Source: Planctomycetaceae bacterium
GTDB lineage: Bacteria > Planctomycetota > Planctomycetia > Pirellulales > Pirellulaceae
Assembly: GCA_024638965.1 (NCBI GenBank)
Contig: JAHEJI010000011.1
Location: forward strand, 1-54,221
Reading direction: 5' to 3'
DNA length: 54,221 nucleotides
In this document: positions 1 to 54,221 of the stretch, one piece after another
Layout of the letters: the number at the start of each line of letters is the position of its first letter
Position numbering within the stretch: the first letter of the stretch is position 1
Notes under the pieces: generated by a model
Seen by the model: only the letters and a program-made list of their open reading frames with translations
Databases searched by the model: none
Told to the model about the DNA's origin: nothing
Translations under genes and position numbers: made by a program

Positions 1-852
1 CACGACGAAGAGGACGATGAAGAAGAGGCTTTTGAGGACGAAATCCTCTCGATGGTCTCGGAGGGCGAGCATGACGGGCTGTTGGAGGCCGAAACTCGCG
101 ATATGATCGAAGGTGTGATGGAACTCGATGACAACGACGTGGCCGCGGTCATGACTCCACGGTCGAAAATAGACGCCCTCGAGATCAACACCGACTGGGA
201 CGAAATGGTTGAATTTGTCGTTCACTCGGGCCGAACACGAATTCCGGTCCACGAAGACAGGATCGACAACATCAAAGGTATCTTGTACGCCAAAGACATT
301 CTCCGTGAATCCATGCGGTCCGAGAGTAAACGACGCCCGTTAGCCAAGCTGATTCGGAAGCCGATGGTGGTTCCAGATAGTACGCTTTGTGATGAAATGC
401 TGAATCAATTCCTTTGTCATCACGTCCATCTCGCAATCGTGCAGGATGAGTATGGCGGTCTTGCCGGCCTGGTTACAATCGAAGACGTGCTCGAAGAGAT
501 CGTCGGAGAAATTGTGGATGAGACCGATGATGATCGGGCCGATGAAATTGAAATTCTAAACAAGAACGAAGCCGACGTTGAAGGTCACGTCAACATTGAC
601 GTCTTAAACGAACGGCTCGGTTTGACTTTACCTGAAGATCAAGATTACGACACTCTCTCTGGATTGATAATGAGCGAGCTAAAAGAAGTACCTCGCTCCG
701 GTCGCGAATTGCAGTTCGGCAATGTGCAATTCAAAATCCAGCGCTCGAACCGTCGCTTAATTGAATCCGTACGAGTGACGGTTCTCGATGAATCCGAAGA
801 AGCAACCGGCAATCAAGGCAAAGCGAATGCCCCCTCGCGGAAATCAGGCTGA
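1..852 (+). CDS. CNNM/CorC-type CBS-domain membrane protein (5' end outside window)
   Basis: The reading frame is open from base 1, so the gene starts upstream and only the cytosolic C-terminal part is visible. The window starts in an acidic stretch rich in Asp and Glu. It is followed by a typical HlyC/CorC linker (DDNDVAAVMTPRSKI), a pair of CBS domains (roughly the next 130 residues, ending with VTIEDVLEEIVGEIVDE) and a C-terminal CorC_HlyC domain with the usual GxVNIDVLNERLG start. In this family an N-terminal DUF21/CNNM membrane domain precedes the CBS pair and the proteins are linked to magnesium or cobalt efflux, or called hemolysin-like. That membrane domain must lie left of the window. 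A methionine at 52 is in frame but is internal. The family call is firm and the substrate is not known. Confidence 0.9.
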   Translation, partial: HDEEDDEEEAFEDEILSMVSEGEHDGLLEAETRDMIEGVMELDDNDVAAVMTPRSKIDALEINTDWDEMVEFVVHSGRTRIPVHEDRIDNIKGILYAKDILRESMRSESKRRPLAKLIRKPMVVPDSTLCDEMLNQFLCHHVHLAIVQDEYGGLAGLVTIEDVLEEIVGEIVDETDDDRADEIEILNKNEADVEGHVNIDVLNERLGLTLPEDQDYDTLSGLIMSELKEVPRSGRELQFGNVQFKIQRSNRRLIESVRVTVLDESEEATGNQGKANAPSRKSG

Positions 853-1313
853 ACGAGACCAGTGCGAGAAGTCCCTCGCGATGAGTCTAGAGTCACACGG
901 TGACCGAAGGTGATGATTAACCGTCAAAATCACTAGAGGACCTTTCAAAACCGGTTTTGATCTGTTCGTAGTACCGCCCTTTAGGCGGAGAATGCCGGTT
1001 ACGGCTGAAGCCGGTACTACAAACCAATTTTTGAAATGCAGGCGACGATGAACAGTCCTAACGAACAAACAAATTGGATTTTTTGTTTTTCTCTCAAACG
1101 ACAATTTTGAGCGTAGTTGGACAGCGTCACTTTTCTGATTTAACCACGTGCCCATCGGACTGCGCGCGGGACGTTGCCCACGCCGTAAAACGACTTGGCC
1201 GCTTTGAGTTGCGACAAAAGTTTTGCAAAAACAAGGCGCTGTATAACTAGAACTTGAGTCCGTGTTTCATAGAATAGATGATCAATTCACGTTTTCACTT
1301 TCCGCGAGCCTAC
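853..1313. other. Intergenic region with a palindromic repeat
   Basis: About 460 bases without a convincing gene lie between the CBS protein and lysA. A structured palindromic repeat occupies 968-1020. A 103-codon minus-strand frame (844-1155) runs through this repeat and has no recognisable protein features, so it was not called. The part just before lysA should hold its promoter, but I see no clear pair of promoter boxes. Confidence 0.6.
968..1020. repeat. Cruciform-like palindromic repeat
   Basis: The outer arms GTAGTAC (968-974) and GTACTAC (1014-1020) are perfect inverted repeats. Between them sit two smaller hairpins, CGCC/GGCG (975-978 with 984-987) and CGGC-TGAA-GCCG (1002-1013), so the whole folds as a multi-branched stem. 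The layout resembles dispersed REP/MITE-like intergenic repeats. I recall similar sequences from planctomycete genomes, but there is only one copy of this type in the window, so dispersal is inference. Confidence 0.6.
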
Positions 1314-2600
1314 ATGACTTTACAACAACTGTTTCCGGTGATTCGCACAGATATCGCAGGAGTGTCAATTGACGAAATTTCCCTCAAGTTTACAACGCCT
1401 TGTTATGTTTACGATGCGGAAGTCATTCGAAAACAAATCGACAAATTGAGACAGTTTGATGTTATCCGATACGCGCAAAAAGCGAACTCGAACATCGGAA
1501 TTTTGAATCTGATGAGGCAAAACGGGGTTGTGGTTGACGCGGTTAGTTCGGGGGAAGTCTTTCGGGCCAAGAAGGCAGGATTCCCGATCGCGGCTGATTC
1601 TGATTCAATCGGACAACCGCCCCCAATCGTCTACACGGCCGATGTCTTCGATCGGGAATCGCTCGAATTGGTCGTTGCAGAAAACTTACACGTCAACTGT
1701 GGCTCAGCCGATATGTTTGTGCAGTTGGGTGAACGGGCTCCAGGGCGCGAGATTACACTTCGAATTAACCCTGGGTTCGGCCATGGCCACACTCAAAAGA
1801 CCAATACTGGCGGTGAACAGTCCAAACACGGGATCTGGCATGAACAGTTGCCGGAGTGCATGCCACTTGCGGCAAAATACAATCTCTCGATCACGGGTTT
1901 ACACATGCACATCGGTTCCGGCACTGATTTTGAGCATTTATCTCAGGTCTGCAATTCGATGGCCAAATCCGCTCGAAAGGTCGGTCCAACCATCAAAACG
2001 ATCAGTGCCGGTGGTGGCCTACCGACTCCTTACCGCGACACCGACTCGGGACTAGACGTCGAACGATATTTTCAACTTTGGGACGCAACCAGAAACGAAC
2101 TTCAAAACGAATTTGGGCACGCCATCACTCTTGAAATCGAACCAGGCCGTTACCTGGTGGCAGAATGCGGGTATTTGATTTCTGAAATACGCGCGATCAA
2201 AAAAATGGGCCAAAACCTGTTTTATCTTGTCGATGCAGGTTTCAATAACCTCGCAAGGCCGATTCTTTACGGATCCTATCACCCAATGTCAGTTTGTTTT
2301 CGCGGCGAAACCAACTCGTTGACACAGAAAGTCGTTGTCGGCGGTCCACTTTGTGAATCGGGCGATATCTTTACCCAAAAAGATGGCGGCTTCGTAAGTA
2401 CTCGCGAGTTACCGGTCGCCAGCGTAGGAGACTTCCTGGTGATCGAATGCGCCGGAGCCTACGGGTACGTCATGTCCTCCAATTACAACAGCAAGCCGAT
2501 GGTGTCGGAAATCTTGGTCGATAACGGAAAAATGTACGAGATTCGAAAACGCCAGACAAACGAAGATTTGATCAAGGGGGAGTCGATCCCCAGCGAGTAA
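1314..2600 (+). CDS. lysA: Diaminopimelate decarboxylase
   Basis: This PLP enzyme decarboxylates meso-diaminopimelate to L-lysine, the last step of lysine synthesis. The 428 residues (from the ATG at 1314) show the fold-type III alanine racemase/decarboxylase signature. The PLP lysine lies in RYAQKANSN near the N-terminus, GLHMHIGSG is the beta-barrel phosphate site, and EPGRYLVAECG is the substrate segment. GGPLCESGD carries the conserved cysteine from the partner subunit and GAYGYVMSSNYNSKP closes the active site. An in-frame ATG at 1278 would add 12 residues; 1314 is preferred because family alignment starts there, but no strong ribosome-binding site decides it. It converges on the glycosyltransferase gene 55 bases further on. 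Confidence 0.93.
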   Translation: MTLQQLFPVIRTDIAGVSIDEISLKFTTPCYVYDAEVIRKQIDKLRQFDVIRYAQKANSNIGILNLMRQNGVVVDAVSSGEVFRAKKAGFPIAADSDSIGQPPPIVYTADVFDRESLELVVAENLHVNCGSADMFVQLGERAPGREITLRINPGFGHGHTQKTNTGGEQSKHGIWHEQLPECMPLAAKYNLSITGLHMHIGSGTDFEHLSQVCNSMAKSARKVGPTIKTISAGGGLPTPYRDTDSGLDVERYFQLWDATRNELQNEFGHAITLEIEPGRYLVAECGYLISEIRAIKKMGQNLFYLVDAGFNNLARPILYGSYHPMSVCFRGETNSLTQKVVVGGPLCESGDIFTQKDGGFVSTRELPVASVGDFLVIECAGAYGYVMSSNYNSKPMVSEILVDNGKMYEIRKRQTNEDLIKGESIPSE

Positions 2601-2655
2601 TTCATCGCCGAAGATCATAGCCTTGTTCTGGTTCCAAATCTCAACCAAGCGGCTG

Positions 2656-3876
2656 TCACTGCGTCAATTGACTCCCGAATCCGGCCTGGACGACCGTGTC
2701 CACCGCGCCCGTCGAAATTTTGACGTTTTGCCTTGGAATCTTGCGCCCATGAATCTGTTCAACCAAATTCATGTAGCCTTCCGTCATACTGTCGAGCGAA
2801 CTCTTTTCGATTACATGTTCGCGAGCAGCGGTCCCCATCGTTGAACGCAACTCTTTGTTTGCAAGCAACTCAGACCACCGCTCTGTCATTTGCCGTTCGT
2901 CACCTGCGGGAACGAGAAAGCCAGTCTTTCCGTGAATTACGGATTCACTGACCGAACCGACGTCGGTCGCGACAACGGGCCGCTCACACGACATCGCTTC
3001 CAGTATCGAGACCGGTTTGGCTTCGTTGTGCGAAGTCAATGCAAACAGATCAATCGATGACAGAATGCCTGGGATATCGACTACCGATCCAGGAAAGCGA
3101 ATGTTTTTCGTAATTCCCAGCTGATCCGCAGCCGATTCCAAGCCTGGCTTTTCGGGTCCGTCACCGGCGATTACGAAATGGGCTTGCGGCATTTGTTGCA
3201 AAACATTTGCAGCGGTGCGGAGAAACAAGCTGTGATTTTTCTCGGCTCGCAATGCCGCCACGATACCAACCACCGGACAGTCTTTCGGAATATCCAGTAA
3301 GTTTCGCCAGCGCTGGCGGTTGAGAGATTCGAACGCAAATCGGTTGGTATCGACTCCATTTGGAATCATGAAGACTTTTTCTGCCGGAAATTTTTCGAAG
3401 TCGACCAAAAACTGGGCGTGCTTTTCGGCAACCGCAATGAATCCATCGGTGATTCGGGTTAGCATTCGGTTCAGGCGGCCGACGCCATCGGGCCAGCCCG
3501 TCGAGTGTAAAGCCGACAAGATTACCGGAACGCCAGCGCTTTTGGCCGCGACGCGCCCCCAGAACATCTTGTCGCCCGCGCCGACGGTAATGACCGTGTC
3601 AATCCTCTTTTCTTTGAACAGTTTTTTCAAACGACGAATTACACCAATGTCAAACTTATGGTGAATCAGATTTTCGAAAACGGGAATTTCGTTTGAGATT
3701 TCTTCGCCCAGAACTTCCATTTCCTTTAAGCAACAAATCATTGGATCGAAGCGTTGCCGATCAACGCGCCGAACAAGATTTACCAGCAAGGTTTCGGCAC
3801 CACCGACGGGCATACTTGTGATGACAAACATAACTCGCAGTGGAGTGGAGTAGGAATGATCAGTCATCGAGGCCAT
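2656..3876 (-). CDS. Glycosyltransferase family 4 protein
   Basis: This is a retaining GT-B glycosyltransferase of 406 residues. The N-terminal half contains the acceptor-side motif SMPVGGAETLLVNL, and the C-terminal half has the nucleotide-sugar signature around DLFALTSHNEAKPVSILEAMSCERPVVATDVG, with the conserved E-x7-E pattern. GT4 enzymes build exopolysaccharide, lipopolysaccharide or capsule chains at the cytosolic membrane face; donor and acceptor cannot be read here. A second in-frame ATG at 3867 is an equally possible start. The next gene upstream on the same strand is a polysaccharide deacetylase, and a GT26 gene lies beyond it, so the three probably belong to surface-glycan synthesis. 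Confidence 0.9.
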   Translation of the reverse strand: MASMTDHSYSTPLRVMFVITSMPVGGAETLLVNLVRRVDRQRFDPMICCLKEMEVLGEEISNEIPVFENLIHHKFDIGVIRRLKKLFKEKRIDTVITVGAGDKMFWGRVAAKSAGVPVILSALHSTGWPDGVGRLNRMLTRITDGFIAVAEKHAQFLVDFEKFPAEKVFMIPNGVDTNRFAFESLNRQRWRNLLDIPKDCPVVGIVAALRAEKNHSLFLRTAANVLQQMPQAHFVIAGDGPEKPGLESAADQLGITKNIRFPGSVVDIPGILSSIDLFALTSHNEAKPVSILEAMSCERPVVATDVGSVSESVIHGKTGFLVPAGDERQMTERWSELLANKELRSTMGTAAREHVIEKSSLDSMTEGYMNLVEQIHGRKIPRQNVKISTGAVDTVVQAGFGSQLTQ

Positions 3877-3942
3877 CGCATCAAAAAAAAATGGGATCTT
3901 TGTTCTGGTTAATTCAAATCATCAAATGTTGTTGCTAAACGT

Positions 3943-3969
3943 CCACCCGTGGGGGTGGCTTGAATTCAA
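3943..3969. repeat. Intergenic hairpin plus short palindrome
   Basis: CCACCC (3943-3948) and GGGTGG (3953-3958) form a six-base-pair stem with a four-base loop, directly followed by the perfect palindrome TTGAATTCAA (3960-3969). It lies between two minus-strand genes. There is no T tract in either direction, so it is not a classical terminator; a dispersed planctomycete-type repeat is possible. Confidence 0.45.
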
Positions 3970-4051
3970 CTCGACGCCATGTTCGCTTGCTTGTCATTTT
4001 TTAAGAAACATCTTGACGGTTGACGGGTATTCAGACGCCAATAAAAAAACA

Positions 4052-4972
4052 CTAGTGCGCAACAGGTTCGCTCGGCTGATTCACCCTTCCCGAGGGTTTG
4101 CCAGTGTCCGCAGCACTCACCTCAGGTTGTGTCTCATAGTCAAATCTTTTCGTTGACTGAAGCCTTGGATCAAAAGTCAGCCAGTTTTTCATCCGTGAGA
4201 AACAAGGGTCTCCATGAAGTCGGTGCAGATGAAACGCGTCATCGCCAATGTAATTCAAACCACCGTACGCGGAACAAACACCCTTGAAACCGAAGTCTTT
4301 CAGCAGTCGAAAGACGGCAGGATTCAGATTCGCATGCAAGCCGAATGGGAATGCGAAATAGCGAATCTTTTGATCGATCAAAGATTCAAGATCTCGGGTT
4401 GCACCCAATACTTCATCAATCAGTTGAGGAGAGTTTGGCATCGCACCCAAATCTGCATGGGTTCGGGTGTGTGCGCCAATTTCCACTCCAGCTCTTGAAA
4501 GCGCGGCAAGCGACTCAATAGAATTTGGTGCCAGTGGTGCTCCCTTTTCAACATCGTGAGGAAATGGTTCGCCTCGCGTGGTGTGGTAAGTTGTGACAAA
4601 ATAAGTCACCGGAATCTTGCGTTGCAGCAACATCGGTAAGGCGAAAGCGCAGTTATCCGCGTATCCGTCGTCGAATGTGATCGATAACGTCGGTCGATCG
4701 TTGAAGCCACTGCTGATTCTTCGCTGACATTCTTCCAAATCAACCAAATCAAAGTTCTTTTCGAACCATTCGATCTGGGTTTCGAATCCAGCTTCCGTGA
4801 TGGTCCAGCCATTTGGGTATTCATCGTCGACTCGATGATAAAACAGAATCGCAATCGGAACCTGACCCGCTCGCTGCATTTGCCGCAAACGCAGTTTTCG
4901 CAAGGGCCAGGTCGCCAATCGATAACCATCGATCAGATTCGATTTCCAATTGGGCATATTGTTCTCAGACAA
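4052..4972 (-). CDS. Polysaccharide deacetylase family protein
   Basis: The 306-residue protein has the NodB-homology carbohydrate esterase 4 fold. ILFYHRVDDEYPNG opens the domain, SITFDDGYADN supplies the catalytic and metal-binding aspartates, and EIGAHTRTHADLG carries the HxxxH metal motif. IRYFAFPFG is the usual downstream strand. Such enzymes remove N- or O-acetyl groups from polysaccharides. No signal peptide is evident, although a short basic N-terminus precedes the domain. It is read in the same direction as the GT4 gene, 175 bases upstream of it, and diverges from the GT26 gene, which fits an exopolysaccharide locus. A second start at 4957 is possible. Confidence 0.9.
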   Translation of the reverse strand: MSENNMPNWKSNLIDGYRLATWPLRKLRLRQMQRAGQVPIAILFYHRVDDEYPNGWTITEAGFETQIEWFEKNFDLVDLEECQRRISSGFNDRPTLSITFDDGYADNCAFALPMLLQRKIPVTYFVTTYHTTRGEPFPHDVEKGAPLAPNSIESLAALSRAGVEIGAHTRTHADLGAMPNSPQLIDEVLGATRDLESLIDQKIRYFAFPFGLHANLNPAVFRLLKDFGFKGVCSAYGGLNYIGDDAFHLHRLHGDPCFSRMKNWLTFDPRLQSTKRFDYETQPEVSAADTGKPSGRVNQPSEPVAH

Positions 4973-5233
4973 TCGGTGAAACCACGAAAAAAACCGGCTT
5001 TCTAAAGTTTTGGTTACGATTCGAGCCGTTCAATGTGATTCTCAAACTATTCATCAAGTTCCCGACTCCAAGGAACGGGCCAAAGTGGGGCTTCGTTCGA
5101 ATTGCCCAAACAATCGTCACATTCACTACTTCCACAACACCGGTATCGGCAACTAATTCAACGCGAAACGATTTGGTCAAAACTGCGACATAGACTTGGT
5201 AAACGCTATTTTGACACCAAAAAACTGCTTGAT

Positions 5234-6031
5234 ATGACTGTCCAAAGAGATCTGTTCGGAATTAAGATCGACGCGCTTCGAATGAAAGAAGCAGTGGGCT
5301 GCCTTCGGGACTGGATTAACGAAGACTCAGAACACTCGTGTCGTTACGTCGTGACACCCAACGTAGATCATGCGGTACTGTTGCAGGAAAACGCCGGTTT
5401 TCGAAAGGCGTACAAATTCGCCGACCTGATTCTCGCGGACGGCCATCCAATCGTATGGGCTTCCAAGCTGCTCCGACAACCGTTACCCGAACGAGTGCCA
5501 GGATCCGAGTTGGTACCCAAATTGTTTGACTCGTTTAACGATCAAGCACGCAACGATGGTAGACCTCTGCGCGTATTCCTGTTGGGTGCCGCATCCGGAG
5601 TCGCCGCGATTGCGGCAGCCAATATGAAGGCGACTTGGCCTGATGTAGAAACCGTTGGCGTTTACAGTCCGCCGCTGGGATTCGAAAAAGACCCCGATGA
5701 ATCGAACTACATCTTGGGCCGCATCGCTCTTTGCTGTCCAGATGTTGTCGTGATTGGATTGGGAGCACCGAAACAAGAACTTTGGGTCAATGAGCATCGC
5801 GATAGAATCCGAGCAAAAGTTGCTTTGTGTGTCGGTGCAACAATCGACTTCCTGGCCGGCGAAAAACAACGTGCCCCGGTGTGGATGCAGCGCGTCGGGA
5901 TAGAATGGCTTCACCGCATGTGTAGTGAGCCTAAGCGTTTGGTCAAGCGCTATGCGAAAGATGCCTGGATTTTTCCGCAGCTTGTCTGGCGACAACTGAT
6001 CTCGCGCCAACCCAGTTCTAATATTAGGTAG
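5234..6031 (+). CDS. WecG/TagA/CpsF family glycosyltransferase (GT26)
   Basis: The 265-residue protein matches the WecG/TagA/CpsF family, which transfers N-acetylmannosamine(-uronate) or similar sugars to lipid-linked intermediates at the membrane. Visible motifs are VTPNVDHAVLLQ near residue 45, ADLILADGHPIVWASKLL, RVPGSELVPKLF, and the late segment VIGLGAPKQELW followed by GVGATIDFLAGE-like residues. The ATG at 5234 (MTVQRDLFGIKI) is chosen because it matches the family start; a TTG 132 bases upstream is in frame but gives an atypical basic extension. The gene diverges from the deacetylase gene. Confidence 0.9.
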   Translation: MTVQRDLFGIKIDALRMKEAVGCLRDWINEDSEHSCRYVVTPNVDHAVLLQENAGFRKAYKFADLILADGHPIVWASKLLRQPLPERVPGSELVPKLFDSFNDQARNDGRPLRVFLLGAASGVAAIAAANMKATWPDVETVGVYSPPLGFEKDPDESNYILGRIALCCPDVVVIGLGAPKQELWVNEHRDRIRAKVALCVGATIDFLAGEKQRAPVWMQRVGIEWLHRMCSEPKRLVKRYAKDAWIFPQLVWRQLISRQPSSNIR

Positions 6032-6038
6032 CCTTCAA

Positions 6039-6659
6039 CTACGCCAGTTCGAATTGCCCATTGCCCGGATTGCTCGTGGATACTGAGATTTGGGCGTTCG
6101 AATAGCTTGCCTCGTTGAATGTTTGATCCGTTATCATGCGGTCGCTACTTGCCCATCGTTGACTCCGCGCTTCGATTTCGTCAACTCCTAATGCTGTGAT
6201 CGACAAAAGGCCGCTCTCTTCGCGTTGAACCCAACCTTTCTCTCTAAAGTACCAAAGGTGGAATTCGAGAACTTCCATTGGACAACCAAGGATCTCTCCA
6301 GCCTTCATCGTTCCAATGCCGGGTTCCTTCATGTTTCGCTTTCGTTGTGCATAAAACAACGATAGCAAGCGATGTCGATCAACACTATCGGCATCCGTGT
6401 TTTTGGCTTCGTTAACAAGCTCCGATTTTTGTTGCTGATATTTGTTGAGTTCCACGTCGTATGCTGCCCGAGATTCAGCGTCTTTCAAAGTGTCGTACGC
6501 CGCCACCAACTTATTGAAGCGTACCCTGTTGCCAGACGGGTCAACGTCTGGATGGAACCTGGATGCCAAATATCGAAAAATCTTTTCGATGGTTGCAGTG
6601 TTCGCGTTTGGGCTCACCTCCAACAGTTCGTAATAATCGATGAATTCGGAGTTGTTCAT
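6039..6659 (-). CDS. J-domain protein with extra C-terminal region
   Basis: Residues 8-70 form a DnaJ-type J domain with the HPD motif at residues 36-38 (SRFHPDVDPSG), which stimulates the ATPase of an Hsp70 partner. There is no glycine/phenylalanine linker or zinc-finger region, so this is not DnaJ itself. The remaining 130 residues contain KAGEILGCPMEVLEFHLWYFREKGWVQREESG-like sequence, which reads like a winged-helix fold, although I cannot name the domain. The gene converges with the GT26 gene, with only seven bases between them. A role as a specialised co-chaperone is inference. Confidence 0.82.
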   Translation of the reverse strand: MNNSEFIDYYELLEVSPNANTATIEKIFRYLASRFHPDVDPSGNRVRFNKLVAAYDTLKDAESRAAYDVELNKYQQQKSELVNEAKNTDADSVDRHRLLSLFYAQRKRNMKEPGIGTMKAGEILGCPMEVLEFHLWYFREKGWVQREESGLLSITALGVDEIEARSQRWASSDRMITDQTFNEASYSNAQISVSTSNPGNGQFELA

Positions 6660-6979
6660 GATTTCTCAGTTCCGGTCTATGGAGGGAAGATTGGAAGGTG
6701 ATCGTTTGTCCCTTGTCATGCCGGTCCAAACAAACCTGGAAAAGGTAGGTCACAGATGATGTACTTGCAAAGAAAAAAGCAAAAAATTTCGCATAACTGG
6801 CACAACCAGAGTGTCACGAAAAATCGGCAGGTGTTTTGACGATCGTCAGAGCAGATGGTTTTTCAACACGGACTAGCACCGAGCATTGCCAAGCTTCAAT
6901 TGGAGGATTTCAACACGGATGATAAGCGGATAACCTGATGCTTGTATTCCTGCGCCAAACCTGCTTGAAAGGCGAACCG
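6660..6979. promoter_or_regulatory. Divergent control region with a 12-bp direct repeat
   Basis: This 320-base gap separates the J-domain gene (minus) and the PhyH gene (plus), so it must hold both promoters. The sequence TTTCAACACGGA occurs twice in direct orientation, at 6861-6872 and 6908-6919, 47 bases apart start to start and upstream of the PhyH start. A paired regulator-binding site is a plausible reading but is not shown. No convincing -35/-10 pair was identified. Confidence 0.35.
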
Positions 6980-7861
6980 ATGAACCGGGATCTTGCCTCA
7001 CATCACGGTCCGATTACTGACATTTTTCCCCTTTACTCACCCGAAGATTGGGAACAGTATTGCTTGTCTGTGGAACAAATGGAGTTCTTTGAAACGAATG
7101 GATATTTGTCGGGCATCCAGATATTGACTGAACAACAGCTCGCCAGGCTCCTGGAAGAACTGGAGGAGTTTTTTGACGCCGATCATTTAGGTCGCGATCT
7201 CTGGCACGAATACCACTCCAACGAGTCGGCGAATCCGGATCAAGTGCTGTTCCACGCGCTTGGCGCGTGGCGTTTGAGACCTAGTTTTCATGACTTGCTC
7301 TGGAATCCAGCTTTTCTGGTTCCCGCCAGTCAGTTGCTAGATGGCTCAGTTCGGTTTTGGCACGATCAGTTGTTTTGCAAGCCCGCAAAACATGGTGGCG
7401 TTGTTGCCTGGCATCAGGACTACTCGTACTGGACGCGCACCAAACCGATGGCTCACCTGACTTGTTGGATTGGCCTGGATCAGAGTACGGTTGCAAATGG
7501 ATGCTTGCAATACATTCCTGGCAGCCATCGATGGGATCTGCTACCAATCACAGGTTTGGCAGGCGATATGGAAGCGATCAAGTCAGTGCTAACGGAAGAA
7601 CAATACGCCTGTTTCAAGACCCCGGTTGCAATTGAGTTGGAAGCGGGACAGGCGGCTTTTCATCATCCACTTCTCGTTCACGGTTCACACGAAAATAAAA
7701 CAGAAATTCCCCGTCGCGCCGCGGTCATCAATGTCCTTCGGGATGGCGTCAAGTCTTTTTCGGATGAGCCGTTATTGAGTGGAGTACCTGCCATACCCAG
7801 CGGTGACCCTATTTCCGGCCCATTTTTCCCTCTACTTTTTGACACAACCGAATCAGGCTAA
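6980..7861 (+). CDS. Phytanoyl-CoA dioxygenase (PhyH) family protein
   Basis: This is an Fe(II)/2-oxoglutarate oxygenase of 293 residues. The facial triad can be read as the HxD of [12 protein letters not shown] and the distal histidine in [13 protein letters not shown], followed by RRAAVINV with the arginine that binds 2-oxoglutarate. [12 protein letters not shown] is the typical PhyH strand. The substrate of bacterial members is rarely known and cannot be inferred here. The ATG at 6980 is preferred over the one at 6938 because a purine-rich AAAGGCG stands just before it. It is a single gene followed by a zinc-ribbon membrane protein after 128 bases. Confidence 0.88.
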
Positions 7862-7989
7862 CCGCTCCTAAGACAAATATCGATTTCCTTCCCTAGAGTT
7901 AGTTTTGACTGAGAATTGAACGCCGTTAAAATGAGTTTTGGAGGCGAAAAAAACCTTAATTCTGCACAGCACCACTTCCAGGCGTTTGA

Positions 7990-9615
7990 ATGGCCGATGA
8001 TTCTGTTCAAGTAACCTGCCCACAATGCTCATCAAAACTGAGCGTCAAGGAAGAATTGCGCGCCAAGAAAATCGCTTGTCCAAAATGCCAATATAAGTTC
8101 CGATTGAACTTTCACGTGAGCGAAAGTGGGACGAGTTCAATTATTCAAGTTCATCTGGAGACGCGTGAAAACCTGGACCGCCCTCATGGGACCCCTGATG
8201 AAGTTTGCGGAATAAAATTGCCCACCAAAGAATCGAAGACGTCCCATTCAAGTAGCACTCGCCCGCTGGGCTCGAACAGTTCACTTTCCAATTCACAAAT
8301 TCCTGTTCGAGTGGATTGGGGAAAGGAGCATGCTACTCAGTCCCGCGAGTTCCAGAGAAAACATAGTGGTTTAAGTCGTTCGCAGATCTACCGGCTTGCC
8401 AAAGACCGCTACACGCCGCTTTCGCAAAATGATGAGATCCTTCAGTCGACAGGAATCTTTCTGTGTGTGATGGCTATATTCACGGCGACGTTGCCACTCT
8501 TCAACTTGAAGTTCGTGGAATTTGCCACGGCGGGTTCAGTTCCAGCAATCCTCAGTATCGGAACTGGGGTTATCGGAATGTTAATGATTGTGATGGCACA
8601 ACGCAAGAATCCAGTCATGGCGCTCGGATTGGGGCTCGGCATGCTATTGATGTTTGTCGTCGCGTATGTCGGTATCTTCGACTACTTTAAAGACGAAAGT
8701 CCGTTCCGCAAAAAAATAGCGTTCGGGGAAGAAAAAAACGAACTCGTTGAAGAGATTGTCGACCCGAAAGACAATGTTGAGATAGTTGAAGGTGTCGAAG
8801 GTCGAGACCCGCTTCAACAGGAACCGCCACACAATTTAAATACGGGTGTTGCCAATGTGGACATTGAGAGTCCTCGAAAAGGCAAAAATCCTCCACAGAG
8901 ATTCGATGGATTCAGAAAACTGCCCAGTGAGTCTCAGCCGATAAGCCCGGATGACGTGGTAATTCCAGAAGACTTCAACCCAGACGACGACCGCTTCGAG
9001 TCAGATGACCTCCTGGACCAACCACTTGTCGGTAATCCTTTAACCGAAGAAACGGTCAAATCGCCTGCGCAATTGGAACAACAACGTCAACTGGCTGAGC
9101 TGGAACGCAGAAAACCTGGAATGCTCAATCGGCGACTGGAAAGGATGAAAACCGAGACTTTCTACAATGGTAAACCTTCTACACAAGAATTTGAGGACCA
9201 ATTCGAGGTGATTGCAGTTGCCGGAAAAGTCACAACCGCAGGCACAGCCTATTTGACCGAGCAACCGATTATCGGATTCGACTACGTTGACCGCGGCGAC
9301 GTCCTTATCAAGAATCTGGTCCCTGTCGTTGGCACGCCACAGTTTGCTTCGACAATTGCAAGTGCGGACGCAAGTGATTTGCGCGGGCTCGTATGCCACT
9401 TTCGACGCCAGGAATTGTCAGGCGTGCAGGCACTTTATTCTCTGGATGCAGATGGCTCGCTGGCCCAGGGTGAATGGGCGGGGATGCCAACTCCGCTCGG
9501 AAAAATCGGATATCAAATCACGTCTGGAGGGCCTCCGATATTCGGTTTCTTATTATTCATGAAAGACGATGCGATCGTCGGCGTTGGTCTGGTAACTAGA
9601 AAAGAGGAACAATAA
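7990..9615 (+). CDS. Zinc-ribbon membrane protein of unknown function
   Basis: The 541-residue protein starts with an MJ0042-like zinc ribbon (CPQC...CPKC in residues 9-36). A polar Ser/Thr-rich linker follows, then three hydrophobic segments near residues 154-173, 182-202 and 206-231. A long acidic, proline-rich region spans roughly residues 235-375, and a C-terminal globular domain begins near residue 395. The short zinc ribbon at the very N-terminus with downstream membrane segments is common in planctomycete proteins of unknown role. The ribbon is predicted to be cytosolic. I do not recognise the C-terminal domain. It is read in the same direction as aroB, 254 bases further on, with no evidence that they are coupled. 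Confidence 0.8.
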   Translation: MADDSVQVTCPQCSSKLSVKEELRAKKIACPKCQYKFRLNFHVSESGTSSIIQVHLETRENLDRPHGTPDEVCGIKLPTKESKTSHSSSTRPLGSNSSLSNSQIPVRVDWGKEHATQSREFQRKHSGLSRSQIYRLAKDRYTPLSQNDEILQSTGIFLCVMAIFTATLPLFNLKFVEFATAGSVPAILSIGTGVIGMLMIVMAQRKNPVMALGLGLGMLLMFVVAYVGIFDYFKDESPFRKKIAFGEEKNELVEEIVDPKDNVEIVEGVEGRDPLQQEPPHNLNTGVANVDIESPRKGKNPPQRFDGFRKLPSESQPISPDDVVIPEDFNPDDDRFESDDLLDQPLVGNPLTEETVKSPAQLEQQRQLAELERRKPGMLNRRLERMKTETFYNGKPSTQEFEDQFEVIAVAGKVTTAGTAYLTEQPIIGFDYVDRGDVLIKNLVPVVGTPQFASTIASADASDLRGLVCHFRRQELSGVQALYSLDADGSLAQGEWAGMPTPLGKIGYQITSGGPPIFGFLLFMKDDAIVGVGLVTRKEEQ

Positions 9616-9869
9616 ACGTGATCACAACATGACCATTTATCGCGGTCAACGAAGCGTCGTCGGGTCCCAGTTAATGGCAAGGAATTGAACCCGATCTTCG
9701 CTGGTGTTGATCCGGACCAATGCCCTGAGAGTTAGAACAGAGATTCTTGGCTGGTTCCTGAATCAGAATGACCGGGTTTTTTAGCTCTCTTGCAACGTAG
9801 GACGACTTGTCGGACGAAATCTATTCTTCGACAATTGAGAATTAACAACTTCTGCAGGTAGTAAGTTCC

Positions 9870-10967
9870 TTGAATGTCGTACACGTTGATCTCGGGTCTC
9901 GCAGCTATCCAATTCACATTGAGCAAAATGGTCTTGCGAAGCTAGGACCAATCCTGAAAAAACTTTTTTCGACCAATCGAATCCAAACGAATCATGCGGT
10001 CATCGTTTCGGACGAAAATGTTGCCGGAATTTATCTTACTCAAGTCGCGGATCAACTCGAGCTAGTCCATGATAAAGTTGATTCGGTAATCGTGCCGGCG
10101 GGCGAAAAAACCAAGTCGGTCGCACAGCTTGAATCGTTGTGGCAAAAACTGGTTGAACTTGAAAGCGATCGAAAATCGACCGTGTACGCTCTGGGCGGTG
10201 GCGTCGTCGGTGATTTGGCAGGATTTCTCGCGGCAAGTTTTGCCCGGGGAATTTCGTTCGTCCAAATCCCAACCTCATTATTGGCTCAGGTCGACAGCAG
10301 CGTTGGTGGCAAAGTAGGCATCAATTTGCCCGCGGCAAAAAATATTGTTGGTGCGTTCTGGCAACCTGAGTGCGTTGTCATCGACCCCAACGTTCTGTTG
10401 ACCCTTGAGGAACGCGAGTACGTTTCTGGATTAGCCGAAGTCGTGAAATATGGTGTGATCATGGACACACCGTTTTTCAACTACCTAGAAAATTCAATTG
10501 CAAATATTAAGGCCAAAGACCCGTCTACGCTCTCTCACATCATTAAGCGTTGCTGCGAACTAAAAGCGGCAATTGTGAAAGCGGACGAACATGAAACATC
10601 CGGCCGTCGAGCCATCCTTAACTACGGTCACACCTACGGTCATGCCATTGAATCCGTTTTTGGATATGGCCGATTCACACACGGTGAGGCAATTTCAATT
10701 GGCATGAACTGCGCTGCCCGTTTGGCCATTCAGCTTGGATTGGCGGAACAAGAACTGCTTACACGGCAAACTGCGCTACTCACGGAACTTGGGTTGCCTG
10801 TCGAGTGCCCTGCTGACAAACACGTTGAGCTAAACAAAGCGATGAAACGCGACAAGAAAGTGCAAAATGGAGTGTTGATGCTTGTTTTGCCGATTAAAAT
10901 CGGACATGTTGAATTGGTTCCTTCTCCGGGCGAGACACCTATTCTGGAAAGCCTTCATTGTGAATGA
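9870..10967 (+). CDS. aroB: 3-dehydroquinate synthase
   Basis: AroB converts DAHP to 3-dehydroquinate, step two of the shikimate pathway, using NAD and zinc. The 365 residues show the NAD-binding segment (VVGDLAGFLAASFARGI), QVDSSVGGKVGIN, the zinc-binding histidines in LNYGHTYGHAIES and FTHGEAISIGM, and KRDKKVQNG near the end. The only sensible start is TTG at 9870, with AGGTAG shortly before it acting as ribosome-binding site. The end overlaps the start of dprA by eight bases, which suggests translational coupling. Confidence 0.95.
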   Translation: MNVVHVDLGSRSYPIHIEQNGLAKLGPILKKLFSTNRIQTNHAVIVSDENVAGIYLTQVADQLELVHDKVDSVIVPAGEKTKSVAQLESLWQKLVELESDRKSTVYALGGGVVGDLAGFLAASFARGISFVQIPTSLLAQVDSSVGGKVGINLPAAKNIVGAFWQPECVVIDPNVLLTLEEREYVSGLAEVVKYGVIMDTPFFNYLENSIANIKAKDPSTLSHIIKRCCELKAAIVKADEHETSGRRAILNYGHTYGHAIESVFGYGRFTHGEAISIGMNCAARLAIQLGLAEQELLTRQTALLTELGLPVECPADKHVELNKAMKRDKKVQNGVLMLVLPIKIGHVELVPSPGETPILESLHCE

Positions 10968-12117
10968 TTCGTTGTCCGAAAAACTGGCGGTCGCGACAAC
11001 CTTGTCCCCGTCACAACTGATTGCTCGTGACGCCGCGTTGCGGCTTTCTCTCGTAGCGGGAATTGGCCCGAGAATTTACCAACACTTGCTCGATCATTTT
11101 GGTAGCGCGGAAAAGGTCTTATCCGCAGCTCCGGCTCAATTGCGGGAGGTGGAGGGTGTAGGAGCAAAAGTTGCCGGGGCGATCGCACTTGCTTGTCAAC
11201 AAGTCGACATCGAACCGCAGCTACAGATTTGCTTGGAGCACAACATTTCGATTCTGGTCAAAGGAAGTGAACAGTATCCAGAACGATTGACGGAAATCTA
11301 CGATCCACCCAACGTCTTGTTCATGCAGGGGAATATCGTCATCGCCGATTCGGTTGCGATCGCGATCGTCGGTACGCGTCACGCCAGCAGCTATGGGATC
11401 AAAACCGCTGAACGATTGGCGCGTGGGTTGTCGATGGCTGGATTCACGATCGTCTCCGGGCTTGCGCGAGGAATCGATTCCGCCGCACATCGGGGTGCCT
11501 TGGCAGTCGGCGGACGAACGATTGCTGTCTTTGGAAGCGGATTGCTGAACATTTATCCGCCCGAACACGCCGAACTGGCCGCGGAGATTGCCAATCAGGG
11601 CGCGCTGGTTTCCGAATACTTGCCCCATCAGGCACCAAAAAGCGGAGCATTTCCACAGCGAAATCGAATCATCACTGGCTTGAGTCTGGGCGTCATTGTT
11701 GTCGAAGCAGCCGATCGCAGTGGAGCATTGATTTCTGCAAGGCTTGCGAACGAACAAGGTCGAGAAGTCTTCGCCGTTCCCGGTAGAATTGACAGCCGCA
11801 CTTCACGTGGCTGTCACGCGTTGATCCGTGACGGGGCGAAACTGGTGGAATCGGTTGACGACGTTTTGGACGAACTCGGTCCACTCGCATCTCCCGCAAC
11901 GATTGACTCGGATCATACGATTCGACATCCGGCAGAATTGAAGCTTACCGAACAGGAAACGCAGATTCTACAACACATCGAAACCGAACCGACGGCGGTT
12001 GATACGATCATCCAAGAGTCGGGTTTACCGGCATCTCGGGTTCTCTCAACAGTCAGTGTGCTCGAAATCAGGCGGCTTATTCGACGCGTTAGCGGCAACA
12101 AACTGATTCGGGTATAG
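10960..12117 (+). CDS. dprA: DNA-processing protein DprA
   Basis: DprA binds incoming single-stranded DNA and loads RecA during natural transformation. The 385 residues contain an N-terminal helix-hairpin-helix region (LVAGIGPRIYQHLLDHFGS) and the Rossmann-like DprA domain with VGTRHASSYG, SGLARGIDSAAHRGAL, GSGLLNIYPPEH and FPQRNRIITGLS. A C-terminal winged-helix (DML1-like) region covers roughly residues 325-385. The GTG at 10960 is the likely start: it overlaps the aroB stop by eight bases and has GGAAAG before it. An ATG at 10882 would overlap aroB by 86 bases. xth follows after 21 bases. Confidence 0.93.
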   Translation: MNDSLSEKLAVATTLSPSQLIARDAALRLSLVAGIGPRIYQHLLDHFGSAEKVLSAAPAQLREVEGVGAKVAGAIALACQQVDIEPQLQICLEHNISILVKGSEQYPERLTEIYDPPNVLFMQGNIVIADSVAIAIVGTRHASSYGIKTAERLARGLSMAGFTIVSGLARGIDSAAHRGALAVGGRTIAVFGSGLLNIYPPEHAELAAEIANQGALVSEYLPHQAPKSGAFPQRNRIITGLSLGVIVVEAADRSGALISARLANEQGREVFAVPGRIDSRTSRGCHALIRDGAKLVESVDDVLDELGPLASPATIDSDHTIRHPAELKLTEQETQILQHIETEPTAVDTIIQESGLPASRVLSTVSVLEIRRLIRRVSGNKLIRV

Positions 12118-12138
12118 TGCAAGTTACATGTAGAACAT

Positions 12139-12906
12139 ATGACCCGAATCGTCACTTACAACGTTAACGGAATTCGTTCCGCGATTCGCAAGGGACTGGT
12201 GGAATGGCTGGATGAAAACGATTTTGATATCGTCTGCATTCAGGAAACCAAAGCTCATCGTGGTTCGATTCCTGTGCTGTTGTTTGAAAGCCTTGGTTAC
12301 AAACATTTCTGGCACTCGGCACAACGAAAGGGCTACAGCGGCGTCGCCACTTTTTCCAAAAAAGAGCCGTCAAAAATTTACAAGGGCTTGGGAATCGAAA
12401 AATACGACGTGGAAGGTCGAGTCCTGAGAACTGACTTTGGTGAGTGGACTTTGCTGAACTGTTACTTTCCTAATGGGCGTTCCGGTGATGTGCGGCAGGC
12501 ATTCAAAATGACGTTCCTGGACGATTTTTATTATTGGGTGGATAATTTGCGGGAAGAACATCCGAACCTAATCGTCGTAGGCGATTACAACATTGCTCAT
12601 CAGAAAATTGACATCAGCGATCCTGTCCGAAACAAAAACAGTTCCGGCTTTCGACCGGAAGAAAGAGCATGGTTGACCAAGTGGTTTGACAACGGCTTTG
12701 TTGACGCTTTCCGTTTCAAACAACCGGACAAAGTGAGTTATACCTGGTGGCGAACCACGCAGTTTGCCCGCAAAGTCGACAAGGGCTGGAGATTGGACTA
12801 TCAATCCGTGAGCGACAACTTCCAGGATCGAATCCAGAAGGTCGAACACCTTCAGGACGCGTTTCACTCCGACCACTGCCCGGTGCTGATGAAAATAGAT
12901 TGCTAA
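12139..12906 (+). CDS. xth: Exodeoxyribonuclease III
   Basis: This is an AP endonuclease and 3'-5' exonuclease of base-excision repair, 255 residues long. The catalytic pattern of the Xth family is complete: NVNGIRSAI with Asn8, CIQETKAH with Glu36, VVGDYNIAH with the Asp/Asn pair, SYTWWR, the DYQSVS segment in place of the usual LDY..S, and the terminal SDHCPV with the catalytic histidine. It begins 21 bases after dprA and is probably cotranscribed with aroB-dprA. It converges with the rsbW-like gene with one base between them. Confidence 0.94.
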   Translation: MTRIVTYNVNGIRSAIRKGLVEWLDENDFDIVCIQETKAHRGSIPVLLFESLGYKHFWHSAQRKGYSGVATFSKKEPSKIYKGLGIEKYDVEGRVLRTDFGEWTLLNCYFPNGRSGDVRQAFKMTFLDDFYYWVDNLREEHPNLIVVGDYNIAHQKIDISDPVRNKNSSGFRPEERAWLTKWFDNGFVDAFRFKQPDKVSYTWWRTTQFARKVDKGWRLDYQSVSDNFQDRIQKVEHLQDAFHSDHCPVLMKIDC

Positions 12907-12907
12907 G

Positions 12908-13354
12908 CTAAACCTGCTTGTGCTTGACCAGTTCGACCGAGTTGCCAACATCATTGTAGGTTACGGTGTCGATAAAATTGCTGATCAACATCAGGCCTCG
13001 CCCCGAGGTCTTTTCCAGATTTTCATCGAGAGTCGGATCAGGAACTTCATCGGGATTGAAGCCTTGCCCCTGATCGGTGATACAGGCATAGAACTGCGTT
13101 TCGGACAGGTTGACCAGAACGTGAACGTGTTTGCTGGGATCACGTTTATTTCCGTGTTTGATGGCGTTCATTACGGCTTCTTCCATCGCCATATGAATTC
13201 CAAAAACACATTTGGCGGGCCACTCACGTTGTTCAAGCTGTTCCAGCAACACGCGAATCGCGTCCACGCCTGATTTCGGATCACTGGGAATCCGCTGATC
13301 GTATTGCCAAACCCAAGTGGTATCGTTCATTGCCGTCCAATTCTCGAATGCCAA
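12908..13354 (-). CDS. RsbW-like anti-sigma/serine kinase ATPase
   Basis: The 148-residue protein is a GHKL (HATPase_c_2) domain of the RsbW/SpoIIAB type. The N box is MAMEEAVMNAIKHGNK, the G1 box ITDQGQGFNPDEVPD, and the G2 segment GRGLMLISNFIDTV. Such kinases bind a sigma factor or other target and phosphorylate a STAS antagonist protein. The STAS gene lies directly upstream on the same strand, 15 bases away, so the two form a partner-switching pair. No sigma factor gene of the sigma-B/sigma-F type is next to them, so the target is unknown. Confidence 0.9.
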   Translation of the reverse strand: MAFENWTAMNDTTWVWQYDQRIPSDPKSGVDAIRVLLEQLEQREWPAKCVFGIHMAMEEAVMNAIKHGNKRDPSKHVHVLVNLSETQFYACITDQGQGFNPDEVPDPTLDENLEKTSGRGLMLISNFIDTVTYNDVGNSVELVKHKQV

Positions 13355-13369
13355 GCAACGACTTGAATC

Positions 13370-13732
13370 TTAGTCCTGTTCAAATGAGTCGATTGCTTCA
13401 GCTTCCTCGTCTCGGATCACAAAAACTGAATCGAGGTTTGTATAATTAAACAAATCCCTGACTTCGGGTCGCAAGTTACTCAAACGAATTTGGCCACCGC
13501 CCGCTTTTACTCTCTTATCCAGGACAATCAGCTTATTGATCGCCTGGCTGGAGAAGAACCGTACATTTTCAAAATTGATCAACAGGTTGGGCTTGGTCTC
13601 TTCATCCGTTAACGACAACAGCTCTTTGCCTAGCTGTTCGATCCTGCCTGGATCCATGACCTTTTCGTCAACGAACTTGACAACAGAAACTTTATCGACC
13701 TCGTAGGATTCGATGCACTCAAACTGGCCCAT
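13370..13732 (-). CDS. STAS-domain anti-sigma factor antagonist
   Basis: This 120-residue STAS protein resembles RsbV/SpoIIAA. The segment VRFFSSQAINKLI holds the serine that a cognate kinase phosphorylates, and it is followed by the usual KAGGGQIRLSNLRPEVRDLF strand-helix. It is translated just before the RsbW-like kinase gene, as in classic antagonist-kinase operons. The unphosphorylated form should sequester the kinase. The acidic C-terminal tail (DEEAEAIDSFEQD) is shared in type with the second STAS protein at 20191-20556, so the two may answer to the same or related kinases. Confidence 0.9.
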   Translation of the reverse strand: MGQFECIESYEVDKVSVVKFVDEKVMDPGRIEQLGKELLSLTDEETKPNLLINFENVRFFSSQAINKLIVLDKRVKAGGGQIRLSNLRPEVRDLFNYTNLDSVFVIRDEEAEAIDSFEQD

Positions 13733-14193
13733 TATTTTGAGTCTTTCATAAACCGTAGAAACATTAGAAACGCGCTCAAGGCGTTTAACACCACTGCTAT
13801 GATAGACTGAGAGGCTGGCGAATCAAAGCAGTCCCGGAAATTGGGATCGGACAATGACGGTGACAAGACACATCTTAAGGAAATGACGCGGAAAATCACC
13901 AAGAAAAAGTGGAACGATATGCCATGTGAACACTTGGCTCTCCCCCCAAAAAAAACACTAGTCAGAGCGCCCACGTATGATCGACCAGAGCATCATTCGT
14001 TTGCGTGTCATGACTAGTGATGGAATCTAAATCGACAATTGCGCACGAATTGTTTATTCAGATTGTTGTTTTGCTGTCAGTTTTTGAATTCATCTGATGA
14101 TGGAAACAGGATTCCGTGTCAGCTTGATTATTCGAGTTTGGAGAATCTTGAACCAGCCCGCTTACACTCCCTAACCGTCAAAGTCAAATCGTC
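13733..14193. other. Intergenic region upstream of the STAS-kinase pair
   Basis: These roughly 460 bases hold the promoter candidate listed separately. An 80-codon minus-strand frame (13732-13974) ends in TAATG overlap with the STAS start, but it has no recognisable sequence and was not called. The rest shows no gene or strong secondary structure. Confidence 0.5.
13799..13826 (-). promoter_or_regulatory. Possible housekeeping promoter of the STAS-kinase pair
   Basis: On the minus strand TTGATT (13826-13821) and TATCAT (13804-13799) are 16 bases apart and lie about 66 bases before the STAS start codon. They fit a sigma-70-type consensus moderately well. This is a visual match only. Confidence 0.38.
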
Positions 14194-14547
14194 TTAATCC
14201 CGTTTGAGCAGGACTCCCTGCAAGCAGAAAACGGCGCCAACAAACATGATTGGCCAGCAGATCCAATCCGGAGTCGTAATCTGTTTTGCCCGTAAAAACA
14301 TCGGACGACCGGCTGCTTGTTGAAGATTGGTCCCAAACGCTCCATTGCCGGAAGAAGCCTGGGAGAACGGGGAGTTAAAATTCCCGTTAGCCGTGGTTTG
14401 GAGAGGAGTCAAGTCGACGGGATCAGCCAGCCGCTCGGCCCAAAACTTTGTTGCTCTCGGTGACAGTGTGTACGTTTCAACAAAATTGAGTTGTATTCCC
14501 AATAAAATGAAAAGGAATCCGGTCGTCATAATCGTGCTTCGACTCAT
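14194..14547 (-). CDS. Small membrane protein of unknown function
   Basis: The 117-residue protein has a hydrophobic segment near each end (about residues 5-24, TTGFLFILLGIQLNFV, and residues 90-112, WICWPIMFVGAVFCLQGVLL). They are joined by a polar, Gln/Asn/Ser-rich loop of about 65 residues, and the protein ends in KRD. That fits a two-pass inner-membrane protein with an exposed loop. The ATG at 14547 is chosen; an upstream start at 14574 would add nine residues. I do not recognise a family. Support comes from coherent membrane topology and lack of an alternative frame. Confidence 0.6.
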   Translation of the reverse strand: MSRSTIMTTGFLFILLGIQLNFVETYTLSPRATKFWAERLADPVDLTPLQTTANGNFNSPFSQASSGNGAFGTNLQQAAGRPMFLRAKQITTPDWICWPIMFVGAVFCLQGVLLKRD

Positions 14548-14574
14548 TGTTTCACCCCAGGTAATGGCAGGCAA

Positions 14575-15052
14575 GGCTAACGATTGATGCGAAAGAACTC
14601 CATTTCTAACACAAGTATCGATTTGTATCGTTTCAGATATCGAACGCCTGACGATGATCGCTTGAACCTACCGAACAATTGGCTTGTTTTTTCACCTTGA
14701 ACTGCTGTTGGAGTTCTCACGATTTTGCGGGACAACAGAAACCGTCTGCAACTTTACAATTCGTCCAATTGGCATCGCAATCAAAAAAACGGGCTTAAAC
14801 GCGTGTAAGCCTCGGTTGGGGTAGGTTCACCAAGAGTGAAAAAGCGCATCAAATGACGGCCCTTCGACTGATGTACAAAACAAGCACAAGAAATCGCGAA
14901 TGGAGGCAACATAGGGAGTGGGAAAACCTTACAAAAAAAGCCCTTTCAGTTGGCGTTTCACTACGATTGGTAGCGACCATTCTTCGGATTCACGTTATCT
15001 TGTATCGCATTATCCAATTCCCCGTTTCGTTTGATTTGACGGTTTCTACTTC
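14575..15052. other. Intergenic region before the acyltransferase fusion gene
   Basis: About 480 bases separate the small membrane protein (minus) and the large fusion gene (plus). The only structure seen is a hairpin at 14792-14811 next to an A7/T7 run, listed separately. A short plus-strand frame at 14853-15056 shows no protein-like features. The leader of the fusion gene must lie here, but no clear promoter was identified. Confidence 0.5.
14783..14811 (-). terminator. Terminator-like hairpin on the minus strand
   Basis: Read on the minus strand, GGCTTA and TAAGCC (14811-14806 and 14797-14792) form a six-base-pair stem with an eight-base loop, followed after two bases by seven Ts. It has the shape of a Rho-independent terminator. 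No minus-strand gene lies upstream of it, so it would only insulate the small membrane gene, or it may be accidental. Confidence 0.3.
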
Positions 15053-18000
15053 ATGAGTTCGGCTGACCTAAAAATTGCGCCCCTGCAAACTGATTTCGCC
15101 GCTGAAAAAAAAGCTGAAAAAAACACGTTTACTTTTGGGATTTGGTCTCCGAGTTTTCAGGGTCTGCTGTGGACAAACTGGCTGACAGCAATCAACGATA
15201 ACATCTTTCGCTGGTTCGTCATCGGAGCCGGAAAAGACTACGTACCGCCCGAGTACCACGGCAACATTTTAATGGCGGGAACAGCCTGTTTTGTATTTCC
15301 CTATATTATCCTTGCCTCGCCAGCAGGATGGCTTGCCGATCGATTCAGCAAACGTAATGTCGTGGTCGGCTGCAAAATTGCCGAAATCGTGATCATGACA
15401 GTGGCCGTTATTGCCTTGATTCTGTCTCCCAATTCGGCCAGTGGCGAAGCACCCAACATAATCGGCCTCTATCTCCTGTTGTTCACCGTCCTGTTGATGG
15501 GTGCCCAAAGCGCGCTCTTTGCACCCGCAAAGATTGGCAAGATCCCCGAGTTACTGAGCGAGAAGACGATCTCGGCTGGAAACGGGCTGTTTAATCTGGC
15601 AACGCTTTCGGCCGTGGTGATCGGCATGGTCATCGGCGGGTGGCTGGCAGACATGACTGGATTTTGTGGCCAGGACAATATTTGGCTCACCGCTGTTGTG
15701 CTGGTCGGCATTGCCACGGTGGGAACATTTATCAGTTTCGTGATACGACCACTCCCAGCAGCCAATCCCAAGGCCAAGTTTCCGGTCACTTTGATCGGCG
15801 AGACGATTCGAGATATTGGCACACTGGCCACAAGCGGTCCTTTGTTCCGAGTCGCACTCGGAACGATTTTTTTCTTTTCAATTGCAGGATTAGCTCAGCT
15901 AAACATTGACGCATTTTCGGCTGAGAGCGGTGCGATCACCGAAACCGACCGAACACCGCTGCTGGTTTCGCTTGTGCTCGGACTCGGGCTGGGAAGTGTG
16001 TTGGCAGGCTTCGCATCGGGGAAACGCATCGAACTCGGACTCGTTCCGTGGGGGGCTCTGGGGATGGCTTTTTTCTGTTTCCTGCTGATGTTCGCACCAG
16101 CTGACTTTATCAATGAAATTGTCTTCAATGGAAAGAAAATGATCGCGTGCCTGATGCTCGCGGGATTAGGAGTGAGTGCAGGTTTCTTTGACGTTCCTTT
16201 GGCTTCCTATTTACAACATCGCAGTCCGATCAAACAACGTGGCGCAATTTTATCAGCGAATAACTGCCTGATGTTCTCTGGTATCCTTGTCCTGGCGTTA
16301 GCTTTCGCAGTTCTACGAAAACCATCCTACGAAGGATCACTCGCGAATTTGCCAACTGAACTTCAAACAACCCAGCTTGATGCTTCACAACAACAACAGC
16401 TCAAAAAAGTTGTTGATGAATTCGAAAGCGCCTGGGCAACTGATGGCGACTGGACTCCGATTGTCAGCGAGTACGCGGGCAAAGTCCCGGAAGCAATTCG
16501 TAAACCGGCCATCGCGGAATTGATGTTTGTCGAGGCAAAAAAACGCAAGTCGCGAGACGAAACTTTCGCCGTAAAATACTACCAGCAGCAGTTTCCCGAC
16601 CATCAACGCGAGGTTCGGAGTATCGTCCAACAGACATCTGGACTTCCATTGTTTACGTCGCGTCAGATCTTTGGCTTGATGGGCTTGCTGACGATTCCTG
16701 TTATTCTGTATTCCGCTTGGCGACTCCCGCTGGAGCTGACCCGAATGTTTTTCCTGTTTTTGTTTAAGTTCTTATACAAGATGCGTGTGCGCGGGCTTGA
16801 TAACATTCCTGACCAGGGTCCCGCCATTCTGGTATGTAATCATGCATCGTTCCTGGACGGCGCGATACCGATGACTGTGATTCCACGCAGGATGAGAACG
16901 ATCGCGTGGGCGGGTAACTTCGATAACTGGGCATTCAAGAAATGGGCAGATTTTATCAATGTGATCCTGATGACAAACGGGCCAAAGTCCATTCGAGACG
17001 GCCTCAACGCAGCGGCTGATGCGCTCAAGCAAGGACAACTCGTCACGATTTTCCCGGAAGGCAGCATCTCAAGAACCGGGCAAGTCCGTTCGTTCCGCCC
17101 CGGGCTGCTGAAGATCCAAGACAAACTCGACCAACCGGTTCCCGTGATCCCGATCTATATCGATGAAACCTGGGGCAGCATCTTCAGTTACCAGCATGGT
17201 CGCGTGTTTGCCAAATTCCCTTGGCCGTTGAGACGACCCTTGTCGGTACACATTGGTGAACCGATCGAAAATCCGAATTCGATGTCGGTGATTCGACAGG
17301 CAGTTGAACGATTGGGCGCCGAATCCGTTCCGTTTCGAGCCGAGAAGTTTAAATCGCCGACTATCAAGTTCGTAAAACAGGCTAAGAACCGCCGTTTCAA
17401 AGCAAAAATCGCTGACTCGACAGGTCAACACGCGACGGGCGGCGCTTTACTGACACGATGTCTCGTGCTGCGCCGACTGCTACGCAAATTTGTCATCGGT
17501 GAAAACGAGCAAACGGTTGGAGTGCTTATACCTCCATCGCTTGGGGGCGTCGTCGTTAATCTCGCATTGGCTCTGGATCACCGGGTCGCCGTCAACCTGA
17601 ACTACTCCCTCTCGGAAGACTTGATCAACAACTGTATCGAACAGGCAGGGATTCAGCAGGTTTTGACGACCCACAAGGTGATGGAAAAATTCGACTACAC
17701 GCTCTCGGCCGATGTCTATTACCTCGACGAGTTAAAGGACAAGGTAACAACGATTGACAAAATCGTAGCGGCGTTCCAAGGATTTGTGTTGCCTGCGTTT
17801 GCGTTGTGCCGCTGGCTGGGCCTGCATAAAACCGGACCCAAAGACTTGTTGACGATCGTGTTTACTTCCGGTTCAACCGGAACACCCAAGGGAGTGATGC
17901 TCTCGCACCGCAATATCGCCACCAATATGAGCGCGATCGACCAGGCCGCTTCTTTTCGAGCGGACGATGCGATGGTTGGCATCTTGCCGTTTTTTCATTC

Positions 18001-18958
18001 GTTCGGATACACGGCAACCTTGTGGGCTGCAATGGCCTGCAACATTCGCGGCATTTACCACTTTAGCCCGCTCGACCCGAAACTGATTGGGAAACTTGTC
18101 CACAAACATAAAGGGACGATGCTGGTTGCCACGCCAACGTTTTTGCGGTCTTATTTGAAACGTTGTACACCCGAACAATTTGAATCCCTGGATATCGTCG
18201 TTGCCGGCGCCGAACGATTACCGCCCGAATTGAGCGATGCGTTCGAAGAGAAGTTTGGTGTTCGCCCAGTCGAAGGATATGGCGCGACAGAGCTTTCACC
18301 AATCGCTGCCGTCAACATTCCCAAGTCTCGACAATATGACAAATACCAAGTCGAGCAAAAAGAAGGGACGGTTGGCAGGACTCTCCACCTAATTGCAGCC
18401 AAAGTCACGGACCTCGACACCGGTGAAGAGGTCGGCCCTGACGAATCGGGGATGCTGTGGATCAAAGGGCCAAATGTAATGGAGGGCTACTTGAACCTTC
18501 CAGAAAAGACCGACGAGGTGCTTGTCGATGGCTGGTACAAAACGGGCGATGTCGTTTTGCTTGATGAAGACGGTTTTATCAAAATCACGGGGCGCATGAG
18601 CCGATTTTCAAAGATCGGTGGTGAAATGGTTCCGCACGTCAAAATTGAAGAATTGCTCACCAAGATGGTCGATGCAATCGCGGACGACGACTCTGAAGAC
18701 CAGCCCAATATCGCTGTCACGGCGGTCCCGGACGCAAAAAAAGGCGAACGACTGATCGTGCTCCATACTGAAATTCAGAAACCCGTCGAGGAATTGCGTG
18801 CCGGACTGAAAGAAGCCGAGTTGCCAAACTTGTTCATTCCTGCGCCCGATAGTTTCCTCCAAGTGGAATCGCTTCCGCTGCTCGGCAGTGGCAAACTGGA
18901 TCTCAAAGGCATAAAGCAAATGGCTCTGGAGTTGACCGCGAAAGACGAGAAAAGTTAA
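15053..18958 (+). CDS. Fusion: MFS transporter + PlsC acyltransferase + acyl-ACP synthetase (LplT-Aas type)
   Basis: The 1301-residue protein joins three parts. Residues 1-575 are an MFS transporter (LplT-like) with about twelve hydrophobic segments and a soluble insert near residues 435-535. Residues 580-760 are a PlsC/LPLAT domain with NHASFLDG (histidine 597, aspartate 602) and FPEGSISRTG near 667. Residues 800-1300 are an AMP-binding ligase with TSGSTGTPKGVMLSH, YGATELSP and GWYKTGDVVLLDEDGFIKITGR. In known systems LplT imports lyso-phosphatidylethanolamine and Aas re-acylates it after activating a fatty acid, so the fusion should recycle lysophospholipids at the inner membrane. The start is ATG at 15053. 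It converges with the ATP-grasp gene after six bases. Confidence 0.9.
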   Translation: MSSADLKIAPLQTDFAAEKKAEKNTFTFGIWSPSFQGLLWTNWLTAINDNIFRWFVIGAGKDYVPPEYHGNILMAGTACFVFPYIILASPAGWLADRFSKRNVVVGCKIAEIVIMTVAVIALILSPNSASGEAPNIIGLYLLLFTVLLMGAQSALFAPAKIGKIPELLSEKTISAGNGLFNLATLSAVVIGMVIGGWLADMTGFCGQDNIWLTAVVLVGIATVGTFISFVIRPLPAANPKAKFPVTLIGETIRDIGTLATSGPLFRVALGTIFFFSIAGLAQLNIDAFSAESGAITETDRTPLLVSLVLGLGLGSVLAGFASGKRIELGLVPWGALGMAFFCFLLMFAPADFINEIVFNGKKMIACLMLAGLGVSAGFFDVPLASYLQHRSPIKQRGAILSANNCLMFSGILVLALAFAVLRKPSYEGSLANLPTELQTTQLDASQQQQLKKVVDEFESAWATDGDWTPIVSEYAGKVPEAIRKPAIAELMFVEAKKRKSRDETFAVKYYQQQFPDHQREVRSIVQQTSGLPLFTSRQIFGLMGLLTIPVILYSAWRLPLELTRMFFLFLFKFLYKMRVRGLDNIPDQGPAILVCNHASFLDGAIPMTVIPRRMRTIAWAGNFDNWAFKKWADFINVILMTNGPKSIRDGLNAAADALKQGQLVTIFPEGSISRTGQVRSFRPGLLKIQDKLDQPVPVIPIYIDETWGSIFSYQHGRVFAKFPWPLRRPLSVHIGEPIENPNSMSVIRQAVERLGAESVPFRAEKFKSPTIKFVKQAKNRRFKAKIADSTGQHATGGALLTRCLVLRRLLRKFVIGENEQTVGVLIPPSLGGVVVNLALALDHRVAVNLNYSLSEDLINNCIEQAGIQQVLTTHKVMEKFDYTLSADVYYLDELKDKVTTIDKIVAAFQGFVLPAFALCRWLGLHKTGPKDLLTIVFTSGSTGTPKGVMLSHRNIATNMSAIDQAASFRADDAMVGILPFFHSFGYTATLWAAMACNIRGIYHFSPLDPKLIGKLVHKHKGTMLVATPTFLRSYLKRCTPEQFESLDIVVAGAERLPPELSDAFEEKFGVRPVEGYGATELSPIAAVNIPKSRQYDKYQVEQKEGTVGRTLHLIAAKVTDLDTGEEVGPDESGMLWIKGPNVMEGYLNLPEKTDEVLVDGWYKTGDVVLLDEDGFIKITGRMSRFSKIGGEMVPHVKIEELLTKMVDAIADDDSEDQPNIAVTAVPDAKKGERLIVLHTEIQKPVEELRAGLKEAELPNLFIPAPDSFLQVESLPLLGSGKLDLKGIKQMALELTAKDEKS

Positions 18959-18964
18959 ACGACA

Positions 18965-19876
18965 TTAGCAACAGGCAACATTCATCATTGCCGCAGCAAT
19001 GTTGAAATCTTCAATTTCGCGCAGGTGGCAATAGGAAGTTGTTAACCGCGGATTAACATCAACCACACACTCTCGTTCGCCAATCACCATGTCGATCCCC
19101 ACATAACCTCGCGTTTTCGGCAAAGCGTGAATCGTCTGTCGAGCAAGTTCCAGAGCGCGAGCACGAGTGGTTTCGCATTTGATCGGTTCGGACGAAAGAA
19201 AAACTCCAAAATCGCCGTCCAGAATCTGCCAGGTCGGTGACAGGAGAATTTCATTCGTGTGACCACACAAAACGGAAACACTTGCCGGCCTTCCTTTGAC
19301 AAACTCTTCGACTCGCCATTTGCCCGGTTCAGCTAACGATTCGACCTCCGACCGGTTCTTAATAAGCCTTACCTGTTCGCTACCAGCTCCCAGTGCCGGT
19401 TTGATAATCGACTCGCCTTTCAAGCGTCGGGCAATTTCGCCTCCTCGCGCGACGCTAATGCCTCGACGAGATAACCAACGCGCCGTCTTGTTTTTGTCAG
19501 AGGTCAGCTGAACGAAACTCGCATCTGGACTAACGAGTTTCTCTGCCCAGGGACCGAACCAACAACAAGCATTAAACAAACACCCTTCGCATTCCGGTGC
19601 GATCAAAACGATGAAATTGACCAATTCCGAAAACCTTTTCAGAGATCGGGTAACGTCATCCTTATTCGCCACGGTGGCTTCGACAGAGATGGATTCGATT
19701 CGGTTGAGTCGCGCATCTCGGAGCAAATAAACTTCGAACCCGGCCAGCGTTAGATCATTCGTAAAGCCCTTCAACATCCTCTGGCCTTGCGATTGAAACG
19801 GACAATTCGGATCCGGTAAGTTCCCGTCGATCCAAAGACCACCACCGTAAAGCCACTCGAAGACTAGAACCTTCAT
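18965..19876 (-). CDS. ATP-grasp protein, COG1821/MfnD-like
   Basis: The 303-residue protein begins with MKVLVFEWLYGGG, typical of the COG1821 ATP-grasp family, and shows the ATP-grasp elements GESIIKPALGAGSEQVRLI, the EEFVKGRPASVSVL strand and the metal-binding end DMVIGERECVVDVNPRLTTSY. The archaeal member MfnD joins glutamate to tyramine in methanofuran synthesis, and homologues occur near C1-transfer genes in methylotrophs and planctomycetes. The FhcB-like gene at 52959 supports a C1-carrier role, although 33 kb away. The ATG at 19876 was chosen because it starts the domain; an upstream frame to 20095 adds 73 cysteine-rich residues without family character. Confidence 0.8.
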   Translation of the reverse strand: MKVLVFEWLYGGGLWIDGNLPDPNCPFQSQGQRMLKGFTNDLTLAGFEVYLLRDARLNRIESISVEATVANKDDVTRSLKRFSELVNFIVLIAPECEGCLFNACCWFGPWAEKLVSPDASFVQLTSDKNKTARWLSRRGISVARGGEIARRLKGESIIKPALGAGSEQVRLIKNRSEVESLAEPGKWRVEEFVKGRPASVSVLCGHTNEILLSPTWQILDGDFGVFLSSEPIKCETTRARALELARQTIHALPKTRGYVGIDMVIGERECVVDVNPRLTTSYCHLREIEDFNIAAAMMNVACC

Positions 19877-20190
19877 ACCGACAATGCCTTGAGGATATTG
19901 GTCATGCAAACTTCTAAAACATCGTGACGATTGACGATGTTTAACTCCATGAGAGCATCCGTTCGGTATTTTGCAATCACGTCCGCAACGCCAAAGCACG
20001 GTACAGAATCGACAACCGCAATATTGGTTAACCTTGACGATCAGCAAAATATTGATGAAAAAATCGGCTGCAACGCGTGGCGGGATCGGCTCCAATCCGA
20101 TTCACGTGGTTTGCTTTACATTCCGACGAGGTTGTTTACAATCTGAATGACCAAGTGTCCATATGATGAAGGCATTACAGGCGAATTATT
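19877..20190. other. Divergent intergenic region
   Basis: About 310 bases lie between the ATP-grasp gene (minus) and the second STAS gene (plus). No repeat, hairpin or RNA gene was seen. It should contain both promoters, but no clear boxes were found. Confidence 0.4.
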
Positions 20191-20556
20191 GTGGCAACTC
20201 TTTTGACGCGTACCGAAGGCGATATCCTGATCGCCTATTTTCAAGATGTCAGGATCATTGACGAAACCCGAATTCAGAGCTTGGGGCAGGAATTGAATGA
20301 TCTGGTCAGCAATTCGGACACGAAAAAAATTGTTCTGAACTTTCGAAACGTCAGTTTCATGTCTTCGGCAATGATTGGAAAACTGATCCAGTTTGGGAAG
20401 AAGTGCAAGTCGATTGATGTCCACCTTCGGTTGTGCAATATCAACGACAACGTTGAGGAGGTGTTTACATTGATGAAATTGGACAAGGTCTTTAAAATCG
20501 ACAACGACGAAGAAAAATCCATCGCTGGCTTCAGCAAGAAAGGTTGGTTTGGCTGA
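20191..20556 (+). CDS. Second STAS-domain anti-sigma factor antagonist
   Basis: This 121-residue STAS protein has the phospho-acceptor region VSFMSSAMIGKLIQF followed by DVHLRLCNINDNVEEVFTLMKLDKVF, the usual regulatory helix. It starts with GTG at 20191. It has no kinase gene beside it, in contrast to the STAS protein at 13370-13732, so it is an orphan that may respond to a kinase elsewhere. Sequence around the serine differs (FMSSAMI against FFSSQAI), which argues for a related but separate function. Confidence 0.88.
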   Translation: MATLLTRTEGDILIAYFQDVRIIDETRIQSLGQELNDLVSNSDTKKIVLNFRNVSFMSSAMIGKLIQFGKKCKSIDVHLRLCNINDNVEEVFTLMKLDKVFKIDNDEEKSIAGFSKKGWFG

Positions 20557-20595
20557 ACGATCCCAGCCTTCCGGTTTGAATTGAAACGGTTCAGC

Positions 20596-21618
20596 TCAAT
20601 TTTCTTTTTCGCTGCCGATTTCGGCAATGACCAACGTCAGCCCAAACCCAATGCCGATCAAGGCGAGTGAACCTCCCAGCTGCATTGCGTTCGGGACAAA
20701 AAACTCGGTTGGCCAATCTTCTTTATCGATGGATGAAATCGACTCCGCAGTGACGATCTGTCCCTTGACCAGCTGCCCAGGCTCAGGCTCGACACCGTTT
20801 TGAAACGGAAACAATCCTACCGTCGATCCGATCAAGAGCCCCAGTAAGACACCCAACGTTGGTTTACGGTATTTATTCAACAACCACTGAAGCAAGTTTC
20901 CGACTGCAGCAACACCGATGACCACACCCAAACCAACCGGTAGCACCACCGACAGTGCGGGCTCCAGGGCAGCGGCAAAGTCGCGATTCCGGAGAGCTTC
21001 TTTGAAGGTGTCGATGGCAGACAAGATGGGAACGTATTGACCCATCAACAGAAGCAAATAACCTCCTGACAATCCGGGAAGAATCATCGCGCTTGCTCCC
21101 GCTACCCCAGCAACAAACAGGACTAACCAATTGGAATCAGCTGAACCTACGACTCCCATGGCTTGCAAGACGGCCAGCACAACCATCGCTAAAAACGAAA
21201 ATACAGCTGCAATGACAAAGCCCTTCGTGGCAGGTCTGCCTAAACGCCAGACGATGGGAATTCCACCCAACGTCAATCCAATGAACAGGCTATACATGAC
21301 CCATCTGTAATCGACGACCAGATCTTTAAGCAGTCCCGCCAGCAAAAGGATGCCGAGTCCTGCTGCACCCACAACACATCCCAGCAACATTAGCGATCGA
21401 AAACGAAATCGAAATCGCGTTACATCAGCTACGGCACCAATGAAACGGGGGTAGATTCCAGCGGCCAGCAACATTGTCCCGCCACTTATGCCAGGCACCA
21501 GATTCGCTAACCCCATCAAGACACCCCCGAACAGCGACCTGGAAACGAGGGTGGGAGTGCTGAGATTGTCGAATTCTCCGCCGTTATTGCGAGTGTTTAC
21601 TTCCGAAAAGCGAATCAT
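20596..21618 (-). CDS. DUF368 membrane protein (PopT-type polyprenyl-phosphate transporter)
   Basis: The 340-residue integral membrane protein carries the family signature GLANLVPGISGGTMLLAAGIYP near residue 30 and about eight to ten hydrophobic segments, including a second copy of the motif as ILPGLSGGYLLLLMGQY. DUF368 members (PopT) recycle undecaprenyl phosphate across the inner membrane for cell-wall and glycan synthesis. The ATG at 21618 is preferred; an upstream frame to 21678 adds 20 residues. It stands alone and converges with the STAS gene. The assignment to lipid-carrier recycling comes from the family, not from the context. Confidence 0.88.
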   Translation of the reverse strand: MIRFSEVNTRNNGGEFDNLSTPTLVSRSLFGGVLMGLANLVPGISGGTMLLAAGIYPRFIGAVADVTRFRFRFRSLMLLGCVVGAAGLGILLLAGLLKDLVVDYRWVMYSLFIGLTLGGIPIVWRLGRPATKGFVIAAVFSFLAMVVLAVLQAMGVVGSADSNWLVLFVAGVAGASAMILPGLSGGYLLLLMGQYVPILSAIDTFKEALRNRDFAAALEPALSVVLPVGLGVVIGVAAVGNLLQWLLNKYRKPTLGVLLGLLIGSTVGLFPFQNGVEPEPGQLVKGQIVTAESISSIDKEDWPTEFFVPNAMQLGGSLALIGIGFGLTLVIAEIGSEKEN

Positions 21619-22144
21619 TCGAGGTCTTAATAAATGTATTTGTCGAAAATGAAAAGAACTGGGCTGTTGATACAACAAGATTGAGTCTTCGGAAATCCGC
21701 CTGAATGAGGTCGTGAGAACTCAAAAACGCGATTTTTTCTAGTCCAGAAAATAAAAAAACGGCCGCAACCCACCCTCAAATTGCCTGTTTGCCCAATCTT
21801 TACACATAAAACAAACTTGTCAGGTGATTTTGCTGGAACGAGCAGCTTTATCTATCATCAACGTTCGCCCGATAGGTGTAACCGTTTTTGCCGTAACTTG
21901 AAACCTTCGATTCGCGCAACATTCGCATTTTTATGTGGTGATTTTTGCAAACCATGATAAGTTGACGGCAGAAAAATTTACACGTACGAGTATGTTCGTT
22001 TGCAGTGAATACCGGACGAAATGGCGGAAAAGCGCGGAGATGGGATTGCCGCATGAGTTGAATTGATTCAACTCGATTTCGGACTATGCAACCACGAGAA
22101 CGACGACGAGATTAAACGACTCAGGGAACGCCACATAGGCAAAG
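21619..22144. other. Intergenic region without recognised features
   Basis: About 525 bases lie between the DUF368 gene (minus) and ispE (plus). A 68-codon minus-strand frame at 21848-22054 is rich in Cys, His and basic residues but matches nothing I know. No RNA gene, repeat or terminator was seen. Confidence 0.4.
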
Positions 22145-23104
22145 ATGAGAATCCGATTTTTAGGGAGCGAAATCGAAATTCTTACGCCGGCAAAAGTAAA
22201 CTTTTTCCTAGAGCTACTTGGCCGACGTGAGGATGGATTTCACGAATTAGAGACGGTTATTTCTAGCGTATCTCTTTTTGATACAGTGCGGTTCCATTCT
22301 CGTAACGACGATCAAATTCGGATTCGGATTTCTCAAACCAGTGACAATTCAAAAAAGGAGTTTATTCCGACGGATGAACGCAACCTGATCGTGCGGGCCA
22401 TGAAACTCTGTCGCAAGACACACTTGGGTTACAACAATCAACGCGTGACAGGAAGTTACGGCGCAGACATTGAATGCATAAAACGAATTCCATCTGAAGC
22501 CGGATTGGGTGGAGCGTCGGGTAATGCGGCAGCGGCAATCATTGCCGCAAATCGACTTTGGCAATGCAACTTTACTTTAAAGCAGATGCAACAAATCGGT
22601 GCCCAACTCGGGAGCGACGTTCCGTATTTCCTTTCTGGTGGAACGGCCGTGTGTCGTGGGCGGGGCGAGCAAGTTAGCCGGGTCAGCGGACCCACAGGTC
22701 AGTGGATTGTGATTGCCAAACCACCAGTCGGTTTGTCAACGAAGCAAGTGTTCGGAAATTGTTCAGTGCCGGAAGAACTCGAATCACCCAGATCGCTTTT
22801 GGCCTATTTGTCCAGTGGCCACGCTCAAAAAATCGGCAGCAGATTGTTCAATCGTTTGCAGATATACGCTTCAGAAATGACAGACTGGATTGATCGACTA
22901 CAGGCCTCGTTTTCCCGTGTTAACTGTCTTGGCCACCAAATGACAGGTAGTGGATCAAGCTATTTCGGTGTGTTTTTTAGTCGAATTGCGGCATCTAATG
23001 CCGCGAATTGCTTGTCTAATCGTCACCCAAACGCAAAGATTTTTACGTGCCATACACTCAATCAGTTTCAATTAACCAAATCTCGGGCGATTGCGGTTGA
23101 GTGA
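22145..23104 (+). CDS. ispE: 4-diphosphocytidyl-2-C-methyl-D-erythritol kinase
   Basis: IspE is a GHMP kinase of the MEP isoprenoid pathway that phosphorylates CDP-methylerythritol. The 319 residues show the opening segment LTPAKVNFFLELLGRREDGFHEL, the ATP loop PSEAGLGGASGNAAAAI near residue 120, LGSDVPYFLSGGTAVCRGRGE and the late motif MTGSGSSYFGVF. The reading frame starts with ATG at 22145. It ends nine bases before spoVG-like translation would start, with GAGGGAG between them. The neighbourhood ispE-spoVG is also found in Firmicutes. Confidence 0.94.
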   Translation: MRIRFLGSEIEILTPAKVNFFLELLGRREDGFHELETVISSVSLFDTVRFHSRNDDQIRIRISQTSDNSKKEFIPTDERNLIVRAMKLCRKTHLGYNNQRVTGSYGADIECIKRIPSEAGLGGASGNAAAAIIAANRLWQCNFTLKQMQQIGAQLGSDVPYFLSGGTAVCRGRGEQVSRVSGPTGQWIVIAKPPVGLSTKQVFGNCSVPEELESPRSLLAYLSSGHAQKIGSRLFNRLQIYASEMTDWIDRLQASFSRVNCLGHQMTGSGSSYFGVFFSRIAASNAANCLSNRHPNAKIFTCHTLNQFQLTKSRAIAVE

Positions 23105-23116
23105 GGGAGTTTTGTG

Positions 23117-23713
23117 ATGCAAATAACCGAAGTCAGAATCAAGCTTATGGAAAGCGCGGAGGATCGCCTGCGCGGGTTTTGTAGCATCACTTTCGACGAC
23201 TGTTTCGTCGTTCGGGATCTCAAGATCATCGAAGGCAACAACGGGCCCTTTGTCGCCATGCCAAGTCGCAAACTGACGTCTCATTGCAGTAAATGTCGAA
23301 CCAAAAATCATCTTCGTGCCCGGTACTGCAACCAATGCGGGACCCGCTTGAAAAATGAAGAACTGGCTTATGATCAAAATGGCCGTGCAAAGTTATACGC
23401 CGACATTGCCCATCCAGTTAACGCCAAATGCCGAGAAATGATCCAGGATCGAGTTATCCTCGAACTCAACCGCGAGATTGAGTTGGCGGGTCGGCCCGGC
23501 TACAAATCGAGATACGATGATGACTACGATCTGATCGTGAAAAACCGAAAAACCGATAATCGAAAGTCGCGGGACGAGCCAAGACACCAGTCTCGAACCG
23601 ACTCTGGCCACGGGACTCAAGTGACGTCCCACTCAAAACAGGACCAGCCAGAGAAGTCAGATGCGAAAGATGCCCCTACAGACGGCGGATTTGGGAAGGG
23701 TGTTTTCGAATAG
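23117..23713 (+). CDS. spoVG: SpoVG-family protein with an inserted zinc ribbon
   Basis: The 198-residue protein starts with the SpoVG fold: [10 protein letters not shown], then [21 protein letters not shown] and [10 protein letters not shown]. In ordinary SpoVG the next segment leads directly to DIAHPIN. Here a C4 zinc ribbon (HCSKC...[10 protein letters not shown], near residues 56-77) is placed between them, and the fold resumes with [22 protein letters not shown] charged, disordered tail of about 75 residues rich in Asp, Lys and Ser follows. SpoVG binds nucleic acid and affects septation and gene expression in Firmicutes. GAGGGAG in front supports the ATG at 23117 over the GTG one codon earlier. 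Confidence 0.87.
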
Positions 23714-23974
23714 AGCTAATGGATCGATGTCCACACTGGGGTCGGCCGTTAATTCAGTTTAATTCCTATAAACGGATTCTGGCTCGATCCACGCCACAAA
23801 TGGGCCGATTATTAGCCTGTTGGGGTGAAAACTTGACCCTTTTTAATTGGCCCAACTATACTTGAACTCATGTCTAGACATCGATTCTATGTGGCCGATG
23901 TCCGTGCTTACTTGACGGAACAGTTTAGCCGTCTTTCATTTTTGTTGGCGGTCAAGATTAGCTGAGTGCTCCTT

Positions 23975-25240
23975 ATGCAACGATTTCTCAAAAGAATTCT
24001 ACTTCTCGCAGTTATGATCGCGTTCAGCGCCTCGCCAAACCTATCGCTCAATGCTCAAGTCGATTCAGCGAGTCCCAAACCACTCGCGACGGGCGTTCTA
24101 AATGTAATCGAACCGGAGCTCGATGCGCGAGACAGCTTTACGATTCCGTTGCCGCTACCTGGTCTCAACGCTACCCAATACAAGCCCAACTTTATTCCGA
24201 TGCAATACACGTTGTACGGTCAGACGCGAAAGATCGTCTTTTTTCGCGATGTGTGGCAATATGAATTCGGATTCCTGGGTTTGCGTCAAATTCAAGTTGA
24301 CGGCAAAAACGTTTGGTACATGGTTTATCGAATTCGCAATCCAGGAAAAACCTTAACCTACGAACAGGTCAAAGAGGATCCGCGATTTGATCATGTGAAA
24401 AATCAGGGACTGCGTAACAAAGGCGATGTTGAAGTAGCACAATTCTTACCAAGGTTTTCGCTGGAAGGATGGGCGTCGGAACCTAACGGGCAATACCGCC
24501 GCGTCGTTTACCGTGATCAAGTTTCGCCCGACCTGGTGAAACTGATACAGAATCGTGAGGATCCGAATCGACATCTACTAAACACGTACGAGATGTCCCA
24601 GGCGAAGATCCCGGTTTCGACGGATCCGACCGACCCGGGAGTATGGGGCGTCGCTATCTGGAAAGATGTCGATCCGACGATTGATTACGTAAGTGTATTT
24701 GTGAGTGGCTTGACCAACGCGTATCGAATTAGTTCGAAAAACGGGAAAATCGGTTTCAAATACCGTACATTGCAACTTAATTTTTGGCGTCCCGGGGATA
24801 CTGCCGAAGAGATCAAAGACAGAATCGATTACGGAATTCCGCTGGTCGATGATTCTCAGGAACAAGTCGAAATCTGCCGCCGCTATTATCTTCCTGGCCC
24901 AGTTTTACGCGCCTATCGTGTGGATAAAACCGCTAATCAGAACATACTGGTTCTCGAAGCTGATGCCGAAATTAGCTTCTCTACCTTCAAGTCACCCTTC
25001 GCGCCGCAGTTGGATAGCGGCACTCTCCCACCAGCCCTGGTCAAGGCATTCGCCGATTCTGGCATCTCACTGCCCAACGATGTCGCCATCGCAACTCTGG
25101 TCAACGGCATTAAATGGCGGTTCAAGGATTCTGAGGGTACGAATTATATCCTGAAAATCGAGCCTCAGTATTGGGAGCCCACCGTGGATAATTCGATTCG
25201 CTTCATCAAAAGCCTTGATCATATGTGGATTTATCGCTAA
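23975..25240 (+). CDS. Secreted protein of unknown function
   Basis: The 421-residue protein starts with a signal-peptide-like N-terminus (basic MQRFLKR, hydrophobic [13 protein letters not shown], possible cleavage after LNAQ). The mature part is rich in Trp, Tyr and beta-type sequence ([27 protein letters not shown]) and looks like an all-beta exported protein. I do not recognise a named domain, but the mix resembles conserved planctomycete hypothetical proteins. GTG at 23966 is another start three codons earlier. It precedes rpmA by 41 bases on the same strand, without evidence of shared function. Confidence 0.78.
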
Positions 25241-25281
25241 ACTCCGAGGTTTCACATTTCAATCGACATTTGAGGCAAATC

Positions 25282-25533
25282 ATGGCACATAAGAAAGGTC
25301 AGGGCTCCAGTCGAAACGGTCGCGACTCCAATGCTCAACGCCGTGGCGTAAAAAAGTTCGGTGGCGAACACGTTCGCGCCGGCAATATTCTGATTCGTCA
25401 GTGTGGTAACAAATGGCACCCTGGCAAGGGTGTGGGTCAAGGCAAAGACTACACTTTGTTCGCGCTGACCGACGGCCAAGTGATGTTTGATCGTGACGGA
25501 CGACGAGTCAATATCGTTGTTGAAAACAACTGA
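25282..25533 (+). CDS. rpmA: 50S ribosomal protein L27
   Basis: L27 sits near the peptidyl-transferase centre of the large ribosomal subunit. The 83-residue product begins [20 protein letters not shown] and continues [20 protein letters not shown], then [21 protein letters not shown], matching the family along its length. The true start is ATG at 25282, with GAGG before it; a frame opening at 25225 is not needed. L21, which usually precedes L27, is not immediately upstream. obgE follows after a strong terminator, the common rpmA-obgE order. Confidence 0.97.
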
Positions 25534-25595
25534 TCGACCAGAAGGTCTGCCACGTGGTAGCGTGCGAATTTGACGCGGCCAATGGAACAATGACT

Positions 25596-25622
25596 GGGTG
25601 CCTTTTTTGGCATCCTTTTTTT
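25596..25622 (+). terminator. Rho-independent terminator after rpmA
   Basis: GGGTGCC (25596-25602) and GGCATCC (25609-25615) pair over seven positions with one G-U pair, enclosing a T6 loop, and are followed by seven Ts (25616-25622). This is the clearest intrinsic terminator in the window and lies 62 bases after the rpmA stop. It implies that obgE has its own promoter or depends on read-through. Confidence 0.78.
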
Positions 25623-25765
25623 GCGCCCCATATTTATATTATGAACGTTTTCGATACTTTAGCTTTCACAAAAAAGGGAGGTTGAGGCTCCCGCCGAACT
25701 TTGGTTCGTCGATTTCACATTTCTCGACAGGAGCCTCGACCTCCCGTCAAAAAGTACCCGGGTTC

Positions 25766-26767
25766 GTGTTCGTAGACCGCGTAGAAGTCGAAGCAACCGC
25801 CGGCAATGGCGGAAATGGCTGTATGAGCTTTCGGCGCGAAAGGTACGTTCCCCGCGGAGGGCCCGATGGTGGCGATGGGGGTGATGGCGGCAGCGTAATC
25901 ATCGTCGCCAAACCGGGTGTCAACAGTCTGGTTAACCTCTCGCATCGGAGACTGCTCAAAGCCAAAAATGGTACCAACGGAATGGGCTCAAATCGTCAGG
26001 GCCGCGCAGGTGAGGATATCACGATTGAAGTCCCTCCGGGCACCGTCGTCATTGATTCGGCCAATAAGCTGGTCCTCAAAGATCTAGCCGCCGAAAACGA
26101 TTCCGTCATCGCAGCCCGCGGCGGAAAAGGTGGGAAAGGCAATACAAGATTCAAATCGTCGACCAATCGAGCCCCACGACAATGGACTCCCGGAGGTGAG
26201 GGTGAATACAAACGTCTGATTCTCGAACTCAAGGTCATTGCCGACGTGGGCTTGATTGGCAAACCCAACGCGGGGAAAAGCACGCTTCTCAGCCGGTTGT
26301 CGAGTGCCAAGCCCGAAATTGCGAATTATCCGTTTACAACGAAATATCCAAACCTGGGGCAAGTCAAAATCGACCAGGATCGAAGTTTTGTTCTTGCCGA
26401 TATTCCCGGACTGATTGAAGGTGCCCACGCAGGAGTTGGTCTGGGACATGACTTTTTGAAACATATTGAGCGAGCCGGAATCCTCGTGCATCTGGTCGAA
26501 CCTACCCCCCTAGACCAATCCAACCCGATCGAGAACTACTTGTCGATTCGAAACGAACTTGAACAATATAATGACCAGCTCAAAGATCGACCTGAAATTG
26601 TTGTGGTCACCAAATCCGAACTGCCTGGATCCTCGGCAGTCCAACAGAGCCTTCAGAAACACACCAGAGATGAAGTGCTCCTAATCTCTGCAGTAACAGG
26701 TGCTGGACTGCCTGTTTTAATTCGTCGGATTGCTCAAGCTCTGGATCAATACACCGTGTCTTGTTAA
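25766..26767 (+). CDS. obgE: Obg-family GTPase (ObgE/CgtA)
   Basis: Obg acts in 50S ribosome assembly and stress control. The 333-residue frame begins with the GTG at 25766 reading FVDRVEVEATAGNGGNGCMSF, the family's usual first residues, then the glycine-rich Obg domain (GGPDGGDGGDGG) and the GTPase core. The P-loop is GKPNAGKSTLLSRL, switch I contains YPFTTKYPNLG, G3 is ADIPGLIEG and the NKxD position reads VTKSE. A longer frame reaching upstream to 25598 has no family sequence in its first 56 codons. The C-terminal OCT domain seen in some Obg proteins is absent. Confidence 0.94.
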   Translation: MFVDRVEVEATAGNGGNGCMSFRRERYVPRGGPDGGDGGDGGSVIIVAKPGVNSLVNLSHRRLLKAKNGTNGMGSNRQGRAGEDITIEVPPGTVVIDSANKLVLKDLAAENDSVIAARGGKGGKGNTRFKSSTNRAPRQWTPGGEGEYKRLILELKVIADVGLIGKPNAGKSTLLSRLSSAKPEIANYPFTTKYPNLGQVKIDQDRSFVLADIPGLIEGAHAGVGLGHDFLKHIERAGILVHLVEPTPLDQSNPIENYLSIRNELEQYNDQLKDRPEIVVVTKSELPGSSAVQQSLQKHTRDEVLLISAVTGAGLPVLIRRIAQALDQYTVSC

Positions 26768-26848
26768 CGGCAAACTAGCACTGAGGTTGAAATAAGCAGT
26801 CCATCGTTACCCACTCAGAATCATTTCGTATTTTAGGCTGAAGACAAG

Positions 26849-27616
26849 ATGCAGCTGATTGCGGTCGATATCGGTAATAGCTCAATCAAGATCGCGGTTG
26901 AACGATCTCAAACCGATCAGCGTTGGTCAACGATTTCAATCATCCGTGAGAGCGAACCGTTTGAGCTTGATCTCACGGTTGAGCCAGCCTTCTGGTCGGT
27001 TTGTAGCGTGAACCAAAGCCGAGACACCGAATTCGCAGACTGGATCGCCGCAAACCGACCCAATGACAAATGGCATTTGATTACAGATTCAGACGTCGAA
27101 TTGAAATCAAACGTGGAATCAAGATCACAAGTCGGGCGTGACCGATTAGTGGCTGCCTGGATGGCAATTCAACTCAATGATGGCAGTGGTCCCGTGGCCG
27201 TGATTGATGCGGGGACGGCAGTCACGGTCGATCTTGTTGATTCGAATGGTCGGTTTCAAGGAGGCGCCATATTTCCAGGAGCCGTAACAACGCTAAGAAA
27301 CCTGTCTGATTCGACCGATGCACTTCCAGACCTTTCCAATCGAAAATACCTTGAATTACTTGGCAATGTAAATGGTGAAGTCTTGGGCAAATCAACCTTC
27401 ACTGCGATCGTGAAGGGTGTCCACCAATGCCAGATTGGTGGCATCAAGCATATCGTTGATCAGTATCAAGAACGGATTTCGGAAACGCTCGAAGTCTATG
27501 CCACTGGCGGCGGGATCACCGATTTACAAGCCGGGTTGCCTGGCAGCTGGAATATTGTTCCGGACCTGGTGCTTCGCGGCGCGAAACTTATCGGTCGAAA
27601 GTTGATGACGCGCTAA
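26849..27616 (+). CDS. coaX: Type III pantothenate kinase
   Basis: CoaX phosphorylates pantothenate, the first step of coenzyme A synthesis, and is feedback-insensitive in this class. The 255 residues show the ASKHA-fold start VDIGNSSIKIAVER, the substrate-binding segment SQVGRDRLVAAWMA near residue 92, VAVIDAGTAVTVDLVDS, and QGGAIFPGAVTTLRNL. YATGGGITDL near the end is the third phosphate-binding strand. The stop codon overlaps the ATG of the next gene (TAATG), so coaX and the MnmE-like gene are almost certainly translationally coupled. Confidence 0.94.
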   Translation: MQLIAVDIGNSSIKIAVERSQTDQRWSTISIIRESEPFELDLTVEPAFWSVCSVNQSRDTEFADWIAANRPNDKWHLITDSDVELKSNVESRSQVGRDRLVAAWMAIQLNDGSGPVAVIDAGTAVTVDLVDSNGRFQGGAIFPGAVTTLRNLSDSTDALPDLSNRKYLELLGNVNGEVLGKSTFTAIVKGVHQCQIGGIKHIVDQYQERISETLEVYATGGGITDLQAGLPGSWNIVPDLVLRGAKLIGRKLMTR

Positions 27617-28776
27617 TGACTCGTCAATCCGCGATCAAAAACTTGGTTTACATTCGACTAACTGCCGCTGGACGAGGGGCAGTTGCATCCATTTTGGTCC
27701 ATGGCGACAAGATCATTCAGCATTTGAATCCGTTGTTTCTCCCATTCTCAGGTCGACCTCTTTCTCAATTGCAACATCAGCCAATCATCTATGGGAACTG
27801 GATTACGCCCGACGGTGTTGGCGAGGGACTGATCCTTTGTCCGCTCGACGGATCATCTGCCGAAATCCATTGTCATGGTGGGGATGCCGCCGTGATGGCA
27901 ATAACATCGTCACTTGATGCGTGCGGGTTTCGCGCTGCCCATGAGGCTGAAATGGAATCGCTGACCGAACCATCTCCGTGGCGCGCAGATTTTCGTCGAA
28001 TGTTGTCGCTCGCTCGAACTAGCCAAACCGCCAAGATTCTATTGAACCAATACAACTCGATTGAATTTCGGATTCAGCGACTGGCAAATCTTTGCCGCAA
28101 TAAACCGGCTGCCGCCATCGAACAGCTTAGCGAGATCCTGCGTAAAACCCAATTTGGAATCCATTTGACCAAGCCTTGGACCGTTGTCTTGTGCGGAGAG
28201 CCAAACGTTGGGAAAAGCAGCTTGATCAACTCGATTGTCGGCTTCGCCCGGGCGATCGTCCATGAAATGCCCGGCACAACGAGAGACGTCGTTTCCGAAC
28301 TATCGTCAATTAACGGTTGGCCGGTCGATCTTAAAGATACTGCTGGCTTGAGAAATGCCGATAATCAAATTGAAGTCCAAGGAATTCTAAAGGCTCAACA
28401 GGAAATCCAATCGGCGGACCTGATCATATTCGTTACCGATGTGAGAGAAGATTCGCCCGTGCCAACCGACATCGACCAACACGACAAACCAGCGATTTTC
28501 GTTCGAAACAAATCCGACCTGCTGGCTGATGAACTACAGGACCTGGGCGACCGTTTCCTGCTCACGTCGGCAACGTCGGGCGCCGGGGTTGCGGAATTGA
28601 TCGACCAAATTGAAATGAGGCTGGTACCCGAGTTGCCGAATCAGGATGACCTGTTTCCCGTCAACTTCGTTCAGGCCGAGTGTTTTTTGCAAGTACGCGA
28701 ATTAATCACGCAGAACCATACAGATAGAGCTGTTGAACACCTGATCGGCCGGCGATTCAAAAACACAGAGTCGTAG
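27616..28776 (+). CDS. Divergent MnmE/TrmE-like GTPase lacking the C-terminal cysteine motif
   Basis: The 386-residue protein follows the MnmE plan: an N-terminal fold with GRGAVASILVHG and the EIHCHGGDA segment, a helical part and an inserted G domain. The P-loop is GEPNVGKSSLINSI, G2 GTTRDVV, G3 DTAG, and G4 NKSD, so GTP binding should be intact. Genuine MnmE ends in LGRIFSSFCIGK-like sequence with an essential cysteine. Here the corresponding end reads LIGRRFKNTES, without the cysteine motif, and the protein is about 65 residues shorter than usual. It may be a planctomycete-type paralogue with a different role. It overlaps coaX by one base. Confidence 0.85.
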   Translation: MTRQSAIKNLVYIRLTAAGRGAVASILVHGDKIIQHLNPLFLPFSGRPLSQLQHQPIIYGNWITPDGVGEGLILCPLDGSSAEIHCHGGDAAVMAITSSLDACGFRAAHEAEMESLTEPSPWRADFRRMLSLARTSQTAKILLNQYNSIEFRIQRLANLCRNKPAAAIEQLSEILRKTQFGIHLTKPWTVVLCGEPNVGKSSLINSIVGFARAIVHEMPGTTRDVVSELSSINGWPVDLKDTAGLRNADNQIEVQGILKAQQEIQSADLIIFVTDVREDSPVPTDIDQHDKPAIFVRNKSDLLADELQDLGDRFLLTSATSGAGVAELIDQIEMRLVPELPNQDDLFPVNFVQAECFLQVRELITQNHTDRAVEHLIGRRFKNTES

Positions 28777-28861
28777 GATCAGCACTTGCCTATCGAACGT
28801 TGCGACACTCTTAACTACCGCAAGGAGACCGTTTTTGTTCTCTTCAGTCTCGCGCCAACGG

Positions 28862-30370
28862 TCAGTCACTCTTTTGAGACCAGTCGCGGCGTTGCCGGGA
28901 ACTGGGGATGCCCATTTTTTTCCGGTATTTGGTCACGGTGCGTCGAGCCACGTTAAAGCCAATTGACTTCAGACGTTTGACGATCTCGTCGTCACTGAAC
29001 GGTTTGCCTTTGTCTTCTTCGTCGATCAGTTTCTGCAAAGCGACGCGAATCTTGTTCCAGGCAATATCTTCACCTTCTTCATTCGTCGTTCCGCCAACAA
29101 AGAATGATCGCAATGGCAAAATCCCACGCGGTGTCTCCAACCATTTATCGTCAACCGCTCGGGAAACCGTCGTGACATGGACCCCAACAATATCAGCGAT
29201 CTGCTGCATCTTGAGCGGCTCCAGATGTTCCTGGCCGCCTTCTTCAAGGAACTTCGTTTGATGTTCGACAATCGCCTGTGCAACTTTCGTTAGTGTGTTA
29301 CGTCTTTGTTCGATCGATTCGATCAGCCATTGAGCCGACGTGATTTTTCGTTTGATGAATTCCTTTTCTTCCGAGGTTGCCTGTCCGTTTGCCAATCGTT
29401 GTCGGTAATAATTGCTGATATTTAAACTGCGTGAGGGACCTTCTTCCATCTTGACGGAGTACGTTCCATCTTCGTTATGCACAAGAAACAAATCGGGTGT
29501 GGCTGTCGGCACCACGCGATCGGCAAAACGACTGGCAGGTTTTGGATCGAGTCTGCGTAACTCGGCCCAGGCTTCATTGATTTGTTCGATCGTATAACCC
29601 GTTGCCTTTTGAATCTGGGGCATGCGGTTGTCCCGCAAATCTTCCAGATGATCCTGGATCAATGTTCGGACGCGCTTCAGATTTGGAATCTCGTGTAGCT
29701 TGTTCAGTTGCAGTAAAAGGCATTCTTTGAGATCGCGAGCAGCGACACCAGGCGGATCAAAAGTCTGGACGGTTGCCAGCGCATCCTCCGCCAGTTCGAT
29801 TTTTTCCGGATTTGGGCCGCCCGGTATCAGGTCCATCAATCCAACTCGCAAATAGCCGCCGTCTTCCGCCGTTAGCGACGAAATAATTCGTTCGCACATC
29901 TTTTCCAGCTCGGGATCGAGATCAAGTTCATGAAGTTGATTGACGAGGTGATCCTGCAGTGTATCGCTTCGATCAACAACGTTGGCCATCAAATCATGTT
30001 GCCAGTCGCCACTTTCCATGATTCGATTCGCCGAAGGCCGCGGTCCATCGAAATGCTCGGGATGATCGATGTTGAGATTCAGCAAACGCTCGAAATCATC
30101 CGCGTCGTGTTCGGCATCGATGACGAGCTCTTTTTGCTCCACATCAGTTTCCGACTCCGGTTTGTTGATGTCTGTCTGGGATTCGGATGGCGGTTCAAAT
30201 TCTTTTTCTGTCGTCGTTCGTTCCAGAACCGGGTTTTCACTCAGTTCCTGATCTATGCGCTCTTCCAAGGCAGCCAATGGCATTTGCAGAATCTCCATTG
30301 ACTGGATCATCCGCGGAGCCAGTGTTTGGGTTTGTTTCTGCGCGAGTTGTTGGCCGAATGAAATCTTCAT
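28862..30370 (-). CDS. rpoN: RNA polymerase sigma-54 factor
   Basis: RpoN directs RNA polymerase to -24/-12 promoters and needs an AAA+ activator. The 502 residues start with the glutamine-rich region I (MKISFGQQLAQKQTQTLAPRM, IQSMEILQMPLAALEERI), pass through an acidic region II near residues 50-105 and the core-binding region, and end with the RpoN box (ARRTVTKYRKKMGIP) near residue 485. The family's length and order are preserved. No sigma-54 activator gene sits beside it. An imperfect dyad about 45 bases upstream could be a control site. Confidence 0.95.
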   Translation of the reverse strand: MKISFGQQLAQKQTQTLAPRMIQSMEILQMPLAALEERIDQELSENPVLERTTTEKEFEPPSESQTDINKPESETDVEQKELVIDAEHDADDFERLLNLNIDHPEHFDGPRPSANRIMESGDWQHDLMANVVDRSDTLQDHLVNQLHELDLDPELEKMCERIISSLTAEDGGYLRVGLMDLIPGGPNPEKIELAEDALATVQTFDPPGVAARDLKECLLLQLNKLHEIPNLKRVRTLIQDHLEDLRDNRMPQIQKATGYTIEQINEAWAELRRLDPKPASRFADRVVPTATPDLFLVHNEDGTYSVKMEEGPSRSLNISNYYRQRLANGQATSEEKEFIKRKITSAQWLIESIEQRRNTLTKVAQAIVEHQTKFLEEGGQEHLEPLKMQQIADIVGVHVTTVSRAVDDKWLETPRGILPLRSFFVGGTTNEEGEDIAWNKIRVALQKLIDEEDKGKPFSDDEIVKRLKSIGFNVARRTVTKYRKKMGIPSSRQRRDWSQKSD

Positions 30371-30414
30371 GTCAGTTGTTTTGATTTATCCAATTCGTCA
30401 AAACAAAAATCAGG

Positions 30415-30453
30415 TTAACTTAATATTGTAGTTTTTTAATATTGGTTAAGTTA
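30415..30453. promoter_or_regulatory. Imperfect inverted repeat upstream of rpoN
   Basis: TTAACTTAATATT (30415-30427) is matched in reverse by AATATTGGTTAAGTTA (30438-30453), differing only by a two-base interruption. The AT-rich dyad lies 45 to 83 bases before the rpoN start and is symmetric enough to be an operator, but it could also be a structural feature of an AT-rich promoter region. Confidence 0.35.
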
Positions 30454-30624
30454 GTGTCTAAAACCAAGAAAGGCAAAAGCGGTACCTAAACTTAGGTTTT
30501 TTTTGACTGGTTAGAACAACAATTTCAGCTGTCAGAGAACTTTAATCCTTGACAAACTGTAATAAGTGCCTCGAGACGAACAAATGAGATCCAATTCAAA
30601 CTTCCCTTGCCTTCGATCGGAGTC

Positions 30625-31224
30625 CTAAAACGGCTGCCGGCCAGACATCGCGTCAGCCAATATCTCTTTGTTGGTAAACTCGAGGACGCTTCCCGTCGTT
30701 ATTCCACGCGCGAGTTTCGTCAAGTTGACGTCGTATTCAGACAACTGGTTTGAAATATGAAGTGCCGTTCCGTCGCCTTCCACCGTCGGATTAGTCGCCA
30801 TAATAACTTCGCTAAACTGCCCCGTACTAATACGTTCGACGAGTTTGTCAATCGTCAATTGATCAGGGCCAATGTTTTCAAGCGGAGCAATTCGGCCAAG
30901 CAACACGTGGTAAAGACCCCGATAGGTTCCTGATTGTTCGATCGCCATCAAATCACGAGGCTGTTGAACAACGCAAATTACGTCTTGTATGCGAGACGAA
31001 TCCAGGCAAATTGAACATTTTTCGCCTTCGGCCAGGTTGTAACATTCGGAACAGTAACGGACGTTTTCACGCACATTACGAATCGAGTCAGCAAGGGAAA
31101 ATGCTTCCGATTCGGGGATCCGCAAAATGTGGTAAGCCAAACGCTCAGCCGACTTGCGGCCAATTCCTGGCAGCCGCGATAGCTGCTCGATCATGTTCGT
31201 AACGGAATCGGCTAACTGGGACAT
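30625..31224 (-). CDS. recR: Recombination protein RecR
   Basis: RecR works with RecF/RecO to load RecA at gaps. The 199 residues show the helix-hairpin-helix start (LSRLPGIGRKSAERLAYHIL), a C4 zinc finger (CSECYNLAEGEKCSIC), and a Toprim domain with ICVVQQPRDLMAIEQSG and the ATNPTVEGDGTALHI segment. It is the last gene of the dnaX-ybaB-recR operon: it starts eight bases after the ybaB-like gene ends. Confidence 0.96.
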   Translation of the reverse strand: MSQLADSVTNMIEQLSRLPGIGRKSAERLAYHILRIPESEAFSLADSIRNVRENVRYCSECYNLAEGEKCSICLDSSRIQDVICVVQQPRDLMAIEQSGTYRGLYHVLLGRIAPLENIGPDQLTIDKLVERISTGQFSEVIMATNPTVEGDGTALHISNQLSEYDVNLTKLARGITTGSVLEFTNKEILADAMSGRQPF

Positions 31225-31232
31225 ATCAAAAA

Positions 31233-31655
31233 CTACCGCTCGGTGTCCAAACTGGGCGTCGTGTCAGTGTCGGTCTCCGGTGGTGGTTCTGGAACATCTG
31301 AAAACAGTTTCAACGCGTCATCAATGCCAGCCGGTAATGAAAAACCTCCCGCGACCGATTGCATGGATTCGACATGCAGCTGTTTTGCCTTGGCGGATGC
31401 TTCATTAATCGCCGCCGGCAACAGGTCGGCAACCATTTCAACGTCGCCTTTTTCTTTTAGCATCGGGTCGATGTCGATTTTCAGAATGTGCCCCAATCCA
31501 TTCGCCAGGACCGAGACCATTCCTCCTCCCGCGGAACCGCTGACTCGCTTGGCTTTGAGCTCTTCGGTTACCTTTTCCATCTTGGGGCCGATGTTCTGAG
31601 CTTCTTTCAATAGTGAAGCGATGTTTCCAATACCCTTAAACACGTTTTTCTCCAT
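31233..31655 (-). CDS. ybaB: YbaB/EbfC family nucleoid-associated protein
   Basis: The 140-residue protein has the family pattern FKGIGNIASLLKEAQNIGPKMEKVTEELKAKRV, a tweezer-forming helix pair, followed by GSAGGGMVSVLANGLGHILKIDIDPML and an acidic disordered tail. EbfC/YbaB binds DNA as a dimer and modulates gene expression. The ATG at 31655 fits the family start; a frame opening at 31718 overlaps dnaX and looks like read-through of the dnaX end. It lies between dnaX and recR, the widely conserved order. Confidence 0.93.
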   Translation of the reverse strand: MEKNVFKGIGNIASLLKEAQNIGPKMEKVTEELKAKRVSGSAGGGMVSVLANGLGHILKIDIDPMLKEKGDVEMVADLLPAAINEASAKAKQLHVESMQSVAGGFSLPAGIDDALKLFSDVPEPPPETDTDTTPSLDTER

Positions 31656-31695
31656 TTCGATAAAAAATATTGTCGGTACCCGGACTTGTTGGTAA

Positions 31696-33477
31696 CTATT
31701 TGGGATTTCGAAAGTCAATGATCTCCGCGTCGAACACCTCCATCGCCTTTTTGACCAATGGTTGATCGTGAAGTTGTCGCATCTGCTGCCGCCGACTCAT
31801 TTTCGGCTGCGGTGGGACTTGTTGTTTTGTTGTAGATGTCGAAACCAGAAAATCCACTCGCAATTGTTGCCCTGCAATCCGGGTAAGGGCCGACTCAAGC
31901 ATCGTTTTCCGATCGGGTCGGTTACACATATCTCTGTTATAGGAATCCTGCAAAGTCACGACCAGCTTGTTTGAGTCACATAATTCGAGTTTCTCGTAAT
32001 CGCGAGCCATGTCGGCTGTCATGTCCCCCAGCTCGGTGAGGGCCTTTTCCCAAATTGTTTTAACTTCCGCCTGATCAAGTGGAATGCCAGGCGGCGGTTC
32101 CGGACTGTTGGGCCCATCGACTGGGATATGTATTGGACTCGATTCGCCCGGATCCGAGACAGCTGCGTCGACGGGCTTTGCCGGATTCGGTTCGGGAACT
32201 TGTGCGGACGCCGTATTGGAACTCACGCGATAGGATTTGGAATCCTGGGTTGCTTTCGATTCAACTGCTTCGTTTTTTTTTGAACCCGATTTCGCCGACG
32301 CCGCTCCTGGCGATGCTGCTAATTTGGCTCCTGAACTCAGAACGGATACGAGCTCAGCTATCGATTCCATTTTTTCCAAGTTGCAGATTCGCACGATCGC
32401 CATTTCAAGCAGCGTTCTTGCGTGCACGCTGAACTGCATTCTTACGACAGCGCCGTCAATAATCTGCACGATCGTCAAAATGGTCTCCAAACCCAGTTTA
32501 TCGCTGAGTTTTTTGAGCATGTCCATATCGGCAGCGGTACAACTCAGTAACGTTTCCTCGTCGCAACCCACTCTGACTGCCATCATGTCGCGATAGAATC
32601 CGAGCAATTGCTGAGCGAGTTGCCCCGCATCAACGCCATCGGTCGCCGCATGATTAACCAACCCAAGACTTGTGGCCGCATCACATTCGGTCATTGCTTC
32701 AGCCAATTCAACGATTCGGCTAATGTCGGCCGTCCCCAAAAGCTGGTTAACTTCTTCGACCGAGATTTCTTTTCCACAGAATGAAAACAGCTGTTCAAGC
32801 AACGACTGACTGTCGCGCATCGAACCGTTGGCTCGACGAGCAAGTAAGGCAAGTGCGGCATCGTCCGCGTGCACCCCTTCATTCTCAGCGATTTCTCTTA
32901 GACGCTGTGAAATCTCGTCAGTTTGAACCGGAGAAAAATCGAATCGTTGACAACGCGAAAGAACCGTGATGGGGATCTTCTGTGGATCGGTTGTGCAAAA
33001 AATGAACTTCACATGTCCCGGTGGCTCTTCCAGAGTTTTGAGCAGAGCATTGAATGCTTGTGGCGTCAGCATATGAACTTCGTCGATGATATAGATTTTG
33101 AACCGCGATCGGCTCGGGCGCACGCCGGCGTTGGACCTCAGTTGTCGAATCTCATCGATTCCGCGGTTACTTGCTCCGTCGATCTCGAGAACGTCAACGT
33201 CTTCACCGAGCGAAACCGCCTCACAAATATCACATTTATTACATGGTTTGACGGTAGGGCCTTTTTCACAGTTCAAGCACTTCGCGAAAATTCTGGCCGA
33301 CGAGGTCTTTCCAACGCCCCGAGCACCCGTGAACAAATAAGCGTGTCCGACTCGATTCTGCTTGATTGCATTTGAAAGCGCCGTCGAGATATGCGTCTGT
33401 CCGACCAGATCGGAAAACACCTGGGGGCGATAACGACGGGCAACGACCGTGTATTGGTTGTTCGGTTCAGTATTCAT
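31696..33477 (-). CDS. dnaX: DNA polymerase III subunit tau/gamma
   Basis: The 593-residue protein is the clamp-loader ATPase. Visible are the P-loop GARGVGKTSSARIFAK, a C4 zinc module (CEKGPTVKPCNKCDIC), the Walker B IIDEVHML, sensor 1 FCTTDPQKIPITVLSRCQRF, and the domain III region to about residue 385. A low-complexity linker (near 390-475) leads to a tau-like C-terminal domain. The ATG at 33477 (MNTEPNNQYTVVARRYRPQ) is the best start. In the linker an A9 run at codons 399-402 could create the short gamma form (see the slippage site). Confidence 0.95.
   Translation of the reverse strand: MNTEPNNQYTVVARRYRPQVFSDLVGQTHISTALSNAIKQNRVGHAYLFTGARGVGKTSSARIFAKCLNCEKGPTVKPCNKCDICEAVSLGEDVDVLEIDGASNRGIDEIRQLRSNAGVRPSRSRFKIYIIDEVHMLTPQAFNALLKTLEEPPGHVKFIFCTTDPQKIPITVLSRCQRFDFSPVQTDEISQRLREIAENEGVHADDAALALLARRANGSMRDSQSLLEQLFSFCGKEISVEEVNQLLGTADISRIVELAEAMTECDAATSLGLVNHAATDGVDAGQLAQQLLGFYRDMMAVRVGCDEETLLSCTAADMDMLKKLSDKLGLETILTIVQIIDGAVVRMQFSVHARTLLEMAIVRICNLEKMESIAELVSVLSSGAKLAASPGAASAKSGSKKNEAVESKATQDSKSYRVSSNTASAQVPEPNPAKPVDAAVSDPGESSPIHIPVDGPNSPEPPPGIPLDQAEVKTIWEKALTELGDMTADMARDYEKLELCDSNKLVVTLQDSYNRDMCNRPDRKTMLESALTRIAGQQLRVDFLVSTSTTKQQVPPQPKMSRRQQMRQLHDQPLVKKAMEVFDAEIIDFRNPK
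32261..32281 (-). promoter_or_regulatory. A9 slippage/frameshift site within dnaX
   Basis: The minus strand has nine consecutive A residues (T run 32273-32281 on the plus strand), within codons TCA AAA AAA AAC of dnaX. A one-base backward slip gives AAA CGA AGC AGT TGA, so translation would stop at 32263-32261 and yield a product of about 405 residues, cut right behind the clamp-loader domains. Known dnaX genes use similar A-rich sites to make gamma. Confidence 0.6.
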
Positions 33478-33650
33478 CGGCGGATTCGGCATTTGTGAAA
33501 ACCGTAATTCTAACCGATTTCGCCCCGCGAAGTCCAAGGGATAGGGTTATGTTGAACATCGCGAACCAAGATCGTTATCCCGAACTTACAGAATGTCGGG
33601 CTTTTCTTATTGCCGCTAACTGCCGTTCTACGGTCCGAAATTCAAACGAG

Positions 33651-34904
33651 TCAAGCCTGCTTATGGTCGCCCACGCTTGGCACCCAAGAAAACGCGTCCG
33701 GCCCGAAATAACGCAAACTCACCAAGGGCTCGCTGCCCGTATTTGTTACCGTAACGCCACGTGTCGCCGCCTCGTGTGTAATGAAGACTTCATCCGAGGT
33801 CGTTTGACCGTAGCGAATGATTACCGGTGTCTGCAGATCCAACGAGCCGATCTTGCCCGACCCTTGCACGGTGATCCAACCACTTGCCGCGGAGTCTTTT
33901 AATTCACAAGAACCACCTGAGTCAAGGGTCAGTTCTTTAGCGGAGAACAGCTGATCTCCATTAACGGTTCCGTAAACGATCCAGCGATCAACCCATCCCG
34001 GTCCGCTGTCGGCCACCATCGGCTCCAGATAGTTATTGTCCTTGAAATTCGGGTCGACGTTCTTTTCCCAATCAAGCTGGCCAAGGATGAAGTCCAAATC
34101 ATGGTGTTTGTCAGGGGGAATGTCTTTGACCAGCAAATCCCAGGGAACATAGCGGCCTTCGACAATGTTTTGATACATCCCAAACACGTCACTACCCCAC
34201 TGCGGTTCGTAAGTGCAGAGCGAACCGGGTGCGTGCAAAACTCCCGGAGGAATCAGCCAGCCCGTTCCCCGTTTTAAACGATAGGCTTTCGATAGATCGA
34301 GAATTCCATTATCGCCCTTGCTCCAGTCCTCAAGACACTTTCTGAGTTGGGCTTTCGTCGTACCTGGTTCAAGCCCCATGAACGTATGCGGAAAATTATT
34401 ATCGCAATTGTTGTACTGAGGCGAAAAATAATAGCTCTCGGGTTTGCCTTCCTGTCCAACCAGTGCCGCGTCCGCAGTTGACTGATGCATGTGATGCGGA
34501 ATCGGGCCCATGTTGTCAAAGAATTTGGAATAAACGGGCCACTTTTCGTATTTATCAAACAAAGTTGAGCCAATGATCCGAGCTCCGGTTTCGGCAACTG
34601 CGTCACGCAACAGAAACGTCTGGCCTTCAAAAAGACAGAAACTCAACCCTTCATGCCATTCACGCCCGTCATTGGACGCTTCGGTCGTACTGGAAAACCA
34701 TCGTTCATCGATCCCTCCACGTTCGGCCCCCATCGCGTAATAATCATCGGGATGAAGTCGAATCCGTTTTCCCGGGTGGAGGAAATTCCGCGGCACCCAG
34801 GTCGGTGTTAACCTGAGCAGACCCTCGCCCGCATCAAGTGCCGCGTTAAGAACCTTGGCCACGTTGTCAGAAATGACGGGTTTGGTTTCAACTTGATTGG
34901 TCAT
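33651..34904 (-). CDS. Cupin-type protein, phosphomannose-isomerase-like
   Basis: The 417-residue protein looks like a type I phosphomannose isomerase relative. It contains RNFLHPGKRIRLHPDDYYAMGAERGG near residue 37, a metal-site-like PIPHHMHQS segment near 140, GWLIPPGVLHAPGSLCTYEPQ, and a late cupin strand ending in SLRYFGPDAFSWV. The metal histidines are consistent with a zinc-dependent sugar isomerase. It has no clear kinase or nucleotidyl-transferase part. The start is the ATG at 34904. A divergent DUF4432 (aldose-epimerase-like) gene begins 118 bases away, which suggests joint use in sugar metabolism, but the substrate is unknown. Confidence 0.75.
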   Translation of the reverse strand: MTNQVETKPVISDNVAKVLNAALDAGEGLLRLTPTWVPRNFLHPGKRIRLHPDDYYAMGAERGGIDERWFSSTTEASNDGREWHEGLSFCLFEGQTFLLRDAVAETGARIIGSTLFDKYEKWPVYSKFFDNMGPIPHHMHQSTADAALVGQEGKPESYYFSPQYNNCDNNFPHTFMGLEPGTTKAQLRKCLEDWSKGDNGILDLSKAYRLKRGTGWLIPPGVLHAPGSLCTYEPQWGSDVFGMYQNIVEGRYVPWDLLVKDIPPDKHHDLDFILGQLDWEKNVDPNFKDNNYLEPMVADSGPGWVDRWIVYGTVNGDQLFSAKELTLDSGGSCELKDSAASGWITVQGSGKIGSLDLQTPVIIRYGQTTSDEVFITHEAATRGVTVTNTGSEPLVSLRYFGPDAFSWVPSVGDHKQA

Positions 34905-35022
34905 CGCGAATGATCTTTCATTCAAAAAACAGTTAGAAACGGTTCATTAGTTTTAAACTTGCAAATATCGAAACGCAACCGAACCGGTTTTTAATCAAGA
35001 TAACGCAATATCGAGAGTATTC
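34905..35022. promoter_or_regulatory. Divergent promoter region of the sugar gene pair
   Basis: The 118 bases between the cupin-type isomerase gene (minus) and the DUF4432 gene (plus) must contain both promoters. It is AT-rich toward the middle (around 34945-34970), but no palindromic operator stands out. Confidence 0.4.
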
Positions 35023-36192
35023 ATGAAAAAGCAACTCAAGACGAGACATACCTGGCAACTTGCTCCCAGTCCATCGAGCGAGCTGGCTGAGATAACCGGT
35101 GGAAACCCGGAAGTCGGTTTCAAACGAACTCGACTTTCGGGTGGTAAAAGTGCCGGTGTTGAAATAGTCGAATTGAATTGCGGCGCGATGAAAGTTCAGA
35201 TCATTCCGACTCGCGGAATGGGAATCTGGCGTTGTGAAATGAACGGCAAATCATTTGGTTGGACTTCACCTGTCAACGGACCGGTCCATCCAATGTACGT
35301 GCCGATTTCCGAACCCAGCGGCTTGGGATGGCTCGACGGGTTTGACGAGATGATGGTCCGTTGCGGAATGTTCAGTAACGGTGCGCCCGAACATGACGAA
35401 AACGGGCGACTGATTTATCCGTTACATGGTCGGATCGCGAATCTTCCGGCGGAGCTGGTTTCGGTTGAAGTCGACGAAGAAAAAGGCTGCATTCGATTTT
35501 GGGGAGAAGTCGAAGAAACTCGATTTCACTTTAACCGATTACGATTGACCACGGAGCTTGAACTGAACCTGAATTCGAATGTCGTGGCGATTCGGGACAA
35601 GGTCACCAACTGCAGCGCACGAAAAACGGGTTTTCAAATGCTTTATCACAACAACTTCAGTCCACCCGCAATGAAGGGCGGCTGGGAGTTGCTTGCGCCG
35701 GCAAAAAAAATCGTCCCGCGCGACGCAGACGCCGAGGCGGGGATCAACGATTGGGCGAAGTTTGGCGATCCTTCAGTCGATTTCCAAGAGCAGGTTTATT
35801 TTATGCAGCTGCATGCTGATGCCCAAAACAACACAACTGTCGTGCTTGATTATGGATTGAGGGAAGAAGAAGCTGACAAGGCTCAAGGTGTCAGTATCGA
35901 ATACAACACGCGGCAGCTGACTTGTTTTACGTTGTGGAAGAACACAGTAGATTCGTGGGACGGTTATGTGGCAGGTCTTGAACCGGGTACAAACTTTCCC
36001 AATCCGCGGAGTTTCGAAGAATCAAAAGGACGCGTCGTGGAATTGGAAGCCGGACAAAGCCACAAGATGGATTTCAAGCTTGGTTTGTTAACGACTCAGG
36101 AACAGGTCGCGATGGCCCGATCCGCCGTAGCAAGCCTTGCGATTCAGCCACCCGAAATCATGTCGGCTCCAGATTCAGAATGGTGTGTCTAA
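35023..36192 (+). CDS. DUF4432 family protein (aldose 1-epimerase-like)
   Basis: The 389-residue protein matches DUF4432, a relative of galactose mutarotase. Recognisable elements are VQIIPTRGMGIWRCEMNGKSFGW, SGLGWLDGFDEMMVRCG, PLHGRIANLPAE and the NNFSPP/GAxxG region, plus LEPGTNFPNPR near the end. The fold is a super-beta-sandwich; histidine (in PLHGR) and the late glutamate could act as in mutarotases. The reaction of most DUF4432 proteins is not established. Divergent from the cupin-type isomerase gene. Confidence 0.84.
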   Translation: MKKQLKTRHTWQLAPSPSSELAEITGGNPEVGFKRTRLSGGKSAGVEIVELNCGAMKVQIIPTRGMGIWRCEMNGKSFGWTSPVNGPVHPMYVPISEPSGLGWLDGFDEMMVRCGMFSNGAPEHDENGRLIYPLHGRIANLPAELVSVEVDEEKGCIRFWGEVEETRFHFNRLRLTTELELNLNSNVVAIRDKVTNCSARKTGFQMLYHNNFSPPAMKGGWELLAPAKKIVPRDADAEAGINDWAKFGDPSVDFQEQVYFMQLHADAQNNTTVVLDYGLREEEADKAQGVSIEYNTRQLTCFTLWKNTVDSWDGYVAGLEPGTNFPNPRSFEESKGRVVELEAGQSHKMDFKLGLLTTQEQVAMARSAVASLAIQPPEIMSAPDSEWCV

Positions 36193-36321
36193 ACAAATTC
36201 GCAACGAATTTTTCCGGAATCACACCAAAGACCGGATGTTTTGTCCTTGAAACTTCATCAAATCTCTTATTTTTTTGATGGCTTGCGTGGTCAAATTTAC
36301 CGGAAGCCTGTACTCCAAAAC

Positions 36322-37089
36322 TCATCGAATCTGCGGCATCCACGATCGTGGGTCAACGTGGTAGTACTTAACGAGCAGGCCAAACAACTCGGAATGTTGG
36401 TGCTTAAGCTGACGCGGATTCTCAAAGAACGTCTCACTGGCAACGGCAAAGAACTCGGCCATGTTGGTCGCTCCATAGTAATCGAGCAAAGTTGGTTGAC
36501 CGAGTTGTGCGGCCGTTTTCAATGCTTCAAACTCAGAATTGCAAACCTGCCGCCAACGCTCGCTCGTCGCCGGATCATCAAAATGCAAACTGCCTCCCAT
36601 TTCGCCATCGATTCCGTCGAGACAGTGAGCGAATTCGTGAATAACCAGGTTGCGTCCGTCAAATGCGTGCCGCGAATCGCTGACAACATCTTGCCAAGAC
36701 AATACGACCTGGCCGCTTTGCCAGGCTTCCCCGGCATGATGAGTTTTTCCGCCGACGATTAGCCCGTCTTGAGTTTCGCGACGCATCGGATATGGAAAGA
36801 CAATGATGGTGCTCACGTGGTCAAAATAGTAGTTCTCGACACCCAACAGAAGCAAAGCCGCGTTTCCCGAAATCGTAACTTTGATTTCGTCCGACATAGC
36901 CAGGCCATCGTGAGCTTCCCAGTTCTTTTCACCCACGATGATTTGGGTAATGTCTCTGAGTTTGCCCTGTTCAATCGCGGATAGCCCTTTGAAATGGCCC
37001 ACGCTGCTCGTCAGGATCGTTTCCCAGGCAACCGGCCAAGGACCTGTCAGAATACGTTTTCTTCTTCTGTTTTTTGACCAATTAAACAT
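36322..37089 (-). CDS. MtfA-like zinc peptidase (M90 family)
   Basis: The 255-residue protein has the M90 signature: an N-terminal basic segment (WSKNRRRKRI), LSAIEQGKLRDITQIIVGEKNWEAHDGLAM, VIVFPYP, the zinc site VIHEFAHCLDGIDG, then EFFAVASETFFENP with the third metal ligand region. MtfA in Escherichia coli inactivates the repressor Mlc and so tunes sugar uptake. Whether that applies here is unknown. ATG at 37089 was taken over the in-frame upstream ATG at 37146 because the extension is not family-like. The gene ends about 130 bases after the DUF4432 gene, converging with it. Confidence 0.9.
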   Translation of the reverse strand: MFNWSKNRRRKRILTGPWPVAWETILTSSVGHFKGLSAIEQGKLRDITQIIVGEKNWEAHDGLAMSDEIKVTISGNAALLLLGVENYYFDHVSTIIVFPYPMRRETQDGLIVGGKTHHAGEAWQSGQVVLSWQDVVSDSRHAFDGRNLVIHEFAHCLDGIDGEMGGSLHFDDPATSERWRQVCNSEFEALKTAAQLGQPTLLDYYGATNMAEFFAVASETFFENPRQLKHQHSELFGLLVKYYHVDPRSWMPQIR

Positions 37090-37366
37090 CTGATAATTAT
37101 GGCAAGAAATCGCTGAAGTGCAGAGACGTTGGAGAGCCAAAACCATCGAAGTGCAGAGAAGAAGAGGAATTGTATCCGTTCACTGCTCCACTCGGTTTTC
37201 ACAAAATTTGCTTATAATTGGGTGAGCACAGCGTGGTAGGATGCGTGGCTCAGATTCATCACCCGCAGGCTCGGCGACTGTTTAGTGCGTGTCGGCGGTC
37301 GTGGCGCTCTGATTGCCGGGCGAAACCGACGAAAAGACGCCAAACTTAAACCAAACGCGTTCTAGA

Positions 37367-38134
37367 ATGAAAATGTTTACCCACGCCATCGTTCGCCCAC
37401 CGCCAAAAACGATCATCGATGGCATCACGAACGCCAAGCTTGGTAAGCCGGATTATAAGACTGCACTACGGCAGCATCAAAATTATGTCGAAGCGCTACG
37501 GGCGTGCGGACTGACTGTTATCACCCTGCCCGCCGCTGAAGGCGTTCCGGACAGTTGTTTTGTGGAAGACACAGCGTTGTTGACCAGACGCTGTGCGATT
37601 ATCGCCAGGCTCGGCGCACCTTCTAGACAGGGCGAGGAGGTCGAGGTGCGTGAACTGCTGCGCGGCTACTTCAATCACATTGAGTCGATCGAAGCTCCCG
37701 GAACAGTTGAGCCGGGCGACATCATGATGGTTGGCAATCACTTTTACATCGGGCTCTCGGACCGTACCAACGATGCCGGGGCCCATCAATTGATTTCGCT
37801 CCTGGAGAAATACGGCTCAAGCGGTTCCACAGTTGAGATGAGCGAAATGTTACATCTCAAAACCGGGGTATCCTATCTGGAAAACAATACGCTCGTGGCT
37901 TGTGGTGAATTTCTTTTTAAGCCGGCGTTTGCAAACTTCGACCTCATTGCCATTGATCCGGATGAAGCCTCCGCTGCCAATTGCGTTTGGGTCAATGGGA
38001 CGGTGATCGCACCAGCCGGGTTTGCAAAATCCATCGCCAAAATTGAAGCTGTCGGCTATCCCGTGATTCCAGTGGACGTTTCTGAGTTTCAAAAACTCGA
38101 TGGCGGGTTGAGTTGTTTGTCGTTGCGGTTTTGA
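37367..38134 (+). CDS. DDAH-like amidinohydrolase
   Basis: The 255-residue protein belongs to the dimethylarginine dimethylaminohydrolase branch of the guanidino-group-modifying superfamily. Visible are SCFVEDTALL (substrate loop with Glu-Asp), GVSYLENNTLVACG, the HLKTGVSYL histidine region near residue 165, and the terminal catalytic cysteine in GGLSCLSLRF. Bacterial members hydrolyse methylarginines, or sometimes arginine, to citrulline and an amine. The start is ATG at 37367; a second ATG lies two codons later. The last 46 bases overlap the end of the TIM-barrel gene on the other strand. Confidence 0.9.
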   Translation: MKMFTHAIVRPPPKTIIDGITNAKLGKPDYKTALRQHQNYVEALRACGLTVITLPAAEGVPDSCFVEDTALLTRRCAIIARLGAPSRQGEEVEVRELLRGYFNHIESIEAPGTVEPGDIMMVGNHFYIGLSDRTNDAGAHQLISLLEKYGSSGSTVEMSEMLHLKTGVSYLENNTLVACGEFLFKPAFANFDLIAIDPDEASAANCVWVNGTVIAPAGFAKSIAKIEAVGYPVIPVDVSEFQKLDGGLSCLSLRF

Positions 38135-39060
38135 ATCTGTGTAGCGGCCAGTTTGTCGGAAAGATAGGCTCGAGATTTGTTAATTTCGGCGGTTACCTGG
38201 GCTGCTGTTTCCATAATCGGAATACCACGAGGTACTGGGTGCATGAAGATTTCGGTCCAACCCGCATACTTGATCTCGGCCAAGGCTTGTAAGACAGGTC
38301 CAAAATCCAGCGAACCGTTGCCCGGAAGCTGTTTGAGTTCCTGTTCTTTTGGCAATTTCGTCATGCAACCATCACCGTGTTCCCAGGCGTAGAAGACTTT
38401 GACTACATTGCCGACTTCTCGGATCAATTTGGCGATCAAATCGGCATCCTGAGGCAGATGGTACGGGGCCAACGCGATACCGATATTCTCGGACGGTCGC
38501 AATTCCGCGAGGTACTTTAATGAGTCCGGCGAATCGATCAGATTATTGCCGTGGTTTTCGATTGCGATTGTAACATCTGTTTTTTCGGCCACCTCAAGAT
38601 GTGGCTTCATTTTCTCCATGAAGTTGCCAACTGCTTTCTTCAGATCGGCGCCTCTCAATCCTGCAGGTCCGCTTCCCCCGGTCACAATCGTTGAGCAACC
38701 AAGTCGCTGTGCCAGTTTCATCTCATCGCGCAGTCCAAACGGTCCCAGTTTGTACTGCGTAATGCAGCCCAGCGAAACATTGTGTTTTTTTAGCAGTGAA
38801 GCGAATAGTTCTTCGCCCATGTCCTCCAACTGTTCGCGCTGGTTGCCGTGACTTTTAGGCCAGATATCGATGTGGGCTGCTCCGCACTTGGCGATTTCCG
38901 GAAGGATCTCGCCAAGGTAGAGGTAGCCGTACATGCACGAACCAACAATATACTTCAACTGAAAATCAGACGGGGAGGACATGGCTGAAAAAACTTTACG
39001 TCTAACACCAACAGCAGCGACAGTCATTGCCATCATTTGTCGGCGGGTCAAAGAATTCAT
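38089..39060 (-). CDS. Sugar phosphate isomerase/epimerase-like TIM-barrel protein with Tat-like leader
   Basis: The 323-residue protein has an N-terminal leader (LTRRQMMAMTVAAVG) with a twin-arginine pattern and a short hydrophobic stretch, suggesting export in the folded state. The mature part is an AP endonuclease-2-like TIM barrel: VTIAIENHGNNLIDSPDSLKYL, FYAWEHGDG and AGWTEIFMHP are typical metal-ligand strands. Such proteins are numerous in planctomycetes and their substrates are mostly unknown. The gene end overlaps the DDAH-like gene by 46 bases, tail to tail. Confidence 0.82.
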   Translation of the reverse strand: MNSLTRRQMMAMTVAAVGVRRKVFSAMSSPSDFQLKYIVGSCMYGYLYLGEILPEIAKCGAAHIDIWPKSHGNQREQLEDMGEELFASLLKKHNVSLGCITQYKLGPFGLRDEMKLAQRLGCSTIVTGGSGPAGLRGADLKKAVGNFMEKMKPHLEVAEKTDVTIAIENHGNNLIDSPDSLKYLAELRPSENIGIALAPYHLPQDADLIAKLIREVGNVVKVFYAWEHGDGCMTKLPKEQELKQLPGNGSLDFGPVLQALAEIKYAGWTEIFMHPVPRGIPIMETAAQVTAEINKSRAYLSDKLAATQIQNRNDKQLNPPSSF

Positions 39061-39227
39061 GATCTGGACTCGTCAGTTAAATACTCGCAAGGTGAATGGA
39101 CGACAGTGACAAACAATTGCCTGACCAATTGTGTTTGATAGTGTAGCCGCATTTGTCTCAGTTGCAGAATGTTGTGTTGTCAACAACTGGGACACTTGTT
39201 GCTGCATTTCAATGCGCGAATTACGAC

Positions 39228-40544
39228 TTAGCTGTGTTCGTACAAAATTTCGGAACCCATTCGGGTTTCGTCGAAAATGTACTGCCCGTGTTCAAGTTTC
39301 ATGACTTGTCGGCCCATCACCCATGTGGCAATCGCCCAACCGGTTAGCTCGGTCCCGTGCCAGGGACTCCATTTGCATTTGGTTTGTTGCGTTGCATTAT
39401 CTATCTTCTGTTTAAGCTCGAGATCGATGAGAACCAGGTCTGCATCGTAACCGACTTCGATCCGTCCCTTACTTTTGATATCCCAGACGCGTGCCGGGGC
39501 GGTGCTCATCCAGGACGCAACCTGATTAATGGTGCAGCGATCTTTGCTGACCTCGTTGAGCATCAACGCAAGTGAATTCTCGACTGCCGGCAATCCGGAC
39601 GGGCATTCGGGATACGGCTTGGCCTTTTCTTCAAGCGTATGGGGCGCGTGGTCGGTGGCGATGACTTCAATCGTTCCATCCAGCAGCGCTTTAAACAAAG
39701 CTGCGTTGTCATGTCTTGTTTTGATCGAAGGATTCATCTTAATCTGGGATCCCAGACGATCATAATCGTCCACATTAAAGAAAAGATGATGTGGACAAAC
39801 TTCCGCCGTGATCAGATTTGATGCCGTTGAGATCAATTCGACTTCGTCTGCCGTGGAAACATGTAACACATGAAACGGATGATTGTGGCGTGTCGCCAGG
39901 TCAATCGATCGTTTGGTTGCGATGACGGCCGCTTCATGATTTCTGATTTTGGAGTGAGTTGCGATATCCGTTTGCCCGGCAAATATTTCTTGATTCGCGC
40001 GAACGGTCGCTTCGTCTTCACAGTGCGCACAAATACGAAGTGTTGTCTCGGCAAAAATCCGTTCGAGCGTATCTTGATTGTCTACCAACAGGTCACCCGT
40101 GCTGGAGCCGATAAAAATCTTGATTCCGGGTGTGCGAACCGCCGTTTTCAATTCGTCAAGGTTGTCGGGCGTCGCTCCGATATAAAACCCGTAATTGACC
40201 AGACTTGTTTTTGACGCAAGTTCAAGTTTGTCGTTGATTAGCTTTTGCGTTGTCGCATTGGGAATCGTATTTGGCATTTCCAGGAAACTTGTCACTCCGC
40301 CTTTTGCGCAAGCGCGTGAAGCATGTGCCAAATCTTCTTTGTGAGTTAGTCCTGGATCACGAAAATGGACTTGATCATCGATGAGTCCGGGCAGTAAGTA
40401 ATGGCCCGTGGCATCAACCGACCGGTCCACCTGAGTTTGAATTGCCGGATCGATCGCGGCGATTTTCGAACCTTCGATTAAGACCGCCGCGTCAACCAAG
40501 CCGTCTGATGTAACAACTTTTGCATTTTTAATGAGTGTTTTCAT
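39228..40544 (-). CDS. pyrC: Dihydroorotase
   Basis: This is a type I dihydroorotase of 438 residues for pyrimidine synthesis. QVHFRDPG gives the HxR metal pair, the carboxylated-lysine region reads [13 protein letters not shown], and CAHCEDE and HVLHVST supply the remaining histidines. ATDHAPH holds the catalytic aspartate near residue 305. Length and motif order match family members, and no other pyrimidine genes are adjacent. It diverges from the large ATPase gene at 40684. Confidence 0.94.
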
Positions 40545-40683
40545 GTCGACCGATTTTACGCTTAATCGCTAAACGACCAACCGGATGGATTTGCGAAGAT
40601 CTTTATTCAGTCCGGCACGGGTTGGTATTCTGACCCTCAATTGCGATACTTATGTCAGAAAAAACAGCAGTGGAGCACCGCCA

Positions 40684-43146
40684 ATGAACGATTCGACTAA
40701 GGAAGTTGCCTTGATGCAGGATTTTGAAAAACTTGGCCAGTTTTATCTGGGCAAAGAATACGACCTCGCAGCGGGTGAGCGCACCGACAATTTGTTGCTT
40801 TATGATTCCAAAGACCTTTGTACCCACGCTGTCGTTGTAGGCATGACCGGCAGTGGTAAGACAGGTTTGTGCATCGGCCTGCTTGAGGAAGCCGGAATGG
40901 ACAATATTCCGGCGATTGTTATTGACCCGAAAGGTGACATCGCGAACCTGTTGCTCACTTTTCCCAATTTGACTCCGGAGGAGTTCCGACCCTGGATTGA
41001 CGAAGGGCAGGCCAGTCGCGAAGGCATGACCCCTGAAGAGTTTGCGACGCATGAGGCCGAAAAATGGAAAAAAGGAATTGAATCGTGGGGCCAGGATGTG
41101 TCGCGAATTCAAGCGTTTCGAAACAACGTTGACATGCGGGTTTATACGCCCGGCAGTGACTCCGGGCGCCCGTTGACGGTTCTCAAAAGCTTCGCCGCTC
41201 CCAGTGAAGAGGTGCGCAATGACAATGACTTGTTCCGAGAACGAATCAGCTCAGCCACGTCAGGTCTGCTTGCGCTGCTCGGAATCGATGCTGATCCAAT
41301 TCGAAGCAAGGAACACATTCTAATTTCGAACCTCCTCAGCACCGCCTGGGGGAAGGGTCAGGATCTCGATCTTGGCAAGTTGATCAGCCAGATTCAAAAG
41401 CCGCCTTTCGAGCGCGTCGGCATCATGCAAATCGACGAGTTCTTTCCGAAAAAAGACCGCACCGAACTCGCGATGACCACGAACAACTTGTTGGCTTCAC
41501 CGTCATTTGCGAGTTGGATGTCAGGCGAGCCTCTCGACGTCAAGCGGATGTTGCACACTGACGAGGGCAAACCGTGCATTTCGATCATTTCGATTGCTCA
41601 CCTTTCTGAAAAAGAACGAATGTTCTTTGTCACGATCCTGCTTAACGAAGTGCTGTCCTGGATGCGAACTCAACCGGGCACTTCAAGTCTTCGCGCTCTG
41701 CTTTACATGGATGAGGTGTTTGGATATTTCCCGCCGACGAAAAATCCGCCTTCCAAGCAGCCAATGTTGACTTTGCTAAAACAGGCTAGAGCATTCGGAC
41801 TGGGCGTCGTCCTGGCGACTCAAAATCCTGTCGACCTTGACTACAAAGGACTTTCGAATACTGGGACCTGGTTTCTGGGACGATTGCAAACCGAACGAGA
41901 CAAAATGCGAGTGCTGGAAGGCCTGGAAGGAGCATCGGCTCAGGCGGGAGCATCGTTTGACCGACAAAAGATGGAGCAGATATTGGCGGGCTTGGGGAGT
42001 CGCAAGTTTCTGATGAACAATGTGCATGACGATGGCCCCGTCGTTTTTGAGACGCGATGGGCGATGTCGTATCTTCGCGGCCCGCTCACCAGAAATCAGC
42101 TTCGGGAAGTAATCATCAAAAATGGCTTCGATCCGGAAGCGGGGCAAACATCGGTGGTCAACGAGCGACGACCGACGGCAACTAAAGTCGAAACACAAAA
42201 GCACGAAATTGATCCTAGGCAACTGATTCCGACCGATATTCCACAGCGGTATGTCGAACCGGCCGAACGCGTTGGCGAAGGAAACAGGCTGCTGTATCGT
42301 CCGGCGCTATTCGGAAGCGGGCGTCTGCACTTCGTGCGTGCGACGTACAAGGTTGACAAGTGGGTCGAGCTGGATGTACTGGCCCACGCTTCCAGAGATG
42401 AAATGCCCACCGAAATCTGGGAAGAAGCTGAATTACTAGAACACCCGCTCGATTTCATTCAACATGCTTCGGAAGATGGCGAATTCGCCGATGTCGGTTC
42501 CGGCTTTCAAAAGGCCAAAAACTATAAAACGTGGGAGCGAGCACTAAAGGAGTTTCTGTACCGAAAACAGTCGATGACGATTTGGAAGTGCGCTGACCTT
42601 AAACAGTATTCCGAGCCCGGCGAAACGCTGGGTGATTTCAAAGTTCGTCTTGAATTGATGGTTTCTGAAAGGCGAGATGAGGAAACTGAAAAGCTTAGAA
42701 AAAAATACGCGAAGCGATTCTCTACCCTCCGCGACAAAATCCGTCGCGCAGAAGATCGTGTTGAAAAAGAAGAAGCTCAGTACGATCAATCCAAATGGAA
42801 CTCGAGAATGAGCTGGGGCTCGACATTAATCGGTGCCGTGCTTGGTCGACGCTCGACGCGCACGTTGACATCGATGCGAGCATCAAGTCGCTCGTCGAAA
42901 GAGAAAGACGACGTCCATCGTGCAAAGGAGAACATGAACGACTTGCAGCAAAAATTCGAGGATCTCGAACGTGATTTCAATCAAGCCACAGCTGAACTTG
43001 CCGAAAAGATTTCAGTTGAAAACCTGGAATTCGAAGCGTTGAATCTCCCGCCTCGCAAGAGCGATATTTCAATTGAGCCGCTGTCAGTGTGCTGGTTACC
43101 GTGGCGCGTGGATTCCGATGGAATTGCCGAAGCAATTTACTATTGA
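40684..43146 (+). CDS. HerA/VirD4-like P-loop ATPase with coiled coil
   Basis: The 820-residue protein has a HerA-type P-loop domain: Walker A VVGMTGSGKTGL near residues 51-61, the PAIVIDPKGDIANLL strand and Walker B ALLYMDEVFGYFPP near residue 340. ATQNPVDLDYKGLSNTGTWF with an arginine-finger-like segment (GRLQTERDKMRVLEG) follows. A charged coiled-coil region covers roughly residues 655-775, with a short C-terminal beta domain. HerA/VirD4 relatives pump DNA or proteins through ring-shaped hexamers. The ATG at 40684 is preferred over the one at 40585 because the first 33 residues of the longer frame are atypical. No NurA-type nuclease or secretion genes are nearby. Confidence 0.85.
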   Translation: MNDSTKEVALMQDFEKLGQFYLGKEYDLAAGERTDNLLLYDSKDLCTHAVVVGMTGSGKTGLCIGLLEEAGMDNIPAIVIDPKGDIANLLLTFPNLTPEEFRPWIDEGQASREGMTPEEFATHEAEKWKKGIESWGQDVSRIQAFRNNVDMRVYTPGSDSGRPLTVLKSFAAPSEEVRNDNDLFRERISSATSGLLALLGIDADPIRSKEHILISNLLSTAWGKGQDLDLGKLISQIQKPPFERVGIMQIDEFFPKKDRTELAMTTNNLLASPSFASWMSGEPLDVKRMLHTDEGKPCISIISIAHLSEKERMFFVTILLNEVLSWMRTQPGTSSLRALLYMDEVFGYFPPTKNPPSKQPMLTLLKQARAFGLGVVLATQNPVDLDYKGLSNTGTWFLGRLQTERDKMRVLEGLEGASAQAGASFDRQKMEQILAGLGSRKFLMNNVHDDGPVVFETRWAMSYLRGPLTRNQLREVIIKNGFDPEAGQTSVVNERRPTATKVETQKHEIDPRQLIPTDIPQRYVEPAERVGEGNRLLYRPALFGSGRLHFVRATYKVDKWVELDVLAHASRDEMPTEIWEEAELLEHPLDFIQHASEDGEFADVGSGFQKAKNYKTWERALKEFLYRKQSMTIWKCADLKQYSEPGETLGDFKVRLELMVSERRDEETEKLRKKYAKRFSTLRDKIRRAEDRVEKEEAQYDQSKWNSRMSWGSTLIGAVLGRRSTRTLTSMRASSRSSKEKDDVHRAKENMNDLQQKFEDLERDFNQATAELAEKISVENLEFEALNLPPRKSDISIEPLSVCWLPWRVDSDGIAEAIYY

Positions 43147-43571
43147 AGCTGCAAGTTCATATTTAGGATCGGTCACAAAGCCAACATCCGGTTCATGGAC
43201 GAACCCCGGACACGAACGCGTTGCTGCAGAGTCCAGTTGTCTCATATTCACGCCGGACTACTGGGGAAGGAAATGACCCCGCTATTGAAATCAAGGGGCT
43301 CACAGAAAAACGGCTGCGTTTGCGGTTGATTCGGTGGTAATTCGATCATTTCCGTCAAATGGGTTGATCGTTTTTCGTGGAAGATTAGGTATAGTCCGCC
43401 CCAGAAGCGCCGATTTGCCTCCTTTTTAGACCGCTCTAATTTGATATCTACACAGGTGTTCCATATCATAAAGGGACCCCCCGAGGTGAGAATCACCCGC
43501 TTTATCCTCCTCGCCCTACTATTTCATCCATGCGTCTCAACTCGTCGGCGCCACCTTTTTCGGAGAACAGA
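43147..43571. other. Intergenic region before the DUF1559 gene
   Basis: About 425 bases without a gene. A promoter-like pair lies at 43441-43469. The rest shows no hairpin followed by a T tract, so the end of the ATPase transcript is not visible. Confidence 0.45.
43441..43469 (+). promoter_or_regulatory. Sigma-70-type promoter of the DUF1559 gene
   Basis: TTGATA (43441-43446) and TATCAT (43464-43469) are separated by exactly 17 bases and lie about 100 bases before the DUF1559 start, a good match to the housekeeping consensus. Confidence 0.48.
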
Positions 43572-44672
43572 ATGACACACAGGCCCAAAAGAGCTTTCAC
43601 TTTAGTGGAGCTACTGGTGGTTATTGCCATCATCGGGATTCTCATCGGAATGCTTCTACCAGCAGTTCAAAGTGTTCGTGAGGCAGCCCGCCGCGCGTCC
43701 TGTATGAACAATGTTCGCCAGCTCTCTTTGGCGGCTTTGAATTATGAATCCGCTCTGCAAGAGCTTCCGATCGGAATTCAAATCGAACAAGTCGCGGGTG
43801 TAGACCCGGTGGTTACCGATAATTATGGACAATGGTCGTGGCAAACAGTCTTGCTCCCATACGTTGAATTGCAAAACCTGTATAACGTGCTTGATCCAAG
43901 GAATGGTCCTTCTTTGGCTGATCGACTTGCAGATTCCCTGGAAGGCGCGGAGGTTCTGGAAGCATGCCAAACCAATCTTCCCGTGTTCCGATGTCCATCG
44001 GACTCGGCTACGGGACTTAACACGTTTCGGGGACAAACCGACTATGCAGATCCTCCTTCCGTTTATTTGGAAGATGCAAACAACAATACCTCGAACGCAG
44101 CTGGCGATTATGACTTTGCGATAGCCAACTATGTTGCTGCAAACAACGTTCGTTTGTGTCATGCCTTGGCTGATGCAAACAACGTTCAGCCAACCGGCGC
44201 CTTCTGTGGCATCGACTCAATCGGCCTTCGCCGTTGTACTGATGGTCTTTCTAACACGATTTTCTACGGTGAACGAATCTGGGACTCCCTTTCAAAGCGT
44301 CCCGATCGCGGCGGCGTTGTTCCACGCCCACCAGGAGCCGCCATGACCATTGGTGTTCGTGGTATCGGCGATGAAACCAACTTTAGCAATGGTGGACTAG
44401 ACGCCTTATTCTCCGGTTGGGGTTTCATCAACGTGAATGGAACCTCGGTAACTCAGGAACGCAAAAAACGCCAAGGTGTTTCAAGTCGTCACCCTGGTGG
44501 AGCGATATTCGGTCGTGGTGATGGATCGGTTGCGTTCATTTCCCAAAACATCGATTCGTTCTACAGCAATCCCGCCGTGGAAGATGATGTTCCAGCCGGC
44601 ACCCGTTTTTACGGCACCTACGAAAGCCTATTGGAATTAAACGACGGTAACGTGATCACTGACGAATACTAG
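43572..44672 (+). CDS. DUF1559 protein with prepilin-type N-terminus
   Basis: The 366-residue protein begins with a type IV prepilin signal: basic MTHRPKR, then AFTLVELLVVIAIIGILIGMLLPAVQ, with cleavage expected before the Phe/Thr of the FTLVE motif. DUF1559 follows with REAARRASCMNNVRQLSLAALNYES, a beta-rich middle part, and the late SRHPGGAIFGRGDGSVAFI signature. This family is strongly expanded in planctomycetes; members are exported through a pseudopilin-type system and their role is unsettled. The ATG at 43572 is better than the one at 43530 because it gives a normal prepilin leader length. Confidence 0.94.
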   Translation: MTHRPKRAFTLVELLVVIAIIGILIGMLLPAVQSVREAARRASCMNNVRQLSLAALNYESALQELPIGIQIEQVAGVDPVVTDNYGQWSWQTVLLPYVELQNLYNVLDPRNGPSLADRLADSLEGAEVLEACQTNLPVFRCPSDSATGLNTFRGQTDYADPPSVYLEDANNNTSNAAGDYDFAIANYVAANNVRLCHALADANNVQPTGAFCGIDSIGLRRCTDGLSNTIFYGERIWDSLSKRPDRGGVVPRPPGAAMTIGVRGIGDETNFSNGGLDALFSGWGFINVNGTSVTQERKKRQGVSSRHPGGAIFGRGDGSVAFISQNIDSFYSNPAVEDDVPAGTRFYGTYESLLELNDGNVITDEY

Positions 44673-44688
44673 AGCGCGTTTGGTATAA

Positions 44689-45540
44689 TCATGACACGGG
44701 CAGTCGGTAGAAGTCAATCGCGTTGTGACCGAGGATTTTTGATCTCTCTTCAGCGGAAACGCCGCCAATACATTCGATCAACGCATCAAAAACCTGTTGA
44801 TAAGAGGCCGCCAGTTCGCAAACGGGCCAGTCGCTCCCGAACATGCAGCGATTCGCGCCAAACGCCTCCAGTGCGGTTTCCACGTATGGCTTTAAGTCAC
44901 TGCTGGTCCAATTCGCCCAGTCGGCTTCGGTAACCATGCCCGACAATTTGCACCAGACGTTACAGCATTCAGCTGCCCTTAGCAAATCCACTTTCCAGCC
45001 CTCCATCCTGGCCGCTTTGATCTCTGGTTTCGCCAAATGGTCGATAACAATACGCAACCCCGGATACCGCTTCGCTAAAGTCGCTGCGTGTTTGAGGTGT
45101 TTCACAAAAAACAGCAAGTCAAAAGGGACATCGTGTTTTTCAAGCAATCTCAACCCACGACCAATATCCTCGCGTAAGATAAAGTCTGGATCCGGTTCGT
45201 CCTGAACGACGTGACGAACGCCGACAAATTTCGGATGCCCGTTGAACTCATCGATTTGCCCCTCACATTCGTCACTCGCCAAATCAACCCAGCCAACGAC
45301 CCCGGCAATCCAATCATGCTTTTCGGCCAACGAGAGAACCCATCGATTCTCCTCCAGGTCGTGCTGAGTCTGCACGAACACCGTTTTGTCAACGCCCGCC
45401 TCTTTGATATTGGATTCCAGATCCTCTGGCAAAAACGAACGACAAATTTTTTCAAGTCCTTTTTTGTCTTGCCACGAATAATCAAACCCGGACATCGACC
45501 GGTCCCAAAAGTGCTGATGAGAATCAACAATCAAGTCCAT
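44689..45540 (-). CDS. Amidohydrolase-2 family lactonase (L-fuconolactonase/L-galactonolactonase type)
   Basis: The 283-residue metal-dependent hydrolase starts with VDSHQHFWDRS (histidines 8 and 10), continues with the DKTVFVQTQHD strand, VIDHLAKP and the late MFGSDWPVC with the catalytic aspartate. This is the pattern of L-fuconolactonase and related sugar-lactonases. It lies directly behind the L-galactose-dehydrogenase-like aldo/keto reductase on the same strand (22 bases away), which is exactly the enzyme expected to open the lactone that reductase makes. Last gene of the minus-strand arm of the sugar-acid locus. Confidence 0.88.
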   Translation of the reverse strand: MDLIVDSHQHFWDRSMSGFDYSWQDKKGLEKICRSFLPEDLESNIKEAGVDKTVFVQTQHDLEENRWVLSLAEKHDWIAGVVGWVDLASDECEGQIDEFNGHPKFVGVRHVVQDEPDPDFILREDIGRGLRLLEKHDVPFDLLFFVKHLKHAATLAKRYPGLRIVIDHLAKPEIKAARMEGWKVDLLRAAECCNVWCKLSGMVTEADWANWTSSDLKPYVETALEAFGANRCMFGSDWPVCELAASYQQVFDALIECIGGVSAEERSKILGHNAIDFYRLPVS

Positions 45541-45562
45541 GACTCATCCAGTTCCGAAGAAG

Positions 45563-46501
45563 TTATTGAGGATCGCTGTTTTCCGGAAGACATTCGACGT
45601 AAAACCAATTGTGAATTGGCTTGAGAATGTCCAGCACTTCGCCAGCAAGTGATTCGTCAAGCGGCTGTTCAAGCCAATCGCACCATTGAGAAACGCGGTT
45701 TGGGTTTGCCGAACCCGCGATACAAGTCGACAAGTCCGGATTGGCAACCGAGAATTGAAGCGCCAGTTGCGCGATATCAACACCAGCGGACGCACAGTGG
45801 TCGGCCGCTTTCTTGCAGATTTCTCTGACTTGAGGTGTCGCTTTGTGCCAGTCAGGTAGTGCAGCATTGGTGAGCAATCGTGCGCTAAATGGAGCCGCAT
45901 TCATGACCCCAATATCTTTTGACTTCATCTCGTCAACGAGCTCGGCGAGCATTGTGTTCTGCAGCGTGTAATGGTTGTATGACAAAATAACATCAAGTTT
46001 TGTCTGATCCGATATCTGTCTAAAAATCTTCATCGGATATCCCGAAATGCCGACGAAGCGAACTCTCCCCTCGGCCTGGATCTTTCGCAGCTCCGGAATG
46101 GTTTCCTCAACGATCTGGGCGAGGTCGACAAACTCGATATCATGGCAAAGGATGATGTCGAGGTAATCAACTTTCATTCGGGTCAGGCTGATTTCCACAC
46201 TCTCTCGAACACGTTTAGCTGAAAAATCAAAGTGAGTCGGTGTATACCGGCCAAGTTTTGTACAGAGGTAATAGCTTTCTCGATCGATTCCATTGAGTGC
46301 AAACCCCAACAACGACTCGGAAAGTCCCCGACCGTAGTACGGGGATGTATCGATCAGATTCATCCCCCGGTCGAGAGCGACGTGCACACTTTTGATGGCT
46401 TCGTTAATGTCAATGTTGCGGAATTCGGCCCCGAGCGATGAAGCTCCAAAAGAAAGAGCCGAAACTTGCATTCCGGTTTTGCCAAGCGTGCGTTTTTCCA
46501 T
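45563..46501 (-). CDS. Aldo/keto reductase, L-galactose (L-fucose) dehydrogenase-like
   Basis: The 312-residue protein is an aldo/keto reductase barrel with the catalytic pattern NLIDTSPYYGRGLSESLLG (Tyr), a Lys near LCTKLGRYTPTHFDFSA and the HCHDIEF-type segment (ILCHDIEFVDLAQIVEETIP). I recognise close resemblance to plant L-galactose dehydrogenase over SAKRVRESVEISL, VILSYNHYTLQN and PDWHKATPQ. Such enzymes oxidise C1 of L-galactose, or of L-fucose, to the lactone with NAD. Lactonase and sugar-acid dehydrogenase genes stand on either side. Confidence 0.88.
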   Translation of the reverse strand: MEKRTLGKTGMQVSALSFGASSLGAEFRNIDINEAIKSVHVALDRGMNLIDTSPYYGRGLSESLLGFALNGIDRESYYLCTKLGRYTPTHFDFSAKRVRESVEISLTRMKVDYLDIILCHDIEFVDLAQIVEETIPELRKIQAEGRVRFVGISGYPMKIFRQISDQTKLDVILSYNHYTLQNTMLAELVDEMKSKDIGVMNAAPFSARLLTNAALPDWHKATPQVREICKKAADHCASAGVDIAQLALQFSVANPDLSTCIAGSANPNRVSQWCDWLEQPLDESLAGEVLDILKPIHNWFYVECLPENSDPQ

Positions 46502-46581
46502 GACAGATTTTCAATTACGGCAATAAACGGATGTTGGATTCAAGGATTTCTTGTTCATATGGCACTGGCCAATCGCGACAT

Positions 46582-47394
46582 CTATCGAAACCATTTTTTA
46601 AACGCGTTTATGGAGGCATGAGCCGCTTCTTTCTGTGTTGGTAGCGGGAAAACTTCCATCGCCACGTAACCCTCGTAGCCGATCTCCTTGAGAGCCCCGG
46701 CAATGGGTGCAAACCGGGTGTGACCAAATCCAGCTGGCCAACGATTCGAATCGACAAAATGAACATGTCCGATATGGTTGGCCGCCGCTCGAATGGCATT
46801 GGGCACGTCAACTTCTTCGATGTTCATATGAAAAAGATCGGCAAGCAACTTCACATTCGAATTTCCGATCGTGTCGAGGAGTTGGCCCGCTTCACCTAAC
46901 GTGCTAATCAAATCTGTTTCGTAGCGATTAAGAGGTTCATACAGCAATGGTTGTTCCCATTTCCGAGCATATTCGCCCAGTTCATTGAGAGCATCGGACA
47001 GCCTTGCGATCGCTTCCTCACGCGATTGTTCGCCGGCACGTCCCTGCATCGAACCAATGATCGCCATTCCGCCCAGGTCACCGACGGCAGCGACCAACGA
47101 ACGTGCATATTCGATCGCTCTCCCTCTAATGCCCGCATCGGGGTCGGTAAAAGAAAGCTTGTCGGCGACCCACCCTCCACCGGTACCAACGGTCGAAATC
47201 TCGATTGCATGCGTGATGCAAAGCTCTCTAATCTTGGCGATCTCGATTGCTTCTCGGCTTGGCGGAAATAATTCAAACGCGTCGTAGCCCATCTCCGCTG
47301 CCTGAGCGACGCCTTGTTCCAGGTCGGGCCCCAAAACAAATGGCATTTTGGGACTGGATGGAAAGAGTGAGAGCGTAATTGAAGATTTGATCAT
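46582..47394 (-). CDS. TIM-barrel sugar isomerase/epimerase
   Basis: The 270-residue AP endonuclease-2 superfamily protein has the expected metal-binding strands: YDAFELFPPS, GMAIIGSMQG with downstream LYEPLNRYETDL, KLLADLFHMNIEE and HVHFVDSNRWPAGFGH, ending with EGYVAMEVFPLP. The pattern matches hydroxypyruvate isomerase and ketose 3-epimerase relatives, with two glutamates, an aspartate and a histidine at the metal site. The start is ATG at 47394, 49 bases after the dehydrogenase gene. In this locus it may epimerise or isomerise a keto-sugar or sugar acid; the substrate is not known. Confidence 0.84.
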   Translation of the reverse strand: MIKSSITLSLFPSSPKMPFVLGPDLEQGVAQAAEMGYDAFELFPPSREAIEIAKIRELCITHAIEISTVGTGGGWVADKLSFTDPDAGIRGRAIEYARSLVAAVGDLGGMAIIGSMQGRAGEQSREEAIARLSDALNELGEYARKWEQPLLYEPLNRYETDLISTLGEAGQLLDTIGNSNVKLLADLFHMNIEEVDVPNAIRAAANHIGHVHFVDSNRWPAGFGHTRFAPIAGALKEIGYEGYVAMEVFPLPTQKEAAHASINAFKKWFR

Positions 47395-47443
47395 GAAGTT
47401 TCGAAGTTTCGCGTGAAAAAATGGGATGGTCGCAATACGACAA

Positions 47444-48469
47444 CTAAGTGATTTCAATCATCGCCTTCAGTACGCCATTCTTTGGATCGAGAAAAGTTGG
47501 AAAATCGTTCGACAACTGGTCCATCGTCGTGCGATGGGTAATCCAAGGATCCGTATTGATGGTTCCGTCTTCCATTAGTTTGATGATCTCGCCAAAGTCA
47601 GCAGGTTGCGAATTACGAGACGAGAGAATTGTCATCTCCTTTCGATGCATTAATGGATGTGGAAAGCTAATGTTGCCGGAGGTAATGCCGACGTAAACCA
47701 GTCGGCCTGCATACGCAACGAATTCCAGTGCCCGTGACATACTTCTGTTATTACCTGTCGCGTCGATCACGACCTCGCAAAGGTTTCCGGAGGTCATTTC
47801 TTTGATTCGTTCGAGTTCTGAGCCGTCGATTTCGACCATGACCGTGCCCGAGACCCTCATTTTTTCGCGACAGAATGCGAGTCGGTCTGCGTTCACGTCC
47901 AGCACCAGTGGTCTGCCTCCGCGAACTCTTGCAAACTCCAACGCAGACAGCCCAATCGGTCCGCTACCGATGATTAGAACATTCTCATCTGCCTGGACCC
48001 CAGCCCGTTCAACGGCGTGGTAGCCGATCGCCAACGTCTCCACAAGAGCCAGTTGATCAAAACCAAGTGAGGTGCTTTTGTGGAGTTTGTGGCTTGGCAA
48101 GTTAATTTGTTCGCACATGCCTCCATCCATGTGAACGCCAATCACACGGAGATTGTTACAACAATTTGGCCGACCAATTCTGCTCGAATAGCTATCCGGA
48201 TTGTTTAAGTAGGGTTCGACGCTGCAATGATCACCCGGTTGGACGTCCGTTACGCCAGGACCACACTCAAGAACTTCAACACCCAATTCATGACCGGGCG
48301 TTCGAGGAAATGCAAAAAAAGGAAACTTGCCCAGGTAGCATGACATATCCGTTCCGCAGATACCGACACGATGAACGGCAACTTTTACTTCCCCCTTCCC
48401 TGGAGCGTCGGGCAGGGGTGCATCGAAAACACGAATTGTTTCAGGCGCGTCAAAAGAGATCGCTTTCAC
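47444..48469 (-). CDS. Zinc-dependent alcohol dehydrogenase, L-galactonate-dehydrogenase-like
   Basis: This 341-residue medium-chain dehydrogenase has the catalytic zinc ligands Cys38 (RVGICGTDMS), His60 and Glu61 (TPGHELGVE), and the Rossmann motif IIGSGPIGLSALEF near residue 165. The structural-zinc lobe reads IGRPNCCNNLRVIGVHMDGGM, resembling RspB/LgoD proteins that oxidise L-galactonate at C5 to D-tagaturonate. Some of the usual four structural cysteines are missing. It is the first gene of the minus-strand arm and diverges from the fused dehydrogenase gene. The L-galactonate assignment is inference from sequence style and context. Confidence 0.83.
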   Translation of the reverse strand: MKAISFDAPETIRVFDAPLPDAPGKGEVKVAVHRVGICGTDMSCYLGKFPFFAFPRTPGHELGVEVLECGPGVTDVQPGDHCSVEPYLNNPDSYSSRIGRPNCCNNLRVIGVHMDGGMCEQINLPSHKLHKSTSLGFDQLALVETLAIGYHAVERAGVQADENVLIIGSGPIGLSALEFARVRGGRPLVLDVNADRLAFCREKMRVSGTVMVEIDGSELERIKEMTSGNLCEVVIDATGNNRSMSRALEFVAYAGRLVYVGITSGNISFPHPLMHRKEMTILSSRNSQPADFGEIIKLMEDGTINTDPWITHRTTMDQLSNDFPTFLDPKNGVLKAMIEIT

Positions 48470-48683
48470 GACGAACTTTCATTCAAATCAACTTGATTGA
48501 CCTTGGACTACACATTGTCTTTAAACAGGCATTTGTCGCAATGGGCTGACAAATCTGTTCCCGACCAAGTTGAGAAGACAGTTTTACAGAGGCAGATTAA
48601 TAGCATGCGATAGATCTAGTTGTTGCCGGGAACTGATTTCTCTATACAAGTAGGTTCCAATACTGCCTTCCCTACGTGCCACT
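48470..48683. promoter_or_regulatory. Divergent promoter region of the sugar-acid locus
   Basis: These 214 bases separate the two arms of the locus and should hold both promoters and any operator for sugar control. A plus-strand promoter candidate is listed separately. GGAAC and GTTCC (48630 and 48654 region) form a loose dyad around the candidate -10 box. No regulator gene is present in the window. Confidence 0.45.
48620..48648 (+). promoter_or_regulatory. Sigma-70-type promoter of the fused dehydrogenase gene
   Basis: TTGTTG (48620-48625) and TATACA (48643-48648) are 17 bases apart and end 35 bases before the start codon. Confidence 0.45.
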
Positions 48684-50771
48684 ATGACCACAAGAATTCT
48701 GCTAACGACGACTTCCTACCAGGATACACCGGGGACGCATTTAGATTTGCTGGAATCAAAAGGCTGGGAAGTCGTTCGTGAACGCGGACCACTGAGCGAA
48801 GAGCAAATGCTTGCACTTGCCGGAGAATTCGATGGATTTCTCTGTGGCGACGACGCCATTACAAGAGCCGTGATCGACAAATCACTTCCACGGCTAAAGT
48901 GGATTTCAAAATATGGGATCGGCATCGACAAGATTGACAAGGCATATGCCACGTCCAAAGGCATCCCAATTGGCTTCTGCCCCGGTGTCAATCACACGAC
49001 CGTCGCCGAACACACATTTGGCCTGATGATCGCATTGACCAGAAAAATCGTCGAAGTTGCCAATCACACTTGCCAAGGCGATTGGAAACGGCTGACGGGA
49101 AACGAAATCATGGGAAAACGGCTGGGCGTTGTCGGCATGGGTCGCATCGGTAAAGCCGTCATCGAACGAGCGATCGCCTTTGGCATGGAGCGTTGTGCGT
49201 TTGACGTTTGTTGGGATCAGGAATTTGCCTCCAAACACGCAGTGACTCGTTGCGAAACGATTGAAGAACTGTTGTCGTCCTGCGATATCATTTCGCTTAA
49301 CTGCGTTCTTGACGAGAGCACCGTAAATCTCGTCAACAAACAGACGATCTCTTCGATGCGGGACGGCGTAATTATCATCAACTGCGCCCGCGGCGAAATC
49401 GTGAATTCACAGGATATCGCAGAAGCGCTTCACTCGGGCAAAATCGGCGGGTACGGTGCGGATGTGCTCGAAGTCGAACCACCACCAAGCAATCACGTCC
49501 TCTTCTCAACACCCAACACAATCATCACCTCGCATATTGGCTCACGGACTTACGAGTCGGTTCAGCGCCAAGCCATGATGGCGACTCAGAATTTGATCAA
49601 CTTTGTCGATAACAAGCGTCCACTGGCACAAGCCAACGTGTTGCCAGGACAGGAACAGGCGAGAACGACTGCCAAAGATGGTGAGCTGTTTTTTGTCGTC
49701 AGACGACAAGTTCACAACGAGCTAGTCGAATCGGCCTATCTCCATCGAGGTTACTCTGTAGCCGAAGCGAATGCGGCTTCGCGATTTTGCGAAATGGCTG
49801 CGGAGTACGGAATCCGAACCCATAATGCCATCAAGGCACTTCATCTGGATCACTTGTTTGGCAGTTCGGTCGGTGGTTGTGTGCCCGGCGCTGAAATTGA
49901 AAGGCTGCCATGCCGGTTTGAGGGCTCGGAAATCTGGAATGCAAAACTCAAACTCGGCCAATCCGTCGCCTTCGACGCGATGCAGCGATGTATGGAACTC
50001 GCCGACAGGTACGGCATCGGGCAAGTAAGCGTCGACAACACGTTTCATTATTTGTGGGGTGGCGGCTACGTGATCGAAGCTGCAATGAAAGGCTACATCG
50101 CGTATACAAATTGCACAGCGGCGCTCGCAGAAGTCGTACCGTACCTGGGCAAATATCCAACGCTGGGAACCAACCCACACAGCTGGGCCTTTCCAACTCA
50201 GCACGCGATCGGCTTCCCGATTGTGATCGACTGGGCCACTTCGACCGTGTCGATGGGACGCGTCCAACAACTCAAACGCGAAGGCAAACCATTGCCGCCA
50301 GGTGCGGCAGTAGATGCCCACGGAAATCCAACGACAGACGCCGCCCAAGCCGTCTCATTGCTTCCGTTCGGAGCTCACAAGGGCTATGGTCTTTCGCTAA
50401 TTAATGAATTGATAGCTGCGTTGATCGGTGGTTCGCTTCCAACCCTTCGGTCTCGACAAGTTGAACCCGGGGAAAAGTCATCAACCAACTTCTATTTCCA
50501 GGTCATCCATCCCGAAGCAATGAACGCGGGATTGTTCGCTGACGGGCGCTCGCAAGCAGACAATGTTAAGGCCGTCATTCAAGACATTCTTGGACATGGC
50601 AATGAAAACTGTCTGCTGCCCGGTCAAATCGAAGCCAACGCGGCTAATCAAACGGCGGCCGCCAATGGACTGCTTTTCACGGAAGCCGAAATCCGTTCTT
50701 TTGGTGAGATTGCCCATGAATGCGGCCGTCCGGCTTGGGATCTGGATGCTTTGAGAACATTTCGGTGTTGA
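48684..50771 (+). CDS. Fused D-2-hydroxyacid dehydrogenase and Ldh2-type (malate/L-lactate) dehydrogenase
   Basis: The 695-residue protein combines two unrelated NAD(P) dehydrogenase families. Residues 1-308 are a D-2-hydroxyacid dehydrogenase: nucleotide motif GVVGMGRIGKAV, the catalytic arginine in NCARGEIVN, glutamate in DVLEVEPPP and histidine in TSHIGSRT. After a linker near residues 308-330 the rest is a type 2 malate/L-lactate dehydrogenase with IRTHNAIKALHLDH, VSVDNTFHYLWGGGYVIEAA, AFPTQHAIGFPIVIDWATS and LPFGAHKGYGLSLINELIAALIGG. Type 2 relatives include 2,3-diketo-L-gulonate reductase. The two active sites could act in turn on one keto acid and invert its stereochemistry. No stop or frameshift separates the halves. 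Confidence 0.87.
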   Translation: MTTRILLTTTSYQDTPGTHLDLLESKGWEVVRERGPLSEEQMLALAGEFDGFLCGDDAITRAVIDKSLPRLKWISKYGIGIDKIDKAYATSKGIPIGFCPGVNHTTVAEHTFGLMIALTRKIVEVANHTCQGDWKRLTGNEIMGKRLGVVGMGRIGKAVIERAIAFGMERCAFDVCWDQEFASKHAVTRCETIEELLSSCDIISLNCVLDESTVNLVNKQTISSMRDGVIIINCARGEIVNSQDIAEALHSGKIGGYGADVLEVEPPPSNHVLFSTPNTIITSHIGSRTYESVQRQAMMATQNLINFVDNKRPLAQANVLPGQEQARTTAKDGELFFVVRRQVHNELVESAYLHRGYSVAEANAASRFCEMAAEYGIRTHNAIKALHLDHLFGSSVGGCVPGAEIERLPCRFEGSEIWNAKLKLGQSVAFDAMQRCMELADRYGIGQVSVDNTFHYLWGGGYVIEAAMKGYIAYTNCTAALAEVVPYLGKYPTLGTNPHSWAFPTQHAIGFPIVIDWATSTVSMGRVQQLKREGKPLPPGAAVDAHGNPTTDAAQAVSLLPFGAHKGYGLSLINELIAALIGGSLPTLRSRQVEPGEKSSTNFYFQVIHPEAMNAGLFADGRSQADNVKAVIQDILGHGNENCLLPGQIEANAANQTAAANGLLFTEAEIRSFGEIAHECGRPAWDLDALRTFRC

Positions 50772-50795
50772 TTAAGTACAGTTCATCGTTTGACG

Positions 50796-50851
50796 CCCAG
50801 CCGCAGGCGCCGGCTTGGCAATCTGGCACGCAGCCGGCGCCTGCGGCTGGG
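50796..50851. repeat. GC-rich 20-bp inverted repeat
   Basis: CCCAGCCGCAGGCGCCGGCT (50796-50815) is followed after 16 bases by its exact reverse complement (50832-50851). It lies just behind the fused dehydrogenase gene and ahead of the SDR gene. No T tract follows, so it is a REP-like element or a transcript-stabilising stem instead of a normal terminator. It also explains a spurious upstream extension of the SDR frame. Confidence 0.85.
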
Positions 50852-50889
50852 GGGCGTTAAACTTAAATTTCCACCACACAATCAAAAAC

Positions 50890-51666
50890 ATGTCATACAT
50901 CGAAAACCTATTCTCGTTGGACGGAAAAACGGCCGTCATTATTGGCGGCACCGGTGAACTTTGCGGTGCGATGGCCCTGACGATGGCTCAGGCTGGTGCC
51001 GAAGTCGTTCTCGTCGGGCGCAGTGAAGAAAAAGCCAACGCCAAACTGGCACGGATTACCGAAGCAGGCGGCCAAGGTTATTTCGCGGCGGCCGATGTTT
51101 CTTCACGCGACTGCATTGAACAGCTACTTTCGACAGTCGTCGCGAAGTCGGGTAAGTGCGAAATTCTTGTCAATGGTGCCGGAGTTAACGCGGCGACCCC
51201 GTTCCTTGACGTGTCCGAAGAAGAATTCGATCGCATCTTTGCAACCAACGCCAAAGCCGTTTTCATTGCGTGCCAGATTTTTGGCAGGTATTTTCTCGAG
51301 AACAAAATCTCGGCTTCAATCATCAATGTCGGTTCGATGTCGGGTGTCATTCCACTTTCACGTGTGTTTACGTATTCGATGTCCAAAGCGGCGGTGCATA
51401 ATATTTCGAAGAACCTCGCCCGCGAATGGGCTACTCAAGGCGTCCGGGTCAACACACTGGTGCCAGGTTTCTTTCCGGCCGATCAAAACAAAAAGGTGCT
51501 GACGCCCGAACGTGTTGGACAAATCATGGGCCATACACCGATGGAACGCTTTGGCGAAGCCCAGGAGCTGGGCGGCGCGACACTGCTACTTGCGTCGTCT
51601 GCCGGGTCATTCATGACCGGCGCTGAGATTGTGGTCGATGGCGGCTACGCGGCGATGACCATCTGA
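50890..51666 (+). CDS. SDR family reductase, D-mannonate/fructuronate type
   Basis: This is a short-chain dehydrogenase of 258 residues. The NAD motif is [13 protein letters not shown] near residue 17, NGAG follows near residue 93, [10 protein letters not shown] holds the catalytic serine and [10 protein letters not shown] the Tyr-xxx-Lys. [14 protein letters not shown] near residue 195 is typical of SDR-type D-mannonate oxidoreductases. The start ATG at 50890 lies behind the inverted repeat. UxaE starts 46 bases after it, and the same pairing of an SDR with UxaE is known from Thermotoga, as I recall, which supports a fructuronate to D-mannonate step. Confidence 0.86.
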
Positions 51667-51712
51667 CTTGATTAGTCGAACATTAACAACATCTCCAAAA
51701 CGAACGACCAAT

Positions 51713-52957
51713 ATGAAACTCGAAAAATTCAGTCTGGGCATGGGTGACCGCTTTCTTCATCAGGGCAATGCCCAATTGCAAGCGATTGTCAACGCAAAAC
51801 AAGCCGGCGTCGATATCACTCCCGTTTGGAACAAATCAAATCGTGAACACCAAACGATCGGCACCGATCCACTGTCGCTTCGCGAGGAAGCCGACGCGGC
51901 GGTCGCAGAGCTTGGCTGGACAGGCAACTACCATGTGGATGCCGACCACATCAATCTCTCCACGGTCGATCGTTTTATTGATTGCAGTGACTTCTTTACT
52001 ATCGACGTGGCCGACGGCATCGGTCTCCGAGCGAGCGATGAAAATATTGCTGAATTCGTTGATCGGCACAGCAAATATGTTGGCTCATTGGCAATTCCCG
52101 GCTCGGGTGTGTTCGACGTTTCAAAAGAGACGATTGAAGCTGTGGCCGTTACCTTTCTCAAAGCGGTCAAGTTGGCTGGCCAAATCTACCGCTACATTGC
52201 AGACAAAAAAGGAGCCGATAACTTCATTGCTGAGATATCGATGGACGAGACCGAGAATCCTCAAACTCCACTGGAGATGTTTTTCATCCTGGCTGCAATC
52301 GCTGACGAGGGTATTCCCATTCAGACAATCGCGCCCAAATTCACGGGCCGTTTTAACAAAGGCGTCGACTACGTGGGCGATGTGGCTCAATTCGAAAAAG
52401 AATTTAACGAAGACTTGGCCGCGATTGCCTTCGCTATTTCAGAATTTGGTTTACCAGACAACTTGAAACTCAGTGTCCACTCGGGCTCGGATAAGTTCTC
52501 AATTTACCGTCCGATCCGCGAGGCATTAAAACGTACGGGTGCGGGGCTACATCTAAAAACAGCCGGAACGACCTGGTTGGAAGAGTTGATCGGTTTGGCC
52601 GAAGCTGGTGGCGAGGGTTTGGCGATTGCAAAAGAGGTCTATAAAAAATCGTTTCAACGAATGGACGAGCTTTGCCGTCCTTACGCAGCCGTCATCGACA
52701 TCGACCCAGCAAAGCTTCCCACGCTGGAAGCAGTCAACGATTGGTCGGGCGAGCAGTACGCTCATGCCTTGCGTCACGATCAAAGCAATTCCGAGTACAA
52801 TCAGCATTTCCGCCAATTGCTGCATGTGGGTTACAAAGTAGCCGCCGAACTGGGTGATCGCTATTACGACGCGCTTAAGGAATTCGAATTCGAAGTTTCA
52901 CGCAACGTCACCGAAAATCTCTGGGAGCGGCACGTGAAGCAGTTGTTGATGGGTTGA
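51713..52957 (+). CDS. uxaE: Tagaturonate epimerase (UxaE family)
   Basis: The 414-residue protein matches the UxaE family throughout: MKLEKFSLGMGDRF, ITPVWNKSNREHQTIGT, NYHVDADHINLSTVDRFI and SDFFTIDVADGIG, then LSVHSGSDKFSIYRPI and AGLHLKTAGTTWLEELIGL. In Thermotoga maritima UxaE interconverts D-tagaturonate and D-fructuronate with a metal ion. The ATG at 51713 fits the family start; a TTG at 51668 opens a longer frame without family sequence. It is the last gene of the plus-strand arm and ends one base before the fhcB-like gene. Confidence 0.9.
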   Translation: MKLEKFSLGMGDRFLHQGNAQLQAIVNAKQAGVDITPVWNKSNREHQTIGTDPLSLREEADAAVAELGWTGNYHVDADHINLSTVDRFIDCSDFFTIDVADGIGLRASDENIAEFVDRHSKYVGSLAIPGSGVFDVSKETIEAVAVTFLKAVKLAGQIYRYIADKKGADNFIAEISMDETENPQTPLEMFFILAAIADEGIPIQTIAPKFTGRFNKGVDYVGDVAQFEKEFNEDLAAIAFAISEFGLPDNLKLSVHSGSDKFSIYRPIREALKRTGAGLHLKTAGTTWLEELIGLAEAGGEGLAIAKEVYKKSFQRMDELCRPYAAVIDIDPAKLPTLEAVNDWSGEQYAHALRHDQSNSEYNQHFRQLLHVGYKVAAELGDRYYDALKEFEFEVSRNVTENLWERHVKQLLMG

Positions 52958-52958
52958 A

Positions 52959-54185
52959 TCAGAGCGACATACGAGTTGCCGAATTGACGTGCAGGCGATC
53001 CCTGATCGCAGCCAATATGTCTCGGGCCTTTCGTTGGTCCGTGCCACCTGATTGCATGATGTCGGCGACCGGAAGCGAAACGTCGTCCATCCGACACCAA
53101 TCCCCTTCGTCAAAGTTAACCTTGAACTGAACTGTTGGTCGAATCTCCAACGAACCCGGTTGGTCAGTGATTACGATCTGTGAAATATTTGACAGGTTTT
53201 CCTGTGCAGACCTACTCAGGTTTTTCAGCGAATAAGCCGAACAGATCAGTGCGACATCACAAGCGCCGCAGGCAAGAACGTTCTCTGCTGAAAACTCAAC
53301 GCCGTTAAACTGCGGATGTTCACCCAACAAATTAACGGCAAACGGGTAGCCAGTACTCCAAGTCAAAACGTTTTCAGCACTTTGTGCATTCGCGTCGTTC
53401 CGCAAAGTAATGGAAACAAATCGTGTCCGCTGATTCAACGTTTGAACTAGCTCGCTAAGCGATTGCGTATTCTCGTTTATTGTCGGATTCAGATCCAGCG
53501 AACCGATGACGAACGCACCATACCTGGCACCCATCAAGGAATTAACAAAATCGGCGGACTCATGCGTCGTCTCACTTTTGCCTTCAGTGCAGAGGCGTAT
53601 TCGGGTTATGAATTGCCCCATCTCTTCGCGGCGGATCTGGATGAACTGATCGGCCCGTTCCGACGTGGCGTTTTCTGCATCAGATACAACGATGATTTTG
53701 CCAGCCGTTTTGCAATAGCGCTCGATAAATCTGGGATGTGTTGATATCGGATCACAATACCAAAACACGATCAGATCTGACCGAGTTGAGACTTCGCCTA
53801 GCGACGCCGTTACTTTGCCGACGTTTTGCATCGCCAGAACACTGGAACGATGCTTGCTCGTGACCGTCGTGTCGATCTGAGCGCGAACCTGTTTTGCAAT
53901 CTCAAACGCCAGGATTTGTGATTGTGCCGACAAACCATCGAGTCCGCAGACGATTGGCGAACGCGATTGTTCCAACAATTCGACTGCATTCGAAATCGCT
54001 TCACTTAAATCAGATTTCTCGCCGCCAATCTTACAAACCGGCTCGACGTTGAGCCGGTCAAACCAACGGTGAGCCCGTCGACAAGCGGGCGACTCGAGGA
54101 TCTGGCCATCGGAAATCGTCAGGTCCATGTCATCGCACAAGCAAGTGCATCCTGCACAAACGACCGATATGAGTTTTTGATCCAT
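52959..54185 (-). CDS. fhcB: Formylmethanofuran dehydrogenase subunit B homologue (FhcB-like)
   Basis: The 408-residue protein resembles FwdB/FmdB and bacterial FhcB. The N-terminus has an iron-sulfur type motif with cysteines 10, 13, 17 and 35. The next recognisable block is SLGEVSTRSDLIVFWYCDPISTHPRFIERY near residue 126. In archaeal FwdB the metal-binding Cys or Sec sits in a CHGPS segment; the corresponding place reads KHRSS near residue 111, so that cysteine is missing, as I recall for bacterial FhcB. The Fhc complex transfers formyl between methanofuran-type and tetrahydromethanopterin carriers. Other fhc genes should lie beyond the window's right edge. Confidence 0.87.
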   Translation of the reverse strand: MDQKLISVVCAGCTCLCDDMDLTISDGQILESPACRRAHRWFDRLNVEPVCKIGGEKSDLSEAISNAVELLEQSRSPIVCGLDGLSAQSQILAFEIAKQVRAQIDTTVTSKHRSSVLAMQNVGKVTASLGEVSTRSDLIVFWYCDPISTHPRFIERYCKTAGKIIVVSDAENATSERADQFIQIRREEMGQFITRIRLCTEGKSETTHESADFVNSLMGARYGAFVIGSLDLNPTINENTQSLSELVQTLNQRTRFVSITLRNDANAQSAENVLTWSTGYPFAVNLLGEHPQFNGVEFSAENVLACGACDVALICSAYSLKNLSRSAQENLSNISQIVITDQPGSLEIRPTVQFKVNFDEGDWCRMDDVSLPVADIMQSGGTDQRKARDILAAIRDRLHVNSATRMSL

Positions 54186-54221
54186 AACAATATTAAAAAG
54201 TAATACCGTTAGCAGGTTTTT

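Follow-up and report, generated by a model that had tools for sequence, protein, structure and literature searches.

An A9 run in planctomycete dnaX as a probable programmed transcriptional slippage site for tau and gamma

The window, by which we mean the whole stretch of 54,221 nucleotides analysed here from contig JAHEJI010000011.1 of a Planctomycetaceae bacterium, carries on its minus strand a dnaX gene in which the tau subunit of DNA polymerase III is encoded as a single open reading frame. The encoded protein also shows matches to the E. coli gamma/tau structures, for example 1jr3 and 3glf. The features of this gene that bear on its predicted products are as follows.

31696-33477, minus strand: dnaX, DNA polymerase III tau, full length, 593 residues (TIGR02397, 454 bits; Pfam PF13177, PF22608 and PF12169)
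32347-33456, minus strand: region common to tau and the predicted gamma, comprising the AAA+ module, lid and domain III (residues ~8-377; Pfam/NCBIfam matches)
32273-32281, minus strand: candidate A9 slippage run (T9 on the plus strand), codons 399-402 (from the letters themselves and conservation in relatives)
32261-32263, minus strand: TGA closing the -1 frame, giving a predicted gamma of 405 residues that ends in KKKRSS (A10 transcript)
32223-32272, minus strand: +1-frame stretch of A8 and A11 transcripts, through its TGA, giving a predicted gamma of 417-418 residues (product lengths, codon count)
31699-32106, minus strand: C-terminal region of tau only, absent from the predicted gamma (residues ~458-593; conserved to residue 592 in the matches of relatives)

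On the same strand, between 30625 and 33477, dnaX is succeeded by a ybaB-like open reading frame (31233-31718) and then by a recR-like one (30625-31224), both named by eye. The succession of dnaX, a ybaB-like and a recR-like gene is a common gene order in bacteria. A small SRP RNA gene adjoins dnaX in many relatives (L013, L034, L035, L037, L041, L121, L125 and L132), and none was found in the window between 33400 and 34000.

The run lies in the coding-strand context TCA AAA AAA AAC GAA GCA GTT GAA, which reads AAA AAA AAA CGA AGC AGT TGA in the -1 frame. A sequence-only reading of this DNA had described nine A residues in the dnaX coding strand, a -1-frame TGA three codons past them and a product of about 405 residues against 593, with the cut falling just after the clamp-loader domains, and each of these statements was borne out. 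Specifically, the TGA occupies 32263-32261, a one-base insertion (the A10 transcript) yields a predicted 405 residues in comparison with the 593 of tau, and the run begins at codon 399, 22 codons beyond the end of Pfam clamp-loader domain III at residue 377. Counted from the start of the run, the -1 stop is reached after 6 codons and the +1 stop after 18, and the computed product of an A12 transcript is tau plus one Lys. The predicted short form retains the ATPase clamp-loader module and is without the tau-specific C-terminus.

Within a single genome the A9 run is only mildly unusual and is weak evidence taken alone, since exact A9 runs occur 86 times in the genome of the window; for this reason we rejected single-genome rarity as sufficient evidence. 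About one-third of the sampled genomic A9 runs lie in sense orientation in long open reading frames, and an A9 arises in the window's linker by chance in 3.3% of codon-order shuffles and 6% of synonymous shuffles. The window has just one further A9, at 3883-3891, which is apparently intergenic. Considered for the window's genome alone, this likelihood of 3-6% is what favors reading the run as a functionless accident of a Lys-rich linker that happens to use AAA codons.

The picture differs across relatives, from which dnaX was gathered at the levels of genus, family, order, class and phylum. Conservation of the run in close relatives, which the earlier reading had named as a check, was found in every congener with a readable linker (A9 or A10 in 25/25). 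Overall, runs of A9 or longer are present in 25 of 26 congeners (the 26th being truncated where its contig stops), 18 of 22 members of the family, 18 of 25 of the order and 54 of 69 of the class. In the dnaX linkers of Planctomycetia, 116 of 142 hold A9 or A10, and the length of the longest A run is distributed bimodally: 26 genes have a run of seven or fewer, none has A8, 74 have A9, 42 have A10 and none has A11 or more. Runs of A9 or longer number 121 in 45 kb of linker sequence, as compared with zero in sense orientation in the 462 kb that make up the rest of the same genes and their flanks, and the mean GC content flanking the run is 63%. Many of the genomes are metagenome assemblies, in which homopolymer lengths can err, but such error is an improbable cause of a sharp peak at 9-10 that recurs across about 190 genomes, each assembled separately. 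As judged from these comparisons, the run is far beyond chance across relatives. A chance origin has next to no probability given this conservation, the bimodal lengths and the dual-frame stops described below, and KKK can persist through AAG codons where the run is lost (G117, G098 and G070); at the level of the two classes in which the run prevails, chance is on comparative evidence already refuted.

With respect to those classes, the first holds the records of Gemmata, Schlesneria and Aporhodopirellula and is Planctomycetia, the window's gene standing beside that of Aporhodopirellula in the tree. The second, in which 40 of 48 dnaX genes carry the run (A9 in 6, A10 in 34), we take to be Phycisphaerae because a named Phycisphaerae record nests in it with a support of 98. 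Elsewhere in the phylum the run is infrequent: an even sample of lineages showed it in 7 of 61 complete genes, and the dnaX of the anammox organism Scalindua is without it. Parsimony on a FastTree phylogeny of DnaX N-termini, an approximate approach, places the run in the ancestor of the class and counts 16 changes within it. Approximately 18% of Planctomycetia are without the run, so gamma production by slippage would not be universal; in genes without it no other A run takes its place, and the homopolymers seen there are scattered stretches of 6-7 G or C.

Two variants within the phylum were also observed. In one group (L259, L240 and L235, from G117, G098 and G070, respectively) the run is lost while KKK is kept through AAG codons, as if slippage had been discarded and the protein left unchanged. 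The dnaX genes of one genus carry a tandem A9-TTG-A9/A10 (L179, L180, L245, L248 and L264, from G071, G067, G160, G124 and G106, respectively) with near -1-frame stops after each run, an arrangement that would amount to a doubled slippage site.

In terms of what is conserved, the run of Planctomycetia is found in all three codon phases and encodes KKN, KKK, KKT, KKI or KKS, and these varied phases and peptides indicate conservation of the nucleotides rather than of a single peptide. The downstream sequence is likewise constrained. Against a null obtained by shuffling the downstream codons, the median distance from run to stop in Planctomycetia is 3 codons in both the -1 and the +1 frame, as compared with 14 and 23 codons in the null (Kolmogorov–Smirnov p 2e-33 and 4e-35, respectively; n = 115). 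Related sequences are non-independent, and thinning to less than 70% identity, which addresses kinship, left the enrichment in place (n = 43; p 4e-11 for -1 and 6e-14 for +1). In Phycisphaerae the medians are again 3 and 3, against 20 and 26 in the null (p 4e-16 and 3e-17; n = 35, unthinned). No such enrichment was seen at random linker positions (p ~0.7-1), in genes that lack the run or in other classes. The near +1 stop that is common in the genus is missing in the species of the window and in a sister that is 97% identical; the next one, at 18 codons, still precedes the tau C-terminus. Taken together, these comparisons show selection for the site as read from its sequence, namely for the run, for its length of 9-10 nucleotides and for stops in both alternative frames.

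A trap of stops in both frames fits transcripts of varying length, whereas -1 ribosomal frameshifting needs a stop in one frame only. Programmed -1 frameshifting of the E. coli kind, in which gamma would be made by ribosomes slipping on A_AAA_AAA, does find that heptamer in an A9 run of any phase, together with a near -1 stop. It would not, however, select +1 stops, and the +1 enrichment equals that at -1. Seven A residues would suffice for it, not 9-10, yet A8 is the longest run in none of the linkers and A7 in only two. In 67 of 116 genes a C follows the run, in contrast to the most shift-prone form in E. coli, A_AAA_AAG (PMC5009743), which is absent from the window (TCA AAA AAA AAC) where A_AAA_AAA is present.

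The stimulators expected of such a mechanism were also sought. In relatives, downstream folding gave a mean z of about 0 relative to codon-shuffled sequence, and in the window itself the sequence 3′ of the run folds no differently from the average of the shuffles (z -0.10 and 0.46). The power of this test is modest: the E. coli hairpin, used as a control, was missed in the 60-nt window, for which reason windows of 45 and 35 nt were added, and it reached its z of -2.57 in the 35-nt window only. Upstream Shine–Dalgarno-like motifs occur at background (7/43 and 4/35 versus 10-11%), and the window has none at about 10 nt upstream, where such a motif would be placed, but only an AGGAG 22 nt upstream. 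The Rfam family RF00382 has no match in the window's dnaX or, at its gathering threshold, in 18 planctomycete loci, in comparison with 96.8 bits for the E. coli dnaX control; because RF00382 is narrow, this negative counts little alone. The earlier statement that neither a Shine–Dalgarno-like stimulator nor a strong hairpin is apparent thus held for fold z-scores, motif counts and the family search alike, and with neither hairpin, Shine–Dalgarno motif nor RF00382 match, -1 ribosomal frameshifting is an unlikely source of gamma.

A second ribosomal explanation is that ribosomes slide in either direction on the AAA Lys codons without stimulators, whether alone or alongside transcriptional slippage. 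Sliding of ribosomes on poly(A) lysine tracts is known and is usually reported for tracts longer than two or three AAA codons. Such sliding would account both for stops in the two frames and for the absent stimulators, but the narrow A9-A10 length and the precedent of Thermus point to the polymerase, and we give sliding only a slight chance.

A further line of evidence comes from relatives in which the layout of dnaX is reversed, so that the zero frame stops just after the run and encodes gamma, and the tau C-terminus follows in the -1 frame. This is the case at L033 (G009, of the same genus as the window), L317 (G172), L367 (G322) and L371 (G333). A fifth locus, L326 (G274, of the same family as G322), has the reversed layout by eye, although the C-terminal profile gave no score, and at L361 (G295) the +1 frame contains a C-terminus that weakly resembles that of tau. 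An indel introduced in assembly could explain the layout in G009, but such an error is less likely for G274 and G322, two species that share one arrangement. PMC3711429 regards shifts of differing direction in a single family as the sign of transcriptional realignment. At three other loci (L309 of G244, L324 of G207 and L322 of G228), dnaX ends at ~382-398 residues without an A run, and a tau-like C-terminus lies just 3′ in another frame or open reading frame; these are possibly split genes or the product of another recoding mechanism.

The congener G009, with its two halves in different frames, together with the readiness of homopolymers to mutate, is also what could be said for a contingency tract, that is, for phase variation at the level of DNA in place of an expression device. 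In such a case the gain or loss of a single base would eliminate tau, which as a subunit of the replicase should be essential. The stops in both frames would be unneeded and the length would vary. Tau is in frame in almost all genomes. We regard a contingency tract as very improbable.

Overall, the A9 run is very probably a programmed transcriptional slippage site that would yield tau and gamma from one gene. The preference of the sequence-only reading for transcriptional slippage is supported by stop enrichment in both frames, by the absence of stimulators and by mirror-image genes that shift both ways. Under this mechanism, RNA polymerase would slip on the T9 template and generate dnaX mRNAs with varying numbers of A residues. 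Those with 9 or 9+3n would encode tau (593 residues), and a one- or two-base shift would lead to a nearby stop in either of the other frames and hence to a gamma of 405 or 417-418 residues that retains clamp-loader domains I-III but not the C-terminal portion of tau. From the sequence we infer slippage itself, a gamma protein and its proportion to tau. It is likely, with somewhat less assurance, that dnaX transcriptional slippage is ancient in the two planctomycete classes and selected on both run length and the two frames, that gamma is thus functionally required, and that which of tau and gamma is read in frame has changed several times, with shifts occurring both ways.

The closest known system is dnaX of T. 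thermophilus (Larsen et al. 2000), described in PMC1088944 and PMC5009743 as having an A9 run, an in-frame tau, stops close by in the two other frames and a gamma made by polymerase slippage. The window shares with it a sense-strand run of at least A9 after the clamp-loader domains, tau in frame, stops in both other frames and a gamma, here predicted, that retains those domains, thereby showing both sequence features of the type; at the level of products, the Thermus type has mRNA heterogeneous in its number of A residues and gamma at ~1:1 with tau. In contrast to Thermus, Planctomycetota are another phylum and use both A9 and A10, and mRNA heterogeneity was demonstrated in Thermus, whereas the planctomycete site is known from sequence. 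The two-ORF form of dnaX, already known from GeneTack (PMC3711429), has an A7-A10 run and resembles the reversed genes of G009, G172, G274, G322 and G333; unlike it, the window and most planctomycetes have tau in frame and gamma from predicted slippage. E. coli dnaX (RF00382) gives the same products as are predicted here, with gamma about two-thirds of tau, but the window lacks A_AAA_AAG, a positioned Shine–Dalgarno motif, the stem-loop and a match to RF00382 and has stops in both frames. Caulobacter also obtains a short DnaX form from one gene, but by proteolysis of tau, at the protein level and without involvement of a slippage run (PMC5009743).

In light of these systems, the earlier suggestion of a plausible third case stands as regards slippage but not as regards its separateness: the site would belong to the Thermus kind, newly extended to a broad range of taxa in two planctomycete classes, and dnaX slippage on A7-A10 had already been proposed for other bacteria in PMC3711429. 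Full-text searching, which covered few subscription journals and did not take in the list of species supplementing the 2013 paper, turned up no description of slippage in a planctomycete dnaX.

The importance of gamma is a matter of long dispute; according to a review of 2012, most bacteria carry no signature of dnaX frameshifting and may not produce gamma (PMC3290774). Selection, as it appears from these genes, maintains a predicted gamma-making device across two classes of one phylum. Cultured species that carry the run, among them Gemmata sp. IIL30 and Aporhodopirellula aestuarii, are now indicated for testing what gamma does and whether RNA polymerases other than that of Thermus slip in this way. 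Slippage that shortens the product has been judged hard to detect by comparison (PMC1088944). Searches for frame transitions are blind to it, and the dual-stop test picks up such sites.

Beyond the phylum, the dnaX linker contains an A9 followed closely by stops in at least one of the two other frames at L075 (Verrucomicrobia), L082 (Ignavibacteria), L092 and L109 (Bacteroidetes) and L107 (Desulfobacteraceae), and the same device may operate in these other phyla.
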